Shown here: positions 1 through 64,000 of the stretch, piece after piece
Numbering within the stretch: position 1 is the first letter of the stretch
How the letters are laid out: every line of letters starts with the position of its first letter
Source: a bacterium
GTDB taxonomy: Bacteria; Eisenbacteria; RBG-16-71-46; CAIMUX01
NCBI GenBank assembly: GCA_030431975.1
Contig: JAUIHP010000017.1
Coordinates: 1-64,000 of the forward strand
Length of the DNA stretch: 64,000 nucleotides
Direction of reading: 5' to 3'
Position numbers and translations under genes: made by a program
The notes under the pieces: model-generated
What the model saw: only the letters and a program-made list of their open reading frames with translations
Databases searched by the model: none
What the model was told of the DNA's origin: nothing

Positions 1-1615
1 GTGGAGCCATGCGAAGCCGCGGAGGCCGAGAAACGGTATCGCCAGGATTGGTGTCACCAGAATCGGTGTCGCCGAGATCGTCACCGGTACTGGTCGGCAA
101 TAGATCCTCGTGCGCCATTGCCCAACGGACCTGTTGTTCAAGAACCGCGGCGGTTACTTCCGTTGCGCGCTGACGCCACAGACGCATGCTCTCTCCGCCC
201 GCCCCGGCGCGTTCGATTCGGCTGAGTGCGAGAAGTGATGTCGTGCGAAGCTCCTCGGCGGACTGAGCTTCATGCAGCGTGCGGGAACGAGTCTGCCACG
301 CCCGAATCCACTGGTTGGCGGTCCGGACCGAAACGTCCAAGCGATCCTCAACATATTCGCGAAAGCAGTCGAAGCCAAGCGGTCGCCAAGCGTGCGTGCT
401 CCGAATGTCATAGAGCAGACAGGCCAGATGATTGCGCAGAGATCGAAGTTTCGCCTCCAACGAGCGGAACTCACGGATCAAATCTGCAGCGCTCGAATGA
501 GTCGGAATCGTTCCCGTCGGGTCGGTATCGGCCGGGTTCGTGGCCGTAGCCATATAGTTCGGACCCACGAGGTCCTCGACCGCGGCTTCCGCTCCGCCGT
601 TACTCCCGAAATCCGTTGCCAGCACGGCGTCCAGCTCGGCTAGTCGAGTCTTGCTCAAGACGAAGTCGTCGTGATTGGAAACGCGAATCACCGACATCCC
701 TTTGCCACCCGTTTGCGGGATCTCCCTGATTCCACCGTCGGTTTCGTTCTCGAAGAACTCCGGAGGTTCGTCGGGAGGCTCATACAGATCCACGAAGTTC
801 GAAGCCTCGAACTCGGCCAGCAGGACCTCGAGGGCCTGGCTACTATTTGCCGGACCGCCGGTCCGACGTGCGACGTCTTCGCAGAAGGCCTCGAATATCC
901 AACGGAACTGGGTCGGGCATTCGACATCGACCAGAAGCCACATCCCGCGGTGATAGCGGTGGTTTGTACCGTGATTGCCGAACCCGTTGAGGGCGTTCAG
1001 GGTCCTTAGGCCGAAGTCGCGCGGCTCGGCGCTTTCCCGTCGCCCTTTCGCGTGGTTGCCTTTCGCGCGCTCCTTGTCCGTTCCCGTTCCCGTTCCCGTT
1101 CCCTTCTCCTGTTCCTTCTTCTCCTCTTTCTCTTCTTCCTTCTCCCGTTGCGCGCGCTCTTTGAGAGCCTTGTTTGTGAGCGAGCAGGCGGATCGCAGCC
1201 ACTCGACTTCATTGTCAGCATCCAGGACAGGGAGAATCGTCAGAACCTTCGACTCACAAATGATCCCTTCCGCCATCGCACGACGAAGAAGTGGTCGCGT
1301 TTCAGTCTCGCGTGAAATGCGCGCAGCATCCTGGAAGGACCGGTGACTGATTCCCAGCTCTTCATTTGCGAAAACGGAAGTCCGTGAGTACCCGAGATCC
1401 AGCGGGTCGACCTCTCGCCGGATGCGACCCAATAAATCGATCCGGGATAGCTTCGTTGCGGCGAGACGCGACTGCGTGTCCCTGACTTGCTCGTCGAGTC
1501 GAGTTTCATGCACACGAGGCGGCCGAACGAGGGATTCCTTGGACCAACCCAAAGCGGGGGCCAGGATCTCACGCTCATAGACAGCGATAGCTTTGTGGAC
1601 GACGCGCATGGGCAT
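1..1615 (-). CDS. HNH/DUF222-like protein with a duplicated helical domain (C-terminus outside window)
   Basis: The frame stays open from ATG at 1615 (second ATG at 1609) to the left edge, at least 538 codons. Two copies of a helical module are visible. The first (about residues 40-150) contains DLGYSRTSVFANEELGIS. The second, nearer the C-terminus, contains LGFDCFREYVEDRLDVSVRT. Both resemble the G-F-x-S-x-x-x-Y-x-x-E-R-x-G-x-S pattern of DUF222-like regions that precede HNH endonuclease domains. The HNH part would lie beyond base 1, so nuclease activity is inferred only. A charged linker at 1075-1160 (KEEE/KGTGTGTGTD) comes from GGGAAC repeats. The start is uncertain: no Shine-Dalgarno precedes 1615, and a hexanucleotide repeat lies immediately upstream. 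A frame beginning TTG at 1791 reads through that repeat as Asp-Thr dipeptides but is out of register with the body. Confidence 0.72.
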   Translation of the reverse strand, partial: MPMRVVHKAIAVYEREILAPALGWSKESLVRPPRVHETRLDEQVRDTQSRLAATKLSRIDLLGRIRREVDPLDLGYSRTSVFANEELGISHRSFQDAARISRETETRPLLRRAMAEGIICESKVLTILPVLDADNEVEWLRSACSLTNKALKERAQREKEEEKEEKKEQEKGTGTGTGTDKERAKGNHAKGRRESAEPRDFGLRTLNALNGFGNHGTNHRYHRGMWLLVDVECPTQFRWIFEAFCEDVARRTGGPANSSQALEVLLAEFEASNFVDLYEPPDEPPEFFENETDGGIREIPQTGGKGMSVIRVSNHDDFVLSKTRLAELDAVLATDFGSNGGAEAAVEDLVGPNYMATATNPADTDPTGTIPTHSSAADLIREFRSLEAKLRSLRNHLACLLYDIRSTHAWRPLGFDCFREYVEDRLDVSVRTANQWIRAWQTRSRTLHEAQSAEELRTTSLLALSRIERAGAGGESMRLWRQRATEVTAAVLEQQVRWAMAHEDLLPTSTGDDLGDTDSGDTNPGDTVSRPPRLRMAP

Positions 1616-1624
1616 GCAGCTTGC

Positions 1625-1736
<112 letters not shown>

Positions 1737-1777
1737 GAATCGGGGCACCGTCTTCCTTGACGACGTACGATTTCGAA

Positions 1778-1807
1778 CTTATACGCCGCAAATGTAGAAG
1801 TCAACAA
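1778..1807 (-). promoter_or_regulatory. Candidate promoter of the HNH-like gene
   Basis: On the minus strand TTGTTG (1807-1802) is followed after 18 bases by TATAAG (1783-1778), a reasonable sigma-70-type pair in a locally AT-rich stretch. Transcription would begin near 1770, so the microsatellite would lie in the 5' leader. Sequence match only. Confidence 0.35.
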
Positions 1808-2098
1808 TAAAACAAACATTCGTTCGCGTATCGCCAACTCGTAAAGCAAACTCCCTATCGTTGTTGCGCGAGAACCGTAAGCGCAATCCGCTTTCGGCTG
1901 CCTCGTGGCCACCCACGCTGTTCTCGCCCGGCAGTGCTGCTCGCTGCAGGACAGACCGGGCAATCCCACGATTGCCTTAGTCATCCAGTTAGGAACCAGT
2001 CCTCCAGTGGTTAGTAGGTAGTCCAGACCCGGCATCGAGATTCCTGCCTGCGACGACTCGACGACTTACCGTCGTCACCCTGCAAGAGGGGGGGGCAT
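1808..2098. other. Intergenic region between divergent genes
   Basis: No gene recognised. The first 60 bases are AT-rich compared with the surroundings. A G-rich tract AAGAGGGGGGGG ends just before the TTG start at 2099 and probably serves as the ribosome binding site of the next gene. Confidence 0.5.
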
Positions 2099-2746
2099 TT
2101 GAACCATCGCGACACTCTTCGACTGGCCGCGGCCTGTATAGGCGTAGGCTTTGCCATCCCTACTTCGAGCGCACAAGGCGAGCCCGTGTCCGTCGACCTC
2201 ACCTTTGGGCTTTCGGAATCCGGATTCGATTTCCATGGCCGTCCCGAATGGGGAAATGGAGAACGGGGCTCTATCACCCACCTCGAGGTATCGACGGATC
2301 GTAGGTTCTGGCGCGTGGCCGCAGGAGTCTCGTACGAAGACCACGGCTGCACTTTTAGAGAGCTGCTAGGCGGAGACCGCGATGTTTGGGACCTCGGTTC
2401 CCTCAGCTTGTCCGCGCGGGTCGGCCCTTCCGTAAGTTTCGGTCCAGCGGATGTCGACCTCTCGCTCGGGTTGCGAGGATCGTGGGCAGTAAAGTATGAG
2501 TACGAGTGCGTCGGGAATTCGTCCGCGGCTCCGGAGTTACTGGATGGAACGGACGTGGCGGGAATCCTCTCCCTTGGACTGTCCTACGGCTCGACCCGTT
2601 TTCGGCCGCGGGTCGTGATCGAGACCGAACGGGGGCTAAGAAATCTCGTGGACAAGGAGGTTGTTGTCGCCGACCGAGTCGGGGCTGACGAGATCTACAG
2701 CTGGTCGACGGCCGTCAGATTGGGAGTGGAGGGTTCTCTCCGATGA
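2099..2746 (+). CDS. Predicted outer-membrane beta-barrel protein
   Basis: The product is 215 aa, beginning at TTG three bases after a purine-rich AAGAGGGGGGGG tract. Residues 1-26 form a signal peptide (basic start, hydrophobic LAAACIGVGFAI, cleavage near SSAQG). The mature part alternates hydrophobic and polar residues in strands such as VSVDLTFGLSESGFDF, DLGSLSLSARVGPSVSF and STAVRLGVEGSL. That is typical of 8-10 strand beta-barrels of the OmpA/PorT kind, and it ends in a strand. The stop codon overlaps the ATG of the next gene by four bases (ATGA), so the two barrel genes are translationally coupled. No specific substrate or function can be named. Confidence 0.75.
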   Translation: MNHRDTLRLAAACIGVGFAIPTSSAQGEPVSVDLTFGLSESGFDFHGRPEWGNGERGSITHLEVSTDRRFWRVAAGVSYEDHGCTFRELLGGDRDVWDLGSLSLSARVGPSVSFGPADVDLSLGLRGSWAVKYEYECVGNSSAAPELLDGTDVAGILSLGLSYGSTRFRPRVVIETERGLRNLVDKEVVVADRVGADEIYSWSTAVRLGVEGSLR

Positions 2747-3354
2747 ACACACGTCAGGGTCCGGCGAGGTCCCTCATGGCCGTGACCTCTTGCATGTTTC
2801 TGTCGGCACTCATCGGCCTCGCCCATGCCGGCAGCAAAGTCGCGGTTGGCGGATACGGCGGAGTCGGCGCCTGGTTCGACTCGAACGCGACCTTCGACAA
2901 GGTTCGACCCCACGGTGGACTCGGCATCGGGGTCGAGCTCACTGACAGGACTCGCTTTCGAACGGGGACCGAGTTCCACCACTACGGAGCCAAAGCGCTC
3001 GCGCGCCTCATCGACTCCGAAGAAACCTACGAGGCCTACTACCTGTCCTTCCCGACGCTACTCGAGTTTCACCCGAAGGACACAGGGCCGGTCCGCCCCG
3101 TGCTCGCCGCCGGGTTGTCGTGGAACCGGCTGATTCGTGCCCACTACAGCCGTGCTTCCGGCGAAGAACTCGAGGTGTCCGAGCAGTTTCCTCGTTGGGA
3201 CTCTTCGATGTCGGCACTCGCCGGGTTGCGTTTCCCCGGCGGACTCGAGACGGCGGTCCGGTACGAACACGGAATGCTGCACCGGTGGGACGGCGTACAC
3301 GGAAACGCAAACTCCGTTAACATCTCCCTGGGTTGGTGGACGACTCTTGACTAG
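2743..3354 (+). CDS. Predicted outer-membrane beta-barrel protein (PorT/OMP_b-brl-like)
   Basis: The product is 203 aa. A signal peptide (residues 1-29, ending LAHAG) is followed by amphipathic strands with glycine turns: KVAVGGYGGVGAWFDSN, GGLGIGVELTDRTRF and YLSFPTLLEFHP. The YLSFPTLLEF segment followed by PVLAAGLSW resembles the YLEIPLLLKY...AGPSLSF pattern of PorT-like outer-membrane proteins. It overlaps the upstream barrel gene by ATGA, so the pair is an operon. The last strand ends NISLGWWTTLD. This is a structural call only; the role is unknown. Confidence 0.72.
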   Translation: MNTRQGPARSLMAVTSCMFLSALIGLAHAGSKVAVGGYGGVGAWFDSNATFDKVRPHGGLGIGVELTDRTRFRTGTEFHHYGAKALARLIDSEETYEAYYLSFPTLLEFHPKDTGPVRPVLAAGLSWNRLIRAHYSRASGEELEVSEQFPRWDSSMSALAGLRFPGGLETAVRYEHGMLHRWDGVHGNANSVNISLGWWTTLD

Positions 3355-3459
3355 ACTCATGCGATCGCTAGGAGGTCTGTCCGCAGTTTGCCCCCGCTCC
3401 GGGTGCAGACTCTTGCATTCCGAATCGATTCGGTCGTACTCCTCCGAGGAGATCTCGCT

Positions 3460-3876
3460 GTGCATACAGAAGCGCGTTTCCAATCCGCTGCGCCTTACAA
3501 AGACGATGTCCTCGCACTACCGGTCCCTAGCTTGGACGACGCCTCGGAGTGGTACTCAAAGCACTTCGGAATGTCCGAGGTAGACCGGGATGCTTCATCT
3601 ACAGCCGGCGCTTCACACCCACGCGTCCTTCTGGAACGCGATGGAGTACGTATCGGATTCGCCGTCAATGGCGGGGACGCATCCGAAGAGGGCGCAGCCA
3701 TCCGAGTCAGCAACATCTCGGCAATGAGAGACGAACTCGAATCGCGCGGTGTCAAGACCGCCAACTGGCGAATCGACGAACGTGATGGCGAGAAGCTACA
3801 GGTCTTCTTCGTCATCGCGCCGGACGGCCTTTGCTACTACTTCTACGAGCCGGTCGAAGCACCCGAGGAACCGTAA
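3460..3876 (+). CDS. VOC (glyoxalase/bleomycin-resistance fold) protein
   Basis: The product is 138 aa from GTG at 3460, chosen because GAGGAG (3446-3451) sits eight bases upstream. The same frame opens earlier at TTG 3388 with no ribosome binding site. The order of elements fits one VOC unit pair: ALPVPSLDDASEWYSKHFGM (strand, then helix), RVLLERDGVRIGFAV, AAIRVSNISAMRDELESRGV, and VFFVIAPDGLCYYFYEPVE at the end. VOC proteins bind a metal and act on diverse small molecules; nothing here identifies a substrate. It lies about 100 bases after the second barrel gene and could be co-transcribed. Confidence 0.8.
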   Translation: MHTEARFQSAAPYKDDVLALPVPSLDDASEWYSKHFGMSEVDRDASSTAGASHPRVLLERDGVRIGFAVNGGDASEEGAAIRVSNISAMRDELESRGVKTANWRIDERDGEKLQVFFVIAPDGLCYYFYEPVEAPEEP

Positions 3877-4239
3877 GTAAGGCTGGCCCGATTCGCTCAC
3901 GAAATCTCGCCGCAGCCCTTCCTGATTAGATCGGCCTCGCCTCCGCCTCAACTCGGCGTCCGCACCTGGTGATCCCGTCGGCCGTCACGAGGACGTTTCT
4001 ACGGATACCGGACGAATTGTTCTACTTCCGAACAAAGCATCGCGCCTAACAAACCCATCGTTCTTGCGAATTCCCAGTAGAAGTCGTCCTACTACATTCC
4101 CATACTCTCCCCCACCTACGACGACCCGCGTGTGGGGCCGGACGTTTCGTGAAGGTCGCTGCCACAGCAGACCTTCGCGAATCATCCCGGACCTTGGGGC
4201 CGCGCGGTATGAAACTACCTACTCTCATGGGGGAGACGA
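3877..4239. other. Intergenic region upstream of the subtilisin gene
   Basis: About 360 bases without a convincing ORF. The only clear signal is the purine tract GGGGGAGA at 4229-4236, just ahead of the ATG at 4240. I see no strong promoter or hairpin. Confidence 0.5.
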
Positions 4240-7200
4240 ATGAGAGCCATACAAACTGCCAAACATCTCCTATCGGCTGCTGCTGTCGGTGGGCTTTTCT
4301 TTGCCACAACAACAACTGCACTCGCGGACGCACCGCGACTCGGACCGAATGATCCGGACCCGACCGACCGTCCGCTCTTCGCGGCGGATCGCATCCTGAT
4401 CCAACTATCACCCAATGCCGCGCAGAACGCGGTGGTGCAAAACACCGCGGCGGGAGTTCGAACTTCCATCCCTAGCCTGGACGGACTTCTGACCTCCAGC
4501 AACGCCACCGCATTGGGGCTGACTCACATCAAAGCCCGCAATGAGTCCCTTGCGGCTTCGCTCGGATTGGACCGCTGGTACTCGGTTACGGTTCCGGAAG
4601 GGACGGACATCCCGGCCTGGATCGCCCAGTACAAAGCGGACCCGAACGTCGACGAAGCGACCCCGGACTACTACGCATACTCGACGGCAACGCCGAACGA
4701 TCCGACCTATTCGATTCAGTGGGGACACAACAACACCGGGCAGATGCTGGACTACTGCTGGGGTTGTGGTGGTCACGACAGCGGCAGTCCGGTCGGAACG
4801 CCGGGCTTCGACGCGGACGCGCAACTGGCCTGGGACAAGTCGCAGGGCTACGGCTCTTCGTCCGTGGTCATCGCGATTCTTGACAGCGGCGTGGATGCGG
4901 GTCACCCGGACCTCAACCAGGTCGCGGGCTATGACTACGGTGACAACGATTCGAACGCGGACGACAACAGCTCGCAGCCGGGTCACGGTACCGCTTGTGC
5001 GGGTGTCGCGGCAGCCATCTCGAACAACAACCTGGGCCCGGCCGGTATCGCCGGCGGGTGCAGCATCATGCCGCTCAAGGTTGCGGACAGCGGCGGCTCG
5101 CTCTTCTTCTCGTACATTCAAAACGGTCTCATCCATGCGGCAGACAACGGGGCCGACGTCGCAAACATGAGTTTCGGCGCCGCCATCTCGAGTGATCCGT
5201 CGACGGACAGTGCGCTGAGCTATGCCTACAACGCAGGCGTCACTCTGCTCGCCGCGACGGGCAACGAGAACGCGAGCACGATCAGCTACCCGGCGATTCA
5301 CTCGCAGGTCATCGCGGTCGGCGCCGCGTCTCCGTGCGGAGACCGCAAGCGCAGCTCCTCGCTGTCCAGCGAAGTCAATCCGGGCGTGAGCACGGACCCG
5401 AACGGCTACACCTGTGACGGCGAGCGTTGGTGGGGTTCCAACTACGGTTCGACCTCACAGGGCTCCGCTGCCGCCGTCGACTTCCTCGCTCCGACCATCC
5501 TTCCCACGACCGACATTCAGGGTTCGGGCGGATACAATTCCGGGGACTTCGACAACTGGTTCAATGGAACGTCCTGCGCGACACCGTACGCTGCGGGCGT
5601 TGCAGCTCTGATCATCTCGGCCAACCCGTCCTTCACGCCGGCGCAGGTTCGCGACGCGATCCGCAACGGTTGTGAAGATGTGCAGAACGTCGAGTCGGGT
5701 ACCGGCTGGGACCGTTACAGCGGCTACGGAATGATCAATGCGAACAACGCTCTTGGTGGCGGAGGCGGTGGCCCACAGGACTATGCATCGCTTCCGTACA
5801 CGACCGGCTTCGAGGGTGGACTCGACACCTACTGGGCAACGCAGAGCGACAACGGCTTCGGTCGCATCCAGACGACCAGCGCCAACGGTCCATTCGCGGG
5901 CAGCTCGCACCTGACGCTGGACTCGACGACCAGCGGAAACTTCGCGCTCAACGAAGCGAGGCTCCATCTCGACCTTTCCGGCGAGTCGCAGGTCGACCTC
6001 GACTTTCAGTGGAAGGAGTTCGGGGACGAGACCCACAGCCAGGACGGGATCTACTTCTCGGACAACGCGGGCGCCAGCTTCGTCAAGGTTCAGGACCTGA
6101 ACGGCGCGAGCTACACCAACAACACCTGGCAATCGTTCTCGCTCGACCTCGACGCACTGGCCGGGGCCAACGGTCTGTCGTTGTCGAGCAACTTCGTCAT
6201 CAAGTTCCAGCAGTACGACAACTATCCCATCGCAACCGACGGCTTCGCCTTCGACGAGATCTCCGTGACCTCGGGCGCACCGCCGGCGCCGACGGTAACG
6301 GTGACCGACCCGAACGGTGGAGAAACGCTGACCGCCGCCAGCAATTTCAACGTCACGTGGTCGACGACGGGAACAGTCGCCAACGTCTCCATCGAGTACT
6401 CGACCAACTCCGGCGCCAGCTGGACGACGGTCACGGGCTCAACGACCAACGACGGAACCTACACCTGGTCGGTCCCGAGCACGGCCACGACTCAGGGTCG
6501 GGTTCGCGTCGCCGACGCGTCCAACTCGTCGATCAACGACGTCAGCGACGCCGACTTTACGATCGACGTTCCCTCCGGCGGCGGGAACTACGCTTCGCTT
6601 CCCTACGCAACGGGGTTCGAAGGCGGCCTCGACAGCTACTGGTCGACACAAAGCGACAACAGCTTCGGCCGGATTCAGACCACATCGGCCAACACACCTC
6701 ATAGCGGATCGACGCACCTGACCATGGACTCCAACACCAACGGCAACTTCGCGCTCAACGAAGCATGGCTCGGACTCGACCTTGCCGGCGAGTCGCAGGT
6801 CGAACTGTCGTTCTGGTGGAAGGAGTTCGGAGACGAGACGCACACGCAGGACGGCGTCTACTTCTCGGACAACGGCGGTTCGAGCTTCGTCAAGGTCCAG
6901 GACCTGAACGGCGCGAGCTACACGAACAACACGTGGCAGTCGTTCGTCCTCGATCTCGACGCACTGGCCAGCTCCAACGGCTTGTCCCTGACCAGCACGT
7001 TCGTCGTCAAGTTCCAGCAGTACGACAACTACGCGATCACGACGGACGGTCACGCCATCGACGACATCTCCGTGACGGCCGGCAGTGGTGGAGGAGGCGG
7101 AGACTACGCCTCGCTTCCCTACTCGACCGGGTTTGAAGGTGGTCTCGACAACTACTGGAGCACGGATAGTGACAACTCGTTCGGCCGCGTGCAGACGGCG

Positions 7201-8274
7201 TCCGCGAACGGTCCGCACGGCGGTTCGACGCACCTGACGATGGACTCGAACACCAACGGCAACTACGCAACGAACGAAGCCGTCTTGGCTCTCGACCTCT
7301 CCGGTGAGACGCAGGTCGACCTTTCGTTCTGGTGGAAAGAGTTCGGAGACGAGACGCACTCGCAAGACGGCGTCTACTTCTCGGACAACGATGGTTCGTC
7401 CTACGTCAAGGTTCTCGACCTGAACGGAGCGAGCTACACGAACAACACCTGGCAGTCCTTCGATCTGGACGTCGACGCTTTGGCATCCGCCAACGGACTG
7501 TCGCTCTCCGGAACCTTCCTCGTGAAGTTCCAACAGTACGACAACTACGCGATCACGACGGACGGTCATGCCATCGACGACATCTCCGTAACGGCCGGCA
7601 GCGGTGGTGGAGGCGGCATCACCGCCGAGTCCGAGCCCAACGGCGACTCCGGCACGTCCGACGGACCGGTCGGCGACGGCATCGCGGTTAGCGGAACGCT
7701 CTCATCCGGAGCAGACGACGACTGGTTCTATCTGGACGTAGGGTCCGCTGGAAACATCAACATCTCATTGACGATGCCGAGCGGCCAGGACTTCGACTGG
7801 TTCCTCTACAACTCCAGCCTCACCGAGGTCGCGCGCGGCTACACCGTGAACAACCCGGAGACCGGCTCCTACAATGCCTCCGCCGGGCGGTACTACCTGT
7901 TCGTCGACGGCTACAACGGATCGACCGGAGCCTACTCGCTGACCGTCAGCGGTGGACTCGCCCGATTCGCCATGGCCGACGGTCCGGTGGCGCCCAAGGA
8001 GTTCAAGCTCCACGCCAACGCACCGAACCCGTTCCAGGGAGAAACGGTCCTGCGTTTCGATCTGCCGCGGACGACGCAGGTCGATCTGTCGGTGTATGAC
8101 GCACAAGGCCGTCGCGTGCGGACCCTCGTCGATCGTCAGATCGATCCGGGATTCCACAGCGTTCCGTGGGACGGCCGTGACGAGCACGGACGGGAACTGG
8201 CAAGCGGGGTCTACTTCACCGTGTTGCAGACGCCGGAGCGGACGGCACGGATGAAGACGATCCGGACGCGGTAA
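4240..8274 (+). CDS. Secreted subtilisin-like serine protease (S8) with three MAM-like modules, PPC domain and FlgD-type C-terminus
   Basis: The product is 1344 aa. It has a signal peptide (1-30, TTALADA), then a propeptide (about 45-145). The S8 domain (about 165-505) shows Asp in AILDSGVD (near 214), His in GHGTACAG (near 249) and Ser in NGTSCATP (near 445). Next come three modules of about 160 residues (516-680, 783-945, 955-1120), each starting ASLPY.TGFEGGLD and containing WWKEFGDETH..DG.YFSDN. Between modules 1 and 2 is an Ig-like insert (PNGGETLTA...). A PPC domain (about 1129-1237, DDDWFYLDV) and a C-terminal FlgD-like module (NAPNPFQ, GRRVRTL, SGVYF) follow. The last is used for export or sorting in FCB bacteria. 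The ribosome binding site is GGGGGAGA. A rho-independent terminator follows, so it is probably monocistronic. Confidence 0.93.
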   Translation: MRAIQTAKHLLSAAAVGGLFFATTTTALADAPRLGPNDPDPTDRPLFAADRILIQLSPNAAQNAVVQNTAAGVRTSIPSLDGLLTSSNATALGLTHIKARNESLAASLGLDRWYSVTVPEGTDIPAWIAQYKADPNVDEATPDYYAYSTATPNDPTYSIQWGHNNTGQMLDYCWGCGGHDSGSPVGTPGFDADAQLAWDKSQGYGSSSVVIAILDSGVDAGHPDLNQVAGYDYGDNDSNADDNSSQPGHGTACAGVAAAISNNNLGPAGIAGGCSIMPLKVADSGGSLFFSYIQNGLIHAADNGADVANMSFGAAISSDPSTDSALSYAYNAGVTLLAATGNENASTISYPAIHSQVIAVGAASPCGDRKRSSSLSSEVNPGVSTDPNGYTCDGERWWGSNYGSTSQGSAAAVDFLAPTILPTTDIQGSGGYNSGDFDNWFNGTSCATPYAAGVAALIISANPSFTPAQVRDAIRNGCEDVQNVESGTGWDRYSGYGMINANNALGGGGGGPQDYASLPYTTGFEGGLDTYWATQSDNGFGRIQTTSANGPFAGSSHLTLDSTTSGNFALNEARLHLDLSGESQVDLDFQWKEFGDETHSQDGIYFSDNAGASFVKVQDLNGASYTNNTWQSFSLDLDALAGANGLSLSSNFVIKFQQYDNYPIATDGFAFDEISVTSGAPPAPTVTVTDPNGGETLTAASNFNVTWSTTGTVANVSIEYSTNSGASWTTVTGSTTNDGTYTWSVPSTATTQGRVRVADASNSSINDVSDADFTIDVPSGGGNYASLPYATGFEGGLDSYWSTQSDNSFGRIQTTSANTPHSGSTHLTMDSNTNGNFALNEAWLGLDLAGESQVELSFWWKEFGDETHTQDGVYFSDNGGSSFVKVQDLNGASYTNNTWQSFVLDLDALASSNGLSLTSTFVVKFQQYDNYAITTDGHAIDDISVTAGSGGGGGDYASLPYSTGFEGGLDNYWSTDSDNSFGRVQTASANGPHGGSTHLTMDSNTNGNYATNEAVLALDLSGETQVDLSFWWKEFGDETHSQDGVYFSDNDGSSYVKVLDLNGASYTNNTWQSFDLDVDALASANGLSLSGTFLVKFQQYDNYAITTDGHAIDDISVTAGSGGGGGITAESEPNGDSGTSDGPVGDGIAVSGTLSSGADDDWFYLDVGSAGNINISLTMPSGQDFDWFLYNSSLTEVARGYTVNNPETGSYNASAGRYYLFVDGYNGSTGAYSLTVSGGLARFAMADGPVAPKEFKLHANAPNPFQGETVLRFDLPRTTQVDLSVYDAQGRRVRTLVDRQIDPGFHSVPWDGRDEHGRELASGVYFTVLQTPERTARMKTIRTR
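5785..7600 (+). repeat. Three tandem coding modules of about 490 bp in the subtilisin gene
   Basis: Copies start near 5785, 6588 and 7104. Copies 2 and 3 share long identical DNA stretches, for example around the segment encoding QQYDNYAITTDGHAIDDISV. This points to recent duplication or gene conversion. An Ig-like insert of about 300 bp separates copies 1 and 2. Confidence 0.9.
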
Positions 8275-8330
8275 CAAGGTTCTTTGGGCGTCGGAGCGTC
8301 GGCGGGTACCGATGCTTTGGCGGAAGGCAT

Positions 8331-8370
8331 GAAAGAGACCGAGTCGGCTTAGACCGGCTCGGTTTCTTCA
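8331..8370 (+). terminator. Rho-independent terminator after the subtilisin gene
   Basis: AAGAGACCGAG is followed by a short loop and the complement CTCGGTTTCTT, one G-T wobble within an 11-bp stem. The core extends with TCGG/CCGG. The tail is T-rich (TTTCTTC). It lies 57 bases after the stop codon. Confidence 0.8.
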
Positions 8371-8438
8371 TAGCCGCTTGGAGACTCCCACGGGCGCGGC
8401 GAAACGGGCATCCTGCGTAGGAACGCGGCTGTACCCAC

Positions 8439-9005
8439 CTAGTCCCTGACAGAGACGACCTCGCGCCACTCGGACTCCAAGCCATAGTGCTCGACAAGAT
8501 CGGCAAGCGTGTCACGCCCCCAATCAGATCCCAACCCGACCAGTATCCGACGGATATCGCGAAGGTGCTTCTCTGCGCTTCCTTCGCGATAGAATTGAAG
8601 CTTTCGGATGATCACATACTCGGGCGGCGCAAGTTGGATGGTGTCTGCATCCAGCGAAACCGTTCTTGCGTTCTCCATGCCCCACTGGTGCAAACGATCC
8701 CGACGAACCAGATAGAGATCCGCCTTGAAGCCCGTGTCGTGGTGGATCAGGTTGAGATGTCCTCTTTCCTCACGGCTCTGCTCGATCCGAACGATTTCAG
8801 CGGGGGGGCAGTAGAACTCATCGATTGGGAATGCAGCGACAAACCGGGCCACGTCCGTCTGCTCCAGGACCAGGACGACGTCGACATCGTTGGTGAGCCT
8901 AGGCTCCCCATAGTAGATTGCGGCAACGCTACCGGAGACCATGTAACGGACTCCGAGCTGGTTGAGCTTGCGCGTGAAGATGAGAAATGGTTCAGGTTCT
9001 GGCAT
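8439..9005 (-). CDS. Nucleotidyltransferase-fold protein (AbiEii/DUF6036-like)
   Basis: The product is 188 aa. The N-terminal half holds the nucleotidyltransferase signature GSVAAIYYGEPRLTNDVDVV (GS, then the paired acidic residues DVD), with a later acidic strand FKADLYLV that fits the third metal ligand. A helical C-terminal half follows, with PPEYVIIRKLQFYREG (common in AbiEii-type proteins) and a final DLVEHYGLE. Such proteins act as toxins or tRNA/protein-modifying nucleotidyltransferases. Its ATG lies inside the end of a 65-codon upstream gene (14-base overlap), the usual layout of toxin-antitoxin pairs. Function is inferred. Confidence 0.8.
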   Translation of the reverse strand: MPEPEPFLIFTRKLNQLGVRYMVSGSVAAIYYGEPRLTNDVDVVLVLEQTDVARFVAAFPIDEFYCPPAEIVRIEQSREERGHLNLIHHDTGFKADLYLVRRDRLHQWGMENARTVSLDADTIQLAPPEYVIIRKLQFYREGSAEKHLRDIRRILVGLGSDWGRDTLADLVEHYGLESEWREVVSVRD

Positions 9006-9189
9006 AGAGAAAGATCTCTTTGACCCGCTCCTGCACCTGCTCTTCGGTCCAGTCCGGATGCTGCTCGCGCAGCCTCGCCGCCTTCAGCTTTCGGGCAGAC
9101 CAATAGAGGCGGAATGCGGTCTTCCATTTCTCTTCGCCGGAGAGTCGGCGGAGAGCCTCCGCATACTCAGGTGTGATCTTGGTTCCCAT
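8992..9189 (-). CDS. Small charged helical protein, partner of the nucleotidyltransferase
   Basis: The product is 65 aa from ATG at 9189 (MGTKITPEYAEALRRL...). It is predicted all-helical and rich in Arg/Lys/Glu, with the segment EEKWKTAFRLYWSARKLKAA and a closing motif LREQHPDWTEEQVQERVKEI. I recognise this as a small family repeatedly found just before nucleotidyltransferase genes, but I cannot give it a formal name. A longer frame reaches 9390, but its N-terminal part has an unnatural composition. The 14-base overlap with the nucleotidyltransferase indicates coupled translation. The antitoxin role is inference. Confidence 0.7.
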   Translation of the reverse strand: MGTKITPEYAEALRRLSGEEKWKTAFRLYWSARKLKAARLREQHPDWTEEQVQERVKEIFLYART

Positions 9190-9580
9190 TGTGCGAACAG
9201 TACGCTTGGCAATGGCTGCCAGCCAACGCTCTTTCTCATTCCGCCGCCTCAACCTTCGTGTCGTCTTTCCCGGCGGGAGATTGGCCCCAATTGTTTCGCC
9301 GATGGCGCAGCTATCAAGGCAAAGGAGTGTTGCAGCTCCGCGTCCGCAGCTAGCCAGTTTGTCCGTCGGCTTGCGCGCCCGTCCCTGCACCCGCCGCGGG
9401 TGTGGATCCCGCTATCTGCCCGTGCTTCCGATTTGTCGTTTTCCTTGCCGTTCTTCAGACGTGACAAGTGCCCCTGCATAGGTCAAAGTAATCTGGCTCT
9501 TCAATTCGGCGCGGAGGACGCAGCGGCCAGCCCTGCCATATGAGCTGCCTAAGCTGTCGGTCCTCCGCGTCGGTTCCCTC
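9190..9580. other. Intergenic region; contains one copy of a palindrome related to the 46.4-kb array
   Basis: No convincing gene. At 9388-9405 it holds CACCCGCCGCGGGTGTGG, a palindromic core very similar to the core of the 60-bp repeats at 46431-46690. It presumably also carries the promoter of the small-protein/nucleotidyltransferase pair. Confidence 0.5.
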
Positions 9581-10450
9581 TTAGAACCAGTGGAAGCTGC
9601 CGTGATTCGGGTAGTAGTGCGCGATGATGTTCTCGAGCAGGAACGCATCGATGATCAGGTGGACGATCAGCACCCACAGCAGGCACTTCGACTCTTCATA
9701 CATCGATCCCTGCGTCAACGCGAAGGCATAGATCAGGAATGGTCCGATCCCGATGAAGGCCATGTCGTACAGCACAGCGGTGTAGACGACGGCTTGGGCC
9801 AGGTTCGCAATCCAGAACCGGTGCATCGTGCGCAGTACGGCGAAGCAGATGTTGACGAAAAAGAGTTCGTCCCAGATCCCGACGCAGTTCAGTCCGACGA
9901 CCAGGCGCCAGACTTCTTCGTTGTCGTACTCCGGAGGAAGCGCCCACTGCGTCGGCATGTAGAGATTGACGGTGAAGAAGTACCACTTGATCAGGAAGTA
10001 GGCGAGCGGTACCGCGATCAGGACGTAGAGAACGTCCAACCAGCGAAACTTGTAAGGCCAGATTCGGTAGTCGATCACTCCGGGATCCGTTTTCTTCAGG
10101 ACCAGGGTCGGAAGCAGGATGGCTGCAAGGAAGAAACCGCCGACCAGAAGGTAGCCTCGATTGCTCGTGTCGGTTTCGATCGGTGCGAAGGCGAGGATCG
10201 CCACGGAACCCAACAGCACGCCCATTCGCCGGCGGTATCGTGCGTCGGGGTCGCGCAGGACCAGCCATATCGAGCCCAGCCACGTCGGGACGCCGACGAA
10301 CCACCACTCCAGTGGGATGAGGGTCGGCACCGCGACACAGAACAAGAGCAGCGCGAGCGAGCGTGTCGACAGTCCCAGCGGCGTACGGGCGCGCGCGCCA
10401 TCCAAAGCGGGAACCAAGTCGTATGGCGGCCCAACCGTCCCCCCGATCAC
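9581..10450 (-). CDS. Multi-spanning membrane protein, degenerate CPBP (CAAX-protease/Abi-like) family
   Basis: The product is 289 aa from GTG at 10450, which overlaps the aldo-keto reductase stop by GTGA. The longer frame upstream only reads through that gene. About eight hydrophobic segments run from LALLLFCVAVPTLIPLEWWF to LLWVLIVHLIIDAFLLE. The last third resembles CPBP intramembrane proteases: WDELFFV sits at the place of the EExxxR motif, and HLIIDAF sits at the place of the final HxxxN/D helix. The second glutamate and the arginine of motif 1 are missing, so proteolytic activity is doubtful. Otherwise it is a hypothetical membrane protein coupled to the reductase. Confidence 0.6.
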   Translation of the reverse strand: MIGGTVGPPYDLVPALDGARARTPLGLSTRSLALLLFCVAVPTLIPLEWWFVGVPTWLGSIWLVLRDPDARYRRRMGVLLGSVAILAFAPIETDTSNRGYLLVGGFFLAAILLPTLVLKKTDPGVIDYRIWPYKFRWLDVLYVLIAVPLAYFLIKWYFFTVNLYMPTQWALPPEYDNEEVWRLVVGLNCVGIWDELFFVNICFAVLRTMHRFWIANLAQAVVYTAVLYDMAFIGIGPFLIYAFALTQGSMYEESKCLLWVLIVHLIIDAFLLENIIAHYYPNHGSFHWF

Positions 10451-11418
10451 TGCGCCCGCCACTCCGTGACTTCGGCCAATCGTTCCACAGCCGGTTCCGG
10501 CAACTCCAAGTCCGACGCCGGAGCGATCTGTTCGAGCTGTTGGACCGTGTTGGCTCCAATGATCGCGGCCGTCATCGCGGGACGAGTCAGCAGCCACGAG
10601 AGTGCAATCTGCGGCAGTGGTGCGCCGGTCTCTTTCGACACCGCGTCCATTACCTCGAGGGTCGACCACGAGCGATCGTTCCAGTACCGCTTCTGAATTC
10701 CTTCTGCACGGCTCGACTCCGGAAGCGGGTCATCTTTGCGGTACTTCCCTGTAAGGAACCCTCCAGCGAGAGGGCTCCACGCCAGGATACCGATGCCCTG
10801 ATCTTCGCAAGTTGCCGTCAGTTCACGCTCGACTCCGTCTCGTTGCAAAAGGTTGTAGTGCGGTTGTGTCGTTTCGAACCTCGCAAACCCACGCGTATCG
10901 CTGATCCACATCGCCTTCATCGTCAACCAAGCCGGGTAGTTCGAACAACCGATGTACCGGACCTTGCCCGAGCGCACCAAATCGTTGAGCGCTTCCATGG
11001 TTTCGTCGAGCGGAGTCTCCTCGTCCGGCCAGTGCAGCTGGTAGAGGTCGACGTAATCGGTACGCAGACGGCGGAGGCTGGCGTCGATGCACTTGAAAAT
11101 GCGGTCGCGGGACAGCCCCTCGGCGTTGGGTCCCTCACCCATGACTCCGCGCATCTTCGTGGCCAGGATGACGTCCTCCCGAGGGACCGATCCACGATCC
11201 AGCCACTTGCCGATGACTTCTTCGCTCACGCCGCCCGGATTCCCGTCCGCCCACCGGGAGTAGATGTCGGCGGTGTCAACAAAGTTGAACCCAAGTTCGA
11301 AGGCCCGATCCAGAATCTGGAAGGACGTTGCCTCGTCCGCGGTCCAGCCGAACTGCATCGTTCCCAAGCACAGGTCGGAGACCTTGAGTCCTGTCCGTCC
11401 CAGTCGTCTGTACTTCAC
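10447..11418 (-). CDS. Aldo/keto reductase
   Basis: The product is 323 aa, full length for the family. The N-terminus MKYRRLGRTGLKVSDLCLGT is typical. The catalytic tetrad is visible: Asp and Tyr in FVDTADIYS, Lys in ILATKMRG and His in YQLHWPDEE. The NADPH-binding tail has AIIGANTVQQLEQ. It should reduce carbonyl compounds with NADPH in the cytoplasm; the substrate is unknown. AGGAGGCTGAAG precedes the ATG as a good ribosome binding site. The downstream membrane protein starts within its stop codon. Confidence 0.93.
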   Translation of the reverse strand: MKYRRLGRTGLKVSDLCLGTMQFGWTADEATSFQILDRAFELGFNFVDTADIYSRWADGNPGGVSEEVIGKWLDRGSVPREDVILATKMRGVMGEGPNAEGLSRDRIFKCIDASLRRLRTDYVDLYQLHWPDEETPLDETMEALNDLVRSGKVRYIGCSNYPAWLTMKAMWISDTRGFARFETTQPHYNLLQRDGVERELTATCEDQGIGILAWSPLAGGFLTGKYRKDDPLPESSRAEGIQKRYWNDRSWSTLEVMDAVSKETGAPLPQIALSWLLTRPAMTAAIIGANTVQQLEQIAPASDLELPEPAVERLAEVTEWRAQ

Positions 11419-11603
11419 TCTTCAGCCTCCTGATTCAATTCGCCGCCGGACCTGATTCTCTTTGTTGCGTGAGACGGATGACGGTCGCGCCTCCGTCACG
11501 GCGCACATACCCCATGTTCTAGGGCAACGTATCCCCACCGTATCCACTGGCTCCGTCATCAACCAGGCGATCATAGCGATCGGGAGAGTGATCCGAAACG
11601 TGC

Positions 11604-13310
11604 ATGCTACACTTGGGTGGAATGCGCGAGGATTCCTTCGACAAAAAGCGCCGCTCGTCGAGCCAGCCTGACAAGAACGGGAGCAGGAAGTCCCGTGGAA
11701 GTCGTGGTTCTTCGCGCCGACCGCGCGATCAAATGGGACGCGGTCTCTCCTCGCACAGCGCATCCGAGCGTACGCAGACTCGTCGCTCCGCCACCCATGG
11801 GACGCCCCCGCCCGGTGAACTCGCAGGTCGGGTCGGCAATCTCGGAGACGGGACCTGGGCCGACGCGCAGACCATTCGCGACCTGGAGATCTTTCCGGGG
11901 CCCGGCGCCCAGCAATCCGAAGCGCCGTCCGTTCTTGGGCTGTTCGATCAAACCCGGACGACCGGCGGCAGCATCGAACTTCGGAACTTGTTATCGACTC
12001 CTCTTCCGAATCCCGACGCGATCGAAAAACGACAGCAAGCCTTGCGCTTCCTTCGGGACCGGGAGAACGGGGACACCTGGCTGCCTCGCATCGCCGATCG
12101 AGCCACTGTACAGATCGAGGAGTACCTGGAGTCGTACATTCACCCAGTCGAGGGTACTCCCAATCCGTTGCAGTTCATCCGCGCATGGTGGTTCCGGACG
12201 AGCTACCGCGAGTACTTCGAGTACTTGGATGGGCGGGTCCGCACACTCCATCGAGTCGTCGTCGCCCTATCCGAGATGCGAAGTTCAACGTCGCGGAAAG
12301 AGGGAGGCGGCTCAAGCGTCCCCGTGGAGATTACCGAGTGCCTCCGCGCGTTCGACGCGCTGCTTCAAAGTGACGTCACCCAGCAATTCCTAAAGGCCGG
12401 TGGCAAACAAAGTCGTTTCTACTTCTGGCGAATGTTCTACTTCGATCATCAGTTTCGGTACGTCCACCGGGACTTACTCCGCCGCGCGCTCGACGCTTTG
12501 TATCGGATGGATGCCCTGCTTTCCGTGGCCCGAGCCGCTTCGCGTCACAGCTTTGTTCTCCCTTCCGTAGCCTCCGATCATGACGGAATCCTGTGTGAAG
12601 GCCTGAGACACCCTTTCATCGAAGAGGGTGTCGACAATGACGTCCACCTGCAGAACCCGCAGAACTTTCTTTTCCTCACCGGCCCCAACATGGCCGGGAA
12701 GACGACGCTAATGAAAGCCCTCGGTGTCGCGACGTATCTCGCCCACGTCGGATTCCCGGTGCCGTGTCGCTCCATGAAACTCGGCTTTCTCGAAGGCATC
12801 GTCAGCAGCCTTAACGTCGAAGACAACCTCGGCAAAGGCTACAGCTACTTCTTCGCAGAGGTTCAACGGGTCAAAGACGTCGCACAACGGTTGCATCAGG
12901 GTCGCCGACTGCTCGTACTCTTCGACGAGCTCTTCAAAGGAACCAACCTGGCCGACGCCATGGAAGGTTCGCGCATGGTCGTGGACGGCTTCCTCCGACA
13001 CACAGACAGCCTTTTCGTCCTTTCGTCGCACTTGTTGGAACTGGGGAGAGATCTCGATCATCCTGGGATAAGGTTCACCTGCTTCACCGCCAAGGTCGAA
13101 GACGGGAGACCACGGTTTTCCTACAAGCTCGAGGAAGGTTTGTCCGACGAGCGGTTGGGGATGCTCATTCTGAGAACGGAGGGGATTCCGGAGCTGTTGG
13201 CGGGACCGGATGACGCCGGCTCCTCCGCGGATGTCTCTTCTGCGGACAGCAGGTCCGCACCGGACAGCGCGACTACGACTCGCGAAGCGGAGGAGAACTC
13301 AGCTGGATAA
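11604..13310 (+). CDS. MutS-family ATPase lacking mismatch-recognition domains
   Basis: The product is 568 aa. An Arg/Ser-rich disordered tail (1-75) is followed by helical core/lever-like segments (about 95-330). The MutS domain V ATPase (about 335-515) has Walker A TGPNMAGKTT (near 359), Walker B LLVLFDELFKGTN and a SSHLLELG switch region. There is no MutS domain I (the Phe-x-Glu mismatch reader) and no Smr nuclease, so it is neither MutS1 nor MutS2. It matches the small MutS-like proteins seen in FCB bacteria, whose role is unclear. An alternative start is ATG 11622. It ends in Ser/Asp repeats (SSADVSSADSRS). The next gene starts inside its stop region, which forms a three-gene coupled set. 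Confidence 0.85.
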   Translation: MLHLGGMREDSFDKKRRSSSQPDKNGSRKSRGSRGSSRRPRDQMGRGLSSHSASERTQTRRSATHGTPPPGELAGRVGNLGDGTWADAQTIRDLEIFPGPGAQQSEAPSVLGLFDQTRTTGGSIELRNLLSTPLPNPDAIEKRQQALRFLRDRENGDTWLPRIADRATVQIEEYLESYIHPVEGTPNPLQFIRAWWFRTSYREYFEYLDGRVRTLHRVVVALSEMRSSTSRKEGGGSSVPVEITECLRAFDALLQSDVTQQFLKAGGKQSRFYFWRMFYFDHQFRYVHRDLLRRALDALYRMDALLSVARAASRHSFVLPSVASDHDGILCEGLRHPFIEEGVDNDVHLQNPQNFLFLTGPNMAGKTTLMKALGVATYLAHVGFPVPCRSMKLGFLEGIVSSLNVEDNLGKGYSYFFAEVQRVKDVAQRLHQGRRLLVLFDELFKGTNLADAMEGSRMVVDGFLRHTDSLFVLSSHLLELGRDLDHPGIRFTCFTAKVEDGRPRFSYKLEEGLSDERLGMLILRTEGIPELLAGPDDAGSSADVSSADSRSAPDSATTTREAEENSAG

Positions 13311-13830
13311 CACCGCGACACAAGACTCGGCCCCGGATCCTGGAGCTACGGGTCGAACAGGGTCCGAACGCCCTCAGCCGAGAGATGAAAGGCGACCCTG
13401 GTCGCCCATTCCACTCGTTCTCCTCGTTCTCGTCGGTGCTCTTCCGGCCGGCGGGACGCTGCTCGGGCTCAACTGGATGCGACTCGGCTTTCCAGAACGC
13501 GGCCGCCAAACACTCTTCGTGTTTGCACTCATCGTCGTGGGAACCGCACTCCTCGGCGCATGGCTCAACTCTCGCGGTGTCGTTGGAGCCCCGACTTCAC
13601 AAGGAATCGAGGGAAGCGGCGCCGGCTACTTCAGCGCCTGGTTCTTCCTCCACATCGCCGCCGCGATGGTCGTCGCGTTTCAGCAGCGGAAGCACTTCGA
13701 GCTGTTTCTGGAATCCGGAGGGAAACCTGGCAATCCGCTGCTCGCGATCGCTCTCGCTTTGGTAGGCGGAGTCATGGTTCAACAGGCCGTCGTACGGATG
13801 GCGGTTCGGCTTTTCGCGGCATCGGGATGA
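13303..13830 (+). CDS. Membrane protein of unknown function, probable CTG start
   Basis: The product is about 175 aa. I chose CTG at 13303 because GGAGGAG (13289-13295) sits seven bases upstream and the codon overlaps the end of the MutS-like gene. The only upstream ATG in frame (13210) lies deep inside that gene and gives Arg-rich nonsense. A polar N-terminus (about 35 residues) is followed by four hydrophobic helices: IPLVLLVLVGALPAGGTLLG, TLFVFALIVVGTALLGAWL, GYFSAWFFLHIAAAMVVAF and PLLAIALALVGGVMVQQAV. No known motif. Its stop overlaps the GNAT gene start by ATGA. Confidence 0.6.
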   Translation: MDNTATQDSAPDPGATGRTGSERPQPRDERRPWSPIPLVLLVLVGALPAGGTLLGLNWMRLGFPERGRQTLFVFALIVVGTALLGAWLNSRGVVGAPTSQGIEGSGAGYFSAWFFLHIAAAMVVAFQQRKHFELFLESGGKPGNPLLAIALALVGGVMVQQAVVRMAVRLFAASG

Positions 13831-14711
13831 TGGACCACTCCGTTTCCGCCAGCCCCTTCGTGGACGAGTACTTCGAGCTTTCGGCCTTGGTGTCCAGGCC
13901 CGTCGACGACCTTCAGGAGATGGACAAGTCCAACCCACCCCTGAGTCGCTGGATAGCCCGGCGGGAGGACACACTGACGGCCGTCGTCACGGTTCGACAA
14001 AGACCGGACCAACGGATGTTCCTTTCGTTCGCCGGAGGTGTCGAGCCAGAATGTCGGATCCTGGTCAATGCGGTCCGACGTTCTGTCGGCGGCGATCTTC
14101 ACACTCAGGTTAGTGAGCAGGATCCCGAGAAGACGCGCATCCTCCGCACACTCGGCTTCGAGACGGAACATCAGTTCGAGGAGTTTCGCGTTCCGTTCGC
14201 AGTCGCCCTTCGGCGACTGCACCGTGCGTGGACACCCTCAGGCTTCAAGATCATCAGCGCAGAGTGCGCCGACATCGATGGCCTGCTTCGTCTCGATGAC
14301 GCAATCAGGCAGGAAACACCCGGCACCGGCGGCTGGCAGGGTTGCCGGGACTGGATCATCGATGAGTTGGACTCGCCGGCTTTCGACCCGTCGGCTTATT
14401 TGATTGGAGTCCATCAGGCGTCCGGCTGCTACGCGGGGCTTGTTCGGTTGTGGAGGAATCAGCGCGGCCCCAGACTCGGCCTTGTTGGCGTCCTCCCGAT
14501 CTACAGGCGGTCGACATTGGCATCGGCGCTCCTCCGCCGATCACTCGACAGCGCATCAGCCTGGGGCAGTTCGACGTTTACGACGGAGGTCAGCCTCTCG
14601 AACAGCGTCGTCTACAGGCGGCTCCGTACGCTGGAAACGGAGTCTGTCGGACGCTTCTTCCAGCTCGTCAGGCCTGGGGAAGAAAAGCAAAGCACTTGGC
14701 AGCGAAGTTAA
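13827..14711 (+). CDS. GNAT-fold N-acetyltransferase
   Basis: The product is 294 aa from ATG at 13827 (overlap ATGA with the membrane protein; the frame is open further upstream only as antisense-like sequence). The C-terminal half has the GNAT core: strand GCYAGLVRLW, then LGLVGVLPIYRRSTLASALL. The latter is the acetyl-CoA pyrophosphate loop and helix, R/Q-x-x-G-x-G/A-like but relaxed. It is followed by SLSNSVVYRRLRTLETE. The N-terminal half could be a degenerate second GNAT copy (LLILVNAVRRSV..., TRILRTLGFETEHQFEEF). Substrate unknown. It is coupled to the MutS-like ATPase and membrane protein, so the three may act together. Confidence 0.75.
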   Translation: MMDHSVSASPFVDEYFELSALVSRPVDDLQEMDKSNPPLSRWIARREDTLTAVVTVRQRPDQRMFLSFAGGVEPECRILVNAVRRSVGGDLHTQVSEQDPEKTRILRTLGFETEHQFEEFRVPFAVALRRLHRAWTPSGFKIISAECADIDGLLRLDDAIRQETPGTGGWQGCRDWIIDELDSPAFDPSAYLIGVHQASGCYAGLVRLWRNQRGPRLGLVGVLPIYRRSTLASALLRRSLDSASAWGSSTFTTEVSLSNSVVYRRLRTLETESVGRFFQLVRPGEEKQSTWQRS

Positions 14712-14765
14712 GGTCCGCCGACGGGAACTGAGGAGAGCCCTCTTCTCCGATGCGGAAACACCTTG

Positions 14766-16421
14766 CTACCTAATCTGAACCAACTTTTCTGACTGCATAC
14801 CCCAAGGTCCCTGAACACGAAGGAAGGTCACGCCGGCCTCTCCCCGCCGTGTAAGACTGGCCCCGACCGGGATGCGATGCGTTCCGCGATCAAGACGCTG
14901 ATCCAGGATCGTTTCGACCTGGCGGCCGCCGGGTCCGAAGAGTTCGGCGCGCACGGGAGTTCCGTCCTCGCGAACCTGGAGAACCAGTTCCGTTCCCGCA
15001 TCGACCGGATTGCCGGAAAGATGGAAGGACACGCGGCTGGGTGCGTCCATTTCGGTTTCGAAATCAGGGACGTCCGAAGGGGATGATCCGCGAACGCAGA
15101 TCTGCAGGTTGTCGAAGAGCGGCGTTTCCTTCAGCCAGCCGGAGCAGTACGTGATGCAGCATGCGGTACAGACATGCACGCCCAGTCGAACCTGCATCAG
15201 TTCGGGAATGCCATCAATCGGGTTTCCAAGATTGAACGTGCGGGGTCCACACTCCTCGCCTGTCACCAAGTAACTGTCGACGTACTTCCAGGTGGACCAC
15301 TTGTCCCCGCCGGTCACGGAACACGGGACGGGGTATTGTCGAACCTCGAATTCCTGCCGGACCCAGGTGTCGCTGATCGGATTGTCGACCAACCGGTCCA
15401 TCGTCACCACCACGCCGTCGAACTGATCCATGCCCAGGGAGGACACGTCTATGACCGGCGAGGTCGCCACTTCGCGGAAGGGGTCGCTGTATCCGTCCGG
15501 CTGGTCGAAGAACGCCATGACGTTTCCCGAGACCGGGCAGTCCGGCCATGCTTCCCAACCCTCGCCGAACGAGTCGAGCGCAAACGTGTTCAGGTGGATG
15601 CCGTCCGGCGTGCCACCAAATCCGGGCGTCCACTCCGGGTCCGATTCAAAGTCTTCGACGTAGTCCGTACCCGTGAGCTGCAGGTTGTCCAGTGCAAACG
15701 CGCCGAACTCCGAGTCATAGGTGCAGTCTTCGTCGCCGCCTCGAAACGTGGAGGCAGTGATCTTTACGTAAACCGATTCCGCCTCGATGTTGAACTGGCT
15801 CGACATCATGAAGTGAAGAGGATCGTCCCAGCTGCCGACGTCGTCGCCCGGATCGAGCCAAAGATCCTGAAGCTCGTACCCTCCACCGTTTCCGGAGATC
15901 AGTTCTACGCGAATGTGGATTCCGTCCCACGCGACATCGAAGAAGTAGTCGAAGCTGAGTTCCAGATTGCGGTCCACGATCGGAATGGCCGGGCTCGTCA
16001 GCGTCCGACTCCAATCCGGTGCGTAACCGAGTCCGCAGTCGAAGCAGAGGTCGTTCGCCTCTTCTTCATGGATGCCCAACCAAAGCATCCCCTGCCCGTC
16101 GATGATCGGCGCGCCCGGCGGCAGGCCGTCGGCGGCGAAGTCGGAAAGAGTGCGCCAGCGAAACACTTCGTAGTCATCCGGGCCACGTGTGTGGGCGCCG
16201 ACCCAGCCTTCGAGCGGGTCTGCCAGACCGGAGTCAAAGGTCCAGATCCCGTTTCTCAGCGCGTAAGGTTCACCTTCGCGGAGTTCGTACGAGCCGTAGC
16301 AGAATTCGGCAGCGACAGCCGAAGACTGCGGCAGGGAGGCGGCCACAAGTGCTGCCATAAGTGCTGCCATAAGAGTGAAGGCTTGAGGCGCTTGCCCTAG
16401 ATGGTCCGCCTTCAACGTCAC
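14766..16421 (-). CDS. Large secreted protein with two lectin/MAM-like beta domains and FlgD-like C-terminus
   Basis: The product is 551 aa. GTG start at 16421 with AAGGA eight bases upstream. The signal peptide (about 15-38) is hydrophobic and partly built from a short DNA repeat (MAALMAALVAAS). Two similar beta-rich regions follow, including LTSPAIPIVDRNLELSFDYF and ATSPVIDVSSLGMDQFDGVV, each of the type that binds ligands in secreted FCB proteins. Paired Cys residues are present (CFDCG, CTACCITYC). The C-terminus carries a FlgD-like module: VRAELFGPGGRQVETIL, then GVTFLRVQGPWG. Probably an extracellular or cell-surface protein; no enzyme motif seen. Confidence 0.75.
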   Translation of the reverse strand: MTLKADHLGQAPQAFTLMAALMAALVAASLPQSSAVAAEFCYGSYELREGEPYALRNGIWTFDSGLADPLEGWVGAHTRGPDDYEVFRWRTLSDFAADGLPPGAPIIDGQGMLWLGIHEEEANDLCFDCGLGYAPDWSRTLTSPAIPIVDRNLELSFDYFFDVAWDGIHIRVELISGNGGGYELQDLWLDPGDDVGSWDDPLHFMMSSQFNIEAESVYVKITASTFRGGDEDCTYDSEFGAFALDNLQLTGTDYVEDFESDPEWTPGFGGTPDGIHLNTFALDSFGEGWEAWPDCPVSGNVMAFFDQPDGYSDPFREVATSPVIDVSSLGMDQFDGVVVTMDRLVDNPISDTWVRQEFEVRQYPVPCSVTGGDKWSTWKYVDSYLVTGEECGPRTFNLGNPIDGIPELMQVRLGVHVCTACCITYCSGWLKETPLFDNLQICVRGSSPSDVPDFETEMDAPSRVSFHLSGNPVDAGTELVLQVREDGTPVRAELFGPGGRQVETILDQRLDRGTHRIPVGASLTRRGEAGVTFLRVQGPWGMQSEKLVQIR

Positions 16422-16433
16422 ACTCCCATCCTT

Positions 16434-16466
16434 TTGTTCGCAGACTAACGACTTGTTCGCAGACTA
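16434..16466. repeat. 19-bp direct repeat in the leader of the secreted protein gene
   Basis: TTGTTCGCAGACTA occurs at 16434-16447 and again at 16453-16466 (period 19), 12-45 bases upstream of the GTG at 16421. It may be a repeated operator half or a small duplication. Confidence 0.8.
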
Positions 16467-16482
16467 CGACGTACGGTCGTCG

Positions 16483-19400
16483 CTACCTCGTACCGAGGAT
16501 CGTGATTCTTCTCAGCGCCTCGGTCCGACCATTCAACTCCGAAGGTGTGCGGAGACGAGCGAAGTAGGAACCCCGGGGCAACTTTCGTCCTTCCTCGTCG
16601 ACGGCGTCCCAAGCCACTTCATACCAGCCCGACTCCACGGATTGCCGCCACGACCACACGCGGCGACCGCTAATGTCGAAGATGTCGACCTCGGCCTGTC
16701 CCACACCAGGCGACCAAAGGTCAAACACGACATCCCCAATGCTCGGGTTGGTTTCGACCAGCATGACAGCTTTGGTCTTGTCGACCCCGGCGGCTCCCGG
16801 AGGGTCGCATGGGTTCGGGTTGCAGGAGGAGACGTCTCCCTGATAGACATCGATGCACGCCAAACGGTCGACGATGATGCAACGACCGGTGGACGTGCAG
16901 CACGCCCCGGGCTGCCCGCACGGATTGGGATCGCAGGTTGTGTCCGGTCCGAGATAATCGGCGAGGCAGTCTTCGGCAGCCAGAACTTCGCAAGCTCCGT
17001 CGCCGAAACAGCAGGCTCCGAAGTCGGACGCGCAGTCGCCACATAAAGAACCGCCACCCTGAAAGACGCCCTCGCACTCCGAGCTGCGAACGAACTCGCA
17101 GGACCCGTCGCTCAGGCAACAGGCTCCGTAAAGATCCCCCGGGACCTGAAGGTAGAAACTCCACTCGGCCGGAACAGGGTCCAGGAAGGTATAGCCTCCG
17201 CGCACCCGGGTCCATCCTGCATACATCACGTCCGAGAGTCTGCCATCAGGAAGTGTCTTGCCGTCGCCGTAGCTGAGACCGGCGTCATAGTCACTCTTCA
17301 TGATGAAGAGGTACTCCCGGTCTCCGACCGGAGCTTCGCTCGGATTCCACATCAAGTCAGCGGGCCGCTCGGCAGCGTCTTCAACGAAGTTGATGTTCAG
17401 CCGTCGCGGATTGTCCGGGTCCGAGATGTCCCAGGCAGAGCCCGGGAACGTACCGATGCCTCCGAGTTCGTAGTCCTGGTCCCGGCGGTAGGTTTGGCAT
17501 AGAGACCAGTCGTCCTCGACGTCGGTGAAGTGAATGCGGACGCTCGTGATCTCTTCTTCTTTCAGCTCTGATCCGAAGAACTCGGAACCGAACCCCATCC
17601 CTCCATTGAAGAAGGTGCCGCCCCAGTCGACCCACGTAAGCCACCGGTCCTCCGGGGTCCAATCCCAGATCACACCGCCACAGGCGCCGGTCTCGCAAAC
17701 GCTGCCCGCTCCCTGCCAATCGCCGTCGCACGAGTTGTAGAAGACGAGTTGGCAACCTTCCGGCGTGCAGCAGGCGCCCGTAGTCAGGCCGTCGCAGATC
17801 TCGGGACCGCACTCCGTGTCCCGCCCGAAGAAGGTGCCCGAGCAGTTGTCGAAAGAGCGAATGATGCAGTCTCCATCGGGGAGGCAACATGCGCCCACCG
17901 GGGGGCACGGATTGGGATCACACGTGACCCCGGGGACGAATCCGGTATCACCACATTCAACCTGTCGTGACACCACGCAGTCGCCGTTGACAAGGCAACA
18001 CGCACCCAATTCACCACAGAGATTCGGCTCGCAGGCGTACCCATCGAAGAAGGTCCCGGTGCAGCCTTCTTCCTCGGTCAACTCACAGGTTCCGTCAGGG
18101 AAGCAACAGGCTGCCATCTCCGGACAGAGGCCGGGTTCGCACGGCATGTCCGGGTAGAAGGTGCCGGAACACGTACCGTCCGAAAGGATGACGCAATCCT
18201 CACCGTCGACGCAGCAAGCGCCAGTCGTGCCGATCAGCGTGGGGTACAACAGGTCCGCGTCGTCGGCGTAGTTCTTCAGTAGAGTGACGGACCCCAAGCG
18301 ATCGGACGCGCGAGCGGCGACCACCGCTACAACAACCGACTGGGTGTCGCCAGGCGCCATCTGAAACGGACCGCTCGACAGGAGCATTCGACGGTCGGCC
18401 GGGTTGCTATCCAACCACCCGGTGACCAAGACCGGATCGCCCGAGTACTCGAAGGTTGTCTCTTCCAATGTGACTTCGTCGATGATCGGAGTGCCGTCGA
18501 ACTCCAGCCCCTTCATCGCGTTGTAGCTCTCCGCGGAGGAATGGGGGTCGGTGCCGCTAATGAAACGTCGAAAGGCGGTCATAGGCAGGTTTCGATAGTC
18601 GGGAATGGTTCGCGTACCCACGCGCGCTACATCTCCGGGCGACGGAACGATCGGACCCTGGATCAGCTGGATCCCGACGGCGGGCGGTCGTTGCCCGTAT
18701 TGCTGATCAACGTTCGTCGCATTGAAGGCATAGCCCATGTCGTCGTCGACGGAACAACCAACGAGGTCATCACCCGCCCCCCCGACATCCGGGTCGCACC
18801 ACGTCGCAAAGTACATGTCGTCGAGAACGTCGTTGCCCTTGTTGATCAGCGTCCACTCGACGAAGACGACATGGCCATCGCCTCCGGTTCGGTCCACGGC
18901 GAAGACCGTCTGCTGCACTTCGACCCCCAGCGGCGCCGTTCCGCCTGCGTCGTTCGAATGTTGCGCGGAATCCGCGTCGTGGAAGACGGTCCAGCAGGTC
19001 TGGTCGCCAAAGATCTTCGGCGAGCCGTCCTTTCGGGTCGGTGCGCCCTGATCGACCGGCCACTCGTCCCAGTCGGGAGTGCCGGGACCGTCGAGATAAC
19101 TCAGTTTGTACACCCGGTAGCTGGAATCGTTGGTCCAGTTCTCGTCCCAGGAGCCGTCGGAGGCGAGCGGTCCGCCCGAGTACTCGAATGAGTATTCGGC
19201 CACCGTGACTCGCGGCGCGTCCTCTCCAAAGACCTGGGCCCCAAGCCACAGGCCACTGGCAAACACTGTGGTGAGACCGAATCCGTTTGGGAACTCCAGG
19301 CCGGCACTGCCCGCCTGCACGTCGTAGGCGAACGAGCCCACATTGGTCACGACCATGTTGAGGTTGTTGACGTCGATCCGCGTCTCGTAGTCCCGGTCAC

Positions 19401-19593
19401 GGACCAACCCGGAGGACAGCGCCACGGCCGACCCGCCGGGATCGGATCCCCCCGACAGTAGGCTGGACGGCGCCGCTGCCATGGCCGGCCGAATGGTCGG
19501 GATGGTCGGGATGGCCGCAGCGAACAGAAGCGAGCATCCCAGTAGGTTGGCGAGAAGAGGACGAACGCATGGCGACCAATGTCGACGGGACAT
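16483..19593 (-). CDS. Very large secreted protein with eight Cys-rich GACC repeats and FlgD-like C-terminus
   Basis: The product is 1036 aa from ATG at 19593. I chose this start because CGGAGGG lies six bases upstream; a longer frame to 19725 adds only an Arg-rich stretch. It has a signal peptide (1-38) and an N-terminal beta domain of about 430 residues (NNLNMVVTNVGSFAYD, GLWLGAQVFGED). Five Cys-rich units of about 40 residues follow (pattern GACC...G.C......C.G......C.PN.C), then a beta domain with VRIHFTDVEDDW, three more Cys-rich units, and a FlgD-like end (VVFDLWSPGVGQAEVDIF, GRRVWSW, LPRGSYFARL). Each unit has about six Cys, which suggests disulfide-bonded beads. Probably cell-surface or extracellular; function unknown. 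Confidence 0.88.
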   Translation of the reverse strand: MSRRHWSPCVRPLLANLLGCSLLFAAAIPTIPTIRPAMAAAPSSLLSGGSDPGGSAVALSSGLVRDRDYETRIDVNNLNMVVTNVGSFAYDVQAGSAGLEFPNGFGLTTVFASGLWLGAQVFGEDAPRVTVAEYSFEYSGGPLASDGSWDENWTNDSSYRVYKLSYLDGPGTPDWDEWPVDQGAPTRKDGSPKIFGDQTCWTVFHDADSAQHSNDAGGTAPLGVEVQQTVFAVDRTGGDGHVVFVEWTLINKGNDVLDDMYFATWCDPDVGGAGDDLVGCSVDDDMGYAFNATNVDQQYGQRPPAVGIQLIQGPIVPSPGDVARVGTRTIPDYRNLPMTAFRRFISGTDPHSSAESYNAMKGLEFDGTPIIDEVTLEETTFEYSGDPVLVTGWLDSNPADRRMLLSSGPFQMAPGDTQSVVVAVVAARASDRLGSVTLLKNYADDADLLYPTLIGTTGACCVDGEDCVILSDGTCSGTFYPDMPCEPGLCPEMAACCFPDGTCELTEEEGCTGTFFDGYACEPNLCGELGACCLVNGDCVVSRQVECGDTGFVPGVTCDPNPCPPVGACCLPDGDCIIRSFDNCSGTFFGRDTECGPEICDGLTTGACCTPEGCQLVFYNSCDGDWQGAGSVCETGACGGVIWDWTPEDRWLTWVDWGGTFFNGGMGFGSEFFGSELKEEEITSVRIHFTDVEDDWSLCQTYRRDQDYELGGIGTFPGSAWDISDPDNPRRLNINFVEDAAERPADLMWNPSEAPVGDREYLFIMKSDYDAGLSYGDGKTLPDGRLSDVMYAGWTRVRGGYTFLDPVPAEWSFYLQVPGDLYGACCLSDGSCEFVRSSECEGVFQGGGSLCGDCASDFGACCFGDGACEVLAAEDCLADYLGPDTTCDPNPCGQPGACCTSTGRCIIVDRLACIDVYQGDVSSCNPNPCDPPGAAGVDKTKAVMLVETNPSIGDVVFDLWSPGVGQAEVDIFDISGRRVWSWRQSVESGWYEVAWDAVDEEGRKLPRGSYFARLRTPSELNGRTEALRRITILGTR

Positions 19594-19741
19594 AGGTTCC
19601 CTCCGAAACCGAAGTATGTTCAAGATGCCGTTACGTTCAAGAGAGGGAGGCGACAAAGTTCGCCCCGGAACGCACGGTAAAAGTGTAGTAGCTCGGGGCG
19701 TCCGAAACAACTCGGAGCCCGCCACTTGAACACAGTCCTCT

Positions 19742-20650
19742 GTGAGCGGGATACGACCGAAACGAATGCAAAGACCCGATCGGCTGGAGCCTTATGAGGC
19801 CGGGATGTCCGAATCCGAAGGTCGTGAGATTGTGGCTGCCATGGCCTATCTTCCAGATATGTCGCGTTTCGACAAAGGCCACGAACACCACAACGACCAA
19901 GGCCCTCGCCACCCGGTCCCACCGGAGATCGTCCGGATGTTCGCCGATCACGTCCACTTGAGGGCAGTGATCGATTCCGGACTCGAGGGACGGCTCGGCC
20001 GTGTCCGCGTCACCGAAGCGGGAGACGCAGCCTGCCTTGACCTGGGATGCTACTCCTTCTTTGGAGGCGACGCTGAGTCCACGAAGGTCGGTGCCCTGAT
20101 CGATGGCGTGACCACTTCGCGCGAGCTGATCTATCCCAGTCCCGACTGGCGACACAGGTTGCTGCAAGCGATCAGCGCGGAACGCCTGACGGATCGGCCC
20201 ATGCGTCGATTCGACGGCCGGTCACTGAATCGTGAATCGCTTCGTCAATGCGTGAAGAACATCGGCGCCGACGCGGAGGTCCGCCGCCTCGACGTGGCCG
20301 ACGCCGCTCAGTTGGACGCCGGCATCGCGCCGCACGCCCTGCAGACCTATGTCGATCCCGAACACTTCGTTGCGGAGGGACTCGGGTGGGGTGCCTTCAT
20401 CGGGGAACGACTCGTGTCCGCCGCCACCTCCTACGCCATGTCGACACGTCAGATCGAAGTGGCCATCGCCACCCGGGCGGAGCATCGCGGTTCCGGTTTG
20501 GCATCCGCTACCGCCGCAGCGCTGCTCATCGATGCGATGGATCGAGGCATCGAGCCTTGTTGGAACGCCGCCAACCCGGTATCCCAGCGCATGGCCATAC
20601 GATTGGGTTTCACTCGCGCCGACACTTGTGAGGTGTTGTTCCTCGAATGA
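19742..20650 (+). CDS. GNAT acetyltransferase (ZmaR/GNAT_acetyltran-like)
   Basis: The product is at most 302 aa. The start is uncertain: GTG 19742 is the longest, while ATG 19805 has GAGG five bases upstream. The C-terminal GNAT core is clear: GWGAFIGERLVSAATSY, then IEVAIATRAEHRGSGLAS (acetyl-CoA loop R-x-x-G-x-x), then EPCWNAANPVSQRMAIRLGF, a conserved ending in this family. The N-terminal half matches the two-domain architecture of proteins related to the zwittermicin-resistance acetyltransferase. Substrate unknown. The stop overlaps the next start by ATGA. Confidence 0.8.
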   Translation: MSGIRPKRMQRPDRLEPYEAGMSESEGREIVAAMAYLPDMSRFDKGHEHHNDQGPRHPVPPEIVRMFADHVHLRAVIDSGLEGRLGRVRVTEAGDAACLDLGCYSFFGGDAESTKVGALIDGVTTSRELIYPSPDWRHRLLQAISAERLTDRPMRRFDGRSLNRESLRQCVKNIGADAEVRRLDVADAAQLDAGIAPHALQTYVDPEHFVAEGLGWGAFIGERLVSAATSYAMSTRQIEVAIATRAEHRGSGLASATAAALLIDAMDRGIEPCWNAANPVSQRMAIRLGFTRADTCEVLFLE

Positions 20651-21111
20651 GCTGGACCCGTCTCGCTACTCTCGGTGTCGTTGTGGCGATCATCAGTCTC
20701 GGCTTCGTCTCCGGCACCGGCTGCAACACCAGTCGTAAACACACCGTGGAACTCATCCCGCTGCAGAAAGACGCACGGGAGCGCAACCAAGCTCTCGCTC
20801 ACGCAGACACGCTCACCAGCAGACAGGTACCGCGGTCCTAGGCCCAGTCACTCGTGCGCTCAGCGGTCCGGGCGCAGCTCAACCACGGACTCCTCTGCCA
20901 ACAGCTTTTCCAACGGATGTCCAAAACGAATCGGGAAGCCGCCAACTTCAACCGCGCGTTGGCGCGCTACGACGTGGTCGCCTCCGGCTGGCGAAACGGG
21001 ACGCTCTCTGCGAATGATGTCCGTCGTGAAGCCGCGATGTTCCTCGGTCTTCCCGGCGTCAGTGGCCAGTTGCGCAACCGTTGGCTCGCTCTTAGAGATC
21101 GGGCAGATTAG
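20647..21111 (+). pseudogene. Lipoprotein-like gene interrupted by an in-frame TAG
   Basis: ATG at 20647 overlaps the GNAT stop. The first 64 codons give a signal sequence with lipobox-like GTGC followed by a polar stretch ending RQVPRS. TAG lies at 20839-20841. The same frame then stays open for 90 further codons (AQSLVRSAVRAQLNHGLL...) to the stop at 21111. That tail is a natural-looking helical protein (NREAANFNRALARYDVV) with no good ribosome binding site of its own. The simplest reading is one gene of 155 codons with a single nonsense mutation. Read-through or a sequencing error are alternatives. Confidence 0.6.
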
Positions 21112-21113
21112 TC

Positions 21114-21136
21114 ACCCGGACGCTAAGCATCCGGGT
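21114..21136. terminator. Hairpin between convergent genes
   Basis: ACCCGGA (21114-21120) and TCCGGGT (21130-21136) form a perfect 7-bp stem with a 9-base loop, three bases after the lipoprotein gene and before the convergent gene at 21223. The T tract is weak, so this is only a possible terminator. Confidence 0.45.
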
Positions 21137-21222
21137 CCTCGACGAGGATTCTGACGAGACCACCGCGAACCGAATGCGGTACACCCTATGACGGCCAGCA
21201 CATATGGGCTGGTGTGAGCCGC

Positions 21223-21891
21223 TCAACCACCTGTAGTGGCTCGGATGGCACCAGTGAACTTCATGACCCCGATTGCCGAACCCGGACCGATGAGGAAGTC
21301 GACCGGAGAGCCCTGTTTGACTGTAGCGCTTACAGAATAGCTCTCACCGCCGTCTCCGAAGAGACCCTCATAGACGCTGGAACCGCCAACGAGAATCCGG
21401 AACTGGACGTCACCCGCCCAGTTCTCGCCCCAAGGCATGACCTTGCCGGCATGTCCTTGAATTTCGACACGACCACTGACATTGCTGACCCATCGCCGAA
21501 CCACCCAGTGCTCAGCCTTGGTATACGTTCCCAGATCCATCGTGCCGTGCGGATGTCCACCCTCAGCCCACAGGGATGTGTAGTATCGACCGTCTTCGAG
21601 GTACCACAGTTCGCCCGTATCGAACTCCGCGTGTTCGCTGAGTCCGTTGATTGGATCCGCACCGAAATGCTCGAGTCGTCGAAAGTCGTTGGACTGGTCG
21701 TAGACCCCGTCCCGGTCTGAGCCTCGATCCCAGTAGCCATAGGACCAACCGCTTGCTCCTTGCGATCCGGAGAAGTCACGCACCGAGTCGGCGATGATCT
21801 CCACACCTTCTTTGGAAGTAGCGCATCCCGGCCCCAAGAGTGCGCCGAAACTCAACGCCACGAATGATAACATCAGGAGTCTCGGTCTCAT
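21223..21891 (-). CDS. Predicted lipoprotein with DFSGSQGASGW domain
   Basis: The product is 222 aa. The signal peptide ends in a lipobox-like LGPGC at about residue 23, so it should be lipid-anchored. The mature part begins with a segment DSVRDFSGSQGASGWSYGYW, a motif I have seen in secreted proteins of Verrucomicrobia/Planctomycetes-type genomes, and then forms a jelly-roll-like beta domain (SGRVEIQGHAGKV, VQFRILVGGSSVYEG). It may bind a carbohydrate or be structural. The start overlaps the acyl-CoA-ligase stop by ATGA, so it is the last gene of that operon. Confidence 0.7.
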   Translation of the reverse strand: MRPRLLMLSFVALSFGALLGPGCATSKEGVEIIADSVRDFSGSQGASGWSYGYWDRGSDRDGVYDQSNDFRRLEHFGADPINGLSEHAEFDTGELWYLEDGRYYTSLWAEGGHPHGTMDLGTYTKAEHWVVRRWVSNVSGRVEIQGHAGKVMPWGENWAGDVQFRILVGGSSVYEGLFGDGGESYSVSATVKQGSPVDFLIGPGSAIGVMKFTGAIRATTGG

Positions 21892-23423
21892 TGCCCATCT
21901 TCTCGAGGCGCAGAATCCAGCTCCCTGTCCTTCAACGTCCGCTTCTGAACCTTCCCCGACTCATTCTTAGGAAGCTCACTGACGATCCGCACGTACCGCG
22001 GAACCTTGTACTCCGCCACGTGCTCCATCAGGAACCGCTGCGCGCCTCGTTCGTCCAGGTCCGATCCTTCGACCAGAACCACAAACGCCACGATGGCTTC
22101 GCCCAACAGTTCATCCGGCACACCGATCACTGCGGACTCCAGAACGTCCGGATGCTCGGCCAGGTGCTCTTCGATCTCCTTCGGGCTGATCCGATGGGCA
22201 CCGGACTTGATCATCTCTTTCTTGCGGCCGACGATGTAGAGGTATCCCTCGTGATCGCGTCGCGCAAGGTCACCGGTTCGAAGGCCGTGCGGACCGAGCA
22301 CGCGGCCCGTCTCTTCCGGATCGTTCCAGTAACCGAGCATGATGTTGTCGCCGGAGGCAACCAACTCACCGGGTTCGTCGACATCTGCTTCCGTCTCGTC
22401 TTCGCGGAGGACTCGAAGCGTTACGCCGGGGATGGCTTTTCCGATCGAGCCGATCTTCGCAGGAAGTGCCGACGGCTCCAGGTACGACAGTCGAGCACCG
22501 GCTTCCGTCGCGCCGTACATGATGAAGAGGTCGACGTTCGGGAGACCTTCGAGGATCTGCCGCGTCAGGTCGGGAGACATTGCGCCTCCCGCTTGCGTGA
22601 GATAGCGAAGCGTCGGCGGAGTCGACTCGACCAGGCTGGAGCGACTCATCAAAACGACAAAGCTCGACGGCACCCCGGCCAGACCCGTCGCTTCGTCCTG
22701 CTTCATCCGATCGATCACGCGATTCGGGAAGAAGAGCTCCGTACCGATGATGAGCGAAGCGCCGACTGCGATGTGCGTGTTCAGGAGGGACTGACCGTAG
22801 ACATAGTAGAACGGCAGAACGACCATCATCCGGTCGTCTTCTGTGAGTTCGAGGTACTCGAGAATCGACCAGGTGTTGGTCAGAAGGTTGCGGTGAGAGA
22901 GCGTCGCGCCGCGCGGCTCACCGGTCGAACCCGACGTGTAGATGATCGCAGCGGGCGCGGCCGGATCGAGATTCGGCTCACGATAGCCCGCCTCGGACGA
23001 ATCACCCTCAGCCAGCTCAACCACACGAACATCGGAGTCGGCCGCCTCCGAAACAACCTTTCGAAACTTGGACGTCGTGCACAGGATCGTCGCCCCGGAG
23101 TTCCCAAGAACGAATCTCAGCCCGGACGCGTCGACCGCATTGTTGACCGGCACCGCAACCAGTCCTGCGCGCATCGCACCATAGAAGGCAACAACGTAGT
23201 CGAGACCGTTCTCCGCCAAGATGGCGACACGCTCACCGGGCGCGAGCCCAAGGCCCTGCAAATGACAAGCAAACCGCGTGGTCTGGTCGTCCGCCTCACC
23301 GTAGGTCACATTCCTATCCGGCGTTCGCAAGAGGGCGCGGGTCGGATCAGCGCTCGCGCTTTTGGAGAGCATCTCGTCCAGTCGCCGCAGGCGGAGAACG
23401 AACTGATATCGGGATTCCTTCAT
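21888..23423 (-). CDS. Acyl-CoA synthetase / AMP-dependent ligase (ANL family)
   Basis: The product is 511 aa, the usual length. Motifs in order: AIIYTSGSTGEPRGATLSHR (P-loop A3), YGATEAGARLSY (A5), RTGDLARRDHEGYLYIVGRK (A7/A8) and the C-terminal lysine region NESGKVQKRTLKD (A10). It activates a carboxylic acid to an acyl-adenylate and probably transfers it to CoA. The substrate (fatty or aromatic acid) cannot be told. Downstream is a lipoprotein gene with a four-base overlap. Upstream, 40 bases away, is the uridine-kinase-like gene on the same strand, so the three may form an operon. Confidence 0.93.
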   Translation of the reverse strand: MKESRYQFVLRLRRLDEMLSKSASADPTRALLRTPDRNVTYGEADDQTTRFACHLQGLGLAPGERVAILAENGLDYVVAFYGAMRAGLVAVPVNNAVDASGLRFVLGNSGATILCTTSKFRKVVSEAADSDVRVVELAEGDSSEAGYREPNLDPAAPAAIIYTSGSTGEPRGATLSHRNLLTNTWSILEYLELTEDDRMMVVLPFYYVYGQSLLNTHIAVGASLIIGTELFFPNRVIDRMKQDEATGLAGVPSSFVVLMSRSSLVESTPPTLRYLTQAGGAMSPDLTRQILEGLPNVDLFIMYGATEAGARLSYLEPSALPAKIGSIGKAIPGVTLRVLREDETEADVDEPGELVASGDNIMLGYWNDPEETGRVLGPHGLRTGDLARRDHEGYLYIVGRKKEMIKSGAHRISPKEIEEHLAEHPDVLESAVIGVPDELLGEAIVAFVVLVEGSDLDERGAQRFLMEHVAEYKVPRYVRIVSELPKNESGKVQKRTLKDRELDSAPREDGQ

Positions 23424-23463
23424 CGCCTCACCTTCAGCACGGACGGCTCACGACCGCGGTCCT

Positions 23464-25164
23464 CTAATAGGTAAACGCACTGCCGCCGATGAACTCACGC
23501 AGTAGCGAGTTCTGCGGAACCTCCTGCGGAAACAATGGGACCAGCATATGCAGAAACCGCAGCAAACGGTAGACCTCGGGCATGGCCGGCGACTCCAATG
23601 GAACCTCGAGGAGAAATCGCTCGGCATACGTCCGGATGACGGCCTGCTCATAGACGAGGGCCGAGTTGAACATGACGTCGGCGTTTTCCTGGAATGGAAA
23701 GATGTATTTGTTCTCGCCTGCGCGCACGCTGGACCAACCGAGGATCGTCTGCTCTGCCGTGTAGTTCCGATAGACGCGGTCACGAACGATCCGACGCAAC
23801 AATCGGACGTCGGCCGTGAAGATGCGACTGTGATCGTCGATCGACATCTGCGTCAATGCCGACACGTAAATGCCGAACTTCTTCGCCTTCTGAATCCCAT
23901 CCGTCAGTCGCGGATTAAGGCAGTGGATGCCTTCCGTGATCAGGACGTCCCGGGGACCCAGTTCCATCGGAATTGTTCTCTCGACACGCTCCCCGGTTAC
24001 GAACGAGTAGACCGGCGTTTCCACCCGCTCCCCACGAATCAATCGGTGGACGTGATCATTGAAGAGTTTGACGTCCAAAGCGTCCAGGCTCTCGAAGTTG
24101 TAGGAGCCGTCGGCATGTTTCGGGGTGTCGACCCGATTGACGTAGTAGTTGTCCATACTGATGGCAACCGGTTTCAGACCGAGCACTCGTAGCTGCACCA
24201 TCAGTCGTTTCGTAAACGTCGTCTTTCCCGAAGAGGACGGACCCGCGACCAGAACGAGACGGCACCGCTTCCGCTCTGCGATGCTGTCGGCGATGGCTAC
24301 GACCTTCTTCTCCTGAAAGCCTTCCGCGACGCGAATGATCTCGGAGACGTGTCCCTGGATGACCGCTTCGTTCAACTGACCAACGTTGCCGACTCCGAGC
24401 TCTTCATTCCAACGGCGGGTCTCGCGATAGGCGGTGTAGAGACGAGTCTGCCGGCGCGGCTTGGGTCGCATCTCGAAGTCCGAACCCGGAAAGCGCAACA
24501 CCATCTCGGTTTCGTAAGGAATGAGTTCCCACTTGGAAACCTGTCCGGTGGAAGGCGCGAGCGGACCGGTAATCAGATCTTTGTATCCGCCGACCGTCGC
24601 CCACTGCACCTCGGATCGACGAACGGTGTTCAACAATCCCGTCTTGTCCTTAGCGCCGATACGAAGGAAGTGGGCGAGTGCCTCTTCCAATGTCACGCGC
24701 TCGATGACAATCGGTTCGTCCGCCGCGATGATGCGCTGCATTTCCTTTCGGAACCGACGGATCAGAGCCGGCGAAACGGTTTCCTGAAGCTTCCCGTCCT
24801 TGCGCAGAGTGAAGGAGTATCCGCCGGCCAGGCTCTGGCCGACGACAGGGTTCAGCGACTCGTCAACACGATGGACGGCCTCGCAGAGAATCAGGATCGC
24901 CGTTCTTATATAGATAGCGGTCCCATCTTTTTCGCCAAAGCGGACTGCACGGACCTTGCAGTTGGAAACGAGCTGATGGTCCAGCGAGCGAAGGCGTCCA
25001 TTGACGATAGCCCCCAGCGCGGGAAGGAGCCCACTCGACGCGTGCTCGGCGATGACGTCGCCAGCCCGGGCGCCCTTCTGGACGACGAAGACCTCGTCCC
25101 CCATCTCGACGCGAATCTCCCGGAACTGCCCGTTCCGGGTGCTCTCTTTCGATCCTTCTTTCAC
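23464..25164 (-). CDS. Uridine-kinase-family protein with N-terminal TGS / tRNA-synthetase-like domain
   Basis: The product is 566 aa. Residues about 15-75 match the TGS fold (GDEVFVVQKGARAGDVI). The next 200 residues resemble the second additional domain of threonyl-tRNA synthetase (GYSFTLRKDGKL..., AHFLRIGAKDKTGLL). The kinase domain (about 300-520) has P-loop AGPSSSGKTTFTKRL near 305, the substrate-site DNYYVNRVDTPKHADGSYNF, and DVLITEGIHCLNP. This architecture is known for putative uridine/nucleoside kinases of many bacteria. It would phosphorylate a nucleoside, but the TGS part suggests a link to nucleotide signalling or tRNA; that is inference. Confidence 0.9.
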   Translation of the reverse strand: MKEGSKESTRNGQFREIRVEMGDEVFVVQKGARAGDVIAEHASSGLLPALGAIVNGRLRSLDHQLVSNCKVRAVRFGEKDGTAIYIRTAILILCEAVHRVDESLNPVVGQSLAGGYSFTLRKDGKLQETVSPALIRRFRKEMQRIIAADEPIVIERVTLEEALAHFLRIGAKDKTGLLNTVRRSEVQWATVGGYKDLITGPLAPSTGQVSKWELIPYETEMVLRFPGSDFEMRPKPRRQTRLYTAYRETRRWNEELGVGNVGQLNEAVIQGHVSEIIRVAEGFQEKKVVAIADSIAERKRCRLVLVAGPSSSGKTTFTKRLMVQLRVLGLKPVAISMDNYYVNRVDTPKHADGSYNFESLDALDVKLFNDHVHRLIRGERVETPVYSFVTGERVERTIPMELGPRDVLITEGIHCLNPRLTDGIQKAKKFGIYVSALTQMSIDDHSRIFTADVRLLRRIVRDRVYRNYTAEQTILGWSSVRAGENKYIFPFQENADVMFNSALVYEQAVIRTYAERFLLEVPLESPAMPEVYRLLRFLHMLVPLFPQEVPQNSLLREFIGGSAFTY

Positions 25165-25317
25165 GGATTCCCTTCCGTTCTCAGGTATCTTCCGCCTCTG
25201 CGCCGACTTCTGATGGGACGCCGGGCAGTCGGCCGCTCCAGACCTCTATCCTGGTCTCTATCGGTCAGATCGGCCAATCCTGACCGTTTCTGCAGGAGGG
25301 CCGTCGTCCCGGTAACG

Positions 25318-25435
25318 TTCACCCCTCGGGGTCCCATCGTGTCATCCGTCGGGTCTCGTCGGGTCACCCGTCGGGGTCACATCGTGTCATCCGTCGGGAT
25401 CATCCTTCGAGGCATCCGTCGCACTCATCCGTCAG
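25318..25435. repeat. Short direct repeats of CATCCGTCGGG type
   Basis: The 19-base CATCGTGTCATCCGTCGGG is at 25335-25353, and a copy differing only at its first flank is at 25380-25398. Partial copies (TCACCCGTCGGG, GGCATCCGTCG, CTCATCCGTCAG) fill the gap and run into the last codons of the nitroreductase gene. A decayed minisatellite. Confidence 0.75.
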
Positions 25436-26207
25436 CTGGAAAGAACCCCGGCTCGACCATCAGTTGGCGAAGCTCTTCCGAGACCTCCTCGTTGTCCGAT
25501 TTCGTGTACTTGAGCTTCGTGTAGATCTCGGCCAGGTTGCGGACATCCGACTCGGTGATCACCTTGGCCATGTCCGGATAGGACATGTACCGGTTCCAGC
25601 CCTCGGTCTCCCGGGCCTGGTAGGTCGCGGCGACGCGCTTGTCATCGAAATGCTGGTAGGTCTCGTCGTGAACGATCGACTCGATGGGAAGCCGAGCCCG
25701 GAGATCCGGGTCCTCATCGGGAACCCCAACGACCAACGTGGTCGCCGGAAAGGTCGAGGGCGGCAGGTCCAGAAACTCGGCAATACGGGGCGCGGCCCCG
25801 AGGGTTGTCCCCATGTAGCAGATTCCGTAGCCCATGTCCTCAGCGGCCAACGCAGCGTTTTGCGCCGCAATGATGGCGTCCGCGAATCCGACGAGGTAGC
25901 TGAGGAAGTTGTCGAACCCCGGCTCCGCATCACTGACACGACACCAATGGTTCATACGATTCCAATCGACGACGAAGGTCAGCAGCATCGGCGCCTGCAG
26001 AATCATGTCCTGCTTGTAGTGCATCTCCCACAATTTCGCCTTCCGCTTTTCGTCGCGGGTCACGATGATGCTGTAGGTCTGCATGTTCCCGCTGCTCGAC
26101 GCGCGGACGGCGGCGTGAAGAATCTTGTCCACGTGCTCCTGAGGAATGGCGTCGGGCTTGTACTTTCGGATCGATCGGTGTCGGCTGAGTGCGTCGAATG
26201 TTTCCAT
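25425..26207 (-). CDS. Nitroreductase-family FMN oxidoreductase
   Basis: The product is 260 aa. The N-terminus SRHRSIRKYKPDAIPQEHVD and ASSSGNMQTYSIIVTRD are the FMN-binding signature of the family. IAAQNAALAAEDMGYGICY and TTLVVGVPDEDP are the conserved middle, as in NfsA/FRP-type enzymes. It is expected to reduce nitroaromatics, quinones or flavins with NAD(P)H. The last codons lie within a repeat tract shared with the downstream spacer. Monocistronic: the AraC gene upstream starts 1 kb away and ends 140 bases before this ATG. Confidence 0.92.
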   Translation of the reverse strand: METFDALSRHRSIRKYKPDAIPQEHVDKILHAAVRASSSGNMQTYSIIVTRDEKRKAKLWEMHYKQDMILQAPMLLTFVVDWNRMNHWCRVSDAEPGFDNFLSYLVGFADAIIAAQNAALAAEDMGYGICYMGTTLGAAPRIAEFLDLPPSTFPATTLVVGVPDEDPDLRARLPIESIVHDETYQHFDDKRVAATYQARETEGWNRYMSYPDMAKVITESDVRNLAEIYTKLKYTKSDNEEVSEELRQLMVEPGFFPADG

Positions 26208-26348
26208 CCGGCCATCTTATCGGGGCGAGACCGCGAAGGCCATCCCGAGACGGCTTCCCTGTGCGGGCACATCTCTGGCAAGAAGAGGTCGTTGGCCGTT
26301 CCGATGTTGCCGTGTTCCTCTGCCGGCACAGTTGCCTAACGCGTTGGC

Positions 26349-27338
26349 CTACTCCGTCCGTAGCGCATCGGGTGTATGCCCGGTCCACGAATGGAACGCG
26401 CGAGAAAACGAGCTCGGATCCTCGTAGCCGAGCAGGAACGATATCTCCGCTCCGCTCAAGTGCGTCGTGGTCAGGTAGTGGCGTCCCAGTTCTTCCCTTG
26501 TGCTGTCGAGAACGGTCTGGAACGTTGCGCCCTCGTGTTGCAGACGTCGTTGCAGCGTCCGACTGCTCGTCCCAAGTTCTTGGGCCACCGCACCGATCGA
26601 TGCATTACCGGAGGGAAGAAGCTCGAGCAGCGCAGACCGAACTCGATCCATCGTCGTGGCGCTTTCATCGAGTTCTGACAGTCGTCGCTTGAGCCCCGGT
26701 TCGAACGTGCTCCACATCTCCTCGTTCGCACTCAGGAACGGCCGCGTGGCGTCCTCTCGTTGGAAAACGAGAGTGGCTTGACGACCGGATTTCATCGAGA
26801 CACTGAAGAACTCTTCGTAGTCCGACCGCGGTTCGAGCGGAACCGGCGTCCGGACCTCGAGCGGCCGAATCGGCGTCCGCGTCGCCAGCCGCGCCAACTG
26901 GACGAAGAAGACCAGCTCGAACCCGATCAATGATGCCGGGGGGTGAGCGTGCGCATCCAGCCACTCCAGCTTGAGAGTGGTCTTTCTGCTCCCGACCCCG
27001 ACATGCAAGGCCATCGGACAGATGAGCCGCTTGTAGATGGACAGTCTCGACAAGGCAACGTTGAGGTCCGGACTGCAATAGGCTGCGAACACCGCCGGAT
27101 CGAAGGCGTCGACCGACAGCGCTTCGGCAATCCGTAGCGGCAGCACGGTGTCCCCCGCCTCTTCCTCCATCGCCTGCCACAAGTGGAAGTACTCTTCGGT
27201 ACTGAGGTCGGCGCGGTTGCGTGCGAAAAGGTCGCCGGGCAGTCCCGCCCGCCTGAGGATCACAAACTCCCGCAAACCGATATCGCGCATCAGCAGGCGC
27301 CAGCGCGGACTGACGGGGAACGACTTGCCGTTCGTCAA
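26349..27338 (-). CDS. AraC-family regulator (OruR-type N-terminal domain)
   Basis: The product is 329 aa. The N-terminal ligand-binding half (about 20-205) contains SVDAFDPAVFAAYCSPDLNV and IGFELVFFVQLAR, as in the Arabinose_bd domain found in OruR/ArgR-type AraC proteins. The C-terminal HTH_18 (about 220-328) has IGAVAQELGTSSRTLQRRLQ as the first helix-turn-helix and ISFLLGYEDPSSFSRAFHSW as the second. It is divergent from the SDR gene at 27785, 446 bases apart, a common layout for a regulator and its target. That link is inference. Confidence 0.9.
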   Translation of the reverse strand: MTNGKSFPVSPRWRLLMRDIGLREFVILRRAGLPGDLFARNRADLSTEEYFHLWQAMEEEAGDTVLPLRIAEALSVDAFDPAVFAAYCSPDLNVALSRLSIYKRLICPMALHVGVGSRKTTLKLEWLDAHAHPPASLIGFELVFFVQLARLATRTPIRPLEVRTPVPLEPRSDYEEFFSVSMKSGRQATLVFQREDATRPFLSANEEMWSTFEPGLKRRLSELDESATTMDRVRSALLELLPSGNASIGAVAQELGTSSRTLQRRLQHEGATFQTVLDSTREELGRHYLTTTHLSGAEISFLLGYEDPSSFSRAFHSWTGHTPDALRTE

Positions 27339-27784
27339 TGAGTTCTCCTTGCCCGGAAGCGTGGCCCCTTCCCAGTTTCTGGACGGGTTTCGGATGCGTC
27401 ACATGGTGCACATCGCTCAGGCCGCTGCGACGGTTCGGTCCCTGAGAGGGCTGACCGCACCTTGGAAACTCTACTCGGGCCAGCGAGAGGTTGGTTAGCG
27501 ATTCCCGCCATTGGTACAGCGGATCGCGCCAGCCCCGACCGTTGTGATTGGCGCACTCCGCCATGTGTTTGGCGGGATCTGCAGAGCCTCATCCTCGCTC
27601 CGGTCGTACTTTCCTATTGAGCTCGTTGCGTTCGGCTGTCCGGCGGCGGGTCCGGTGAGCTCGGCGTCAGCGGTGAGTTTCGCGGATTCGGCGGGTGCGG
27701 CGGGTACGGCGAGTTCGGCGGTCCGGTGGGTTTCGGCAGTTCGACGAGTTCGTCACGGCGAACCATTCATTGGAGGTCTGGACC
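27339..27784. other. Divergent intergenic region between AraC regulator and SDR
   Basis: 446 bases with no convincing gene. The part 27655-27745 is built of imperfect units (GGCGAGTTCGGC, GCGGGTACGGC, GTGAGCTCGGC) and looks like another decayed minisatellite. GGAGG lies eight bases before the SDR ATG. No clear palindromic operator was found by eye. Confidence 0.5.
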
Positions 27785-28600
27785 ATGAGTCAGACGGTTT
27801 TGATCACCGGTTGCAGCAGCGGCATCGGAAGAGCCACGGCACTTCACTTTCAGAAGGAGGGTTGGAACGTCGCTGCGACTGTCCGGTCCCCCGAGAAGGA
27901 GTCGGAACTATCCGCACTCGAGAACGTCCTGGTGACGAAGCTCGACGCCACGGACCACTCGACAGTCAAATCCGCCGTCAGCGCCACTCTGGACAAGTTT
28001 GGGGGCATCGACGTCGTGGTCAACAACGCCGGCTATGGTGCCTACGGTCTCCTCGAGGCCACGCCGATCGAGAAGATTCGGCGCCAGTTCGAGGTCAACG
28101 TCATTGGAGTGCTGGCGGTGACGCAAGCCGTCCTGCCCCACTTTCGCAGCCGCGGCGCGGGTACCTTCGTCAACATCTCCTCGATGGGAGGGAAGATTAC
28201 GTTCCCGTTGGGCACCCTCTACCACGGGTCCAAGTTCGCTGTGGAGGGAATGTCCGAGGCCCTCTCCCATGAGCTCACTTCGATCGGAGTTCGGATCAAA
28301 CTGATCGAGCCGGGAATCGTCCGCACGAACTTTGGATCGACGTCGCTTGATCTGAGCCTGGATCCGTCCCTTTCTGAGTACGCTCCATTCGTCGAGAAGA
28401 TCATGGCTGCCATGGAGCGGATGGGGAACATGGGCACGGACGCGTCCGCGATCGCGGAGGCTATCTTCGGCGCAGCGACGGATGGAACGGATCAGATTCG
28501 GTATCCTGTTGGGGATGACGCGGTCCAGATTCTGGAGGCGCGTAAGAGTCTGGAGGATAAGGAGTACATGGCCGCGATCCTCGCCCAGTTCGGCCTTTGA
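27785..28600 (+). CDS. Short-chain dehydrogenase/reductase
   Basis: The product is 271 aa from ATG at 27785 with GGAGG eight bases upstream (a longer frame reaches 27695 without one). Classical SDR features: cofactor motif TGCSSGIGRAT near residues 8-18, VVNNAGYGAYG, active-site Ser in NISSMGGK, and Tyr/Lys in YHGSKFAVEG. PGIVRTNF follows. The length and the TFPLGTLYHGSKFAVEG region fit classical SDRs that act on retinol/steroid-like substrates, but the substrate is unknown. It is divergent from an AraC regulator and about 370 bases ahead of the PadR operon. Confidence 0.93.
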   Translation: MSQTVLITGCSSGIGRATALHFQKEGWNVAATVRSPEKESELSALENVLVTKLDATDHSTVKSAVSATLDKFGGIDVVVNNAGYGAYGLLEATPIEKIRRQFEVNVIGVLAVTQAVLPHFRSRGAGTFVNISSMGGKITFPLGTLYHGSKFAVEGMSEALSHELTSIGVRIKLIEPGIVRTNFGSTSLDLSLDPSLSEYAPFVEKIMAAMERMGNMGTDASAIAEAIFGAATDGTDQIRYPVGDDAVQILEARKSLEDKEYMAAILAQFGL

Positions 28601-28943
28601 CCGGCCGACTCAGGATGCGGGCCAGGATCATTACATCAGTATATACGAATGTGTTACCGGGCCACTCTTGGGCTGCGTTGGGTCAAGAAAAGCTGGCTTC
28701 GAGCAACCGAGTGACGCGAACTCCATTAAATTGCATCAATACCAATAGATATAGCATGGGGTTTCAGTTCTCGGGTGCCCTCAGCTTGTGGTCCCGGGAC
28801 GGGTACCGGGCCCAGCTTCGACTCCGGTTGGCGTTGAGCTCGAGCCGAGGCTGCCGGCGGGCGACAAGAAACCTTCAACGGCATTTCTGAACCCTCGGTC
28901 GCGAGGCGCCATCCAACTTTTCTTCTCTCGGATGCAACATTAC
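28601..28943. other. Intergenic region before the PadR operon, partly AT-rich
   Basis: No gene seen. Bases 28615-28665 and 28725-28765 are clearly more AT-rich than the surroundings (CATTACATCAGTATATACGAATG; AATTGCATCAATACCAATAG), which suits promoter or regulator-binding DNA. The rest is GC-rich with no hairpin that I trust. Confidence 0.45.
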
Positions 28944-28967
28944 ATACTGAGTATGCATACTCAGTAT
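28944..28967. promoter_or_regulatory. Perfect 24-bp palindrome, likely PadR operator
   Basis: ATACTGAGTATG (28944-28955) is immediately followed by its exact complement CATACTCAGTAT (28956-28967). The palindrome ends one base before the padR ATG at 28969, so bound repressor would cover the start region. PadR-family proteins are winged-helix dimers that often repress their own operon through AT-rich palindromes. No Shine-Dalgarno is present between the palindrome and the ATG, so the transcript may be leaderless. Confidence 0.85.
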
Positions 28968-28968
28968 C

Positions 28969-29508
28969 ATGTCCATTCGAAACAGCCTACTCGCCATCCT
29001 CTCTGAAGAGCCGACCCACGGGTACGGCCTGAAGAACCGCTTTGAGAACAGTACCGCCGGGACTTGGCCGCTCAACGTCGGCCAGGTCTACTCCACGCTT
29101 CAACGCCTCGAACGTGACGGACTGGTCGAGCCCCTGTCTCCCGGAAGAGGTTCGGAGGACAAGGACCGGCAGTCCTGGCGTCTGACCGATCCCGGCCGGG
29201 GCGCACTTGCCCGTTGGTTCGCCGAGCCGATTCTGGACGACCCGCCACAACGCGACGAACTCACTCTGAAAGTCCTCCTCGCTGTCGCTGCCGAGCACGT
29301 CGACGTCCTCGACATTCTGCAGGCGCAACGGGCCACGACGATGGAGCGGCTTCAGCAGTACACCCAACGAAAGCGAATCGCGGACCCGGACGACGAGCTT
29401 TCCTGGGTCCTCCTGCTCGATGCCTTCATTCTCCGCGCCAAGGCGGAGATTCAGTGGCTGGATCTCTGCGAGGAAAGGCTCCGTCACCACAACACGAGGC
29501 CGTCGTGA
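28969..29508 (+). CDS. PadR-family transcriptional repressor
   Basis: The product is 179 aa. The N-terminal winged helix has the standard family opening SLLAILSEEPTHGYGLKNRF, then NVGQVYSTLQRLERDGLVEP (recognition helix and wing) and RQSWRLTDPGRGAL. The C-terminal half is the helical dimerisation region (LQQYTQRKRIADPDDELSW). It is first in an operon with an ABC ATPase and a permease-peptidase fusion, the common layout for autoregulated PadR/exporter systems. A perfect palindrome abuts its start codon. Its stop overlaps the next start by GTGA. Confidence 0.93.
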   Translation: MSIRNSLLAILSEEPTHGYGLKNRFENSTAGTWPLNVGQVYSTLQRLERDGLVEPLSPGRGSEDKDRQSWRLTDPGRGALARWFAEPILDDPPQRDELTLKVLLAVAAEHVDVLDILQAQRATTMERLQQYTQRKRIADPDDELSWVLLLDAFILRAKAEIQWLDLCEERLRHHNTRPS

Positions 29509-30224
29509 TTCCATTCCACGAACGGGACGCTGTACTCGAGTTCAAAGCGGCCGGCCGCACGCATGGCACCGGGGATCGCGTGGCCCGTGCGCTTGGTCCG
29601 ATTGACCTCCGTATCGACGAGTCGGAGTTCGTCGCCATCATGGGGCCTTCCGGCTCCGGCAAGTCGACGCTGCTCAACCTTGCCGGCGGACTCGACAAGC
29701 CGACCGACGGGAGCGTTTCGCTCGGCGGCCGTCCTCTTGACAACATCAACGCGCACGACCTCGCGACTCTGCGCCGGACCTACATCGGTTTCGTCTTCCA
29801 GGACCTGAACCTGCTCCCCGGCCTGACCGCGCTCGAGAACGTGACCCTTCCCCTCGAACTCAGCGGCGCTTCGAGTTCGAGGTGCAGACCGGAAGCTGAA
29901 GTCGCGCTGCAAGGCGTCGGCATGGCCGACAAAGCCCACCGATTCCCGGAAAACCTCTCCGGCGGCGAACAGCAACGTGTCGCCATCGCCCGCGCCGTCG
30001 TCGGTCCGCGGCAGCTCCTTCTCGCGGACGAACCGACAGGGGCCCTCGACACGGTCACAGGTGAACGCATCATGCGCCTGCTGCGAAAGCAATGTGAGTC
30101 CGGCCGCACCGTCGTCCTCGTGACGCACGATTCTTCCCACGCAGCGTGGGCCGATCGAGTGGTCTTTCTGCGAGACGGACGAATCGTCGACGAGACCCGT
30201 TCACCCGGGACGGTCGTGACGTGA
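29505..30224 (+). CDS. ABC transporter ATP-binding protein (LolD/MacB type)
   Basis: The product is 239 aa from GTG at 29505 (overlap GTGA with padR; the longer frame upstream is padR antisense-like sequence). Complete ATPase motif set: Walker A MGPSGSGKST, Q-loop FVFQDLNLLPG, signature LSGGEQQRVAIARA, Walker B LLLADEPTGALD and switch His in VLVTHDSSHA. The family works with FtsX-type permeases in mechanotransmission: extracting lipoproteins, exporting peptides or driving periplasmic enzymes, rather than passing substrates through a channel. The permease starts inside its stop codon. Confidence 0.95.
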   Translation: MIPFHERDAVLEFKAAGRTHGTGDRVARALGPIDLRIDESEFVAIMGPSGSGKSTLLNLAGGLDKPTDGSVSLGGRPLDNINAHDLATLRRTYIGFVFQDLNLLPGLTALENVTLPLELSGASSSRCRPEAEVALQGVGMADKAHRFPENLSGGEQQRVAIARAVVGPRQLLLADEPTGALDTVTGERIMRLLRKQCESGRTVVLVTHDSSHAAWADRVVFLRDGRIVDETRSPGTVVT

Positions 30225-33200
30225 GCGGCAGCAAAAGTTCGTCCGCTTCCCGACGTTGGATCTTGGCACTCCCCGCGCTTTTGCGGCTCGAATGGCGAGA
30301 CCTTCGCAGACACCGCGGCAGGTCTGCGCTTCTCCTGCTTCTGATCGCAGTACCGGTCGCAGCAGTCGTTGGCGGCGCAGCCATCGCCAAGATGATTGAG
30401 CCCACGCCAACGGAGCGCGCGCAGAAAGCAATGGGAGCCGCCGCGCTCCTTGTCGAAGTCCCGTCCGATCCCGGAAACTACGACCGCATCCTCGACGCCA
30501 TTCCGGAGGAAGCCGAACGCGCACGGTTCTTCGTCAGCCAGGAAACCGTGCAGGCGGCGGGCCGCAAACTGCGTAGCAAGATGATCGCGATCGATCCGCT
30601 TCATTTGGAGAGTCCGAGAGCAAGCTCGCGAGTGCGGCCGAACCTGCAAGCTCGGCCGAACCCGCGAACTCGACCGAACCTGCAAGCTGATCCGAATCTG
30701 CAAACTCATCCGCAACCGATCGGTTCGGGACTCGTGCACATACTCGAAGGCCGTGCTCCGCGGAATCCGTCGGAGGTCGCTCTCTCGCCGACCTTACTGG
30801 ACGGGCTCGGCTGCGCCCTCGGTGACTCCGTCACTCTTTCCTACGGAACAAAGCGGATCATCACGGGCATCGTTGTGGACTCCGAGGACCAGAACGCGCC
30901 GATTGTCCTGAGAACACCCGCTGCCGTCGAGTATCCCGCCAAGGAGTATCTCCTCATCGGGCGAGCAGACCCTGAGGACTCGGCGTTCAATGCAACCGAG
31001 CTGGCTCTCAAGCTGGAAAGCGACTCCATCCGAGTCTCCCGAAGGACTTCCTTTCGTGCGGACCCGACGCTCTCTCAACTCATCGTACTTCTCGGCACCA
31101 TTGGGTTCGCCGAAGCCGGACTGGTCATCGCCTCCGCCTTCTTCATCAGCTTTCAGAGACGGCGCTACGAAATCGGGTTGCTCGGTGCGACCGGCGCGTC
31201 ACCGCGCGACATCCTACGATCCTTGATCGTGTCCACGCTTGCCATGGCATTTGTCGCCTCTCTGATCGGCGCATTGATCGGGATCGCGATCGCAGCACTC
31301 GTCCATCCTCAACTCGACAATTGGAACGGACGGATCAACGGCCCGTTTGAGGTCTCGTTCGTCGGAGTTGTCGCCGGAGTCATCCTTGGTGTCGTCACCG
31401 CCGGACTCGCCGCATGGATTCCGGCACGAGCAGCCACCACCATCCCCGTACGTGAAGCTTTGCGTGGACGGAGACCTCCGACCTCGAGTCACCGCGCAAC
31501 TTTTGTCATTGGAGTCGTGGCCGCCGGGACAGGACTCGGTCTTCTCGCGCTTGCTTCGCGAACTCCGGCGGAGCCCGCAGTCTCCGGAACGATGATCCTA
31601 TTCGGTTCGCTGTTCGGACTTCTCGGCTTCGGACTGATCAGCCCGTGGCTTCTGGGAGTCCTCGCGAAAGTCGCCGCCCCGCTGCCGCTGCCGTGGAGGT
31701 TGGCACTTCGGGACGCGGGCCGCTTTCGAACCCGCAACGGCCCCGTCGTGACGGCGATCCTTGCGGGAATGGCGATGAGCGTGACCATGGGGATTCTGGT
31801 CGCGAGCCTGCAGTCCGGGCTCGATGCGCTTCCGGCGTCCTATCGAACCGACCAGATCTTCGTCGAAGGTCCCAACGCAGAGAATGTCGCGCATACCCTG
31901 GCTTCCGAGTTCGCAGTCATGGCCTGGACCCCGCTTCACGCAACATACGCAGGTGCCGAACCCGTACGCGTCGTTCCGCCGACCGGGATCGCGCCCACGC
32001 GCGAGGACTGGGTTGCGTGCGGTAGCGAGGAGCTCTTGAGAACAATGGGAGCGGAATCGGCCATCTCCGCGTTTCGCGCGGGCGCCGTTGTTGCGCTCAT
32101 CAATGACAGATCCAAGACAATAGGAGCTGCAAGGGCACAGAAGAACAGCTCAAATCCCGTGCCATCCTCGGAGGCCGGGCAGATAGATTCAGTGACCGAG
32201 CCGGCGTTCATCACTTTGCAGTCGTGGATCGGCAAGAGGAACGTTGCGTCGTTACCGGTTCACTTCGTCCGAACCGATGAGAACGTGCGATCCCCGCGCT
32301 ATCTGCTCTCGTCGGGCGCTCTCTCGTCGGATGCACTCTCTTCGTACGGACTCCACTCCGGCCCGCCTCTGCGATCGACCACGACACCGTTCCTGTTGCG
32401 TTTTGACAGTGTCGTCGACGAGGCGTTGCTCGAACGGACCAGCGACCGGGCGGCTGAACTCGGTCAGGCCTCGATTTCGGCAGCGCTTCTTGAAGTTCGA
32501 CCGCTCCGCAACTCCTACAACTTCGTGTTGCTTCTCTGTCTGGCGACCGGACTCATCATTCTTTTCGTCGCTACCGCGCTTTCTTCCGCCGAGTCGGCCA
32601 ACGATCACCACTTGCTGCACACGATCGGAGGAAGCCCGACCTTGCTAAGGACTCTCTCGGCCGCTCGCGCGGGGTATCTCGCACTGCTCGGTTGCCTCCT
32701 CGCGGTTCCAGCCGGAATCTATCCCGCACTCGGACTGCTCCAGGTCTCGGACCTGCCAATGCCCTTGACGTTTCCGTGGTCGGACATTCTCCTCGTCGTA
32801 TTCGGACTGCCGTGTGCTGCGTTCGTGCTTGCATGGATGTCGTCCGGCTCTTGGCCGCGAATGTCCCGTTGGAAGCTCGGGGTGAACGCGGCCACGGTTT
32901 GCCTGCTGGCCGTCGTAGGCGTTGGCTTCGCGCCACGAGTCACCGCCGCCGGCTTCGAGCCGTACTTCGAGCCGTACTTCGGGCGTACTCCCGGCGGACG
33001 CACGATCGAAGGCCAACTCGGACGCTTCAACGTTCCCGAGAACCGGCAAGATGAGAAGAGTCCTACGATCGAGCTCGCTTTCGTCCGGTACGAGACGGCT
33101 CATCCCAATCCTCTTCCGCCAGTCTTCTTTCTCGCCGGCGGGCCGGGAGCTTCGGGCGTCGAGTTCGCATCCGTGGTCGCGTCCCATCCGCAGATTCGAC

Positions 33201-34435
33201 TTCTCGAACATCGCGACGTCATTGGTCTCGACCAGCGGGGAACCGGCCTCAGCGACCCTCACCTTTGCGGAGAGTCCGGGCCGACGTTCACGCACGAGAT
33301 CCCGCTCGACGAGCCCGTCACGCGGGCGACCTTCATCGAGGCGTTCGAAGTTGCAGCCGAAGCATGTCGAGACCACTGGGTCTCCGAGGGCGTGGATCTG
33401 GCTGCGTACAACACGCGCGAGAGTGTGCAGGATCTCGAAGACTTGAGGTTGCATCTCGGCCTCGATGAGATCGCGTTGTGGGGCGCGAGCTATGGCTCTC
33501 ACCTGGGTCTTGCCTACTTACGAGAGCACGCGTCTCACGTCGAGAGAGCGATCATTCTGAATGTCGAAGGCCCGGATCACACATGGAAGCTACCGGCAGA
33601 AACTCAGCGTCAGTTGGAAGTCCTGTCCGAGCAGATCGAAACGGCGCCGGCTTGGAAAGATTCACTTCCGGACGTTCTCGCGACGGTCAAGGAACTGCTC
33701 CAGCAGCTGGAGCAGAAACCTGTCAGAGTCCCTTTCGTCACCGACTCTTTCGCACCCAGCTCCGGCACACCTAGTTCCGAGACACCCGATTCCGACAAGC
33801 CCGACTCCGACGCACCCAGCTCCGGCACACCCGATGTCGATACACTTGATGTCGCTGTCGGACCTTTCGACCTTCAGGTGTACCTCGCCCGCTCCTTGTC
33901 CGAGTTCCGGACGAGGCTCCCAGTCCCGGCAGCACTCCTTCGGATGAAACGCGGAGACTTCTCTGACCTCGCCGAGACCGCCTTCGATAACCATCGGCCG
34001 TCATCGACCGCGATGCCGTTGGCGATGGACTGTGCCTCCGGTGGCAGCCCGTCCCGGATCGCACAACTCAATCGCGAACGCATGAACCCAACCAACCTTC
34101 TGGGCGACGCCATCCTCGCGCCGCACTATCCGGAGTCGTGCTCTGACTTCCCAACGAAAGACATCGGGACATGGCTGCGCACGCCTGTTGCCTGCACCGT
34201 GCCGATCCTGTTCGTCAGCGGCGAATTGGATGTTCGCACGCCCCCCTCCAACGTCGATGACCTCATGAGTCAGTTCGCCAACGCCAGTCACATCCGCGTC
34301 AGCCATTGCGGGCACGGCTCGAGAGAACTGATGTCTCCTGAGTATCGAGCCATCGTCCAGGCTTTCCTTCGCGGCGAGTCGGTTTCCAGCACGCAAGTCC
34401 AGCTTCCACCGCTAAGATTCCAGGGGTTGCCATAG
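30221..34435 (+). CDS. FtsX/MacB-type ABC permease fused to an S33 (tripeptidyl-aminopeptidase-like) hydrolase
   Basis: One uninterrupted frame of 1404 aa from GTG 30221 (GTGA overlap). Residues 1-60: first membrane helix. About 65-280: extracytoplasmic region including a repeat (RPNLQAR, RPNLQAD). About 282-420: FtsX core with RRYEIGLLGATGASPRDILR and three helices. About 425-560: further helices. About 760-885: second FtsX core (HHLLHTIGGSPTLLRTLSAA). Residues about 890-915 form a hydrophobic helix that looks like a signal anchor. About 920-1404: alpha/beta hydrolase with oxyanion loop LAGGPGASG, DQRGTGLSDP, nucleophile in GASYGSH (near 1090), Asp in SGELDVRTPP and His in SHCGHGS, all typical of S33 peptidases. 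By topology the peptidase should face the periplasm. An Asp/Ser/Pro repeat lies in its lid region. Confidence 0.92.
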   Translation: MSGSKSSSASRRWILALPALLRLEWRDLRRHRGRSALLLLLIAVPVAAVVGGAAIAKMIEPTPTERAQKAMGAAALLVEVPSDPGNYDRILDAIPEEAERARFFVSQETVQAAGRKLRSKMIAIDPLHLESPRASSRVRPNLQARPNPRTRPNLQADPNLQTHPQPIGSGLVHILEGRAPRNPSEVALSPTLLDGLGCALGDSVTLSYGTKRIITGIVVDSEDQNAPIVLRTPAAVEYPAKEYLLIGRADPEDSAFNATELALKLESDSIRVSRRTSFRADPTLSQLIVLLGTIGFAEAGLVIASAFFISFQRRRYEIGLLGATGASPRDILRSLIVSTLAMAFVASLIGALIGIAIAALVHPQLDNWNGRINGPFEVSFVGVVAGVILGVVTAGLAAWIPARAATTIPVREALRGRRPPTSSHRATFVIGVVAAGTGLGLLALASRTPAEPAVSGTMILFGSLFGLLGFGLISPWLLGVLAKVAAPLPLPWRLALRDAGRFRTRNGPVVTAILAGMAMSVTMGILVASLQSGLDALPASYRTDQIFVEGPNAENVAHTLASEFAVMAWTPLHATYAGAEPVRVVPPTGIAPTREDWVACGSEELLRTMGAESAISAFRAGAVVALINDRSKTIGAARAQKNSSNPVPSSEAGQIDSVTEPAFITLQSWIGKRNVASLPVHFVRTDENVRSPRYLLSSGALSSDALSSYGLHSGPPLRSTTTPFLLRFDSVVDEALLERTSDRAAELGQASISAALLEVRPLRNSYNFVLLLCLATGLIILFVATALSSAESANDHHLLHTIGGSPTLLRTLSAARAGYLALLGCLLAVPAGIYPALGLLQVSDLPMPLTFPWSDILLVVFGLPCAAFVLAWMSSGSWPRMSRWKLGVNAATVCLLAVVGVGFAPRVTAAGFEPYFEPYFGRTPGGRTIEGQLGRFNVPENRQDEKSPTIELAFVRYETAHPNPLPPVFFLAGGPGASGVEFASVVASHPQIRLLEHRDVIGLDQRGTGLSDPHLCGESGPTFTHEIPLDEPVTRATFIEAFEVAAEACRDHWVSEGVDLAAYNTRESVQDLEDLRLHLGLDEIALWGASYGSHLGLAYLREHASHVERAIILNVEGPDHTWKLPAETQRQLEVLSEQIETAPAWKDSLPDVLATVKELLQQLEQKPVRVPFVTDSFAPSSGTPSSETPDSDKPDSDAPSSGTPDVDTLDVAVGPFDLQVYLARSLSEFRTRLPVPAALLRMKRGDFSDLAETAFDNHRPSSTAMPLAMDCASGGSPSRIAQLNRERMNPTNLLGDAILAPHYPESCSDFPTKDIGTWLRTPVACTVPILFVSGELDVRTPPSNVDDLMSQFANASHIRVSHCGHGSRELMSPEYRAIVQAFLRGESVSSTQVQLPPLRFQGLP
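30610..30722 (+). repeat. In-frame repeat in the permease extracytoplasmic loop
   Basis: About five imperfect units of 15-24 bases (CGAACCTGCAAGCTC and variants) encode RPNLQA-like units. The tract sits between conserved permease segments and keeps the frame. Confidence 0.8.
33750..33855 (+). repeat. In-frame 15-bp repeat in the S33 lid region
   Basis: About seven units like ACACCCGATTCCGAC encode APSSGTPSSETPDSDKP-type sequence, inserted between the core hydrolase strands and the lid helix. Two units of 30 bases (GCACCCAGCTCCGGCACACC) are identical. Confidence 0.85.
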
Positions 34436-34592
34436 CCCGGATCGCTTTGGCCGCCTCGCTCATCCTCGCGAGGTCTGTTTGTAAACGGAGCCGGGCGCAC
34501 AGCGTAGACAACACCATTTGATGTCGTCGCGGTCTACCGACCAAACCTCCGTCTTGAGACCTTCGGGCGAAGGCTGTCGAAGCGAGGTCCAC

Positions 34593-35081
34593 ATGCCGTA
34601 CTCTGAAGCCGAGACCAAGGCCTACATGAACATCCTCGTCCGGACTCCGCGCCGTATGAAAACACTTGCCTCGGGTCTAACGGACTCGAAGCTCAAGGCT
34701 CGCCCGGCCAAAGACGCCTGGTCTGCGAACGAGATTCTGGCTCACCTGCGGTGTTGCGCCGACGTTTGGGGAAAAGGCATCGCCCGAATGCTGGACGAGG
34801 ATCACCCGACATGGCGTCATGCCTCCCCGAGGGGCTACCTGAAGAAGACGAACTACCTGGAGATCGAGTTTGGAGACTCTCTGAACGCGTTCGCTTCGCA
34901 GCGACGTGCACTGCTGAAACAGCTCAAAGACATGCCGCCAAACGGCTGGGAACGAAGTGCGACCCTCACCGGTACGACGCACACCGACCAGAACGTTTTT
35001 CGGTTCGTCGAACGGATGGCGATGCACGAAGAGCGGCACATGGATCAATTCGAGAGAACGATCGCAACCCTTCCTCGGTGA
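34593..35081 (+). CDS. DinB-family protein
   Basis: The product is 162 aa from ATG 34593 with GAGG five bases upstream (the frame opens earlier at 34518 without support). It is a four-helix bundle with the conserved elements WSANEILAHLRCCADVW and, near the end, MAMHEERHMDQF. Together these supply the three His ligands of the DinB metal site. Members are often thiol-dependent transferases or of unknown role. It converges on the AlkD-like gene with one base between the stops. Confidence 0.85.
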   Translation: MPYSEAETKAYMNILVRTPRRMKTLASGLTDSKLKARPAKDAWSANEILAHLRCCADVWGKGIARMLDEDHPTWRHASPRGYLKKTNYLEIEFGDSLNAFASQRRALLKQLKDMPPNGWERSATLTGTTHTDQNVFRFVERMAMHEERHMDQFERTIATLPR

Positions 35082-35082
35082 C

Positions 35083-35775
35083 TCAGGATCGGGCGGTGGC
35101 CACCTTCTTCTTTCGGTACTCGACGACCTTGCGAATGTAGTCCGCCGCGTCGGGAGTCTTGCATCCCGTCTCGCCGTGATCGACTTCTACCTTGCCCACC
35201 CTCTTGGCAACCGCAGTCGCTGCCTTCTGCAGCTTCGAGTTCCGCGTTCCGATCGAGATGATCGCGTTGTTCATGGCGTAGCGGACGCGGTTCGGGCTCG
35301 AGTGAATCTTGTTCTCGATCTGATCGAGGTACTCGATGAAGTAATCATCGCCGAGATCTTCCTTCGACCCCGCCACGTATGCGACCAGGCCCCACCCGGC
35401 CGCTCCCAGCCATTCTTTCTTGGACTGGGACCACTTCTCGGCCCGCTTTCTGGCGAATCGGGAGCCGGCCACGACTTTGACCAGTGCGTCCGTGTTGACG
35501 TAGCTGTCGAGGTCTCGAGCCCAGCTATCAATTGTCTTTGCGGAGAGTTCTTCGGGATCGGCAACGAGGGTTGCGAGGACACGAGCGTCGTGGTTCCCGG
35601 ACTTCCACAACCGTTCGGCCAGCGCGGTGTCCCTGCCGACCTTCTTCTGCAGTTTTCCGAGGTTGGCGTAGCTCACTCCGAAACACGGTTCCTGGACACC
35701 GTGGCGGGCATAGACCTTCCGGTTTTGTGCCGTCCCGGCGGCTTGAAGCGCTGCCATGGCTTCCGTGAACTTCAT
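35083..35775 (-). CDS. DNA alkylation repair (AlkD-like) HEAT-repeat protein
   Basis: The product is 230 aa, all helical. RKVYARHGVQEPCFGVSYAN near the start and LAERLWKSGNHDARVLATLV match the COG4912-type AlkD family; the latter is the HEAT-repeat segment that contains the conserved W..G..E/D.R pattern. The lysine-rich tail (YIRKVVEYRKKKVATARS) suits DNA binding. AlkD-type enzymes excise bulky or positively charged alkylated bases. Some family members lack glycosylase activity, so the function is inferred. GGGGAGGAAACG precedes the ATG. Confidence 0.78.
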   Translation of the reverse strand: MKFTEAMAALQAAGTAQNRKVYARHGVQEPCFGVSYANLGKLQKKVGRDTALAERLWKSGNHDARVLATLVADPEELSAKTIDSWARDLDSYVNTDALVKVVAGSRFARKRAEKWSQSKKEWLGAAGWGLVAYVAGSKEDLGDDYFIEYLDQIENKIHSSPNRVRYAMNNAIISIGTRNSKLQKAATAVAKRVGKVEVDHGETGCKTPDAADYIRKVVEYRKKKVATARS

Positions 35776-36016
35776 CTCGTTTCCTCCCCTGGAGAGTACT
35801 GAGTCTACAAAAACTAGGGTCGGGCTCCGGTGAACGTGGGAGAGGTTACGTCACAGAAGCCCGACACCCTCGCGAATTTCCCGGCGGCTCCGCACCAAAG
35901 CGTTCTGCCTGCCGGGGCGGTTCAAGCCTCGAGCGTTGCCCCGAGAAACTCGCAATCTCTTTTCGAACGAAGAACCAGCCGATCGTCGACACTGTCGTGG
36001 ACACCGGCTTGTCGAA

Positions 36017-36520
36017 TCAGCTGCCTCCGTCGGTGTCCGCGGAAGCGGAGTCGGACTCGTTGTTGGCGTGGTACTCCATGAGGTGGCGACCGATCCAGTT
36101 GGCCAGAACGCTGGCCGGCATCGCCGCCAGGGTCAGATCGATGTCGTGATTCTGTCCGGCACGCTGCACCGTGTAGGTGACCTGTTGGCCCGGCTTCCAC
36201 TCGGAGCGAGCCTGCTCGAGCTTCTCGCTGTTCTCCCCGTTCAATTCGATGCCGTACATCGCGAAGAGAATGTCGCCCGGCTGCATCCCCGCGCCTTCGG
36301 CCGGGCTGTCCGGAACGACTTTCGTGATCTGCATGTGGGCGCCGTCGTCCGCGTAGTCGAGCTCGATCCCGACCCAGCCGCTGTCCTTCATCTTCTGGGC
36401 CATGTAGTCGAGGCATTCCTGCGTCGACGATTCACACTTGTGGGACTCACCGGCGATGGAAAGCGTTGCCGTCAAAGCGATCGCGACGGCCGTCAGAGCC
36501 AGATTCTTCCAGATACGCAT
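36017..36520 (-). CDS. Secreted PDZ-domain protein
   Basis: The product is 167 aa from ATG 36520 with AAAGGAG eight bases upstream (the frame is open to 36688 but the extra part is Pro/Arg-rich). A signal peptide (1-23, ending SIAGES) is followed by a PDZ domain (about 45-130): GWVGIELDYADDGAHMQITK, SPAEGAGMQPGDILFAMYGI and QVTYTVQRAGQNHDIDLTL. There is no protease domain. Such proteins act as periplasmic adaptors or thiol-linked chaperones. The C-terminal tail is acidic (NNESDSASADTDGGS). Confidence 0.82.
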   Translation of the reverse strand: MRIWKNLALTAVAIALTATLSIAGESHKCESSTQECLDYMAQKMKDSGWVGIELDYADDGAHMQITKVVPDSPAEGAGMQPGDILFAMYGIELNGENSEKLEQARSEWKPGQQVTYTVQRAGQNHDIDLTLAAMPASVLANWIGRHLMEYHANNESDSASADTDGGS

Positions 36521-36988
36521 GCCGCAAACTCCTTTGAAGGTCTCCGACTGACGGTTCCTGACTGAAGGTTCCCGACCCCGTCTGACCGGGAGCGGCCGTC
36601 CCGGTTCAGTCGGGAGCCGGGTCTGGAGGGGGACCGTCATATTCAAAACTGCTGTTGCGAGCTGCCGAGGCACCCACCCGCCATACACTATTTATAGGCA
36701 GGCTCCGGGTAAAAGTGGTCGTGCGTTCCGTAAAAAGTTGTGAATGATGTAACGGAATCGTAAACGACCCCGGCCCTGTACTCGCCGTGCACCAGCCATG
36801 CACCGCCATGTGCCAGCCATGTACCCGCCCCGCACCTGCCCTGTACCCGCGTACCCGCGTACCCGCGTACCCGCCCAGTGTCCGCCGCAGCTCTGAACGA
36901 CGCAGGCGTCGTCATCAAAGACGTCGTCATCGATGACGTCGCCATCGAAGACGTTGCCCGCGGAGTCCACCGACGGGATACTCAACGG
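36521..36988. repeat. Intergenic repeat-rich region upstream of the sensor kinase
   Basis: About 470 bases. At 36781-36876 it has units of CACCAGCCATG and then four tandem copies of CGTACCCG (about 36845-36876). At 36905-36960 there are imperfect repeats GACGTCGTCATC/GACGTCGCCATC. The kinase frame remains open through the second set (to 36878) but gives only Val-Ile-Asp repeats, so I exclude it from the gene. The part 36700-36770 is AT-rich and could hold promoters for either side. Confidence 0.6.
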
Positions 36989-38644
36989 ATGTCGCGGCTT
37001 CGTGTAGATCGTCTCTGGCTGGCGTTTCTCATCGCTCTCGTCCCTCTGGTCATTCTTCTCGTCGTGCAGTACGCGTGGCTGCAACGACTCGAGCGGGTGA
37101 CCACACTGGCCTACCGAGCTTCCGTCCACAGCGTTCTCAGCCTGGTGACGGCTGATATCGAGAACTTCTATCGGGAGCTGGGCGAGGAACAGCTGTGGCG
37201 GGTCGAACCGGTTTTTCAGGACTCGACCTTCACATCGCTCGCATCGTTCTGGAGAGATCATCCGAATCCGGCCGTGCGCCGCCATTTCCTGGTCGACTAT
37301 AGGGAGAAGACGTTCGGCGATTTCTACTTCTACGACCGCGAGAAGGATCGCTTGATCGAGATGTTTTCGTCGGAGGAGAGCTTCGCCGTCATCGTCGCCT
37401 GCTCTCCCTTTGCACGCACGGGAAGCGCAACGCAGCGGTGGCGAACCTCGCGCATCACGGCCGACGATCGCAATCCCAGTCACCGGATCCTGTTGCGCCC
37501 GATCCTGGACGAGTCCGAATCGACGATCGGAATCGTCGGCATGATTCTCGATGAAGAATACTTTCACGACGAGGTGCTGCCACAGACGGTGAACTCTTCC
37601 CTCGCTGAGTTCTCGACGGACTCCGACGGCTTTGCTCTGCGCATTCGCAACGCAGACGGACGTGTCGTCTACGGAAGCCCCGGGACCGGAGAGTTCACGA
37701 GCATCCGCTCCGCTCAGCTCGACTTTGTTTTCACCGACTGGTCGGCCGACCTCTATCACTACGGAACCACACCCGAAGGTGCGTTCAAAGCCAACCTGCG
37801 CATCCCGATGATCCTGTCCGGATTGCTCGCCGTCGCGATTCTCGTCGGACTCGTTCTCTCTTTGCGCGCGGCGCGACATGCTCTGCGACTCTCGACCATG
37901 AAGTCGGACTTCGTCTCGAACGTCTCGCATGAGTTGCGAACGCCGGTCGCGTCCATTCGCGTACTCGCCGATCTGCTACGAAGCGGAAAGGTGGCCTCTC
38001 CGGACAAGGTCAGCGAGTATGGTGGGCTCATCGAGGCCGAGAGTCGAAAGCTCACTCACCTCGTCGACAAGGTCCTGGAGTTTTCGCGTATCGAGTCCGG
38101 ACAGCAGCAGTATGAGTTCAGGGAGCTCGAACCCAAATCCTTCCTGAGCCAGATCGTCGAGTCCTTTCGCACCCGCCCGATTTCCTCCGGTTTCGAGGTC
38201 CGGCTATCGATGCCCGATCGAAAATGCGCACCCGTTCGCGGAGACGGGACCGCGCTGACCCAGGCCATCGGCAACCTGCTGGAGAATGCGGTCAAGTACT
38301 CCGGAACGTCCCGACTCGTCGAGGTCGAACTCGCCGACGAGGAAGCGGGAATCCGAATCTCCGTCCAGGACCACGGCATCGGCATCGAACCCGGCGAGCA
38401 CACGCGCGTCTTCGACCGGTTTCATCGCGCCGCGAGAGCGGACGTCCATGACGTCAAGGGCAGCGGCCTCGGGCTGGCCATCGTTCAGGAGATCGTCTCG
38501 GCCCATCAGGGAACAATCGATCTGGTTAGTGAGCCCGGCAAAGGCAGCACCTTCCATTTATGGTTGCCGCGACGTGCGGAAACGCAACCTCGCCCGGCCG
38601 GTTCCGTAGAAGGGTCGGAGCCATCCGGGGTGGCTACCGCCTAG
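36989..38644 (+). CDS. Membrane sensor histidine kinase
   Basis: The product is 551 aa from ATG 36989. TM1 (about 9-31, LAFLIALVPLVILLVVQYAW), a periplasmic sensor of about 240 residues and TM2 (about 270-291, PMILSGLLAVAILVGLVLSL) are followed by HisKA with the phospho-acceptor His in SHELRTPVAS (near 314). The HATPase domain has N-box NLLENAVKYSG, G1 DHGIGIEPGE, F-box VFDRFHRAA and G2 GSGLGLAIVQ. There is no obvious HAMP domain between TM2 and the kinase. It is followed eight bases later by its OmpR-type partner, so the two form a two-component operon. The signal sensed is unknown. Confidence 0.95.
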   Translation: MSRLRVDRLWLAFLIALVPLVILLVVQYAWLQRLERVTTLAYRASVHSVLSLVTADIENFYRELGEEQLWRVEPVFQDSTFTSLASFWRDHPNPAVRRHFLVDYREKTFGDFYFYDREKDRLIEMFSSEESFAVIVACSPFARTGSATQRWRTSRITADDRNPSHRILLRPILDESESTIGIVGMILDEEYFHDEVLPQTVNSSLAEFSTDSDGFALRIRNADGRVVYGSPGTGEFTSIRSAQLDFVFTDWSADLYHYGTTPEGAFKANLRIPMILSGLLAVAILVGLVLSLRAARHALRLSTMKSDFVSNVSHELRTPVASIRVLADLLRSGKVASPDKVSEYGGLIEAESRKLTHLVDKVLEFSRIESGQQQYEFRELEPKSFLSQIVESFRTRPISSGFEVRLSMPDRKCAPVRGDGTALTQAIGNLLENAVKYSGTSRLVEVELADEEAGIRISVQDHGIGIEPGEHTRVFDRFHRAARADVHDVKGSGLGLAIVQEIVSAHQGTIDLVSEPGKGSTFHLWLPRRAETQPRPAGSVEGSEPSGVATA

Positions 38645-38652
38645 AGGACCGC

Positions 38653-39417
38653 ATGAAGTCATCACCCCATTCCGGACCGTCCGGTCAGCACGTTTCCAAG
38701 GACGCGGACCTGTCTCCGCGGGCTGCCGGTTCCGCTCGCCCCCACCTGCTCGTCATCGAAGACGATGAATCCATGGCGACCGCGCTAACGGACGGTCTGG
38801 AACTCGAAGGCTACGATGTCGAGGTCCAGCGGGACGGAGCCGCGGGACTGGAACGAGCCCTCAAAGGGGAGTTCGACCTCATCGTCCTCGATGTCATGCT
38901 GCCAAGTCTGAGCGGCGTCGACATCCTCAAACAGGTCCGCTCCGCCGGCAGGCAAATGCCCATCCTGATGCTGACCGCAAAAGGTCAGGAGATCGACAAG
39001 GTCCTCGGGCTCAAGCTCGGCGCCGATGACTACATGACCAAACCGTTCGGCTTTATGGAGCTGACCGCACGCATCGAGGCCCTGCTTCGTCGGCTCGGCC
39101 GAGGCTCGACCACTTCGGACGAGTACCGCTTCGGGCCCATCCGCGTCGTCTTTGACGGACAGGAAGTCTGGAACGGAGACCGTCGCATCGAGCTTTCCCC
39201 CCGCGAGTTCGATCTTCTGCGCTACATGATCCGCCACCGTGGAAAAGTGGTCCGCCGCGACGAACTGCTCGACGCCGTGTGGGGCTATGACGATGCGCCG
39301 CTCACCCGGACGATCGATGTGCACGTGGCCAAGCTGCGGAGAAAGATCGAGACCGACCCGCAGAACCCGGAGTTCCTGCTCACGGTTCACCGGGTCGGCT
39401 ACCGATTCATGGGCTGA
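38653..39417 (+). CDS. OmpR/PhoB-family response regulator
   Basis: The product is 254 aa from ATG 38653 with AGAGGA five bases upstream (the frame extends to 38560 inside the kinase). An unusual polar N-terminal extension of 30 residues precedes the receiver domain, which has the acidic pair in VIEDDES, phospho-acceptor Asp80 in LIVLDVML, Thr in LMLTAKG and Lys in YMTKPFG. The C-terminal winged helix has IELSPREFDLLRYMIRH and TRTIDVHVAKLRRKI. Cognate to the preceding kinase. Confidence 0.95.
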   Translation: MKSSPHSGPSGQHVSKDADLSPRAAGSARPHLLVIEDDESMATALTDGLELEGYDVEVQRDGAAGLERALKGEFDLIVLDVMLPSLSGVDILKQVRSAGRQMPILMLTAKGQEIDKVLGLKLGADDYMTKPFGFMELTARIEALLRRLGRGSTTSDEYRFGPIRVVFDGQEVWNGDRRIELSPREFDLLRYMIRHRGKVVRRDELLDAVWGYDDAPLTRTIDVHVAKLRRKIETDPQNPEFLLTVHRVGYRFMG

Positions 39418-39509
39418 TCCCGAACCGTATGGCGCGCCGCTGACGTTCGTGAATACCGGAGTCCGTCATCGGTAACGTGGAAGGAGGAGTAAAGCGGTAC
39501 ACTGCAGCC

Positions 39510-40259
39510 ATGCCCGAAACGACTTTTGAATTCATCGTCGCGATCTGTGCCGGAATCGGCCTCGCCGCCGCCGCAGGGATCCGCGCCTTCCTTCCGCTCC
39601 TCGCCGTCTGCATCGCGTCCCGCATCGGGGTCATCGAACTCAATCCCGGACTCGACTTTCTCCAGTCCAACGTCGCGCTCGTGGCGCTCGTATTGGCCAC
39701 CATCCTCGAGGTCGCCGCCGACAAGGTCCCTGTCCTCGACAACTTCCTGGACGTCGGCGCCACCTTCCTGCGGCCGGTCTCGGGCTTCATTGCCGCAATG
39801 GCCATGTTCGGCGAACTCCCATCGTCGGTCGCCGTCGCCATGGCCCTCTTTGCCGCGGCCATTTCACTAGGAACCCAACTCGGACGGGCCAAGGCGCGTC
39901 TCGGTTCGACCGCAACGACAGGTGGGCTCGCCAATCCGCTGTTGTCGACGGCCGAAGATGCCATCTCGGGAACACTCTCGGTGCTGGCGATCGTTCTGCC
40001 GCTTCTCGCGGCTGTGCTCGTCATCTTCTTTCTGTACCTGTTGTGGCGCTTCGTGCGCGGGATCCGTCGAGCGGCAGGACGCGCGGCGCAACATGTCACC
40101 GGTGGGACCTATCGAAACCCCGGCGTCGGTTCCGGCGGCGGGGATGTCGGCGCAAATTTCAGGTCCCGCCGAGCCGGACCACGGGACCCCTCGATGGAGC
40201 TCCGACCCGACTTCTCCAGCGATGGCGAACAGGAAGCCCCGCGAGACACCCGCTCGTGA
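39510..40259 (+). CDS. DUF4126 membrane protein
   Basis: The product is about 249 aa. I use ATG 39510; GTG 39477 is an alternative, and the AAGGAGGAG at 39480-39488 lies too far upstream to decide. The first 150 residues match DUF4126: GIRAFLPLLAVCIASRIGV, LEVAADKVPVLDNFLD and RPVSGFIAAMAMFG, each next to a membrane helix, then NPLLSTAEDAISGTLSVLAI. A long basic cytoplasmic tail (from about 185) is rich in Arg/Gly and probably disordered. The function of the family is unknown. The stop overlaps the methyltransferase start by GTGA. Confidence 0.85.
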   Translation: MPETTFEFIVAICAGIGLAAAAGIRAFLPLLAVCIASRIGVIELNPGLDFLQSNVALVALVLATILEVAADKVPVLDNFLDVGATFLRPVSGFIAAMAMFGELPSSVAVAMALFAAAISLGTQLGRAKARLGSTATTGGLANPLLSTAEDAISGTLSVLAIVLPLLAAVLVIFFLYLLWRFVRGIRRAAGRAAQHVTGGTYRNPGVGSGGGDVGANFRSRRAGPRDPSMELRPDFSSDGEQEAPRDTRS

Positions 40260-41224
40260 GATCCGGCTTCCTCGGCATCGGAAAGAAGACCCCCTCGAGC
40301 GAAACGGATCCCTACGACTCCTTTGCCTCCGTCTACGACCGGTGGCAAGACCTCTATACCCGTCCATTCTCTTTGGCCATGACCATCCGAATACAGCAGG
40401 CCTGGGAGGAGTTCGGCGTTCCGGAACAGTCGTTACTCGACTTCGCCTGCGGAACCGGAACGCTTGCATGGTGGTGGTCCGAGCACAATCCAGCCTGGGA
40501 AGTCGTCGGGGTCGACCGGTCTGCCCCAATGATCGAACGAGCCCTCCGAAAAGCCGACGGCGAGGTGTCGGAAGGTGGTCAGGACGTTGGGAGTACTGCG
40601 GGCGCCGGGGGTACTGAGGATGCCGGGGATGTCGGAAAAGACAGCGCTGGGCGGAATCTACACCCGCGGCGGGTACACGCTTCGCTGCCACCCTCAAGCC
40701 CGAGCTTTCATGTCGGCGACATATCTCGGTTGTCCCTATCCGATCTCAGGCACGGTTCCGGTTTCGGAATGGTCACCTGCTTCTTCGACAGCCTGAACCA
40801 CATCACCAAAACGAAAGAGCTCGAAGGGGCCCTCCGCTCTGCACGTCGCTGCCTACTTCCGGGTGGCCTGTTCGTTTTCGATCTGATCGACGTTGAATGC
40901 TTCCCGGAGATCTTCGGATCGCCCTGGATCGTTCAGAACGATCATCTCTACGTCGGCTGCGAGTCCGAGTACCTCGAGCGGCGCGGCGCGTCCTACGGAC
41001 GGGTCCACTTCACATTCTTCGAGCGCTCTGGCGAAAAAGCCGAATCGAGCAGTTGGAAACGCAGCGAGACCGAAATCCTCGAGCGCGCGTGGCCGCGTGA
41101 GGTCTTTGACCCGATGGTCGACGCCGCCGGACTCGAGATCATTCATGTGCAGCTGATCGATCCGGAAGAACAGCCGGACGTGTTCGTTCCTCGCCGCCTC
41201 TACGTCTGTCGCCCGAAGAACTAG
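40256..41224 (+). CDS. SAM-dependent methyltransferase (class I) with a repeat-derived insertion
   Basis: The product is 322 aa from GTG 40256 (GTGA overlap). N-terminal YDSFASVYDRWQDL, then motif I LLDFACGTGTLAWWW, motif II VVGVDRSAPMIERALRK, motif post-I FGMVTCFFDSLNHI and LLPGGLFVFDLI. This is the layout of small-molecule methyltransferases like those with the YxxxxxxYD...D start. Between motif II and the SAM-core strand lies an insertion of about 45 residues (from GEVSEGGQDVG to LPPSSP) encoded by short GC-rich repeats. It should sit on a surface loop. Substrate unknown. Confidence 0.88.
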   Translation: MRSGFLGIGKKTPSSETDPYDSFASVYDRWQDLYTRPFSLAMTIRIQQAWEEFGVPEQSLLDFACGTGTLAWWWSEHNPAWEVVGVDRSAPMIERALRKADGEVSEGGQDVGSTAGAGGTEDAGDVGKDSAGRNLHPRRVHASLPPSSPSFHVGDISRLSLSDLRHGSGFGMVTCFFDSLNHITKTKELEGALRSARRCLLPGGLFVFDLIDVECFPEIFGSPWIVQNDHLYVGCESEYLERRGASYGRVHFTFFERSGEKAESSSWKRSETEILERAWPREVFDPMVDAAGLEIIHVQLIDPEEQPDVFVPRRLYVCRPKN

Positions 41225-41349
41225 CCTCTTCACTTGTGAAATTCCGCTCAAAGTCCGCCGCCGCATGGCCGATACCCGCCTAGTTGCCTTTTTTTCGATC
41301 GGGCCGCTGGCCGACACTCGCCACGCCGTCCGTTTCCAAAGGAGTCCCA

Positions 41350-42105
41350 GTGCACATTCGGTTGATCCGACTCTCACTCCCCGTGATTGCCGCCATCATC
41401 ACGGCCAGCTTCCTCACCGCCGGAGTTCCGCAGGTACCGACCGCGGCACTCACGCGCGAAAGCGTGCTCGAGGCGTGGGAGCAAGTCCAGGCCGCCGATA
41501 CGCAAACGCTTCGGTTCGAAGAGGTCGGCGAGAAGCGCTATCGCTTCAAGACCGAACGATTTCCCTACGACGGTGAACTGCATGTCGTCAATGTGGCCAT
41601 CGATGACCTTGGAGCCATTGAGTTCGAAGAAGAGCCGAGCCGCATCGCCATCGTCGAAGTCGAACTCGTCGACATGCCGCGGGAGTATCGCGAACGCCAC
41701 ATTCAGAGCATCGGAATGTGGGAGCGAAACAACACGCTCTACTATGACGCCGAGACCGAGACCTGGCTCTCCTTCGGAGAGTGGCGCGACGCTTTGGCCG
41801 CGAAATACCCCAGCAACTACGGCGGCGGCGGAACCGGTTGGCTCTGGACCTGCGCCCAGTACAGCAACTGGATCTTCATCGGAGGGCTGACCGTTCTCGT
41901 CATCATCCTGGGCCTCGTGGCCCGCCAGGCCAGCAAGCAGATCCAAAAGACGATGGCGGCCCAGGACAAAGTGATGAAGGAACACGAAGAAGCCATTCGC
42001 CGACAGGAAGAAGCGATCCAGCTGACGAAGAGCGCGTTGGCAGCCAACCAGCAGTCGGTTCAGCTGCTGGGATCAATTCTGGAAGAGCTAAAAAGGTCGG
42101 CGTAG
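41350..42105 (+). CDS. Secreted/membrane coiled-coil protein of unknown function
   Basis: The product is 251 aa from GTG 41350, chosen because AAAGGAG lies five bases upstream. A signal peptide (1-32, SLPVIAAIITASFLTAG) is followed by a soluble region (about 35-165) with DTQTLRFEEVGEKRYRF and ending TWLSFGEWRDALAAKYPSN. A single helix NWIFIGGLTVLVIILGLVA (about 173-192) precedes a cytoplasmic coiled coil (about 195-250) rich in Glu/Gln (QDKVMKEHEEAIRRQEEAIQ). The layout (outside sensor, one TM, inside coiled coil) suggests a sensor or scaffold, but no family is recognised. Confidence 0.65.
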   Translation: MHIRLIRLSLPVIAAIITASFLTAGVPQVPTAALTRESVLEAWEQVQAADTQTLRFEEVGEKRYRFKTERFPYDGELHVVNVAIDDLGAIEFEEEPSRIAIVEVELVDMPREYRERHIQSIGMWERNNTLYYDAETETWLSFGEWRDALAAKYPSNYGGGGTGWLWTCAQYSNWIFIGGLTVLVIILGLVARQASKQIQKTMAAQDKVMKEHEEAIRRQEEAIQLTKSALAANQQSVQLLGSILEELKRSA

Positions 42106-42225
42106 GCTCGGGGCTCGGGGCTCGGGGCTCGGGGCTTGGGGCTTGGGGCTTCGGCTTGGCTTCGGCCTTGGGGCTTTGGTGCTCGGGACATTGGCTTTTT
42201 GGCTTTCGGGCTTTGGTCTTGGGTT
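42103..42225. repeat. GGCTCGGGG minisatellite
   Basis: About four perfect copies of GGCTCGGG follow the coiled-coil gene stop. Degenerate GGCTTGGGG and GGCTTTGG units follow, reaching the aquaporin stop region. The tract fills the whole space between the two convergent genes. Confidence 0.9.
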
Positions 42226-42229
42226 CGGT

Positions 42230-42856
42230 CTACTCAACTTCTTGTAGGTTGAAGACCACGACTGCCAGGACTGCTCCAACCAGCGGCCCTGCCAGGTACA
42301 GCCACGCGTGACTCCCGGCACCAGAGCCGATTTGCAGGAGAATCGGCCCCACCCCCACCGCCGGGTTGTACGCCCCGCCTGAGATCGGACCGCCGAAGTA
42401 GGCCATACCGCCCACGACGAAACCGATGGCCAATCCGAAGTAGCCGTTTCCCTCCGTCCTCTTTGACGTCGCGACATTCAGAATGACAAGAACCATCAGG
42501 AAAGTGCACAGCGCTTCGACAACGAGTGCCTTTGCAGCTGAAGCCGTCGACGCAGGCGCGAGGTAGAACGGCTCGCCTGTCACCCAATTGACGACTCCGG
42601 CAGCGGCGACGGCCGCCAGAAACTGCGCCAACAGGTACGGCCCCAGTTGCTGCCAGCTGAAGACTCCACGAAGGATGAGGGCGACCGACACGGCGGGGTT
42701 GTAGTGCGCGCCGGAAACCTCGCGTCCCATGTAGACGAGGGCGGTAAGAACTACCCCGATGGCCCAGGGAGCCATCGGGGGAGATTGTGCGACGGAAAGG
42801 CCGATCGTCAGCACCAGAAAGAACGTACCGACGAACTCGGTCACCCACTCTTTCAA
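42230..42856 (-). CDS. Aquaporin/MIP-family channel
   Basis: The product is 208 aa with six hydrophobic segments. Both signature loops are present: SGAHYNPAVSVAL (about residues 48-60) and SGGAYNPAVGVGP (about 161-173). The start TEFVGTFFLVLTIGLSV is typical. The second NPA is followed by Val rather than the Arg that forms the selectivity filter in most water and glycerol channels. That is seen in some bacterial subgroups and leaves the transported solute open. It converges on the coiled-coil gene. Confidence 0.9.
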   Translation of the reverse strand: MKEWVTEFVGTFFLVLTIGLSVAQSPPMAPWAIGVVLTALVYMGREVSGAHYNPAVSVALILRGVFSWQQLGPYLLAQFLAAVAAAGVVNWVTGEPFYLAPASTASAAKALVVEALCTFLMVLVILNVATSKRTEGNGYFGLAIGFVVGGMAYFGGPISGGAYNPAVGVGPILLQIGSGAGSHAWLYLAGPLVGAVLAVVVFNLQEVE

Positions 42857-42938
42857 AGTTCGATCGACCTCCCTCTGGCAACCGATTCATTTCTTGGGCA
42901 ACGGAGGACTCGCAGACGTCTCGATGCCCTCCGCGAAG

Positions 42939-45900
42939 TTACTTCGTCACGACGATCGACTTGGTCTGGACCTGGTCGCCCGTGTCCAGCCGGAAGAAGT
43001 ACACGCCGGAACCGAGTTCGCGGCCCTCTTCATCCCGCCCGTCCCAGGCCCAGTCATATTCGCCGGCATCCAGGCTTTCTGATCCGTTGGCGAGTTCCCG
43101 GACCTGTCGTCCGCCGACATCGTAGACGCGAATGTTGACCGGACGGGACTCCGTCAAAGCAAAGCGTACCTGTGCGTGGCCGGTCGTTGGGTTAGGAAAC
43201 GCTTTCAAATGCGCCACAACGGAAGCGGCGGTCGGCGTCGAGGCCGGCTCCAGCCCGCCGAACACCTGAAAGTCGTCGATTCCCGCTTCAACGATCGAGC
43301 CTTCGCCGAGGTCCGATGCGACGAAGCGGATTCGCACTTCATCCGTCGTTTCCACGAAGTCCGCGATGGCAAACTCGTGAAGCTTCCACTCGGTGGCGGA
43401 CTCCGTCGTCCGAAGCAGCTCGGTCCAGTTCGATCCGCCGTCATCGGAGATCTCGACCAACCACTCATCGTCGATGGCGGTACCGGCGTTGTTCGAGTAC
43501 CAGTACCAATAGCTCACGACGGGATCCGAGGACGTCGAGACGTTGAAGTCTCCCGTGGTCAATGTCGTCGTCCCACCGTCAACATCGTTCTCGCCGTCAG
43601 CCCCGCCCGGGGATCCCTGACCCGTGACCCAGCAGTCTGTCCCCGGTTGCGGTGTGTGGTCGTCTTCGGGAGCCGCTCCGGTTCCGTTCGGATCGACACG
43701 TTCCCAGACGCCGGTGGTCGCGTCGTCGTCGGAGGCGCCGACGGTCCAGCCCGGATCGACCTCCATGTTGTATGCGGCCAACGCGACGGCGAGGTTGAAG
43801 TTCTGGACGGTGGACTCTCCTTCGACGACTTCGATGTCGGCTTGGGCTGTCTCATACCCGAAACGCTCGGCAACGAGCGTGTAGGTTCCGATGGGAAGCG
43901 CCGGAATCTGATAGCTACCGCCAAGCCCCGTCGAGACCGGATCGAGCGGTGTGTCCAGGACGGTGACAGTGACCCCGCTCAAGGTCAGCGGCGAATTCTC
44001 GAGCCGCACCGTTCCCATGACTGAACTCGAGGGGAGAGCGTTCAAGTCGATGTCGAGACCGAACTGCTCTTGCGCGGTGATCGTGACCGAAGTTTCGAAC
44101 GTTTCGAAGAGGAAGGTCTCCGCACGAATGTCGAAATCGCCGGCCGGCAGACCCAGGCTGTAGAGACCGTTCTCGTTGCTGACCACGCTGAATCCGGTTC
44201 CGACCGCTTCGACGCGGACACCCGGCACGGGATCACCGCTGTCGGCATCACGAACGACTCCCGCCAAAGAACCGAAGTCGTTCATCTGCTCGGCCAGAAT
44301 GGCTGCAGCCAGGCAGTCCACTTTGCCGGCGCCGAACTGATTGTCCTTCCCCGCCGGACCGAGGTCGACAGCTGTCGTCTGCAGAACCATGGCCATCTCT
44401 TCCGGCGTGATCTCCGGATACGCTCCCAGAATCAAGGCCATCGAACCCGCGATGTGCGGCGTCGAGGATGAGGTTCCGGAGAACCCACCGTAGCCACCGC
44501 CGATCAGGATCGAAATCGTTCCGGATCCTGGGGCCATCACGTCCGGCTTGATCAGCCCCGGCATGCCGCCCGACCACGGGTAGTCCCGGTACTCCTCACG
44601 CATCTCGAAGGGATACTCCGGCCAGTTCGCACCGATGTCCTCCCATGCAAACGGGCCGAGAGAGGAGAAGGAGGCCCAACCGTCCGACTCGGTGATCGCG
44701 CCGCAGCCCGAGGTGATTCCGCTGACACCGGCCTGCACCTGTTCCGGATGAGCCCACGGCGTCGGGTTGGATCCCGGCGCAGAGATGTTGAACGGAATCG
44801 GATCGGTTCCAGGGTTGTCTCCCTCGTTACCGATCGAGTTCGCGTGATGAATCCCCGTGAGAAGGATTCCGTCCGTAACAGAACGCCACCAGTCGTAATC
44901 CGGCTTCGGAGAGAAACGCCACTTCTGGGAACGACTCATGCTGATGACATGGGCCCCGTTGTCGATCGCGTACTGGATGCCTTCGATGTTTTGGCCCCAC
45001 GAACTGACGAAGCAGGCCATGACCAATGCCTTTGGGGCAACGCCGGTTCGTGTCCCTTCCGTGCCGTCGCCCGCCGCATTGCCCGCACACTTCGTGCCGT
45101 GATCACGGCTGGCTCCCGACGGCGCGGGCATCGGATCGTTGTCGCCGTTTGCGAAGTCCCAACCCCAGGTATCGTCGACATAGCCGTTGTTGTCGTCGTC
45201 GATCCCGTTGTTCGGAATCTCGCCGTCGTTGTTCCACATGTGACCGGCGAGGTCCGCGTGCGTGCGATCCACACCATTGTCCTGGACGGCAATGATGATG
45301 CCTTCGCCTTCGTAGCCACGATCCCAGGTTTGCGGCGCGTTGATGTTTTCCAGCTGCCAGAGTTCGGTTCCACGACGCATCGCCTCGATCTCGGCAGCGC
45401 CCACGGGACCACGCTCGAAGATTTCGTCGTGAGCATGCTCCGCCGCGATCGGCGGATCCCAGATGAGAGAGCGGATCCCGGGCTTTTGGGATAGCTCTTC
45501 AATCGTCGCCGGAACCGCGTCGAGAAGGATTCCGTTGGCCACCCAGAGTGAGCGAAGTTGGCTCACCCGACCCGCTGCTTCTTCGGATTGAAGAAACGAG
45601 AGCAGCGGCGCCTGCGTGCGATCGGCCAAGTCACGAAGCTCTGTGCGCGCGACCGATCGCCGATCCTTGGAGGACAGGCCCGCCACGGAGGCCAGCGCCA
45701 GATTCAGATCCACCTGGTCTTCGAGCACGACGATGACCGGAATTTTCTCGTCCGACGCCGCGCGGTCCATCGCGGAACGAAGATCGGGAGTCACGACGGC
45801 AGCCGATGCGTACGAAGGCGAGGACACCTGGAGCTCAGACGCGGATGACTCGGACGCGGATGATTCGGACGCGGATGACTCCGTTGCGGCCACCGAGTGT

Positions 45901-46223
45901 GCCGAGTCCGAACCCGCGGCGGTGGCTGCCGGCACATTAGGCAGCACAAGATATGCACACAGCGCCAGAAGTGCAGTAAGTGCAGCGGGAAGCGCGCGAA
46001 ATGGAGGACGCATGGGGAGCTCGCGAAGCGCAGGGCGCATGGGAAGCCCGCGGAGCGAAGGGCGCATGGGAAGCCCGCGAAGAGTACGGATGCCGAGGGC
46101 AGCTGGCGCCTCTTCGGGCGCAACGGCGTCTGCTCGAACCCCATCGGTCTGTGGACCAAGGGCCGCCGTGGTTCGGCGATTGGAAGGTCGCGGACTTTCA
46201 TGACAGCAAGTGGGTACAGTCAT
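42939..46223 (-). CDS. Secreted subtilisin-like serine protease (S8) with carboxypeptidase-regulatory-like domains and FlgD-type C-terminus
   Basis: About 1094 aa. Start uncertain: ATG 46223 has AAAGGAG 11 bases upstream; GTG 46235 and ATG 46232 are too close to it. After a 70-residue leader made partly of LRGLPMRPS-type repeats comes a hydrophobic signal (LTALLALCAYLVL). S8 catalytic residues: Asp in AVQDNGVDRTH (near 313), His in RDHGTKCAG (near 376), Ser in SGTSSSTPHIAGS (near 582). Two carboxypeptidase-regulatory-like beta domains follow (LAGVVRDADSGDPVPGV; VMGTVRLENSPLTLSGV), then a MAM-like region (DEWLVEISDDGGSNW), then the FlgD-like module (AFPNPTTGHAQVRF, GRQVREL, GSGVYFFRL). Probably exported across the outer membrane. 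Confidence 0.92.
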   Translation of the reverse strand: MTVPTCCHESPRPSNRRTTAALGPQTDGVRADAVAPEEAPAALGIRTLRGLPMRPSLRGLPMRPALRELPMRPPFRALPAALTALLALCAYLVLPNVPAATAAGSDSAHSVAATESSASESSASESSASELQVSSPSYASAAVVTPDLRSAMDRAASDEKIPVIVVLEDQVDLNLALASVAGLSSKDRRSVARTELRDLADRTQAPLLSFLQSEEAAGRVSQLRSLWVANGILLDAVPATIEELSQKPGIRSLIWDPPIAAEHAHDEIFERGPVGAAEIEAMRRGTELWQLENINAPQTWDRGYEGEGIIIAVQDNGVDRTHADLAGHMWNNDGEIPNNGIDDDNNGYVDDTWGWDFANGDNDPMPAPSGASRDHGTKCAGNAAGDGTEGTRTGVAPKALVMACFVSSWGQNIEGIQYAIDNGAHVISMSRSQKWRFSPKPDYDWWRSVTDGILLTGIHHANSIGNEGDNPGTDPIPFNISAPGSNPTPWAHPEQVQAGVSGITSGCGAITESDGWASFSSLGPFAWEDIGANWPEYPFEMREEYRDYPWSGGMPGLIKPDVMAPGSGTISILIGGGYGGFSGTSSSTPHIAGSMALILGAYPEITPEEMAMVLQTTAVDLGPAGKDNQFGAGKVDCLAAAILAEQMNDFGSLAGVVRDADSGDPVPGVRVEAVGTGFSVVSNENGLYSLGLPAGDFDIRAETFLFETFETSVTITAQEQFGLDIDLNALPSSSVMGTVRLENSPLTLSGVTVTVLDTPLDPVSTGLGGSYQIPALPIGTYTLVAERFGYETAQADIEVVEGESTVQNFNLAVALAAYNMEVDPGWTVGASDDDATTGVWERVDPNGTGAAPEDDHTPQPGTDCWVTGQGSPGGADGENDVDGGTTTLTTGDFNVSTSSDPVVSYWYWYSNNAGTAIDDEWLVEISDDGGSNWTELLRTTESATEWKLHEFAIADFVETTDEVRIRFVASDLGEGSIVEAGIDDFQVFGGLEPASTPTAASVVAHLKAFPNPTTGHAQVRFALTESRPVNIRVYDVGGRQVRELANGSESLDAGEYDWAWDGRDEEGRELGSGVYFFRLDTGDQVQTKSIVVTK
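45837..45892 (-). repeat. In-frame 15-bp Ser/Glu repeat in the second subtilisin
   Basis: About 3.7 units of GACGCGGATGACTCG on the plus strand encode repeated ASESS on the minus strand, just after the signal sequence. Frame is kept. Confidence 0.9.
46011..46091 (-). repeat. In-frame 27-bp repeat in the leader of the second subtilisin
   Basis: Three 27-base units, each starting CATGGG(G/A)AGC on the plus strand, encode LRGLPMRPS-like nonapeptides. Each unit contains an in-frame ATG, so copy number also sets the number of possible internal starts before the signal helix. Confidence 0.9.
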
Positions 46224-46430
46224 TGGGTGCATCACTCCTTTGGCTGCGGCTGGCCTCGATTGGCCGACCCGGTCGACTATGGCGTCGACCGACGAGCAAT
46301 CGAAAGCTGGGAGAGGGTGCCGGGCCGGACGAGTTCAATAGTGGCGGACAAAAGTTTCCGCAGAACAGAGTAGCACAGGACCCATCCGGCGGTCAGAAAC
46401 ACGCCCGTCACGCCCCATCCCCCTGCTCTC

Positions 46431-46690
46431 TCCATACCCGCTGCGGGTGTGGACGCTGCGTAAGTACGGGATCCGTGGACTTATCGCTCTTCCATACCCG
46501 CTGCGGGTGTCGGCGCCGCATAAGTACGGAATCCGTGGACTTATCGCACTTCCATACCCGCTGCGGGTGTCGGCGCTGCATAAGTACGGAATCCGTGGAC
46601 TTATCGCACTTCCGCACCCGCTGCGGGTGTCGGCGCTGCATAAGTACGAGATTCGTGGAGTTATCGCACTTCCGCACCCGCTGCGGGTAT
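46431..46690. repeat. Exact 60-bp tandem array with nested palindromes
   Basis: Four full units and a partial fifth begin at 46431, 46491, 46551, 46611 and 46671, with period exactly 60. Units 2 and 3 differ at one base. Each holds the palindrome ACCCGCTGCGGGT and, 14-19 bases on, ATAAGT-ACGGA-A-TCCGT-GG-ACTTAT, a nested inverted repeat (perfect in units 2 and 3). It lies in the 529-base gap between divergent genes (second subtilisin and DUF2255-like). Because 60 is a multiple of three, several frames stay open with a 20-residue period on both strands. I do not think any is a gene. Confidence 0.95.
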
Positions 46691-46764
46691 GGTTTGAGGC
46701 TCGTCGAACCCCTTGCGTGATTCAATCGAGCTGACGGCACTCTAGGCCGGATGGAGTATGGACA

Positions 46765-47136
46765 GTGTTTCCACCTGAGTTTCTCACCTACCTGCGGCAG
46801 CACACTCTGGTCGGCATCAAGGTCGGGCTCGATCGGGATCGATTCCTCGACCTTTGGATGGTGGAAGTGTCGGGTCGGATCTTTGCGCGTAGTTGGAGCC
46901 GAAGCACTTCGGGATGGTTTGGGAAAGCCGTAGAGGGCGAGCCGACCGAGATTCGGTTCGGAGACCAGATACTCTCCGTCGTCGGCCGACGCCCTCCCGA
47001 GGAGGAGGGGCTCATGGCGCGAATCGATCGTGCCTATCTCGAGCGGTTCACGCAGCCCGGGAACGTGCCTTATGCGGAGGGAATCTCCAAGCCGGAGTAC
47101 CATCCCTTCACGGTCGAGTTCATTCCGGTCTCGTAA
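46765..47136 (+). CDS. DUF2255-like small protein
   Basis: The product is 123 aa from GTG 46765 (GGAG ten bases upstream). The order VGIKVGLDRDRFLDLWMVEV, GRIFARSWSRSTSGWFGKAV, TEIRFGDQILSVVGRRPPEE and HPFTVEFIPVS resembles DUF2255, a small beta-barrel-like family related to flavin/F420-type nitroreductases. The resemblance is by eye and moderate. It stands alone between the 60-bp array and a convergent hydrolase gene. Confidence 0.65.
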   Translation: MFPPEFLTYLRQHTLVGIKVGLDRDRFLDLWMVEVSGRIFARSWSRSTSGWFGKAVEGEPTEIRFGDQILSVVGRRPPEEEGLMARIDRAYLERFTQPGNVPYAEGISKPEYHPFTVEFIPVS

Positions 47137-47157
47137 CCAGAAGCGTCCGACTGCAAC

Positions 47158-49011
47158 TCAGTCGATGAGTCCGCGCCCCCGAGCCCAGGCGGCAACTTCC
47201 TGAAACCCCTCTCCGCCGCCACCGGTGGAGCGATGGATCGGAGCGTCTGAGCGTCGGGACAGGTCGTGTCCGGCTCCGGCGATCGTGACGAAACGGAAGT
47301 CTTCGTTTCCGGCGCGCTGCATGGCTCGCTCCCACGCGGGACGATGGACCGAAGTCAGTACACTTCGATCCGTCTCTCCGAAGACGGCGATGCCGGGGAC
47401 GTGAATCCGCTCGAAGGCGGCCGACGGGTCATAGAGCATGTTCATTCGCGACCATTGCCAGTCGTCCGGGTTCCGCTCCTCACTCTCCAGCACGTACTCC
47501 GGAAGTCCCCGCTCTCCGGCTTGGATCGCCAGCTTCTGATACTCATCCCACTTCGTGTCATCCGCCAGGAATTCCCAGCAAGCAGACAGCATGCGGTCGG
47601 CGAGTTCGACTTCTTCCTCGGAGGCTCCATCTTCACGCATTCGAAGCAGTCGGCTTCCGTGCTCCTGAACGGAGGGACTGTCAGCCGGCGGGACGAAGAG
47701 GACCAGGAACGAGGCTTCCTTGTCGAGTGCAACCGCAAGTGGGGCGGTCCAGCCTCCGCGACTTACGCCGAAGAAGCCGACTTCGCTCACGTCCTCTCGG
47801 TCCGTCAGGAACTTTCGACCTCCGACCGCGTCCAGTGACGTGGTCTCGAAGGGCACCGGGTCTTCTCCCTCTGAAAGGCCGAAGCCTCGCTTGTCGTAAC
47901 TCAGCGTGACAAAACCCAACGCCGCCAGGTTCCGTTCCTTGAACTCGTGATCCCCGCGCTCGCGCCAACCCGAACCTCCAAGCATCACGATCCCGGGCCG
48001 ACGGCGTTCATCGTCGATACGCGTCACGCGGCCGTGCAAGGTCAAACCCTTCCCCTCGAACTGAACGTCTTCCGTCCGGAGGGTGAACGGCATCCCGTCC
48101 AGACTCGAACCGTCGGCAGCGATTTGCGTGATGCCGTCGACTTGGCCGGAGGTTCCTCTGTGAAACTTGTACCGAGTTTCCACGGGAGACGGAAGATAGA
48201 TGGCCGGTCCGGTGAAGAATCGGTCCGACTCCGTCGGCAGAAGGGTTCGTGGATCGCCCGTAAGGACGGAACGAATGACCATCTCACCCCACGCGCGGGC
48301 CTTGATCTCCAGCACGTCACCGTCAGCCATTCGGTAGAAGCCTTCGATGTCCGAGTACGACTCCGGATCGACATCTGCCAGAACCTGGGGAGAGTGCATG
48401 AGTTCAAAGGCGCCCGTGTAATCCGCCAAGGTGATCTCGCCCCGCCACACCGCATCGTTTACGGGACCCGTGAGGGTCAGTTTCGTTCCCTTTGGGCTCT
48501 CCGTCTCGAGAACGAAACCCTGATCTCCGGATTGAGGTGAGTATGTTGCCGGCCACCCAAAGCTCTTCCACGCCACACCGTCGAAGCTGGCCGAACCGTC
48601 GTCCTCGATGCGTACTCGAAGCGGAAGATCGCCGCCTCCGTCATCGAGAAAGGCCCAGCCGATCCAGCTGCCGGGCGTGACTTGGCCATCTGGTCTCCTT
48701 GTTTCCGAGCCCGGAACGGCCGCACGATCGGCTTGGGCATATCTGATCGCGTTTGTCGGTGAGCTCCCTTCCGTGGCGGCCGTTGACGCTTCTGCCCTCG
48801 TCAACGTTGCAGTGGTGACGGCAACCGATGCAGTTGCAGTAACCGTTGCAGCTGCGGCAACCGTTGTAGTTGCGGCAACCGTTGCAGCTGCGGCAATCAT
48901 TGCTGTCGCAGCAGCTGTCGCAGCAACCATTGCCGTCGCGGCCACTCTTGTGGCTGCAGTCTGGGTGGTGCCAAAGGGCCAGCCCATCCGACGGAGAATC
49001 TGTAGGTTCAT
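47158..49011 (-). CDS. Secreted alpha/beta hydrolase with low-complexity Ala/Thr/Val leader
   Basis: The product is 617 aa. Residues 12-75 are almost only Ala, Thr and Val (AATRVAATAMVAAT..., ATVTATASVAV), an expanded hydrophobic leader that presumably works as the signal sequence. Residues about 110-300 form a beta-rich region with FELMHSP and IEGFYRMADGDVL, the prefix found in many dienelactone-hydrolase/acyl-peptidase relatives. The hydrolase domain (about 330-610) has GGSGWRERGDHEF, SYDKRGFGLSEG, nucleophile in FGVSRGGWT, an acidic residue in VFGETDRSV and His in GAGHDLSRRSD. Substrate unknown (esterase or peptidase). Confidence 0.87.
   Translation of the reverse strand: MNLQILRRMGWPFGTTQTAATRVAATAMVAATAAATAMIAAAATVAATTTVAAAATVTATASVAVTTATLTRAEASTAATEGSSPTNAIRYAQADRAAVPGSETRRPDGQVTPGSWIGWAFLDDGGGDLPLRVRIEDDGSASFDGVAWKSFGWPATYSPQSGDQGFVLETESPKGTKLTLTGPVNDAVWRGEITLADYTGAFELMHSPQVLADVDPESYSDIEGFYRMADGDVLEIKARAWGEMVIRSVLTGDPRTLLPTESDRFFTGPAIYLPSPVETRYKFHRGTSGQVDGITQIAADGSSLDGMPFTLRTEDVQFEGKGLTLHGRVTRIDDERRRPGIVMLGGSGWRERGDHEFKERNLAALGFVTLSYDKRGFGLSEGEDPVPFETTSLDAVGGRKFLTDREDVSEVGFFGVSRGGWTAPLAVALDKEASFLVLFVPPADSPSVQEHGSRLLRMREDGASEEEVELADRMLSACWEFLADDTKWDEYQKLAIQAGERGLPEYVLESEERNPDDWQWSRMNMLYDPSAAFERIHVPGIAVFGETDRSVLTSVHRPAWERAMQRAGNEDFRFVTIAGAGHDLSRRSDAPIHRSTGGGGEGFQEVAAWARGRGLID
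48785..48965 (-). repeat. In-frame Ala/Thr/Val low-complexity tract in the hydrolase leader
   Basis: Imperfect units GTTGCAGCTGCGGCAACC, 15-18 bases long, are repeated about ten times. They encode alternating Ala, Thr and Val in the leader of the secreted hydrolase. Confidence 0.85.
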
Positions 49012-49098
49012 GATTGGACGATAGCGAGCAGGACTCTGAAGATCACCTCCAAACGCCGCATGAGCTGGAGCTTATTGGCATCGCTCAGATTCAGCAGC

Positions 49099-49133
49099 AA
49101 GCCCCGGCCCGCCAGATAAGGGGACCGGGGCTC
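49099..49133 (-). terminator. GC-rich hairpin after the GACC-repeat gene
   Basis: AGCCCCGG and CCGGGGCT (with an inner CC/GG pair) form a strong stem across 49099-49133, 120 bases beyond the stop at 49255. There is no clear T run on either strand, so it may be a terminator or a structured spacer. Confidence 0.45.
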
Positions 49134-49254
49134 ACCGTGATCCGTGATCGATCGCGAACGCCGAGTTCTAGTGGCCTGTACGCAAGGAATCGGTAGTGCT
49201 GAGCGGTTCCTCGGCTACGGCCCACTTTCTAGCCTCTATGTCATGAATCGAGTT

Positions 49255-50985
49255 CTAGCGAATCACGTGAATCCTGTCCGAGACCTGCTCACCGGTCTCC
49301 TGCAGCGTGATGCGGTAGAAGTAGATTCCCGTCGGAACCGGAACGCCGTCGCGGTCGCGGCTATCCCAAATCACCTCGTGGACTCCGGCCCCGATGGTTT
49401 CGGAAGAAAGCTTTCGCAGCACACGACCCGAGGCATCAAAGATCCTCACGTCCGTTCGTGCAGACTTGGGTACAGACCACTGGATTCGCGCCAGATCGCG
49501 CACCGGATTGGGCCGGACCGCCGCTGCAAGTTCCGTGGCCGATTCCAGGCGTGGGTCCATGTCTGCCATCCGAACCGGACTCTGGCCGACATCCGGGACT
49601 CGGGGTGGGGACGTGTAGTAAGGGACCAGGTCGCAGGAGGCCGACTCCTGCTCGTCGGGATCGATACGGAAATCGATTGTGCAACCGCGGTGACCCGGCT
49701 TACCCCAGGTCAAGGTGTAGAACCCTGGCTCCAGTCCGTCGAGAAACGCCGGAGTCTCTCCAGTCTGGTATCCGCCGGGTCCGTTGATCATGTACTCGAC
49801 TTCCGCATCCTCGCCATCGATCGTGGCCCAGATGTCGAGCGAGCCCAAGCCGGTGTCGCACGGGTTTGGTTCACAGGTCGTGTTTTCACCGTACCAGCGG
49901 TCGTCCTCGCCGCAGTCTTCCCGTGCCAGGACGATGCACTCTCCTTCTTCCGTGCAACACGCGCCGACCAATTCGACGCAGGTGAGCCCCGGCTGGCAGA
50001 TTTGTTCACCGTCGCCCTGGTACTCACCCCCCTGCGAGAGACACTCTTCCTCGGTCAGGAGCTGGCAGTCTTCACCGAGGCAGCAGGCGGCCTCGATGGC
50101 AGGCACGTCACAGGTCGTCGGTTCGCACTCGGTGTCATCACCCTGGTAGTCGCCGTCATAGTCATCGTCGCAGTCGTCCTCGGAGGCAATGACGCACTCA
50201 TTGTCCTCGTCGCAGCAGGCGCCGACCGGGGGTCCCGGGCAAGGATTGGGATCGCAGGTCGTACCGTCCCCCTGGTAGTCGCCGTAGCAGTAGACGCTCG
50301 GCGTCAGCTCACAAGAAGTGCTGTTGGGATCGCAGCAAGCTCCAAGCACCGGCTCCGGACAGGGATTCGGATCGCAAGTCGTACCGTCGCCCTGGTACTC
50401 ACCGTCGTCATTGACACAGGTCTCTTCAATGTCGACGTAGCAGTCGCCCCACCGGGTGCAGCAGGCTCCAACCGCACAGAGGCCGGGATCACAAGTGGTG
50501 TCGTCACCCTGATACTCCATCCGGTAGCCACGGCACTGCTCTGGGATGGTCAGCGTGCAGGAGCCATCGATGAAGTTGCAGCAGGCGCCTCTGGTGGGCT
50601 GCGGACAGGGATTGGGTTCACACTCCGACCCCTCGCCCCGCCAATCGTCAGATCCGAGTCGGTACTGACAGTCCCACTCGCTCAGTAAGGTGCACATTCC
50701 CGACTCTTCGCAGCAGGCGCCGAGCGGTGGGATCGGACACGGATTTGGATCGCAGACCGTTCCGTCACCAAGGTAATTGCGGCCCAGGTTCTCGATACAA
50801 TGCTGCTCCGTCACGAGGACGCAGTCGCCGTCACCTGGGTGGCAGCATGCGCCGCGCGGATCTCCCGGCTGGGAGGCTTCAGCGGCGGAACTGACCAAAA
50901 GCAGGGTACTTAGGACGGGAAGTAGAAGGCCGAGTCGCCTCCCAAGGGTTCGTGTGCAGTTCAGAATAGGGCTGATCGGGTTCAT
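49255..50985 (-). CDS. Secreted protein with eight Cys-rich GACC repeats and FlgD-like C-terminus
   Basis: The product is 576 aa. AGAGGAACG lies before the ATG. The signal peptide (1-37, LLLPVLSTLLLVSSAAEAS) is followed directly by eight units of 38-45 residues: GACC-x-x-G-x-C-x-(I/L)...C......Y.GDGT.C.PNPC, with six Cys each. Next come a short beta domain (IDGEDAEVEYMINGPGGYQT) and a FlgD-like C-terminal module (VRPNPVRDLARIQW, GRVLRKL, PTGIYFYRI). It is a compact relative of the 16483-19593 protein: the same bead type, but without the large globular domains. Probably surface-attached; no enzymatic motif. Confidence 0.88.
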   Translation of the reverse strand: MNPISPILNCTRTLGRRLGLLLPVLSTLLLVSSAAEASQPGDPRGACCHPGDGDCVLVTEQHCIENLGRNYLGDGTVCDPNPCPIPPLGACCEESGMCTLLSEWDCQYRLGSDDWRGEGSECEPNPCPQPTRGACCNFIDGSCTLTIPEQCRGYRMEYQGDDTTCDPGLCAVGACCTRWGDCYVDIEETCVNDDGEYQGDGTTCDPNPCPEPVLGACCDPNSTSCELTPSVYCYGDYQGDGTTCDPNPCPGPPVGACCDEDNECVIASEDDCDDDYDGDYQGDDTECEPTTCDVPAIEAACCLGEDCQLLTEEECLSQGGEYQGDGEQICQPGLTCVELVGACCTEEGECIVLAREDCGEDDRWYGENTTCEPNPCDTGLGSLDIWATIDGEDAEVEYMINGPGGYQTGETPAFLDGLEPGFYTLTWGKPGHRGCTIDFRIDPDEQESASCDLVPYYTSPPRVPDVGQSPVRMADMDPRLESATELAAAVRPNPVRDLARIQWSVPKSARTDVRIFDASGRVLRKLSSETIGAGVHEVIWDSRDRDGVPVPTGIYFYRITLQETGEQVSDRIHVIR

Positions 50986-51116
50986 CGTCTTCGTTCCTCT
51001 TGGCCATCGATCGTGGTGTTATCGGACCCGCTGGGCGGGTGCACATGCTGTTCGATTGGGAGGGCGCAGGAGAGGGTCGAAAGGGGCCAAGTTTTCTCGG
51101 AGAAAATCCCGGTATC

Positions 51117-51749
51117 TCAGCTCGCCGGGTCGGTGTCGCGGAGTTCCCGGGCGAGCCAGGCACGAGCGGCCGCCCACCTCCGCTTGACCGTGCGAAGAGA
51201 GAGGCCACGAAGTTCAGCGACCTCTTCCTGGGTCAACCCGGCAAAGAACCTGAGCTCGACGATGTCCGACAACTCCGGGTCCATCTTCGCCAATCGGTCC
51301 AGAGCATCGTCCAGGTGAAGGATCTCTTCGGATCGAGTCACCCCGAGGACCTGCCCCTCCTCGAGTGTTACAGGCGCATCGACACCGCCGCGCTTGGCGG
51401 CCAGCTTTCTGCGGATCGTGTCCACGAGCACCCTTCTCATGGCACGGGCGGCCAGACCACAGAAGTGGGCGCGGTCTTCCACGACCTCGGGCGGGGACTG
51501 GACCAAACGAAGGTAGGCCTCGTGAACGAGCACGGTCGGACTGAGCGTGGCCACGCGCCGTTCGTCCCGCATCTGAATCGAGGCCAGCCGGTGGAGTTCG
51601 TCGTAGAGAAGAGGCAGCATCTCGTCGGCGGCAGTGGGATCGCCGGCAATGTACCGTTGAAGGATGACCGTGACGGCCTCGGGAGATTGCGACATCGGTG
51701 GGCCTGCCTCAGGGGACTTCGACGCCGGTGAATCGGCCTCGTCGCTCAT
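51117..51749 (-). CDS. ECF sigma factor (PF07638 / TIGR02999 type)
   Basis: The product is 210 aa from ATG 51749, which overlaps the kinase stop by ATGA (the longer frame is antisense-like). Region 2 includes YDELHRLASIQMRDERRVAT and the family hallmark LSPTVLVHEAYLRL. The region 4 helix-turn-helix is LTQEEVAELRGLSLRTVKRR. Sigma factors of this subgroup are generally encoded next to Ser/Thr kinases, and some are activated by phosphorylation rather than by an anti-sigma factor. No anti-sigma gene is visible, and the kinase is directly upstream, so this fits that mode. Target genes are unknown. Confidence 0.9.
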   Translation of the reverse strand: MSDEADSPASKSPEAGPPMSQSPEAVTVILQRYIAGDPTAADEMLPLLYDELHRLASIQMRDERRVATLSPTVLVHEAYLRLVQSPPEVVEDRAHFCGLAARAMRRVLVDTIRRKLAAKRGGVDAPVTLEEGQVLGVTRSEEILHLDDALDRLAKMDPELSDIVELRFFAGLTQEEVAELRGLSLRTVKRRWAAARAWLARELRDTDPAS

Positions 51750-54700
51750 TCGTCGGCCTTCGTCCGGACCTCCCGGACCCAGGTCAGCACCTCGCCGTAA
51801 CTGAGTTCCCGGCCTCTTGCCTGGAACGAAGCGGCATCGAATGCGGGATCTTCTGTTGCGTGCGCGGCGAGCTGCGATTCGATCCGCTCCATTTGCCCGA
51901 CGAGATCGGCCGTGATGCGCGTGTCCACGAATGCCTCGACGGAGCGGAGGCCGCCCAGGAGAAAGGACGCTTCGTCCCACTGGCCGTCCGCGATCAGTAC
52001 GTGAACCATCTGGACGAGATTGTTGGCGACTTCGTGGTGATCCGCAATCTCTTCCGCGGTTTGGAGGGCTTCGCGCGCATGCATGCAGGCCGGACCTAAC
52101 CGTCCGGCCTCTCGTTCCAACAGGCAAAGGTTGCGATGAGCTTCCACCTGCCCGACACGCTCGCCGATTCTCTCGACAAGACTCAAGGCCTCCTCGAGAT
52201 GGTTGCGGGCGGCTTCGAAGTTGCCCTCGTTTCGCTCGAGCCCACCCAGCTGTCGCAGGGCAAAGGCCAGGTTTGCATCGTCCTGAACGTCCCGCGTCAA
52301 CTGAATCGACTCTTCCAACCAGCGCCGGGCCGCGGGCCTGTCCGTTCTCGCGGCAATCTGCCCCAGGTTGGCCAGCGTGATGGCCACGGAGCGAGGGTTA
52401 CCGAGCTTTCGCTTGATGGCCAGACTGTCCTCGTAGTGACGGCGGGCCGTTTCATCGTCTCCCATCATGTCGGCCAGCACACCGAGACTGTTCAGGGTCC
52501 GGGCGGCGGCCGACCCCAGGCCGAGACGGCGGGCAATGGCGAGGGCGGACTCCCACATCTTGCGCGCTTCTTCAAAGTCCTGCGTAAAACTTGCACAGAT
52601 CGCGAGGTTGTGAAGGGAACGAACTTCACCCTCGGCAAAGTCGAACTCTCGACTCAGTCGTCGCGATTCCTCGAGCTTGGCTTTGGCTTCGGTGTAGTTG
52701 CCCTGATTGATGCAAAGAACGCCGGCACTTCCGAGAACTCGCGAGCGGTCGACCGACGGGATCTGCAGATGCTCGGCTTTCAATAGGGAATCCAGGGCAA
52801 CCAGTCCCGTCTGGTTGTAGCCACGAATGTCCCAGTACGAGCCAAGCGCGGCTCCGAGAGCGTAGGCGACGTCCGGCTGAGTGGACGTGTCCCTTACCGC
52901 ATGACGGAAGGCAGCGAAGAGATTGTCATGGTCGGAGGAACAACGGGCTACGGTTTCAGCCGACTTCGGCCCTTGGAACTCATCCTTGAAGCGCGTCGAC
53001 AAGCCGGCGAAGTAATCTCTATGCTGACCAAGGAATCTCGCGCTCTCCCCTGCTTCTTCCAATCTCCTCGTTCCGTACTGTCGAACGGTTTCCAGCAGCT
53101 CGTAACGCGAGGCATTGAGCGAGGCATTGAGCGAAGAATTGAGTGAGGAACTAAGCGAAGAATTCAGCGAAGAATGGAGCGAGGTATCGGCGAACTCACC
53201 GACGGTCGTCACAAGCGAGGCATCGACCAACTCGGCTAGGCCGTCGAGGATCTCCTCTTCGTGAATGTCGTCGTCGCTACAGACCGCTTCGACCTGTTCG
53301 AGACTGCATCCGCCGCGGAAGACCGAGAGGCGGCGAAGGAGAGCTCGCTCGCTTTCGGGAAGCTGATCGTAGCTCCAGTCCAAAGCCGCCCGAAGGGAGC
53401 GATGGCGCGCATCCTCGGAAGAGCCCCGGGAGAGCACGCGCAACCGATCCGACAAACGGTCTTCGATCTGGCCAAGAGACAACATCCGCACGCGGGAGGC
53501 CGCCAGCTCGACAGCGAGGGGAACGCCCTCGAGCTGGACGCAGATGCGAGCCAAGGTTGCCGCGTCTTCTTCCCGAAGTCGAAAACCGGGCGCAGCACGG
53601 TCGGCCCGATCTAGGAACAGACGCACCGTTTCGACGTGCGCGATGGAGTCGAGGGTCGCACTTTCCGATTCCGGCACCGGCAACGGAGAGAGAGGAAAGA
53701 TCTGCTCCTTGTCAGGACCCAGGCTACGCCGGCTCGTCGCCAACACACGTAGGCCTGGACATCTCGGCAGAATCTCGTCTACGAAGTCTTTGACGGAGTC
53801 CTGCAGATGCTCGCAGTTGTCGAGCACGAGAAGCAGACTCCGCGTCCCGACATGTTCGACGATGTCCTCGAGGAGGTCCTGATCACGACCATCCAGACCG
53901 AGTGCGGACGCGACGGCCCGATGCAACATGGCGGGTTCGACGATGGAAGCCAGAAGAGCGAAGCACACTCCCTTGTCGAACCGGTCGGCGATCTCTCGGG
54001 CCGTCTCGATGGAGAGTCGCGTCTTACCGCAACCGCCGCCGGCGACCACGGTCACGTGTCGTTCCGAGTCGAGAAGTCGGGCCAACTCGTTGATCTCGCG
54101 GACCCGGCCGACAAAACGTCCGGAGACGGCCGGTAGAGTCGTGCGTTCGTCGTCTTCTTCTCTCAGATTCCGTCGGAAGCGTAAGGACTCTTCGCGCGTC
54201 CGCCATTCTTCCCGGAACACCTCGGCAAACTCCGAAGCCGTGACCGGTTTCCTGTCGGGGCTCGGTGAGAGCGCGCGTTCCAGGAGCGCGCGGATCGGCT
54301 CCGGCGTTTGAGTCGGAAGAGATTCCCAAGACAACGATTCCTGTACCGTAGCGCGCACGGTTTCGGCGAGTTCGTCGCGAAGGAAGGCAGGACAGCCGCT
54401 CAAACACTCGAAGATGAGGCAGCCCAAAGCCCAAAGATCCTCTTCAGGCCCAGTCTCGCGTCCACGGATTCTCTCCGGACTCATGTATCCCGGCGTCCCG
54501 GCCCAACTACCCGATGAAGCTTCGTCCGTCGAAGCCGCGAGTCCAAAGTCGAAGACCTTGATGCGTCCGTCCGGCAGAACCTGAATGTTGCTCGGCTTAA
54601 GGTCGCGATGCACGACACCCGTGGCATGCGCGGCTTCCAGCGCCAAGGCGATCTGCTCCCCGAAATTCAGGCAGTCGAGCAACGGGAGAGCACCTTCCCG

Positions 54701-55243
54701 ACGCAGCCGGTCGGCGAGGCTTTCGCCCTCCATGAGCTCCATGGTGATGAAGCGGACGCCGTCCTCTTCTTCCATCGAGTAGACCGTGGCAATGCGCGGG
54801 TGTTTCACTGCGGCCAGGAGCTTCGCCTCTTTGGAAAAGCGCTCACGACGTTCCGCGTCGCGCAGCAGGGTGCTCGGGATCAACTTGAGGGCAACCGAGC
54901 GGTCGAGGGTCGGGTCGTCCGCTTTGTAAACGATCCCCATACCGCCGCGTCCGAGTTCGCCTCGCAGTTGATAGCGGCCCAATCGGTCCGCGGCATCAAC
55001 ATCGACGTCGCCGACATCGATGTTACGGATGCCCACGTCGCCGATCTCAATGCGACCGTCCGCCGCTTCGTCGAGGAGGTTTGAACTCGCCGCAGCAGCC
55101 TCGAGCATAGACTCGATCTCTCCACGGAGCTTGGCGTCGCCGCCACAGGCCGCGTCGAGAAATGCCTGCCGCTCCTGCTCGGGCAGTTCGAGGGCATCCG
55201 CCAGGAGCGAGCGGGCTTTCTTCCAATGCTTCGGGTCGATCAG
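51746..55243 (-). CDS. Ser/Thr protein kinase - STAND ATPase - TPR fusion, probable CTG start
   Basis: About 1165 aa. The first ATG (55108) would cut off the conserved opening WKKARSLLADALELPEQERQ, with FLDAACGGD, found at the N-terminus of these kinases. In-frame CTG at 55243, preceded by GGAG, restores it. The kinase domain (about 90-345) has Lys in VALKL, HRDLKPSN, DFG in FDFGLA and GTPGYMSPE. The STAND/NB-ARC-like ATPase (about 385-690) has P-loop VVAGGGCGKTRL, Walker B LLLVLDNCEHL and GVPLAVELAASRV. TPR repeats (about 800-1110) follow. A Ser/Asn/Leu repeat near residues 680-705 is minisatellite-encoded. It is 12 bases after the sulfatase-like gene and overlaps the ECF sigma factor. Confidence 0.9.
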   Translation of the reverse strand: MIDPKHWKKARSLLADALELPEQERQAFLDAACGGDAKLRGEIESMLEAAAASSNLLDEAADGRIEIGDVGIRNIDVGDVDVDAADRLGRYQLRGELGRGGMGIVYKADDPTLDRSVALKLIPSTLLRDAERRERFSKEAKLLAAVKHPRIATVYSMEEEDGVRFITMELMEGESLADRLRREGALPLLDCLNFGEQIALALEAAHATGVVHRDLKPSNIQVLPDGRIKVFDFGLAASTDEASSGSWAGTPGYMSPERIRGRETGPEEDLWALGCLIFECLSGCPAFLRDELAETVRATVQESLSWESLPTQTPEPIRALLERALSPSPDRKPVTASEFAEVFREEWRTREESLRFRRNLREEDDERTTLPAVSGRFVGRVREINELARLLDSERHVTVVAGGGCGKTRLSIETAREIADRFDKGVCFALLASIVEPAMLHRAVASALGLDGRDQDLLEDIVEHVGTRSLLLVLDNCEHLQDSVKDFVDEILPRCPGLRVLATSRRSLGPDKEQIFPLSPLPVPESESATLDSIAHVETVRLFLDRADRAAPGFRLREEDAATLARICVQLEGVPLAVELAASRVRMLSLGQIEDRLSDRLRVLSRGSSEDARHRSLRAALDWSYDQLPESERALLRRLSVFRGGCSLEQVEAVCSDDDIHEEEILDGLAELVDASLVTTVGEFADTSLHSSLNSSLSSSLNSSLNASLNASRYELLETVRQYGTRRLEEAGESARFLGQHRDYFAGLSTRFKDEFQGPKSAETVARCSSDHDNLFAAFRHAVRDTSTQPDVAYALGAALGSYWDIRGYNQTGLVALDSLLKAEHLQIPSVDRSRVLGSAGVLCINQGNYTEAKAKLEESRRLSREFDFAEGEVRSLHNLAICASFTQDFEEARKMWESALAIARRLGLGSAAARTLNSLGVLADMMGDDETARRHYEDSLAIKRKLGNPRSVAITLANLGQIAARTDRPAARRWLEESIQLTRDVQDDANLAFALRQLGGLERNEGNFEAARNHLEEALSLVERIGERVGQVEAHRNLCLLEREAGRLGPACMHAREALQTAEEIADHHEVANNLVQMVHVLIADGQWDEASFLLGGLRSVEAFVDTRITADLVGQMERIESQLAAHATEDPAFDAASFQARGRELSYGEVLTWVREVRTKADE
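53109..53190 (-). repeat. In-frame 12-bp repeat in the kinase-STAND-TPR gene
   Basis: About seven units of GAGGCATTGAGC and variants encode SLNA/SLNS tetrapeptides between the ATPase and TPR parts. The sequence drifts at the ends of the tract. Confidence 0.9.
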
Positions 55244-55255
55244 CGGACTCCGGGC

Positions 55256-57235
55256 TCAGTTCACATACCCAAGAGACTTCAGAACCTCGATCTCCTGCCG
55301 CCCCTTCGCCGTTCCCCTCGGATCCCTCGAAGCACTTCGGTTACGCAGCTGATCCAGAGCTTCCTTCATCGGTTCGAAGTTCGGGTTCTCGAAGGTCTCG
55401 GTGGACGAAAGGAACCGCCCTTCGCGCGGGTCGTAGGCGCGATAGTCTTCGTTGAAGGCGTCGTAGAAGACCATGAGGTCTCGGGATCGGATCGCTGCTT
55501 TGTAGTTGTCGGTAACGAAAGTCTCCGAGAGCGACCACCGGGTGGGATCAGTCGCGGCGCCGCTTGTCGAGTCAGTCGACTCGTCGGCCGGAATTCCATT
55601 CTGACCCTCTCCTGTCGACTCACCGGCCGGGACTCCGTTCGCTCCCTCGCCCGCCTCCGCAGCCAGCTTCCGCAGGTCCACGCCCGGCAGCTCCAACGCA
55701 GGGTCCACGCCGGCAAAGCCGAGCACGGTCGGAACGATGTCCGACGACTTCGCAACCTCCGCGACCCGCTCCGCATCCGTCTTGCGGTCCGGATCCCAAA
55801 CGATCAGCGGAACATGGGTTTGTCCCGGCCACAGGTAGTCGCCGTGCGCAAAGTAGTAGTCGTGCTCGCCCATGCCTTCCCCGTGATCCGAGGAGAACAC
55901 GACGAGCGCGTCGTCCCAGACTCCCAACTGCTTCAAGCCGCGGACGAGACTGTCGATGGAGTCATCGAAGTAGCGGATCTCCGAGTCGTACTGCGAAACG
56001 TAGTAGCCGAACTCGCGATAAGCGCCCAGTTCCTGGTAGGAGGGAATGCCTCCCTGTCCTTTGACGGAATCGTTGACTCGCAACTTCCGGCCGCGCTGCT
56101 CCCCTTCCAAGAAGTCATCCTGATACTCGCGGGGCGGTGTGTAGGGACCGTGCGGATCCTGGTAGTGCACCCACAGGAACACGGGACGTTCCTGCTCCAA
56201 TGCACCGCGCATCCACTTGAGCGCACTGGTCGTCGTGCTGCCTCCGATGCGCTCCGGCGTCTTGCGGACGAGTTCGCGACTGTCCATCCGGTCGTCGTAG
56301 TGATCGAACCCGTACTCGTAGTTCTTGCCGCGCTGCAGCACGAAGTTGCTGACGATGGCGCCCGTGTAGTAGCCGGCGTTTCGCAACTGCTCCGAGAGTG
56401 TCGGCATGGAGAGCCGAATCGGGTCGTTTCCGTACGTCCCGGTCTCGCGCGGCCGCAGGCCGGTATGAATGCAGCTGAAAGATGAGGACGTCACGGGAGC
56501 ATGCGAATAGGCGTTCTCGAAGAGTGTTCCGGTCGACGCCAGAGCGTCCAGCTTCGGACTGGTCTCCCGCGGGTAGCCGTAGCAGCTCAGATGATCGGCA
56601 CGCTGCGTGTCGACGGTGAGCAACAGAACGTGACGGCCGTTCGAGACGGGCCGCTGCGACGCGGCATAGGCTGAAAATCCGACCGTCACCACGACCGAGA
56701 GAGCCGCGAGCACTGTAGCGAGCACAACCCCGCGCCGCCCCTCGCGACCATCGTACTTGGGCAGGCGGAGCAGGTTGTACAGGACGAACGTCGAGACAAT
56801 AGAGGCGACGATCCATCCGCCGTTCAGGACCCAGTAGCGCTTCGTGTAATCCCAGGGAATGAAGTGCTCGTTGAGGATCCGGAGCCCGACGACAAGCAGA
56901 ACGACCGCTGCGGGAATGGCCAGGCAAAGCGCGATCCAGCGAGAGCGGCTGACGACACGCCAGGCCACGACAGCCTCGTCGATCCAGGAGACGAATCGAG
57001 CCGCCAGAAACCGGCCGACCAGGGCAAGGACCCCGCAGGCGGCGCCGAGGACGCCTCCCCAGAGAGTGCCGCTCTGAACCCGCTCGGCGAGGGAGTCCCA
57101 GTAGAGAAAGCGGAGCCCATAGTCCCCGTAGAGGTTGGCTTCGACGAAGTTCCACCCCAACACCAGTGCGGCCAGGGTCCCGACGAAGAGCCCTGCGGCG
57201 AGGAAGAACCAGAATGTGGTCAGGAGCAAACGCAT
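55256..57235 (-). CDS. Membrane-anchored sulfatase/phosphotransferase-superfamily protein with atypical nucleophile site
   Basis: The product is 659 aa. Five to six hydrophobic helices fill the first 200 residues (TTFWFFLAAGLFVGTLAAL; IALCLAIPAAVVLLVV; VVLATVLAALSVVVTVGF). The catalytic domain is periplasmic: LLLTVDTQRADHLSCYGYPR (metal Asp), LDALASTGTLFENAYSHAPV, and SSDHGEGMGEHDYYFAHGDY near residue 455 (Asp/His metal site). At the usual C/S-x-P-x-R site it reads VTSSSFSCIHTGL, so the Cys/Ser formylglycine precursor, Pro and Arg are absent. Thr aligns at the nucleophile, as in LtaS-type lipid phosphotransferases. A 13-residue repeat (GVPAGESTGEG) lies in a surface loop. Operon: kinase next. 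Confidence 0.87.
   Translation of the reverse strand: MRLLLTTFWFFLAAGLFVGTLAALVLGWNFVEANLYGDYGLRFLYWDSLAERVQSGTLWGGVLGAACGVLALVGRFLAARFVSWIDEAVVAWRVVSRSRWIALCLAIPAAVVLLVVGLRILNEHFIPWDYTKRYWVLNGGWIVASIVSTFVLYNLLRLPKYDGREGRRGVVLATVLAALSVVVTVGFSAYAASQRPVSNGRHVLLLTVDTQRADHLSCYGYPRETSPKLDALASTGTLFENAYSHAPVTSSSFSCIHTGLRPRETGTYGNDPIRLSMPTLSEQLRNAGYYTGAIVSNFVLQRGKNYEYGFDHYDDRMDSRELVRKTPERIGGSTTTSALKWMRGALEQERPVFLWVHYQDPHGPYTPPREYQDDFLEGEQRGRKLRVNDSVKGQGGIPSYQELGAYREFGYYVSQYDSEIRYFDDSIDSLVRGLKQLGVWDDALVVFSSDHGEGMGEHDYYFAHGDYLWPGQTHVPLIVWDPDRKTDAERVAEVAKSSDIVPTVLGFAGVDPALELPGVDLRKLAAEAGEGANGVPAGESTGEGQNGIPADESTDSTSGAATDPTRWSLSETFVTDNYKAAIRSRDLMVFYDAFNEDYRAYDPREGRFLSSTETFENPNFEPMKEALDQLRNRSASRDPRGTAKGRQEIEVLKSLGYVN
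55575..55652 (-). repeat. In-frame 39-bp duplication in the sulfatase-like gene
   Basis: Two 39-base units start at 55575 and 55614 (each begins GTCGACTC) and encode two 13-residue copies of a Gly/Glu/Ser/Thr-rich loop. Confidence 0.9.
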
Positions 57236-57300
57236 GGAAGGACTAGTTTTCCATGTCTCCGCCGTGGCTCAAATTGAAATCTCAGAATCGCTCGCGCGAG

Positions 57301-57427
57301 GGGCCACACGATGGGCCGCACGATGGACCGCACGATGGGCCGCCCGTTGGGGCCCCGCGTCAGGGCGCGAGCGTGCCCGGCAGAGATCTATGTGTCGAGC
57401 TTGCTCGCCAGAGATCTACGTGTCGAG
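57301..57427. repeat. Two repeat types in the spacer before the sulfatase-like gene, one overlapping the pgl stop
   Basis: At 57301-57351 there are four imperfect 12-base units GGGCCGCACGAT. CAGAGATCTATGTGTCGAG at 57381-57399 recurs with one change at 57409-57427. The second copy contains the TAG stop and last codons of pgl, so the first looks like a duplicated gene end. Confidence 0.9.
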
Positions 57428-58429
57428 GAGGCCGTCGAGCTTCTCATCATCCAGATTGCCATCCAGCCTGGCGCCTGCAGCACCGTCGATCACCCAGACG
57501 GCCTCGCCGCCCCGCCGAACCACTTCCGGAATGATGGTTTGCATCCCCGTTCCGGTAACCGCCGCATGAACCACCTCGGCCTTTCCGTCCCCGCTGACCC
57601 AGAACCGAGTGGCTCGCGTCGTGGCGAGGGCCGCGGGTGTGAGGGTGACCCGGCGAACCTGAGCGGGCGACATCGGCGCGGGACCGACTCCGACCCATGG
57701 CTCGGCGATGTAGTCCAGCGGCGTCCCGGGAATGAGCGATGCGGTATGCCCGTCAGGACCGATCCCGAGGGCGACCAGATCAAACGCCCGTGGCAAGTCT
57801 GCCGGGCTGGAATCTGATTCCGGTACGGTCCGCGGGTCGGACTCCACCGCACTCGGACCAAGCAACCGCGCCACGACCTCGTTGTACCGATCTGCCGCTT
57901 CGACCAGGTCGAGCTCGCCCTCGATCCGGTGAACCTGGTCGGCCGGAATCGGCGAGTGACTCAGCCACGCTTCCTCGACCATGCGGTAGTTGCTGTCCGC
58001 ATCCGTCGGCGGTACACCGCGCTCGTCTCCGAAATAGACATGAGTGGCTCGAAGCCAGGACTCGAACAAGCTCGCGCGTTCCTCGCCGCGCTCACGGGTC
58101 CCCGACGGCTCGGGGCCAGACGGCGCTATGCCAGGCTGCGCGAGTTCAGACTGTACGGGATCAGACGGCGCGGGCTCAGACGGCGCTATGCCAGACGCCA
58201 AAAGGTCGGGCGGCACAAACTCCGGGGACAACTTTCCCAGCACCTTCCTCGGCGTGCTTCCTCCGGGAAGAACCACGTGAAACGCACCGCGACGCAGAAA
58301 CGACGCCACCCCGACCCGTACGAAGTCTGCCGCAGCGGCCTGAATCCAGGCATCTACGTTCTCGTACGCGACGACGTAGTGCGTGACGGATCCAGCTTGA
58401 TGTCTCGAAGCCCGATGGAGGTGGCTCAC
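57416..58429 (-). CDS. pgl: 6-phosphogluconolactonase with a repeat-encoded insertion
   Basis: The product is 337 aa from GTG 58429 (GTGA overlap with zwf). It hydrolyses 6-phosphogluconolactone in the oxidative pentose phosphate pathway. Family motifs: [36 protein letters not shown] and [17 protein letters not shown] (catalytic His in DGHTAS). It is about 80 residues longer than usual, mainly because of an insertion (about residues 75-120) with repeated [10 protein letters not shown]-type sequence after the first Rossmann-like unit, encoded by a 15-base repeat. Last gene of the tkt-zwf-pgl operon. Confidence 0.93.
58100..58200 (-). repeat. In-frame repeat inserted in pgl
   Basis: Imperfect 15-base units of the type GGCTCAGACGGCGC. 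The 18-mer CAGACGGCGCTATGCCAG occurs at 58117-58134 and 58177-58194, exactly 60 bases apart. It encodes Ser/Pro/Glu-rich sequence on the minus strand. Confidence 0.85.
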
Positions 58430-59979
58430 GTCAGCGTCGGTTCCTCGCCGGGCATTTCGTTCCGCCACGCCCGCCCATCTCGTTCGATGATTCGGTCGGC
58501 AGCATCAGGTCCCCAACTGCCGGCCCAATAGGGATGGACCGGACAGAGATCGGTCGTTTGCCACGCGTCGAGAATCGGTTGCACGAAGCGCCAGGCATAG
58601 TCGACCTCGTCTTCACGCGCAAAGAGCGTCGAGTCGCCGTTGATCGCGTCCAACAGAAGTCGCTCGTAGGCGCCGGGAGGCGCGTTCTCGAAGGACTGCT
58701 CGTAGGTGAAAGCCATCTGCACCGGGTCGATGGAGAACTTCGTCCCCGGCCTCTTTGACCCGACCCGCAACTTGATCCCTTCTTCCGGTTGGATCTGGAT
58801 GATCAGTTGGTTGGGAGCCGGAATCCTTTCATGGGTCGCCTTGAAGAGCGCGAGAGGCGGATGCTTGAAGACGATCGTGATCTCGGTCGTCCGAGTCTTC
58901 ATCCTCTTGCCGGCCCGAAGATAGAAGGGCACGCCGGCCCACCGCCAGTTGTCGATGTAGGCACGAAACGCGGCGAAGGTTTCCGTCGTGGTCTCGGGAT
59001 TGACGTCCTCCTCATAGCGGTAGGCCGTCACCCGCTCATCGTCGACCACGCCCTCGGCGTACTGTCCACGCACCACCGACGTCTTGATGTCCACTTCCGA
59101 GAGCGGACTGAGAGACATCAGGACTTTGACCTTCTCGTTGCGAACATGCTCGGCCCGGAACCGGATGGGCACTTCCATTCCGACCAGACAAAGCAACTGC
59201 AGCATGTGATTCTGAACGATGTCGCGAACGATGCCGGCCTGATCGAAGTAACCGCCGCGGCGACCGACACCGATGGACTCGCCCACGGTAATCTGGACGT
59301 GGTCCACGTATCGCCGGTTCCAAAGCGGCTCGAAGATTCCGTTGGCCAGCCGGAAGACAAGGATGTTCTGGACCGTTTCCTTGCCGAGATAGTGATCGAT
59401 TCGAAAAACCTGATCTTCAGAGAACGCCGAATGGACCTGCGTGTTGAGAACACGTGCGGTTTCCTGGTCGACCCCGAACGGCTTCTCGACGATGACGCGG
59501 AAACGATCGGACTCCGGAACGGACAGCCCCTGTTCCGAGATGTTGTTCAGGGCGATCGGAAATGCCGATGGCGGAATCGCCAGGTAATACAAACGAATCG
59601 ATTCCTCGACGTCGTTCGCTTCCAGTTCTTCCAGCTTCTGCTTGATCTTGTCGAACGTCTCCGCCTCTTCGAGGGTGCCGCCCACGTAGTACATGTTCGA
59701 CGCGAAGTCGGTCCACGAATCCTCTTCACTGGGAGCGTGGCGCCCGTGCTGCTCGACCCCTTCCCGCATCAGGTCGCGGAATGCTTCGTCGGTGTAGTCG
59801 CGGCGCGCGTTTCCAATCAACCGGAAGTGATCGGGAAGGAATCCCTCACAACGCAGAGCGTAGAGCGCCGGAAGCAGCTTCCGCTGCGTGAGGTCACCGG
59901 ATGCGCCGAAAATGACGACGCTGACCGGGCGCGATGGCTTCAGCGGGGACGAGTCGTTCGGGTCCTGATTCTTGGTCAT
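58426..59979 (-). CDS. zwf: Glucose-6-phosphate 1-dehydrogenase
   Basis: The product is 517 aa from ATG 59979 (GAAGGA five bases upstream; ATG 59994 is too close to its AGGAG). It oxidises glucose-6-phosphate to 6-phosphogluconolactone with [23 protein letters not shown] (dinucleotide fold), [10 protein letters not shown] and the active-site [13 protein letters not shown] are all present, as is the C-terminal [19 protein letters not shown] region. Full length for the family. It lies 42 bases after tkt and overlaps pgl. Confidence 0.97.
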
Positions 59980-60021
59980 GAGTTCCTTCTCCATCGCTCC
60001 TGATTCCGTTCTTTCACCGGA

Positions 60022-62037
60022 CTACCCCAGCCGCTCCTTGACGCAACTTACTACGTTGTCGGCGGTAAACCCGAACTTCTCCATGTTCGTGCCGCCCGGA
60101 GCCGAGGCCCCGAACCGGTCGCTGCCGATACAGATTCCGTCGGATCCGACGAGTTGCGACCAGCCGAAGGTGGAGCCGGCTTCGATCGAAACGCGAAGCC
60201 CGCCGCTCCCGCCGAGAACGGAGTCGCGATAGGCCTCGTCCTGCTCGGCGAACGTTTCCCAACAGGGAAGACTGACCACTCGCGCTGCCGTGCCCGCGGC
60301 AGCCAAAGCTTCCGCCGCTTCCATCGCGACCTTCACTTCCGAGCCCGTCGCGATCAGGGTCACGGCCGCACCCTTCGCCTCTTTCAGGACATAGCCACCC
60401 CGCAGCGCACCCTTGTCCGCACCGGTGCCGCCTCCGGAACGGTCCTGCTGCGGCAAACCCTGCCGGCTGAGGACCAGGATCGTCGGCCCGGTCTTCCGTC
60501 GAAGCGCGATCTCCCACGCCTCGGCGGTCTCTTTCGCGTCCGCCGGCCGGAACGTGTGGACACCGGGAATGGCGCGAAGCGACGCCAGGTGCTCGATCGG
60601 CTGATGGGTCGGACCGTCTTCTCCCAGTCCGATGGAGTCGTGGGTAAAGACGAAGATGGAGCCGAGATGCGAAAGAGAGGCCAGCCGGATGGTCGGCCGC
60701 ATGTAGTCGGAGAAAACAAAGAACGTGGAGCAGAAAGGACGCAGCCCGCCGTGCGCCATCATCCCGTTGCAGATCGCACCCATCCCGTGTTCACGAACCC
60801 CGTACTGGATGTTCCGACCCGAGCGGTCGTCCCTGGAAAAGTTGGTGCTCGACTTGATGAAGGTCTTGGTCGACGGATCGAGGTCGGCCGACCCTCCGAC
60901 CAGCTCCGGAACGGCATCCGCCAACGACTGGATGATCGACCCGGACGACGCCCTCGTTGCTTCCGCCTTTTCCGGAAAGTCATGGTCGCGAAACGCGCGA
61001 AGCCAGTTCTCCGGAAGCTCTCCGGACTGTCCACGCTCGAATTCGCGAGCCAAGTCGGCGTGTTCCTGCGCATAGCCCGACCAACCGGACTTCCACTCGG
61101 CGTGTGAAGCCGCACGCTCTGTGGTCTTCGCGGCGAAGTGGGCCCGAACCTCATCCGGCACCAGAAATGTCGCATCTTCCGGCCAGCCGTAGGCCTTCTT
61201 CGTGGCCTCGACTTCCTTTTCGCCCAAGGGTTCGCCGTGGGCGCCCGCCGTCCCCGCCTTGTGAGGGCTGCCGTAGCCGATGACCGACCGGGTCAGGATC
61301 ATCGTAGGACGCTGCGTGTCAGCCTTCGCTTCGGCCAAAACAGAGCGAAGTGCGTCGAGATCGTTGATGTCTTCTACACGCAGAGTCTGCCATCCGCTCG
61401 AATCGAATCGCTGTTGTACATTCTCTGTGAAAGCCAGATCTGTACTACCTGCGATCGAGATCTCGTTGTCATCGTAGAAGCAGATCAACTTTCCAAGCCC
61501 AAGGTGACCGGCCAAGGAACAGGCCTCGTAAGCCACGCCCTCCATCAGGTCACCGTCCGAGCAGATGACGTAGGTGTGGTGGTCGACGACCTCGTGCCCC
61601 GGTCGATTGAAGCGCTGGGCCAGCATCTGTTCGGCGACCGCCAAGCCGACCGCGTTGGAGATTCCCTGTCCCAACGGACCGGTCGTGACCTCGATCCCGG
61701 GAACCACCCCGCGCTCCGGGTGCCCCGCGGTCTTGCTTCCCCACTGACGGAAGTCTTTCAGGTCCTGGAGGCTGAGGTCGTATCCCGCCAGGTGAAGCGA
61801 CGAGTAGATGAGCATCGAGGCATGCCCGGCCGAAAGAACGAACCGATCCCGATCGGCCCAATCCGGCGCCTTCGGGTCGTAGCGCATAGCTTCCGCGAAA
61901 AGCAGGTAGGTCAGGGGGGCAAGCGCCATCGGTGTTCCCGGGTGCCCCGACTCAGCCTTTTGCACTCCGTCCATGGACAGGGTTCGGATCGTGTGGATCG
62001 AAAGCTCTTCGACCGAAAGGGCGGCGGTCCAACTCAT
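60022..62037 (-). CDS. tkt: Transketolase
   Basis: The product is 671 aa, full length. It transfers two-carbon units between sugar phosphates using thiamine diphosphate. [32 protein letters not shown] and the ThDP motif [19 protein letters not shown] with DNEISIAG are in place. The Pyr domain has [16 protein letters not shown] and [28 protein letters not shown] lies ahead of the ATG. First gene of a tkt-zwf-pgl operon, which groups the non-oxidative and oxidative branches of the pathway. Confidence 0.97.
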
Positions 62038-62118
62038 GCGAGTACTCCTCTTTCGTCACTTTGATGTGCGCGGACAGGATCGCGGCCATTCTCCCAGGCA
62101 AGCCCGGGGCCAACAATG

Positions 62119-62154
62119 GGAAAGCCGCGAATCCTTTCAGATCCGCGGCTTCTT
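62119..62154 (-). terminator. Hairpin between the TPR/AAA gene and tkt
   Basis: AAGCCGCGGAT and its near-complement ATTCGCGGCTT form a stem of about ten pairs with one mismatch, bases 62119-62154, 50 bases after the stop at 62205. The tail TTTCCC is short; the other strand has CTTCTTC. Plausibly a terminator for the upstream gene. Confidence 0.55.
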
Positions 62155-62204
62155 CGTAGAACCACGCCGGTCGGACATGCCAAACTCGACGACGGTCGTG
62201 TCCG

Positions 62205-64000
62205 TTACCGAACCCGGTCGATGTAACGCTCCACGACGTCCCGCAACTCCCGAAGATTCCCCGGCCAGCTGTGATCCATCCACCGAATGAGCAACTCATC
62301 CGGCGGGCGAGGGATTTCGCTGCCGTACCGCCGCCGACCCAGACGAAGTACGCAATCGATCTGCAGAGGAACGTCCGGCCGTCGGGCTCGCAGGGACGGG
62401 ATTTCCAACACAACTCTGGAAAGCTCGTGTCGCAGCGCCGGGATGACCGGATCCGTTCCTGTTTCGCCGTCCGGACCCCGCTGCCGGTCGCTGGCGATGA
62501 CCCGGACTCCCCCAGCGGGAAGTCGTTCCCGTTGTTCCTGCAGCCACCGGACGAGAAGCCGCTGTGCTTCGGCGCCCAGATCCGCCATTCCATCCAGGAA
62601 GAGGGTTCCGCCATCGGCGGCCCGACTCAGTCCACCGTGCTCGCCCTGACCCCAGAGCTCTCTCTCCATGGCCGCGGCCCCGAGTTCGACGCAGTGAAAC
62701 GGAATGTAGAGCCCGTTCCGACCGGACCAACGGTGGATGACGCGCGCCAGGATCTCGAAGCCGCTCCCCGGTTCTGCTCGAATGAGGACCGGAACGTCCA
62801 GTGCCGCGACATTCTTGGCCAGCGCCAAGGTCCGCAGAAGTTCGCTGTCCCGGGTTACCAGACCATAGGACTCCAGCAGGTGAAGGTCCTCGGCAGAGAG
62901 CCGGTCGTCCGAGCGTTGCACGGCGGCCGGTTCCCTCAGCCGTCTCGGGTACTGCCGCGGCGAACTCTCCACGATCGACTCCAAGAGTCGTTCCCCCTCC
63001 CGCCGGACCAAGGAGGCTGGATGCGCGGAAAACGGACGACAGACTTCCGATACGTGGACGCTGAGGTCGACGCTCGCCATCGTCCCGACGCTGTGCTTGA
63101 GGCGCAGCGCCAACAAACCGATCCGGGCTCTTTCGAACGTCTCACCCAAACGATCCAGCATTTCACCGGCCGCTTCGACACGAGCCGCCGCGGACCGGAC
63201 GTCACCCATATAGAGGTCCACCTCGGCCAGCACACGCTCACAGGTCGCCGCTTCGTAGACGTCGCCGTAGCGCCGGGCGGATCGGGCCGAACGAGCTGCG
63301 AGCAATCGCGCCGACTCGACATCTTTTCGGGCGAGAGCCACTTCGGCCAGTCGACGTTTGACCTCGAACGCAATGTCTCCGTCGGGTGCCATCTTTGCGG
63401 CCAGATCTTCGGCTCGACTGAGAAGTCGCGCAGCGCGGGTCAACCTGCCGCTGGACATGTGGTACTCGCCGGCGAACTCCAACGCGAGGGCGTAGTCCCG
63501 CTGTGCGCCGCGAGCTCGTGAACTGCGCAGAACGTGGGCCAGATGACCGCGGGCAGCCTCCTCGTCTCCCGTTCGGATTGCGGCCATGGCCAGCCCGAGC
63601 CGGATCGTCGCGACGCGACGACTTGCGCCGACCCGTTGCGACCCAGTCCAAGCCTGCGTGAGCAGATCCTTCCCGGACGCAAACTCGCCTCGCTTCACGC
63701 GCAGAACACCGAGATTGATCAGAGCCGCCAGTGCCTTCTCCGTCTGGCCGATCTCTTCGTAGCGAAAGCGAGCTTCCTGATAAATCGCATCCGCTTCGTC
63801 CCAGTGGCAGTCCAGAAGGTGGGTGTTGGCAATTCCAAGGAGCGCGTCCGCCCGCCCCTCTTTCGATCCCAGCCGGTCAAAGAGATCGAGAACGTGCTCG
63901 AAGAGATCCCGTGCTTCCGACGGTTTCCGCAAAGCCAGCATTGACTGAGCGACCACCATCGCCAGCCGGGCAACGATCGTCGTCGGTGGTTGCTTTTGTC
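62205..64000 (-). CDS. TPR-rich protein with a degenerate sigma-54-activator-like AAA domain (N-terminus outside window)
   Basis: The frame is open to the right edge, at least 598 codons. About 330 residues of TPR-like helices (GRADALLGIANTHLLDCHWD, KALAALINLGVLRVKRGEF, DYALALEFAGEYHMSSG) are followed by a short linker. An AAA region of the NtrC class follows: LLRTLALAKNVAALDVPVLI, RAADGGTLFLDGMADLGAEA, PADEL-like LPAGGVRVIASDRQ and WPGNLRELRDVVERYI. Walker A is EPGSGFE (no Lys) and Walker B reads LDG instead of LDE. The GAFTGA loop is absent and there is no C-terminal HTH. It therefore cannot act as a normal enhancer-binding ATPase and may be a regulatory scaffold. Confidence 0.82.
   Translation of the reverse strand, partial: QKQPPTTIVARLAMVVAQSMLALRKPSEARDLFEHVLDLFDRLGSKEGRADALLGIANTHLLDCHWDEADAIYQEARFRYEEIGQTEKALAALINLGVLRVKRGEFASGKDLLTQAWTGSQRVGASRRVATIRLGLAMAAIRTGDEEAARGHLAHVLRSSRARGAQRDYALALEFAGEYHMSSGRLTRAARLLSRAEDLAAKMAPDGDIAFEVKRRLAEVALARKDVESARLLAARSARSARRYGDVYEAATCERVLAEVDLYMGDVRSAAARVEAAGEMLDRLGETFERARIGLLALRLKHSVGTMASVDLSVHVSEVCRPFSAHPASLVRREGERLLESIVESSPRQYPRRLREPAAVQRSDDRLSAEDLHLLESYGLVTRDSELLRTLALAKNVAALDVPVLIRAEPGSGFEILARVIHRWSGRNGLYIPFHCVELGAAAMERELWGQGEHGGLSRAADGGTLFLDGMADLGAEAQRLLVRWLQEQRERLPAGGVRVIASDRQRGPDGETGTDPVIPALRHELSRVVLEIPSLRARRPDVPLQIDCVLRLGRRRYGSEIPRPPDELLIRWMDHSWPGNLRELRDVVERYIDRVR

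Follow-up and report, generated by a model that had tools for sequence, protein, structure and literature searches.

An in-frame fusion of a YbbP-like ABC permease and an alpha/beta hydrolase in a PadR-headed operon

Is a long reading frame that joins an ABC permease to a complete alpha/beta hydrolase a genuine gene and, if so, what might the two parts accomplish together? This question is raised by a locus in the window, i.e., the entire 64,000-nucleotide stretch of bacterial DNA analysed here. The original prediction for this locus, made from the sequence alone, held that the frame is uninterrupted, that it follows padR and ABC ATPase genes in an operon, and that it encodes a single machine in which the ATPase perhaps gates a periplasmic S33 peptidase.

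The fused gene and its operon

The locus has the following features (positions are those of the window):

28944..28967, no strand: putative PadR operator, a perfect 24-bp palindrome (ATACTGAGTATG/CATACTCAGTAT) adjoining the padR start
28969..29508, + strand: padR, PadR-family regulator with Vir_act_alpha_C, 179 aa (PF03551 and PF10400 above cut-offs)
29505..30224, + strand: ABC ATPase of the MacB/FtsE/LolD/YbbA kind, 239 aa (PF00005, E 4.7e-33)
30221..34435, + strand: whole fused gene, 1404 codons from GTG start to stop
30221..32845, + strand: YbbP-like Type VII permease, residues 1-875 (hydropathy, AF2, Foldseek)
32861..32947, + strand: signal-peptide-like segment, residues 881-909 (MSRWKLGVNAATVCLLAVVGVGFAPRVTA), with possible cleavage after VTA
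32948..34432, + strand: alpha/beta hydrolase, predicted periplasmic, residues 910-1404 (PF00561, PF08386)
34453..34482, + strand: weak stem-loop resembling a terminator, downstream of the operon, which does not exceed the expectation from shuffling

The 1404-codon frame is indeed open from 30221 to 34435, and position-specific GC holds a single frame across 32.9 kb with zero frame switches. Pfam models for FtsX (two stretches), Abhydrolase_1 and the TAP-like C-terminal domain all match this one protein. A frameshift or assembly artefact as the source of the fusion is ruled out by the codon-position GC together with three independent fused relatives; the permease–hydrolase fusion is real and not a sequencing accident. 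We found no description of such a fusion in the papers searched, so that the claim of its being undescribed stands uncontradicted by what is a weak test. The gene also carries four in-frame short tandem repeats with units of 12-18 bp (30635-30717, 32306-32353, 32953-32989 and 33751-33834). These encode low-complexity inserts; two examples, at residues 135-161 and about 1179-1194, have a pLDDT below 50. Relatives do not have the large inserts, and many similar arrays occur elsewhere in the window, e.g., at 1625-1736 and 46431-46688.

The gene order in the window is padR, ATPase, fusion, with GTGA overlaps on both flanks of the ATPase gene, just as had been proposed: padR/ATPase at 29505-29508 and ATPase/fused gene at 30221-30224. 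The best NCBIfam matches of the ATPase are MacB, FtsE, YbbA and LolD, and the matching models include the peptide-exporting darobactin DarD and lactococcin-972 types.

A single base separates the 24-bp palindrome (ATACTGAGTATGCATACTCAGTAT) from the padR ATG, and aligned equivalents of it are found upstream of padR in 15 operons. The 764 kb of fetched sequence contain 13 separate instances of its core, GTATGCATAC, each in a promoter of one of these padR genes. In the 6.2-Mb genome of the window the palindrome before padR is the sole site, even with up to 3 mismatches allowed. Genome-wide scans recovered exactly one copy, always upstream of the relevant padR, in 7 of 10 genomes; the three without it are two with no padR found at the locus (G025 and G041) and one in which the contig is cut (G002). 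As expected of an autoregulated PadR operon, a palindromic candidate operator adjoins padR and is conserved among relatives, and this PadR is very probably a local, single-target regulator of the padR–ATPase–permease–hydrolase operon. Antibiotic-responsive PadR repressors are known, as in the case of LftR and aurantimycin (PMC6624303). A single-target PadR offers a route to the natural compound of the system, namely whatever lifts the repression.

The permease, the hydrolase and their junction

The point of reference for the permease is the Escherichia coli YbbAP-TesA system, a 2:1:1 complex of an ATPase, the permease YbbP and the periplasmic hydrolase TesA, in which YbbP has 10 helices with periplasmic domains between helices 1-2 and 7-8 (PMC12646458). 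TesA is described therein as receiving a membrane-extracted substrate, with little ATP stimulation. For the window the original prediction had proposed two FtsX-type cores. Two Pfam FtsX stretches are indeed present, and the detail differs in that the permease has 10 hydrophobic helices (37-55, 287-305, 343-361, 380-398, 427-445, 464-482, 509-527, 769-787, 822-840 and 856-874), one large soluble domain between the first two and another between the seventh and eighth, and helices 5-6 as the link, i.e., the two-periplasmic-domain layout of YbbP. In Foldseek searches against solved structures its AlphaFold2 model (pLDDT 79.9, pTM 0.71) recovered YbbP first (9ge7/9ge6, E 1.9e-21/7.2e-21), ten orders of magnitude ahead of the second match, BceB (E 3.9e-11); the TM-scores to YbbP are moderate (0.46-0.58). 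Sequence profiles match YtrF, MacB, LolCDE and YbbP. The FtsX/MacB-type core (PF02687, two stretches) and the MacB/LolD-kind ATPase place the system in the Type VII ABC superfamily.

The catalytic elements foreseen for the hydrolase are all in place, namely GGPG (973-976), GASYGS (S1090), SGELD (D1337) and SHCGHG (H1365). The Ser1090/Asp1337/His1365 triad is invariant in 24 relatives, as is GGPG except for its last G, which is shared by 90% or more. Foldseek matched the hydrolase model (AF2, pLDDT 90.3, pTM 0.89) to TnmK1, Hip1 and TnmK2, and sequence profiles placed Hip1/CaeA first among solved structures. With a Ser-Asp-His triad and a GGPG oxyanion motif in an alpha/beta fold, the domain belongs with the TAP-like alpha/beta hydrolases of the Hip1/TnmK group. 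Its proposed identity as an S33 peptidase finds no support in the S33 model, PF12146, which scores 16.8 bits against a cut-off of 27. Proline iminopeptidase models match weakly, the nearest solved relatives include deposits labeled carboxylesterase, protease and hydrolase, and PHROGs yielded only a weak esterase match. The peptidase label is too specific and is not secured, an esterase or another hydrolase being conceivable as well. GroEL2 cleavage has been reported for Hip1, which shares this fold group (PMC4022732); this, along with the peptide-exporting ATPases among the matched models, would fit an exporter with built-in processing, wherein the hydrolase trims a peptide or lipoprotein exported by the operon. 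However, genes for a precursor peptide, an adaptor protein or a TolC-like protein are absent from the four-gene operon, and the window and the relatives have no neighbor in common, all of which makes such an exporter very improbable.

The segment between the two parts was first taken for a signal-anchor-like helix; it reads instead as a signal peptide. After its tenth helix the permease has its end in the cytoplasm, and the hydrophobic stretch that comes next would therefore take the hydrolase through the membrane. All four fused junctions display an uncharged core of 13-16 residues and, ahead of the mature enzyme, an A/V-x-A site, like stand-alone signal peptides, and the linker to the first conserved hydrolase strand, at 6-12 residues, is no longer than that of secreted homologues. 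Given these short cores, the A/V-x-A sites and a linker as short as in secreted homologues, cutting by signal peptidase seems somewhat more likely than a lasting anchor. If the junction is cleaved, the effect of the fusion would be that permease and enzyme are always made 1:1, as they are found in the YbbAP-TesA complex. ATG 881 of the window could serve as an internal start, though a weak one without a Shine-Dalgarno-like sequence. One fused relative (L038) has zero start codons between permease helix 10 and the mature hydrolase, and hence its hydrolase can only be made in fused form.

The same junctions bear on the notion of one lasting chain, in which an eleventh helix keeps the hydrolase at the membrane and the ATPase cycle gates the enzyme's activity, as FtsEX does with murein hydrolases. 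This would accord with the continuous frame in four genomes, with the L038 gene lacking an internal start, with the window segment 886-904, which passes the 19-residue helix threshold, and with the activation of periplasmic hydrolases by Type VII transporters via FtsEX-EnvC (PMC7668044, PMC12505981). We nevertheless think it unlikely: all four fusions have the short core and the A/V-x-A site, the 6-12-residue linker is too short for the top of the periplasmic domains, where TesA is seated in YbbAP-TesA (PMC12646458), and the unfused operons manage without a tether. The FtsEX-type gating originally envisaged is likewise not borne out by the closest structure, YbbP, with its little-stimulated partner TesA (PMC12646458). 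Thus, the mechanism would be better framed on YbbAP-TesA than on FtsEX. A single-polypeptide transporter-enzyme, in which the hydrolase stays covalently attached to the YbbP-like permease, receives its substrate from it and forms with it one mechanochemical machine that destroys membrane-inserted compounds, is a tentative possibility.

Fused and separate forms among relatives

The same domain order, sought across genomes, was found fused at the frame level in four: the window and three further genomes of the same phylum, of which one is from the same family (L033/G002), one from the same order (L038/G006) and one from the same class (L034/G041). Each of these three frames is truncated by a contig end inside the permease. 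The permease and hydrolase are therefore not separate in all relatives; had they been, this would have spoken against the proposed machine. Separate genes are found in 13 operons of two other lineages, with a signal-peptide-bearing hydrolase directly downstream of the permease. One is from a GN15 genome (L025), in which the permease stop overlaps the GTG start of the hydrolase (GTGA); the other twelve, from another phylum, have the order padR, ATPase, permease, hydrolase, with the signal peptide on the hydrolase. PadR is found in 12 of the 13, the sequence of L025 starting inside the permease. On this comparison of gene neighborhoods, the four-gene operon is the widespread form, from which the fusion derives as a local variant. 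In the hydrolase tree the fused forms do not group, and a single fused clade is not rejected (p-AU 0.29).

Certain other long frames proved not to be fusions: those in L040, L041, L042, L044 and L045 are out-of-frame open extensions or frames with stops, their hydrolases being alone or separate, and an apparent 1542-aa frame in G296 is likewise an out-of-frame extension or a frame holding stops. The permeases of L093 and L124 lack the second periplasmic domain (helices 7-8) and in that of L122 it is shortened, with padR, the ATPase and the hydrolase kept. At L094:2844-4253, directly after an intact ATPase gene, lies a permease without its N-terminal half, reflecting decay, deletion or mis-assembly. 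Among the stand-alone hydrolase relatives, those from Pelomonas (L028:7463-10049 and L031:7314-8350) are directly followed by a gene for an ECF-type-like sigma factor and then by one for a small membrane-protein-like product, so that this enzyme family also occurs in another genomic context.

In the window itself, divergent AraC-type regulator and short-chain dehydrogenase genes lie upstream of padR (26349-28597). In E. coli, tesA is in one operon with the dehydrogenase gene ybbO. The SDR and AraC neighbors were ruled out as members of the present system, having zero homologues at the loci of the relatives; indeed, none of the window neighbors of the operon is common to those loci.

Taken together, fusion in 4 genomes, adjacency in 13 operons and the PadR operator support the permease and the hydrolase belonging to one functional unit. 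This much of the proposed machine stands, whereas the peptidase nature of the enzyme and its persistence as a single chain are less certain. Gene fusion is, moreover, direct evidence of permease–hydrolase coupling. One could alternatively posit a co-regulated pair without physical coupling, i.e., a pump for the export or flux-sensing of a toxic amphiphile alongside a secreted enzyme that independently degrades the same compound, the fusion being a tolerated stop loss between overlapping genes that is undone by signal peptidase. The 13 operons with separately secreted hydrolases, the many related hydrolases that stand alone beside other genes, the PadR control and a junction that is still signal-peptide-like are all in keeping with it. 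We consider it quite unlikely, however, as distant lineages have kept the gene pair and the permease is of the same kind as YbbP, which partners a hydrolase. Further, the one padR-bearing operon without a complete hydrolase gene (L119) retains, after the permease (4800-5000), a signal peptide and both termini of a hydrolase without its middle, a deletion relic or mis-assembly; given these remains, it can be inferred to have once had a hydrolase.

A YbbAP-TesA-like proposal and the known systems

We propose, as on balance the probable reading, that the locus encodes a YbbAP-TesA-like ABC transporter–hydrolase machine with an unrelated enzyme, under a dedicated PadR. Two ATPase subunits would sit beneath one 10-helix permease, the ATP-driven motion of which might lift an amphiphile (a lipid, a lipopeptide or a membrane-inserting peptide antibiotic) from the outer leaflet of the inner membrane for cleavage by a periplasmic alpha/beta hydrolase of the Hip1/CaeA–TnmK group. 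Repression of the operon by PadR would act through its single dedicated palindrome and presumably end once the compound is present. In the phylum of the window, the hydrolase's own signal peptide would form the in-frame link to the permease and take the hydrolase to the periplasm in a fixed 1:1 ratio to the permease. There the hydrolase would either stay tethered by an eleventh helix or, with slightly greater probability, be freed by signal peptidase. The nearest fold to the permease being YbbP, whose partner is a periplasmic hydrolase, counts for this proposal. Against it count the only moderate TM-scores to YbbP, a permease operon with neither hydrolase nor padR (L037), the many stand-alone hydrolases, and the retention of the hydrolase where the second periplasmic domain is lost (L093, L124) or partly lost (L122). 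From the last of these it follows that docking of the hydrolase on both domains, as seen with TesA, would not be general.

Among the known systems, the ADOP permeases and the acidobacterial PadR (TIGR03434, TIGR03433) likewise combine a duplicated FtsX-type permease with a PadR, but these model matches are weak, with scores far under the cut-offs (30 of 622 and 39.5 of 101.8 bits), and the models are without a hydrolase. Hip1/CaeA (Rv2224c) and TnmK1/TnmK2 are the nearest solved hydrolase structures by profile and fold and have the same triad arrangement; however, the identity is about 15-18%, and they are stand-alone, with no link to an ABC permease found in the literature consulted. The BceAB(S) bacitracin-resistance transporters share the 10-helix permease and are the second-best fold match, but BceB, with a single large periplasmic domain, partners a histidine kinase and no hydrolase. 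Like FtsEX-EnvC and FtsEX-RipC, the present system would be a Type VII ABC complex acting on a hydrolase outside the membrane, but FtsX has four helices, and the enzymes there are peptidoglycan hydrolases encoded by separate genes.

The closest parallel is with E. coli YbbAP-TesA (PDB 9ge6, 9ge7), the best fold match of the permease, which shares with the window system a duplicated 10-helix Type VII permease with two periplasmic domains, a separate ATPase gene and one periplasmic serine hydrolase partner (predicted in our case). Published in 2025 as a new kind of Type VII ABC system, it has as yet neither a known physiological substrate nor a measured role for ATP (PMC12646458). The differences are as follows: sequence identity is about 15% in the fold alignment; the enzyme here is an alpha/beta hydrolase (PF00561/PF08386, Foldseek) and not, like TesA, a GDSL enzyme; its gene is part of the permease gene or the next one in the operon, while tesA of E. 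coli is a neighbor on the opposite strand; and a PadR and its putative operator are present. Relative to YbbAP-TesA, the window system is new in its different enzyme and its fused form, which suggests that permeases of the YbbP type are more generally teamed with periplasmic hydrolases, different enzymes having been recruited to the role.

Follow-up and report, generated by a model that had tools for sequence, protein, structure and literature searches.

Many of the palindromic repeats found in bacterial genomes have been traced to RAYT transposases, and other short inverted sites, such as loxP and dif, are the core sites of tyrosine recombinases. Among the palindromic repeats, the closest described systems are the REP sequences and the BIMEs. 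According to PMC2817692, REPs usually exceed 100 copies, and BIME-2 elements are tandem BIME-1-like units that bind gyrase. According to PMC3733652, a REP bears a GTAG or CGTC tag at one end of its palindrome and most REPs are situated where the flanking genes are convergent or unidirectional, while CGTC-tagged REPs, clusters of which are described as rare, have no associated transposase gene. The literature that we surveyed, represented in part by titles and the opening of abstracts, held nothing on the palindrome sequences described below or on tandem repeats of Eisenbacteria.

Here we describe a tandem array of 60-bp units in a 64-kb stretch of Eisenbacteria DNA (hereafter the window). We put at about one in two the probability that this array belongs to a family of composite palindromic repeats that is dispersed in its genome, private to its lineage and REP/BIME-like in behaviour.

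The array and its two dyads

The array was delimited by TRF at 46431-46688, with a period of 60, 4.3 copies, 93% matches, 0% indels and a score of 418. The four units plus a partial fifth given in the preliminary description are thus borne out, as are the single-base difference between units 2 and 3 and the location of the array between divergent genes. The ATAAGT/ACTTAT inverted repeat that it attributed to each unit is exact in units 2 and 3, and inexact in unit 1 (GTAAGT/ACTTAT) and unit 4 (ATAAGT/AGTTAT). The locus is composed as follows.

42939 to 46235, minus strand: left neighbour, S8 (subtilase) peptidase with a FlgD_ig/Por_Secre_tail C-terminus; its true start is uncertain (45770 for the codon-usage caller)
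46431 to 46688, plus strand: tandem array, 4.3 units, period 60 (TRF and sequence)
46436 to 46448, plus strand: pal1 dyad of unit 1 (ACCCGCTGCGGGT)
46458 to 46486, plus strand: pal2 dyad of unit 1 (GCGTAAG...TTATCG)
46496 to 46508, plus strand: pal1 dyad of unit 2
46518 to 46546, plus strand: pal2 dyad of unit 2
46556 to 46568, plus strand: pal1 dyad of unit 3
46578 to 46606, plus strand: pal2 dyad of unit 3
46616 to 46628, plus strand: pal1 dyad of unit 4
46638 to 46666, plus strand: pal2 dyad of unit 4
46676 to 46688, plus strand: terminal pal1 dyad, partial unit 5
46765 to 47136, plus strand: right neighbour, DUF2255 protein

Each unit holds two different dyads. The first, pal1, is ACCCGCNNCGGGT, mostly a perfect 13-bp dyad; the second, pal2, is GCATAAG-NNCG-N6-GTG-N3-TTATCG, a dyad of two ATAA-N3-C half-sites which, as read from the alignment, lie 21 bp or two helical turns apart. 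The sequence ACCCGCTGCGGGT occurs in five copies spaced 60 apart in the window array (46436, 46496, 46556, 46616 and 46676). With at most one mismatch, ACCCGCNGCGGGT is found 7 times in the window vs 0.38 expected (100 dinucleotide shuffles, largest value 2).

Distribution of the family

The preliminary description had proposed a genome search for further copies, and this search was fruitful. The genome of origin (6.19 Mb in 59 contigs) yielded 19 BLAST matches to the repeat, and a sequence-only profile built from 54 aligned units yielded 56 full-unit matches, 55 of them in seven arrays and one solitary (C5:404091-404166). The arrays comprise 4 units in C3 (that of the window), 6 in C5, 8 in C13, 12 in C21 plus the start of C22, 9 in C22, and 8 in each of two arrays of the C41 contig (C41a and C41b). 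In the count of seven, C21 and C22:1-198, which lie at contig ends, are taken together. Indeed, the contig ends and the shared unit types suggest that C21:1-552 and C22:1-198 are probably one array split by the assembly; the two ends may overlap, in which case some of the 12 units were perhaps counted twice. The period is 60 in C3 and C5, and 61 in the other five arrays.

Measured centre to centre, pal2 is followed by the next pal1 at 30 bp in 50 of 50 cases, whereas the distance from pal1 to pal2 is 31 bp (38 cases), 30 bp (13) or 32 bp (2), a count that omits one 2-bp value, due to an overlapping fuzzy match in C22, and in which one degenerate pal1 of C41a is unmatched. Since the spacing is fixed on one side and variable on the other, the module is probably pal2-30 bp-pal1, with a looser joint to the module that follows. 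This agrees with the solitary C5 unit, whose order is pal2-pal1.

Beyond the full units, several pal1 copies outside the arrays are preceded by GGAATCTRY, five of them exactly, and C33 holds a small array with a period of about 63. The motif ATRTCGGA stands at the same distance from pal1 in C33b, C33c, C3:40629-40674 and C47, and is absent from the other solitary pal1 sites read. A gene for a ParE-type toxin lies near the small C33 array (L036 3983-4354). Two solitary sites fall in the window.

9389 to 9401, plus strand: solitary pal1 palindrome (ACCCGCCGCGGGT), without a clear second half
40629 to 40674, plus strand: solitary sister (type B) module, ATGTCGGA...CGGAATCTAC followed by pal1, in the methyltransferase frame 40256-41224

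The sister module leaves the methyltransferase frame unbroken, and it is located within an apparent insertion of the methyltransferase domain. Solitary sister modules that share one layout, one of them inside a gene, argue for the dispersal of single modules.

Outside the genome of origin, a DNA search of 59 genomes, that genome included, found the repeat in none of the 58 others, and a profile search of 11 genomes of the order found it in none of the 10 others. Among 47 genomes of the class, pal1 is enriched in the genome of origin only, with 52 occurrences of ACCCGCNGCGGGT vs 1 of the reversed pattern; the other 46 have 0-3 vs 0-6 for the reversed pattern and show no enrichment. The palindromic core, whose complete absence elsewhere or from related strains had been named as a point that would count against the preliminary description, is therefore present elsewhere in its own genome and without enrichment in the 46 others of the class. 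The exact pal2 pattern gave 2 unrelated single matches in a named genome collection, which may omit the genome of origin, and 1 in viral contigs, all without tandem context; this pattern matches 35 of the 54 known units, so that the search could overlook a lone diverged copy. No such array was seen 3' of the S41 genes in six genomes of the order (stretches L049-L054), L052 not being counted as its longest frame is on the other strand, and the L051 match being read on the minus strand. Judged by these sequence comparisons, the repeat is private to its lineage, within a sampling whose members all come from outside the genus.

A TRF survey revealed no other such family, either in 464 kb of the genome of origin, window included, or in 397 kb taken from two relatives. 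TRF rows amounted to 24.1 per 100 kb in the genome of origin vs 15.5 and 16.7 in the two relatives. In the window, TCGGTG is repeated 18.7 times without error at 1625-1736, and a 43-bp, 5-copy tandem repeat occupies a contig end of a genome of the same family (L058 1-212).

Constraint, gene context and possible roles

When the consensuses of the seven arrays were compared, the 29 dyad columns showed 0 differences vs 2.17 per column in the 35 others. Within arrays, variants number 31 of 1536 in the dyads vs 221 of 1853 elsewhere, and dyad positions are about sixfold less variable than linkers; the dyad columns were drawn after the alignment had been seen, which leaves the within-array test partly independent only, and tandem units are non-independent samples, so that the Fisher value on these counts is not a probability. 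Columns sorted only by their invariance between arrays gave 31 of 1589 vs 221 of 1800. Invariant dyads together with divergent linkers fit recognition by one or more proteins, and the repeat is probably recognised by some protein.

Units are on average 82-90% identical within an array and 60-75% identical across arrays, the pair C3-C5 being an exception at 88%; the solitary C5 unit shares 54-66% with all arrays. The nearest relative of a unit lies in its own array in 51 of 54 cases, the exceptions being two C3-C5 pairings and the solitary unit, which indicates that the arrays were amplified in place. On these identities the C3 and C5 arrays are sisters. Moreover, nucleotide variants are private to each array, and decaying units stand at the array edges. 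Homogenisation of this kind with decay at the edges is what unequal exchange alone would produce, as expected of a neutral minisatellite family in which chance palindromes were spread by duplication and are conserved only through youth. We consider such a family very improbable: the arrays have come to differ from each other in the linkers but in none of the 29 dyad columns, these columns also vary little within arrays, and only one of the two spacings is constant.

The flanking genes are convergent at C5, C41a, C41b and C21/C22, co-directional at C13 and C22, and divergent at C3. The C13 array is followed by a small lipoprotein-like gene with a ribosome-binding site, as read by eye, and a 17-bp degenerate tandem repeat (AATCGGG-like) adjoins the C41a array (L012 4465-4555). 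Convergent pairs thus flank 4 of 7 arrays vs 6 of the 43 gene pairs that the codon-usage caller gives for the 64-kb window, a binomial P of 0.009 at the window rate and of 0.07 if the true rate is 25%; without the C21/C22 array the figure is 3 of 6 (P about 0.04). With seven arrays and a base rate from one 64-kb window, this bias toward convergent genes is suggestive only. The flanking genes differ at every one of the seven arrays compared, with no neighbour gene in common. Control of a divergent gene pair, which the preliminary description had envisaged, does not hold as a general role, as only one array in seven is divergent and the core also occurs alone.

A coding repeat was considered and rejected: the period is 61 in five arrays, and all six frames are stopped in C21, C41a, C22 and C41b. 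The open frames of the C3 array are a by-product of its period of 60.

The same convergent arrays could suggest a transcribed array of RNA hairpins, acting as bidirectional terminator or as 3'-end stabiliser of the adjoining genes, and the 276-nt stretch folds with a z of about -9 vs shuffles on either strand, as any palindrome array would. Three arrays, however, lie upstream of a gene, a separate intrinsic-terminator-like hairpin stands between the S41 gene and its C41 array, and only two terminator-like matches were found inside arrays (six regions scanned, C21/C22 excluded). Furthermore, covariation for two hand-set structures did not rise above shuffled alignments (0.125 vs 0.129 and 0.115 vs 0.122), RNAalifold gave 6 pairs with a covariation term of -0.03, and no Rfam family matched the window at its gathering score. 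The structured RNA of the preliminary description is thus unsupported, and we find the hairpin reading distinctly doubtful. Two other options raised there do fit the findings: that the repeat is a mobile palindromic family, and that the array is a cluster of sites for protein binding.

These two options meet in the dispersed repeat family that we favour. Some enzyme would have inserted single modules at new sites, where unequal exchange or slippage then raised their number. The dyads may be kept because one or more proteins recognise both in double-stranded DNA; in pal2, the two ATAA half-sites lie on one helix face, and by analogy with BIME-2 arrays, which serve gyrase in E. coli, the array could act as a cluster of binding sites.

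Clusters of binding sites could also be functional for the host, kept by selection and not mobile, as chromosome organiser, partition or centromere-like site, topoisomerase site or titration device, with two dimeric proteins, or one with two site types, binding pal1 and pal2. This would accord with the strong constraint on both dyads, the fixed 30-bp spacing, the two helical turns between pal2 half-sites, the repeated placement outside genes and the several solitary pal1 sites in broad gaps between divergent genes (L036, L037 and L038). A core chromosome function would nevertheless be expected to be shared with relatives, whereas there are only seven arrays and none in the relatives searched, and one sister module falls within a coding frame; we regard the host-functional reading as possible, if on the unlikely side.

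The arrays provide ready-made baits for a candidate binding protein. A compact family that has two distinct conserved dyads at fixed spacing, that was amplified locally and for which no RAYT was detected would offer a test of how repeats of this sort spread and are maintained.

Comparison with known systems

The likeness to CRISPR arrays lies in the regular period and in the palindromic repeat that bounds most arrays. The difference is that unique spacers are lacking and that the whole 60-61 bp unit is conserved in tandem; indeed the would-be spacers carry a conserved motif of their own, in agreement with the earlier statement that the array is not CRISPR.

With the core sites of tyrosine recombinases the repeat shares the layout of pal2, that is inverted half-sites (G-N2-SS-ATAA-N3-C-R) around a variable 7-bp centre. 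It differs in having no cassettes between sites. The genome of origin holds three PF00589 genes, all away from the arrays, so that no cognate recombinase stands beside them; nor did any other mobiliser turn up in their vicinity. There is a slim chance that some site-specific DNA enzyme has pal2 as its core site, with its accessory factor bound to pal1 at the fixed 30-bp distance; the arrays would then be cassette-free recombination platforms, or footprints of an element that spreads by extending itself module by module. If this enzyme-site reading of pal2 were true, the repeats would be spread by a system unrelated to RAYT transposases.

The 55 units of the seven arrays and the solitary unit are short, dispersed, intergenic and palindromic, as in REP/BIME families. 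No GTAG or CGTC unpaired tag is conserved beside pal1 or pal2 in the alignment, CGTC occurring only in C41a linkers. The copy number, 56 units and 52 pal1 sites, stays below that usual for REPs, and a search for RAYT (Y1 HUH transposase, PF01797) gave 0 matches in the genome of origin, which is 97% complete, while the same search gave matches in 5 of 14 genomes as a control. On account of the tag, the copy number and the RAYT search, we do not file the repeat as a REP family. The CGTC-tagged REPs resemble it in being palindromic and in having no transposase gene associated with them; the present units differ from them in being tandem, not head-to-head dimers, and in having no CGTC at a palindrome end.

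Compared with enterobacterial BIME-2/REP arrays (Y and Z2 units), the present family has two unrelated dyads where those arrays alternate the orientation of a single REP, 7 arrays with 55 units in all where those have hundreds of sites, and neither a GTAG/CGTC tag nor a RAYT gene found in its genome. What it has in common with them are intergenic tandem arrays with two sorts of palindrome in regularly spaced alternation, a species-restricted occurrence, several arrays between convergent genes, and solitary copies in addition to the arrays.
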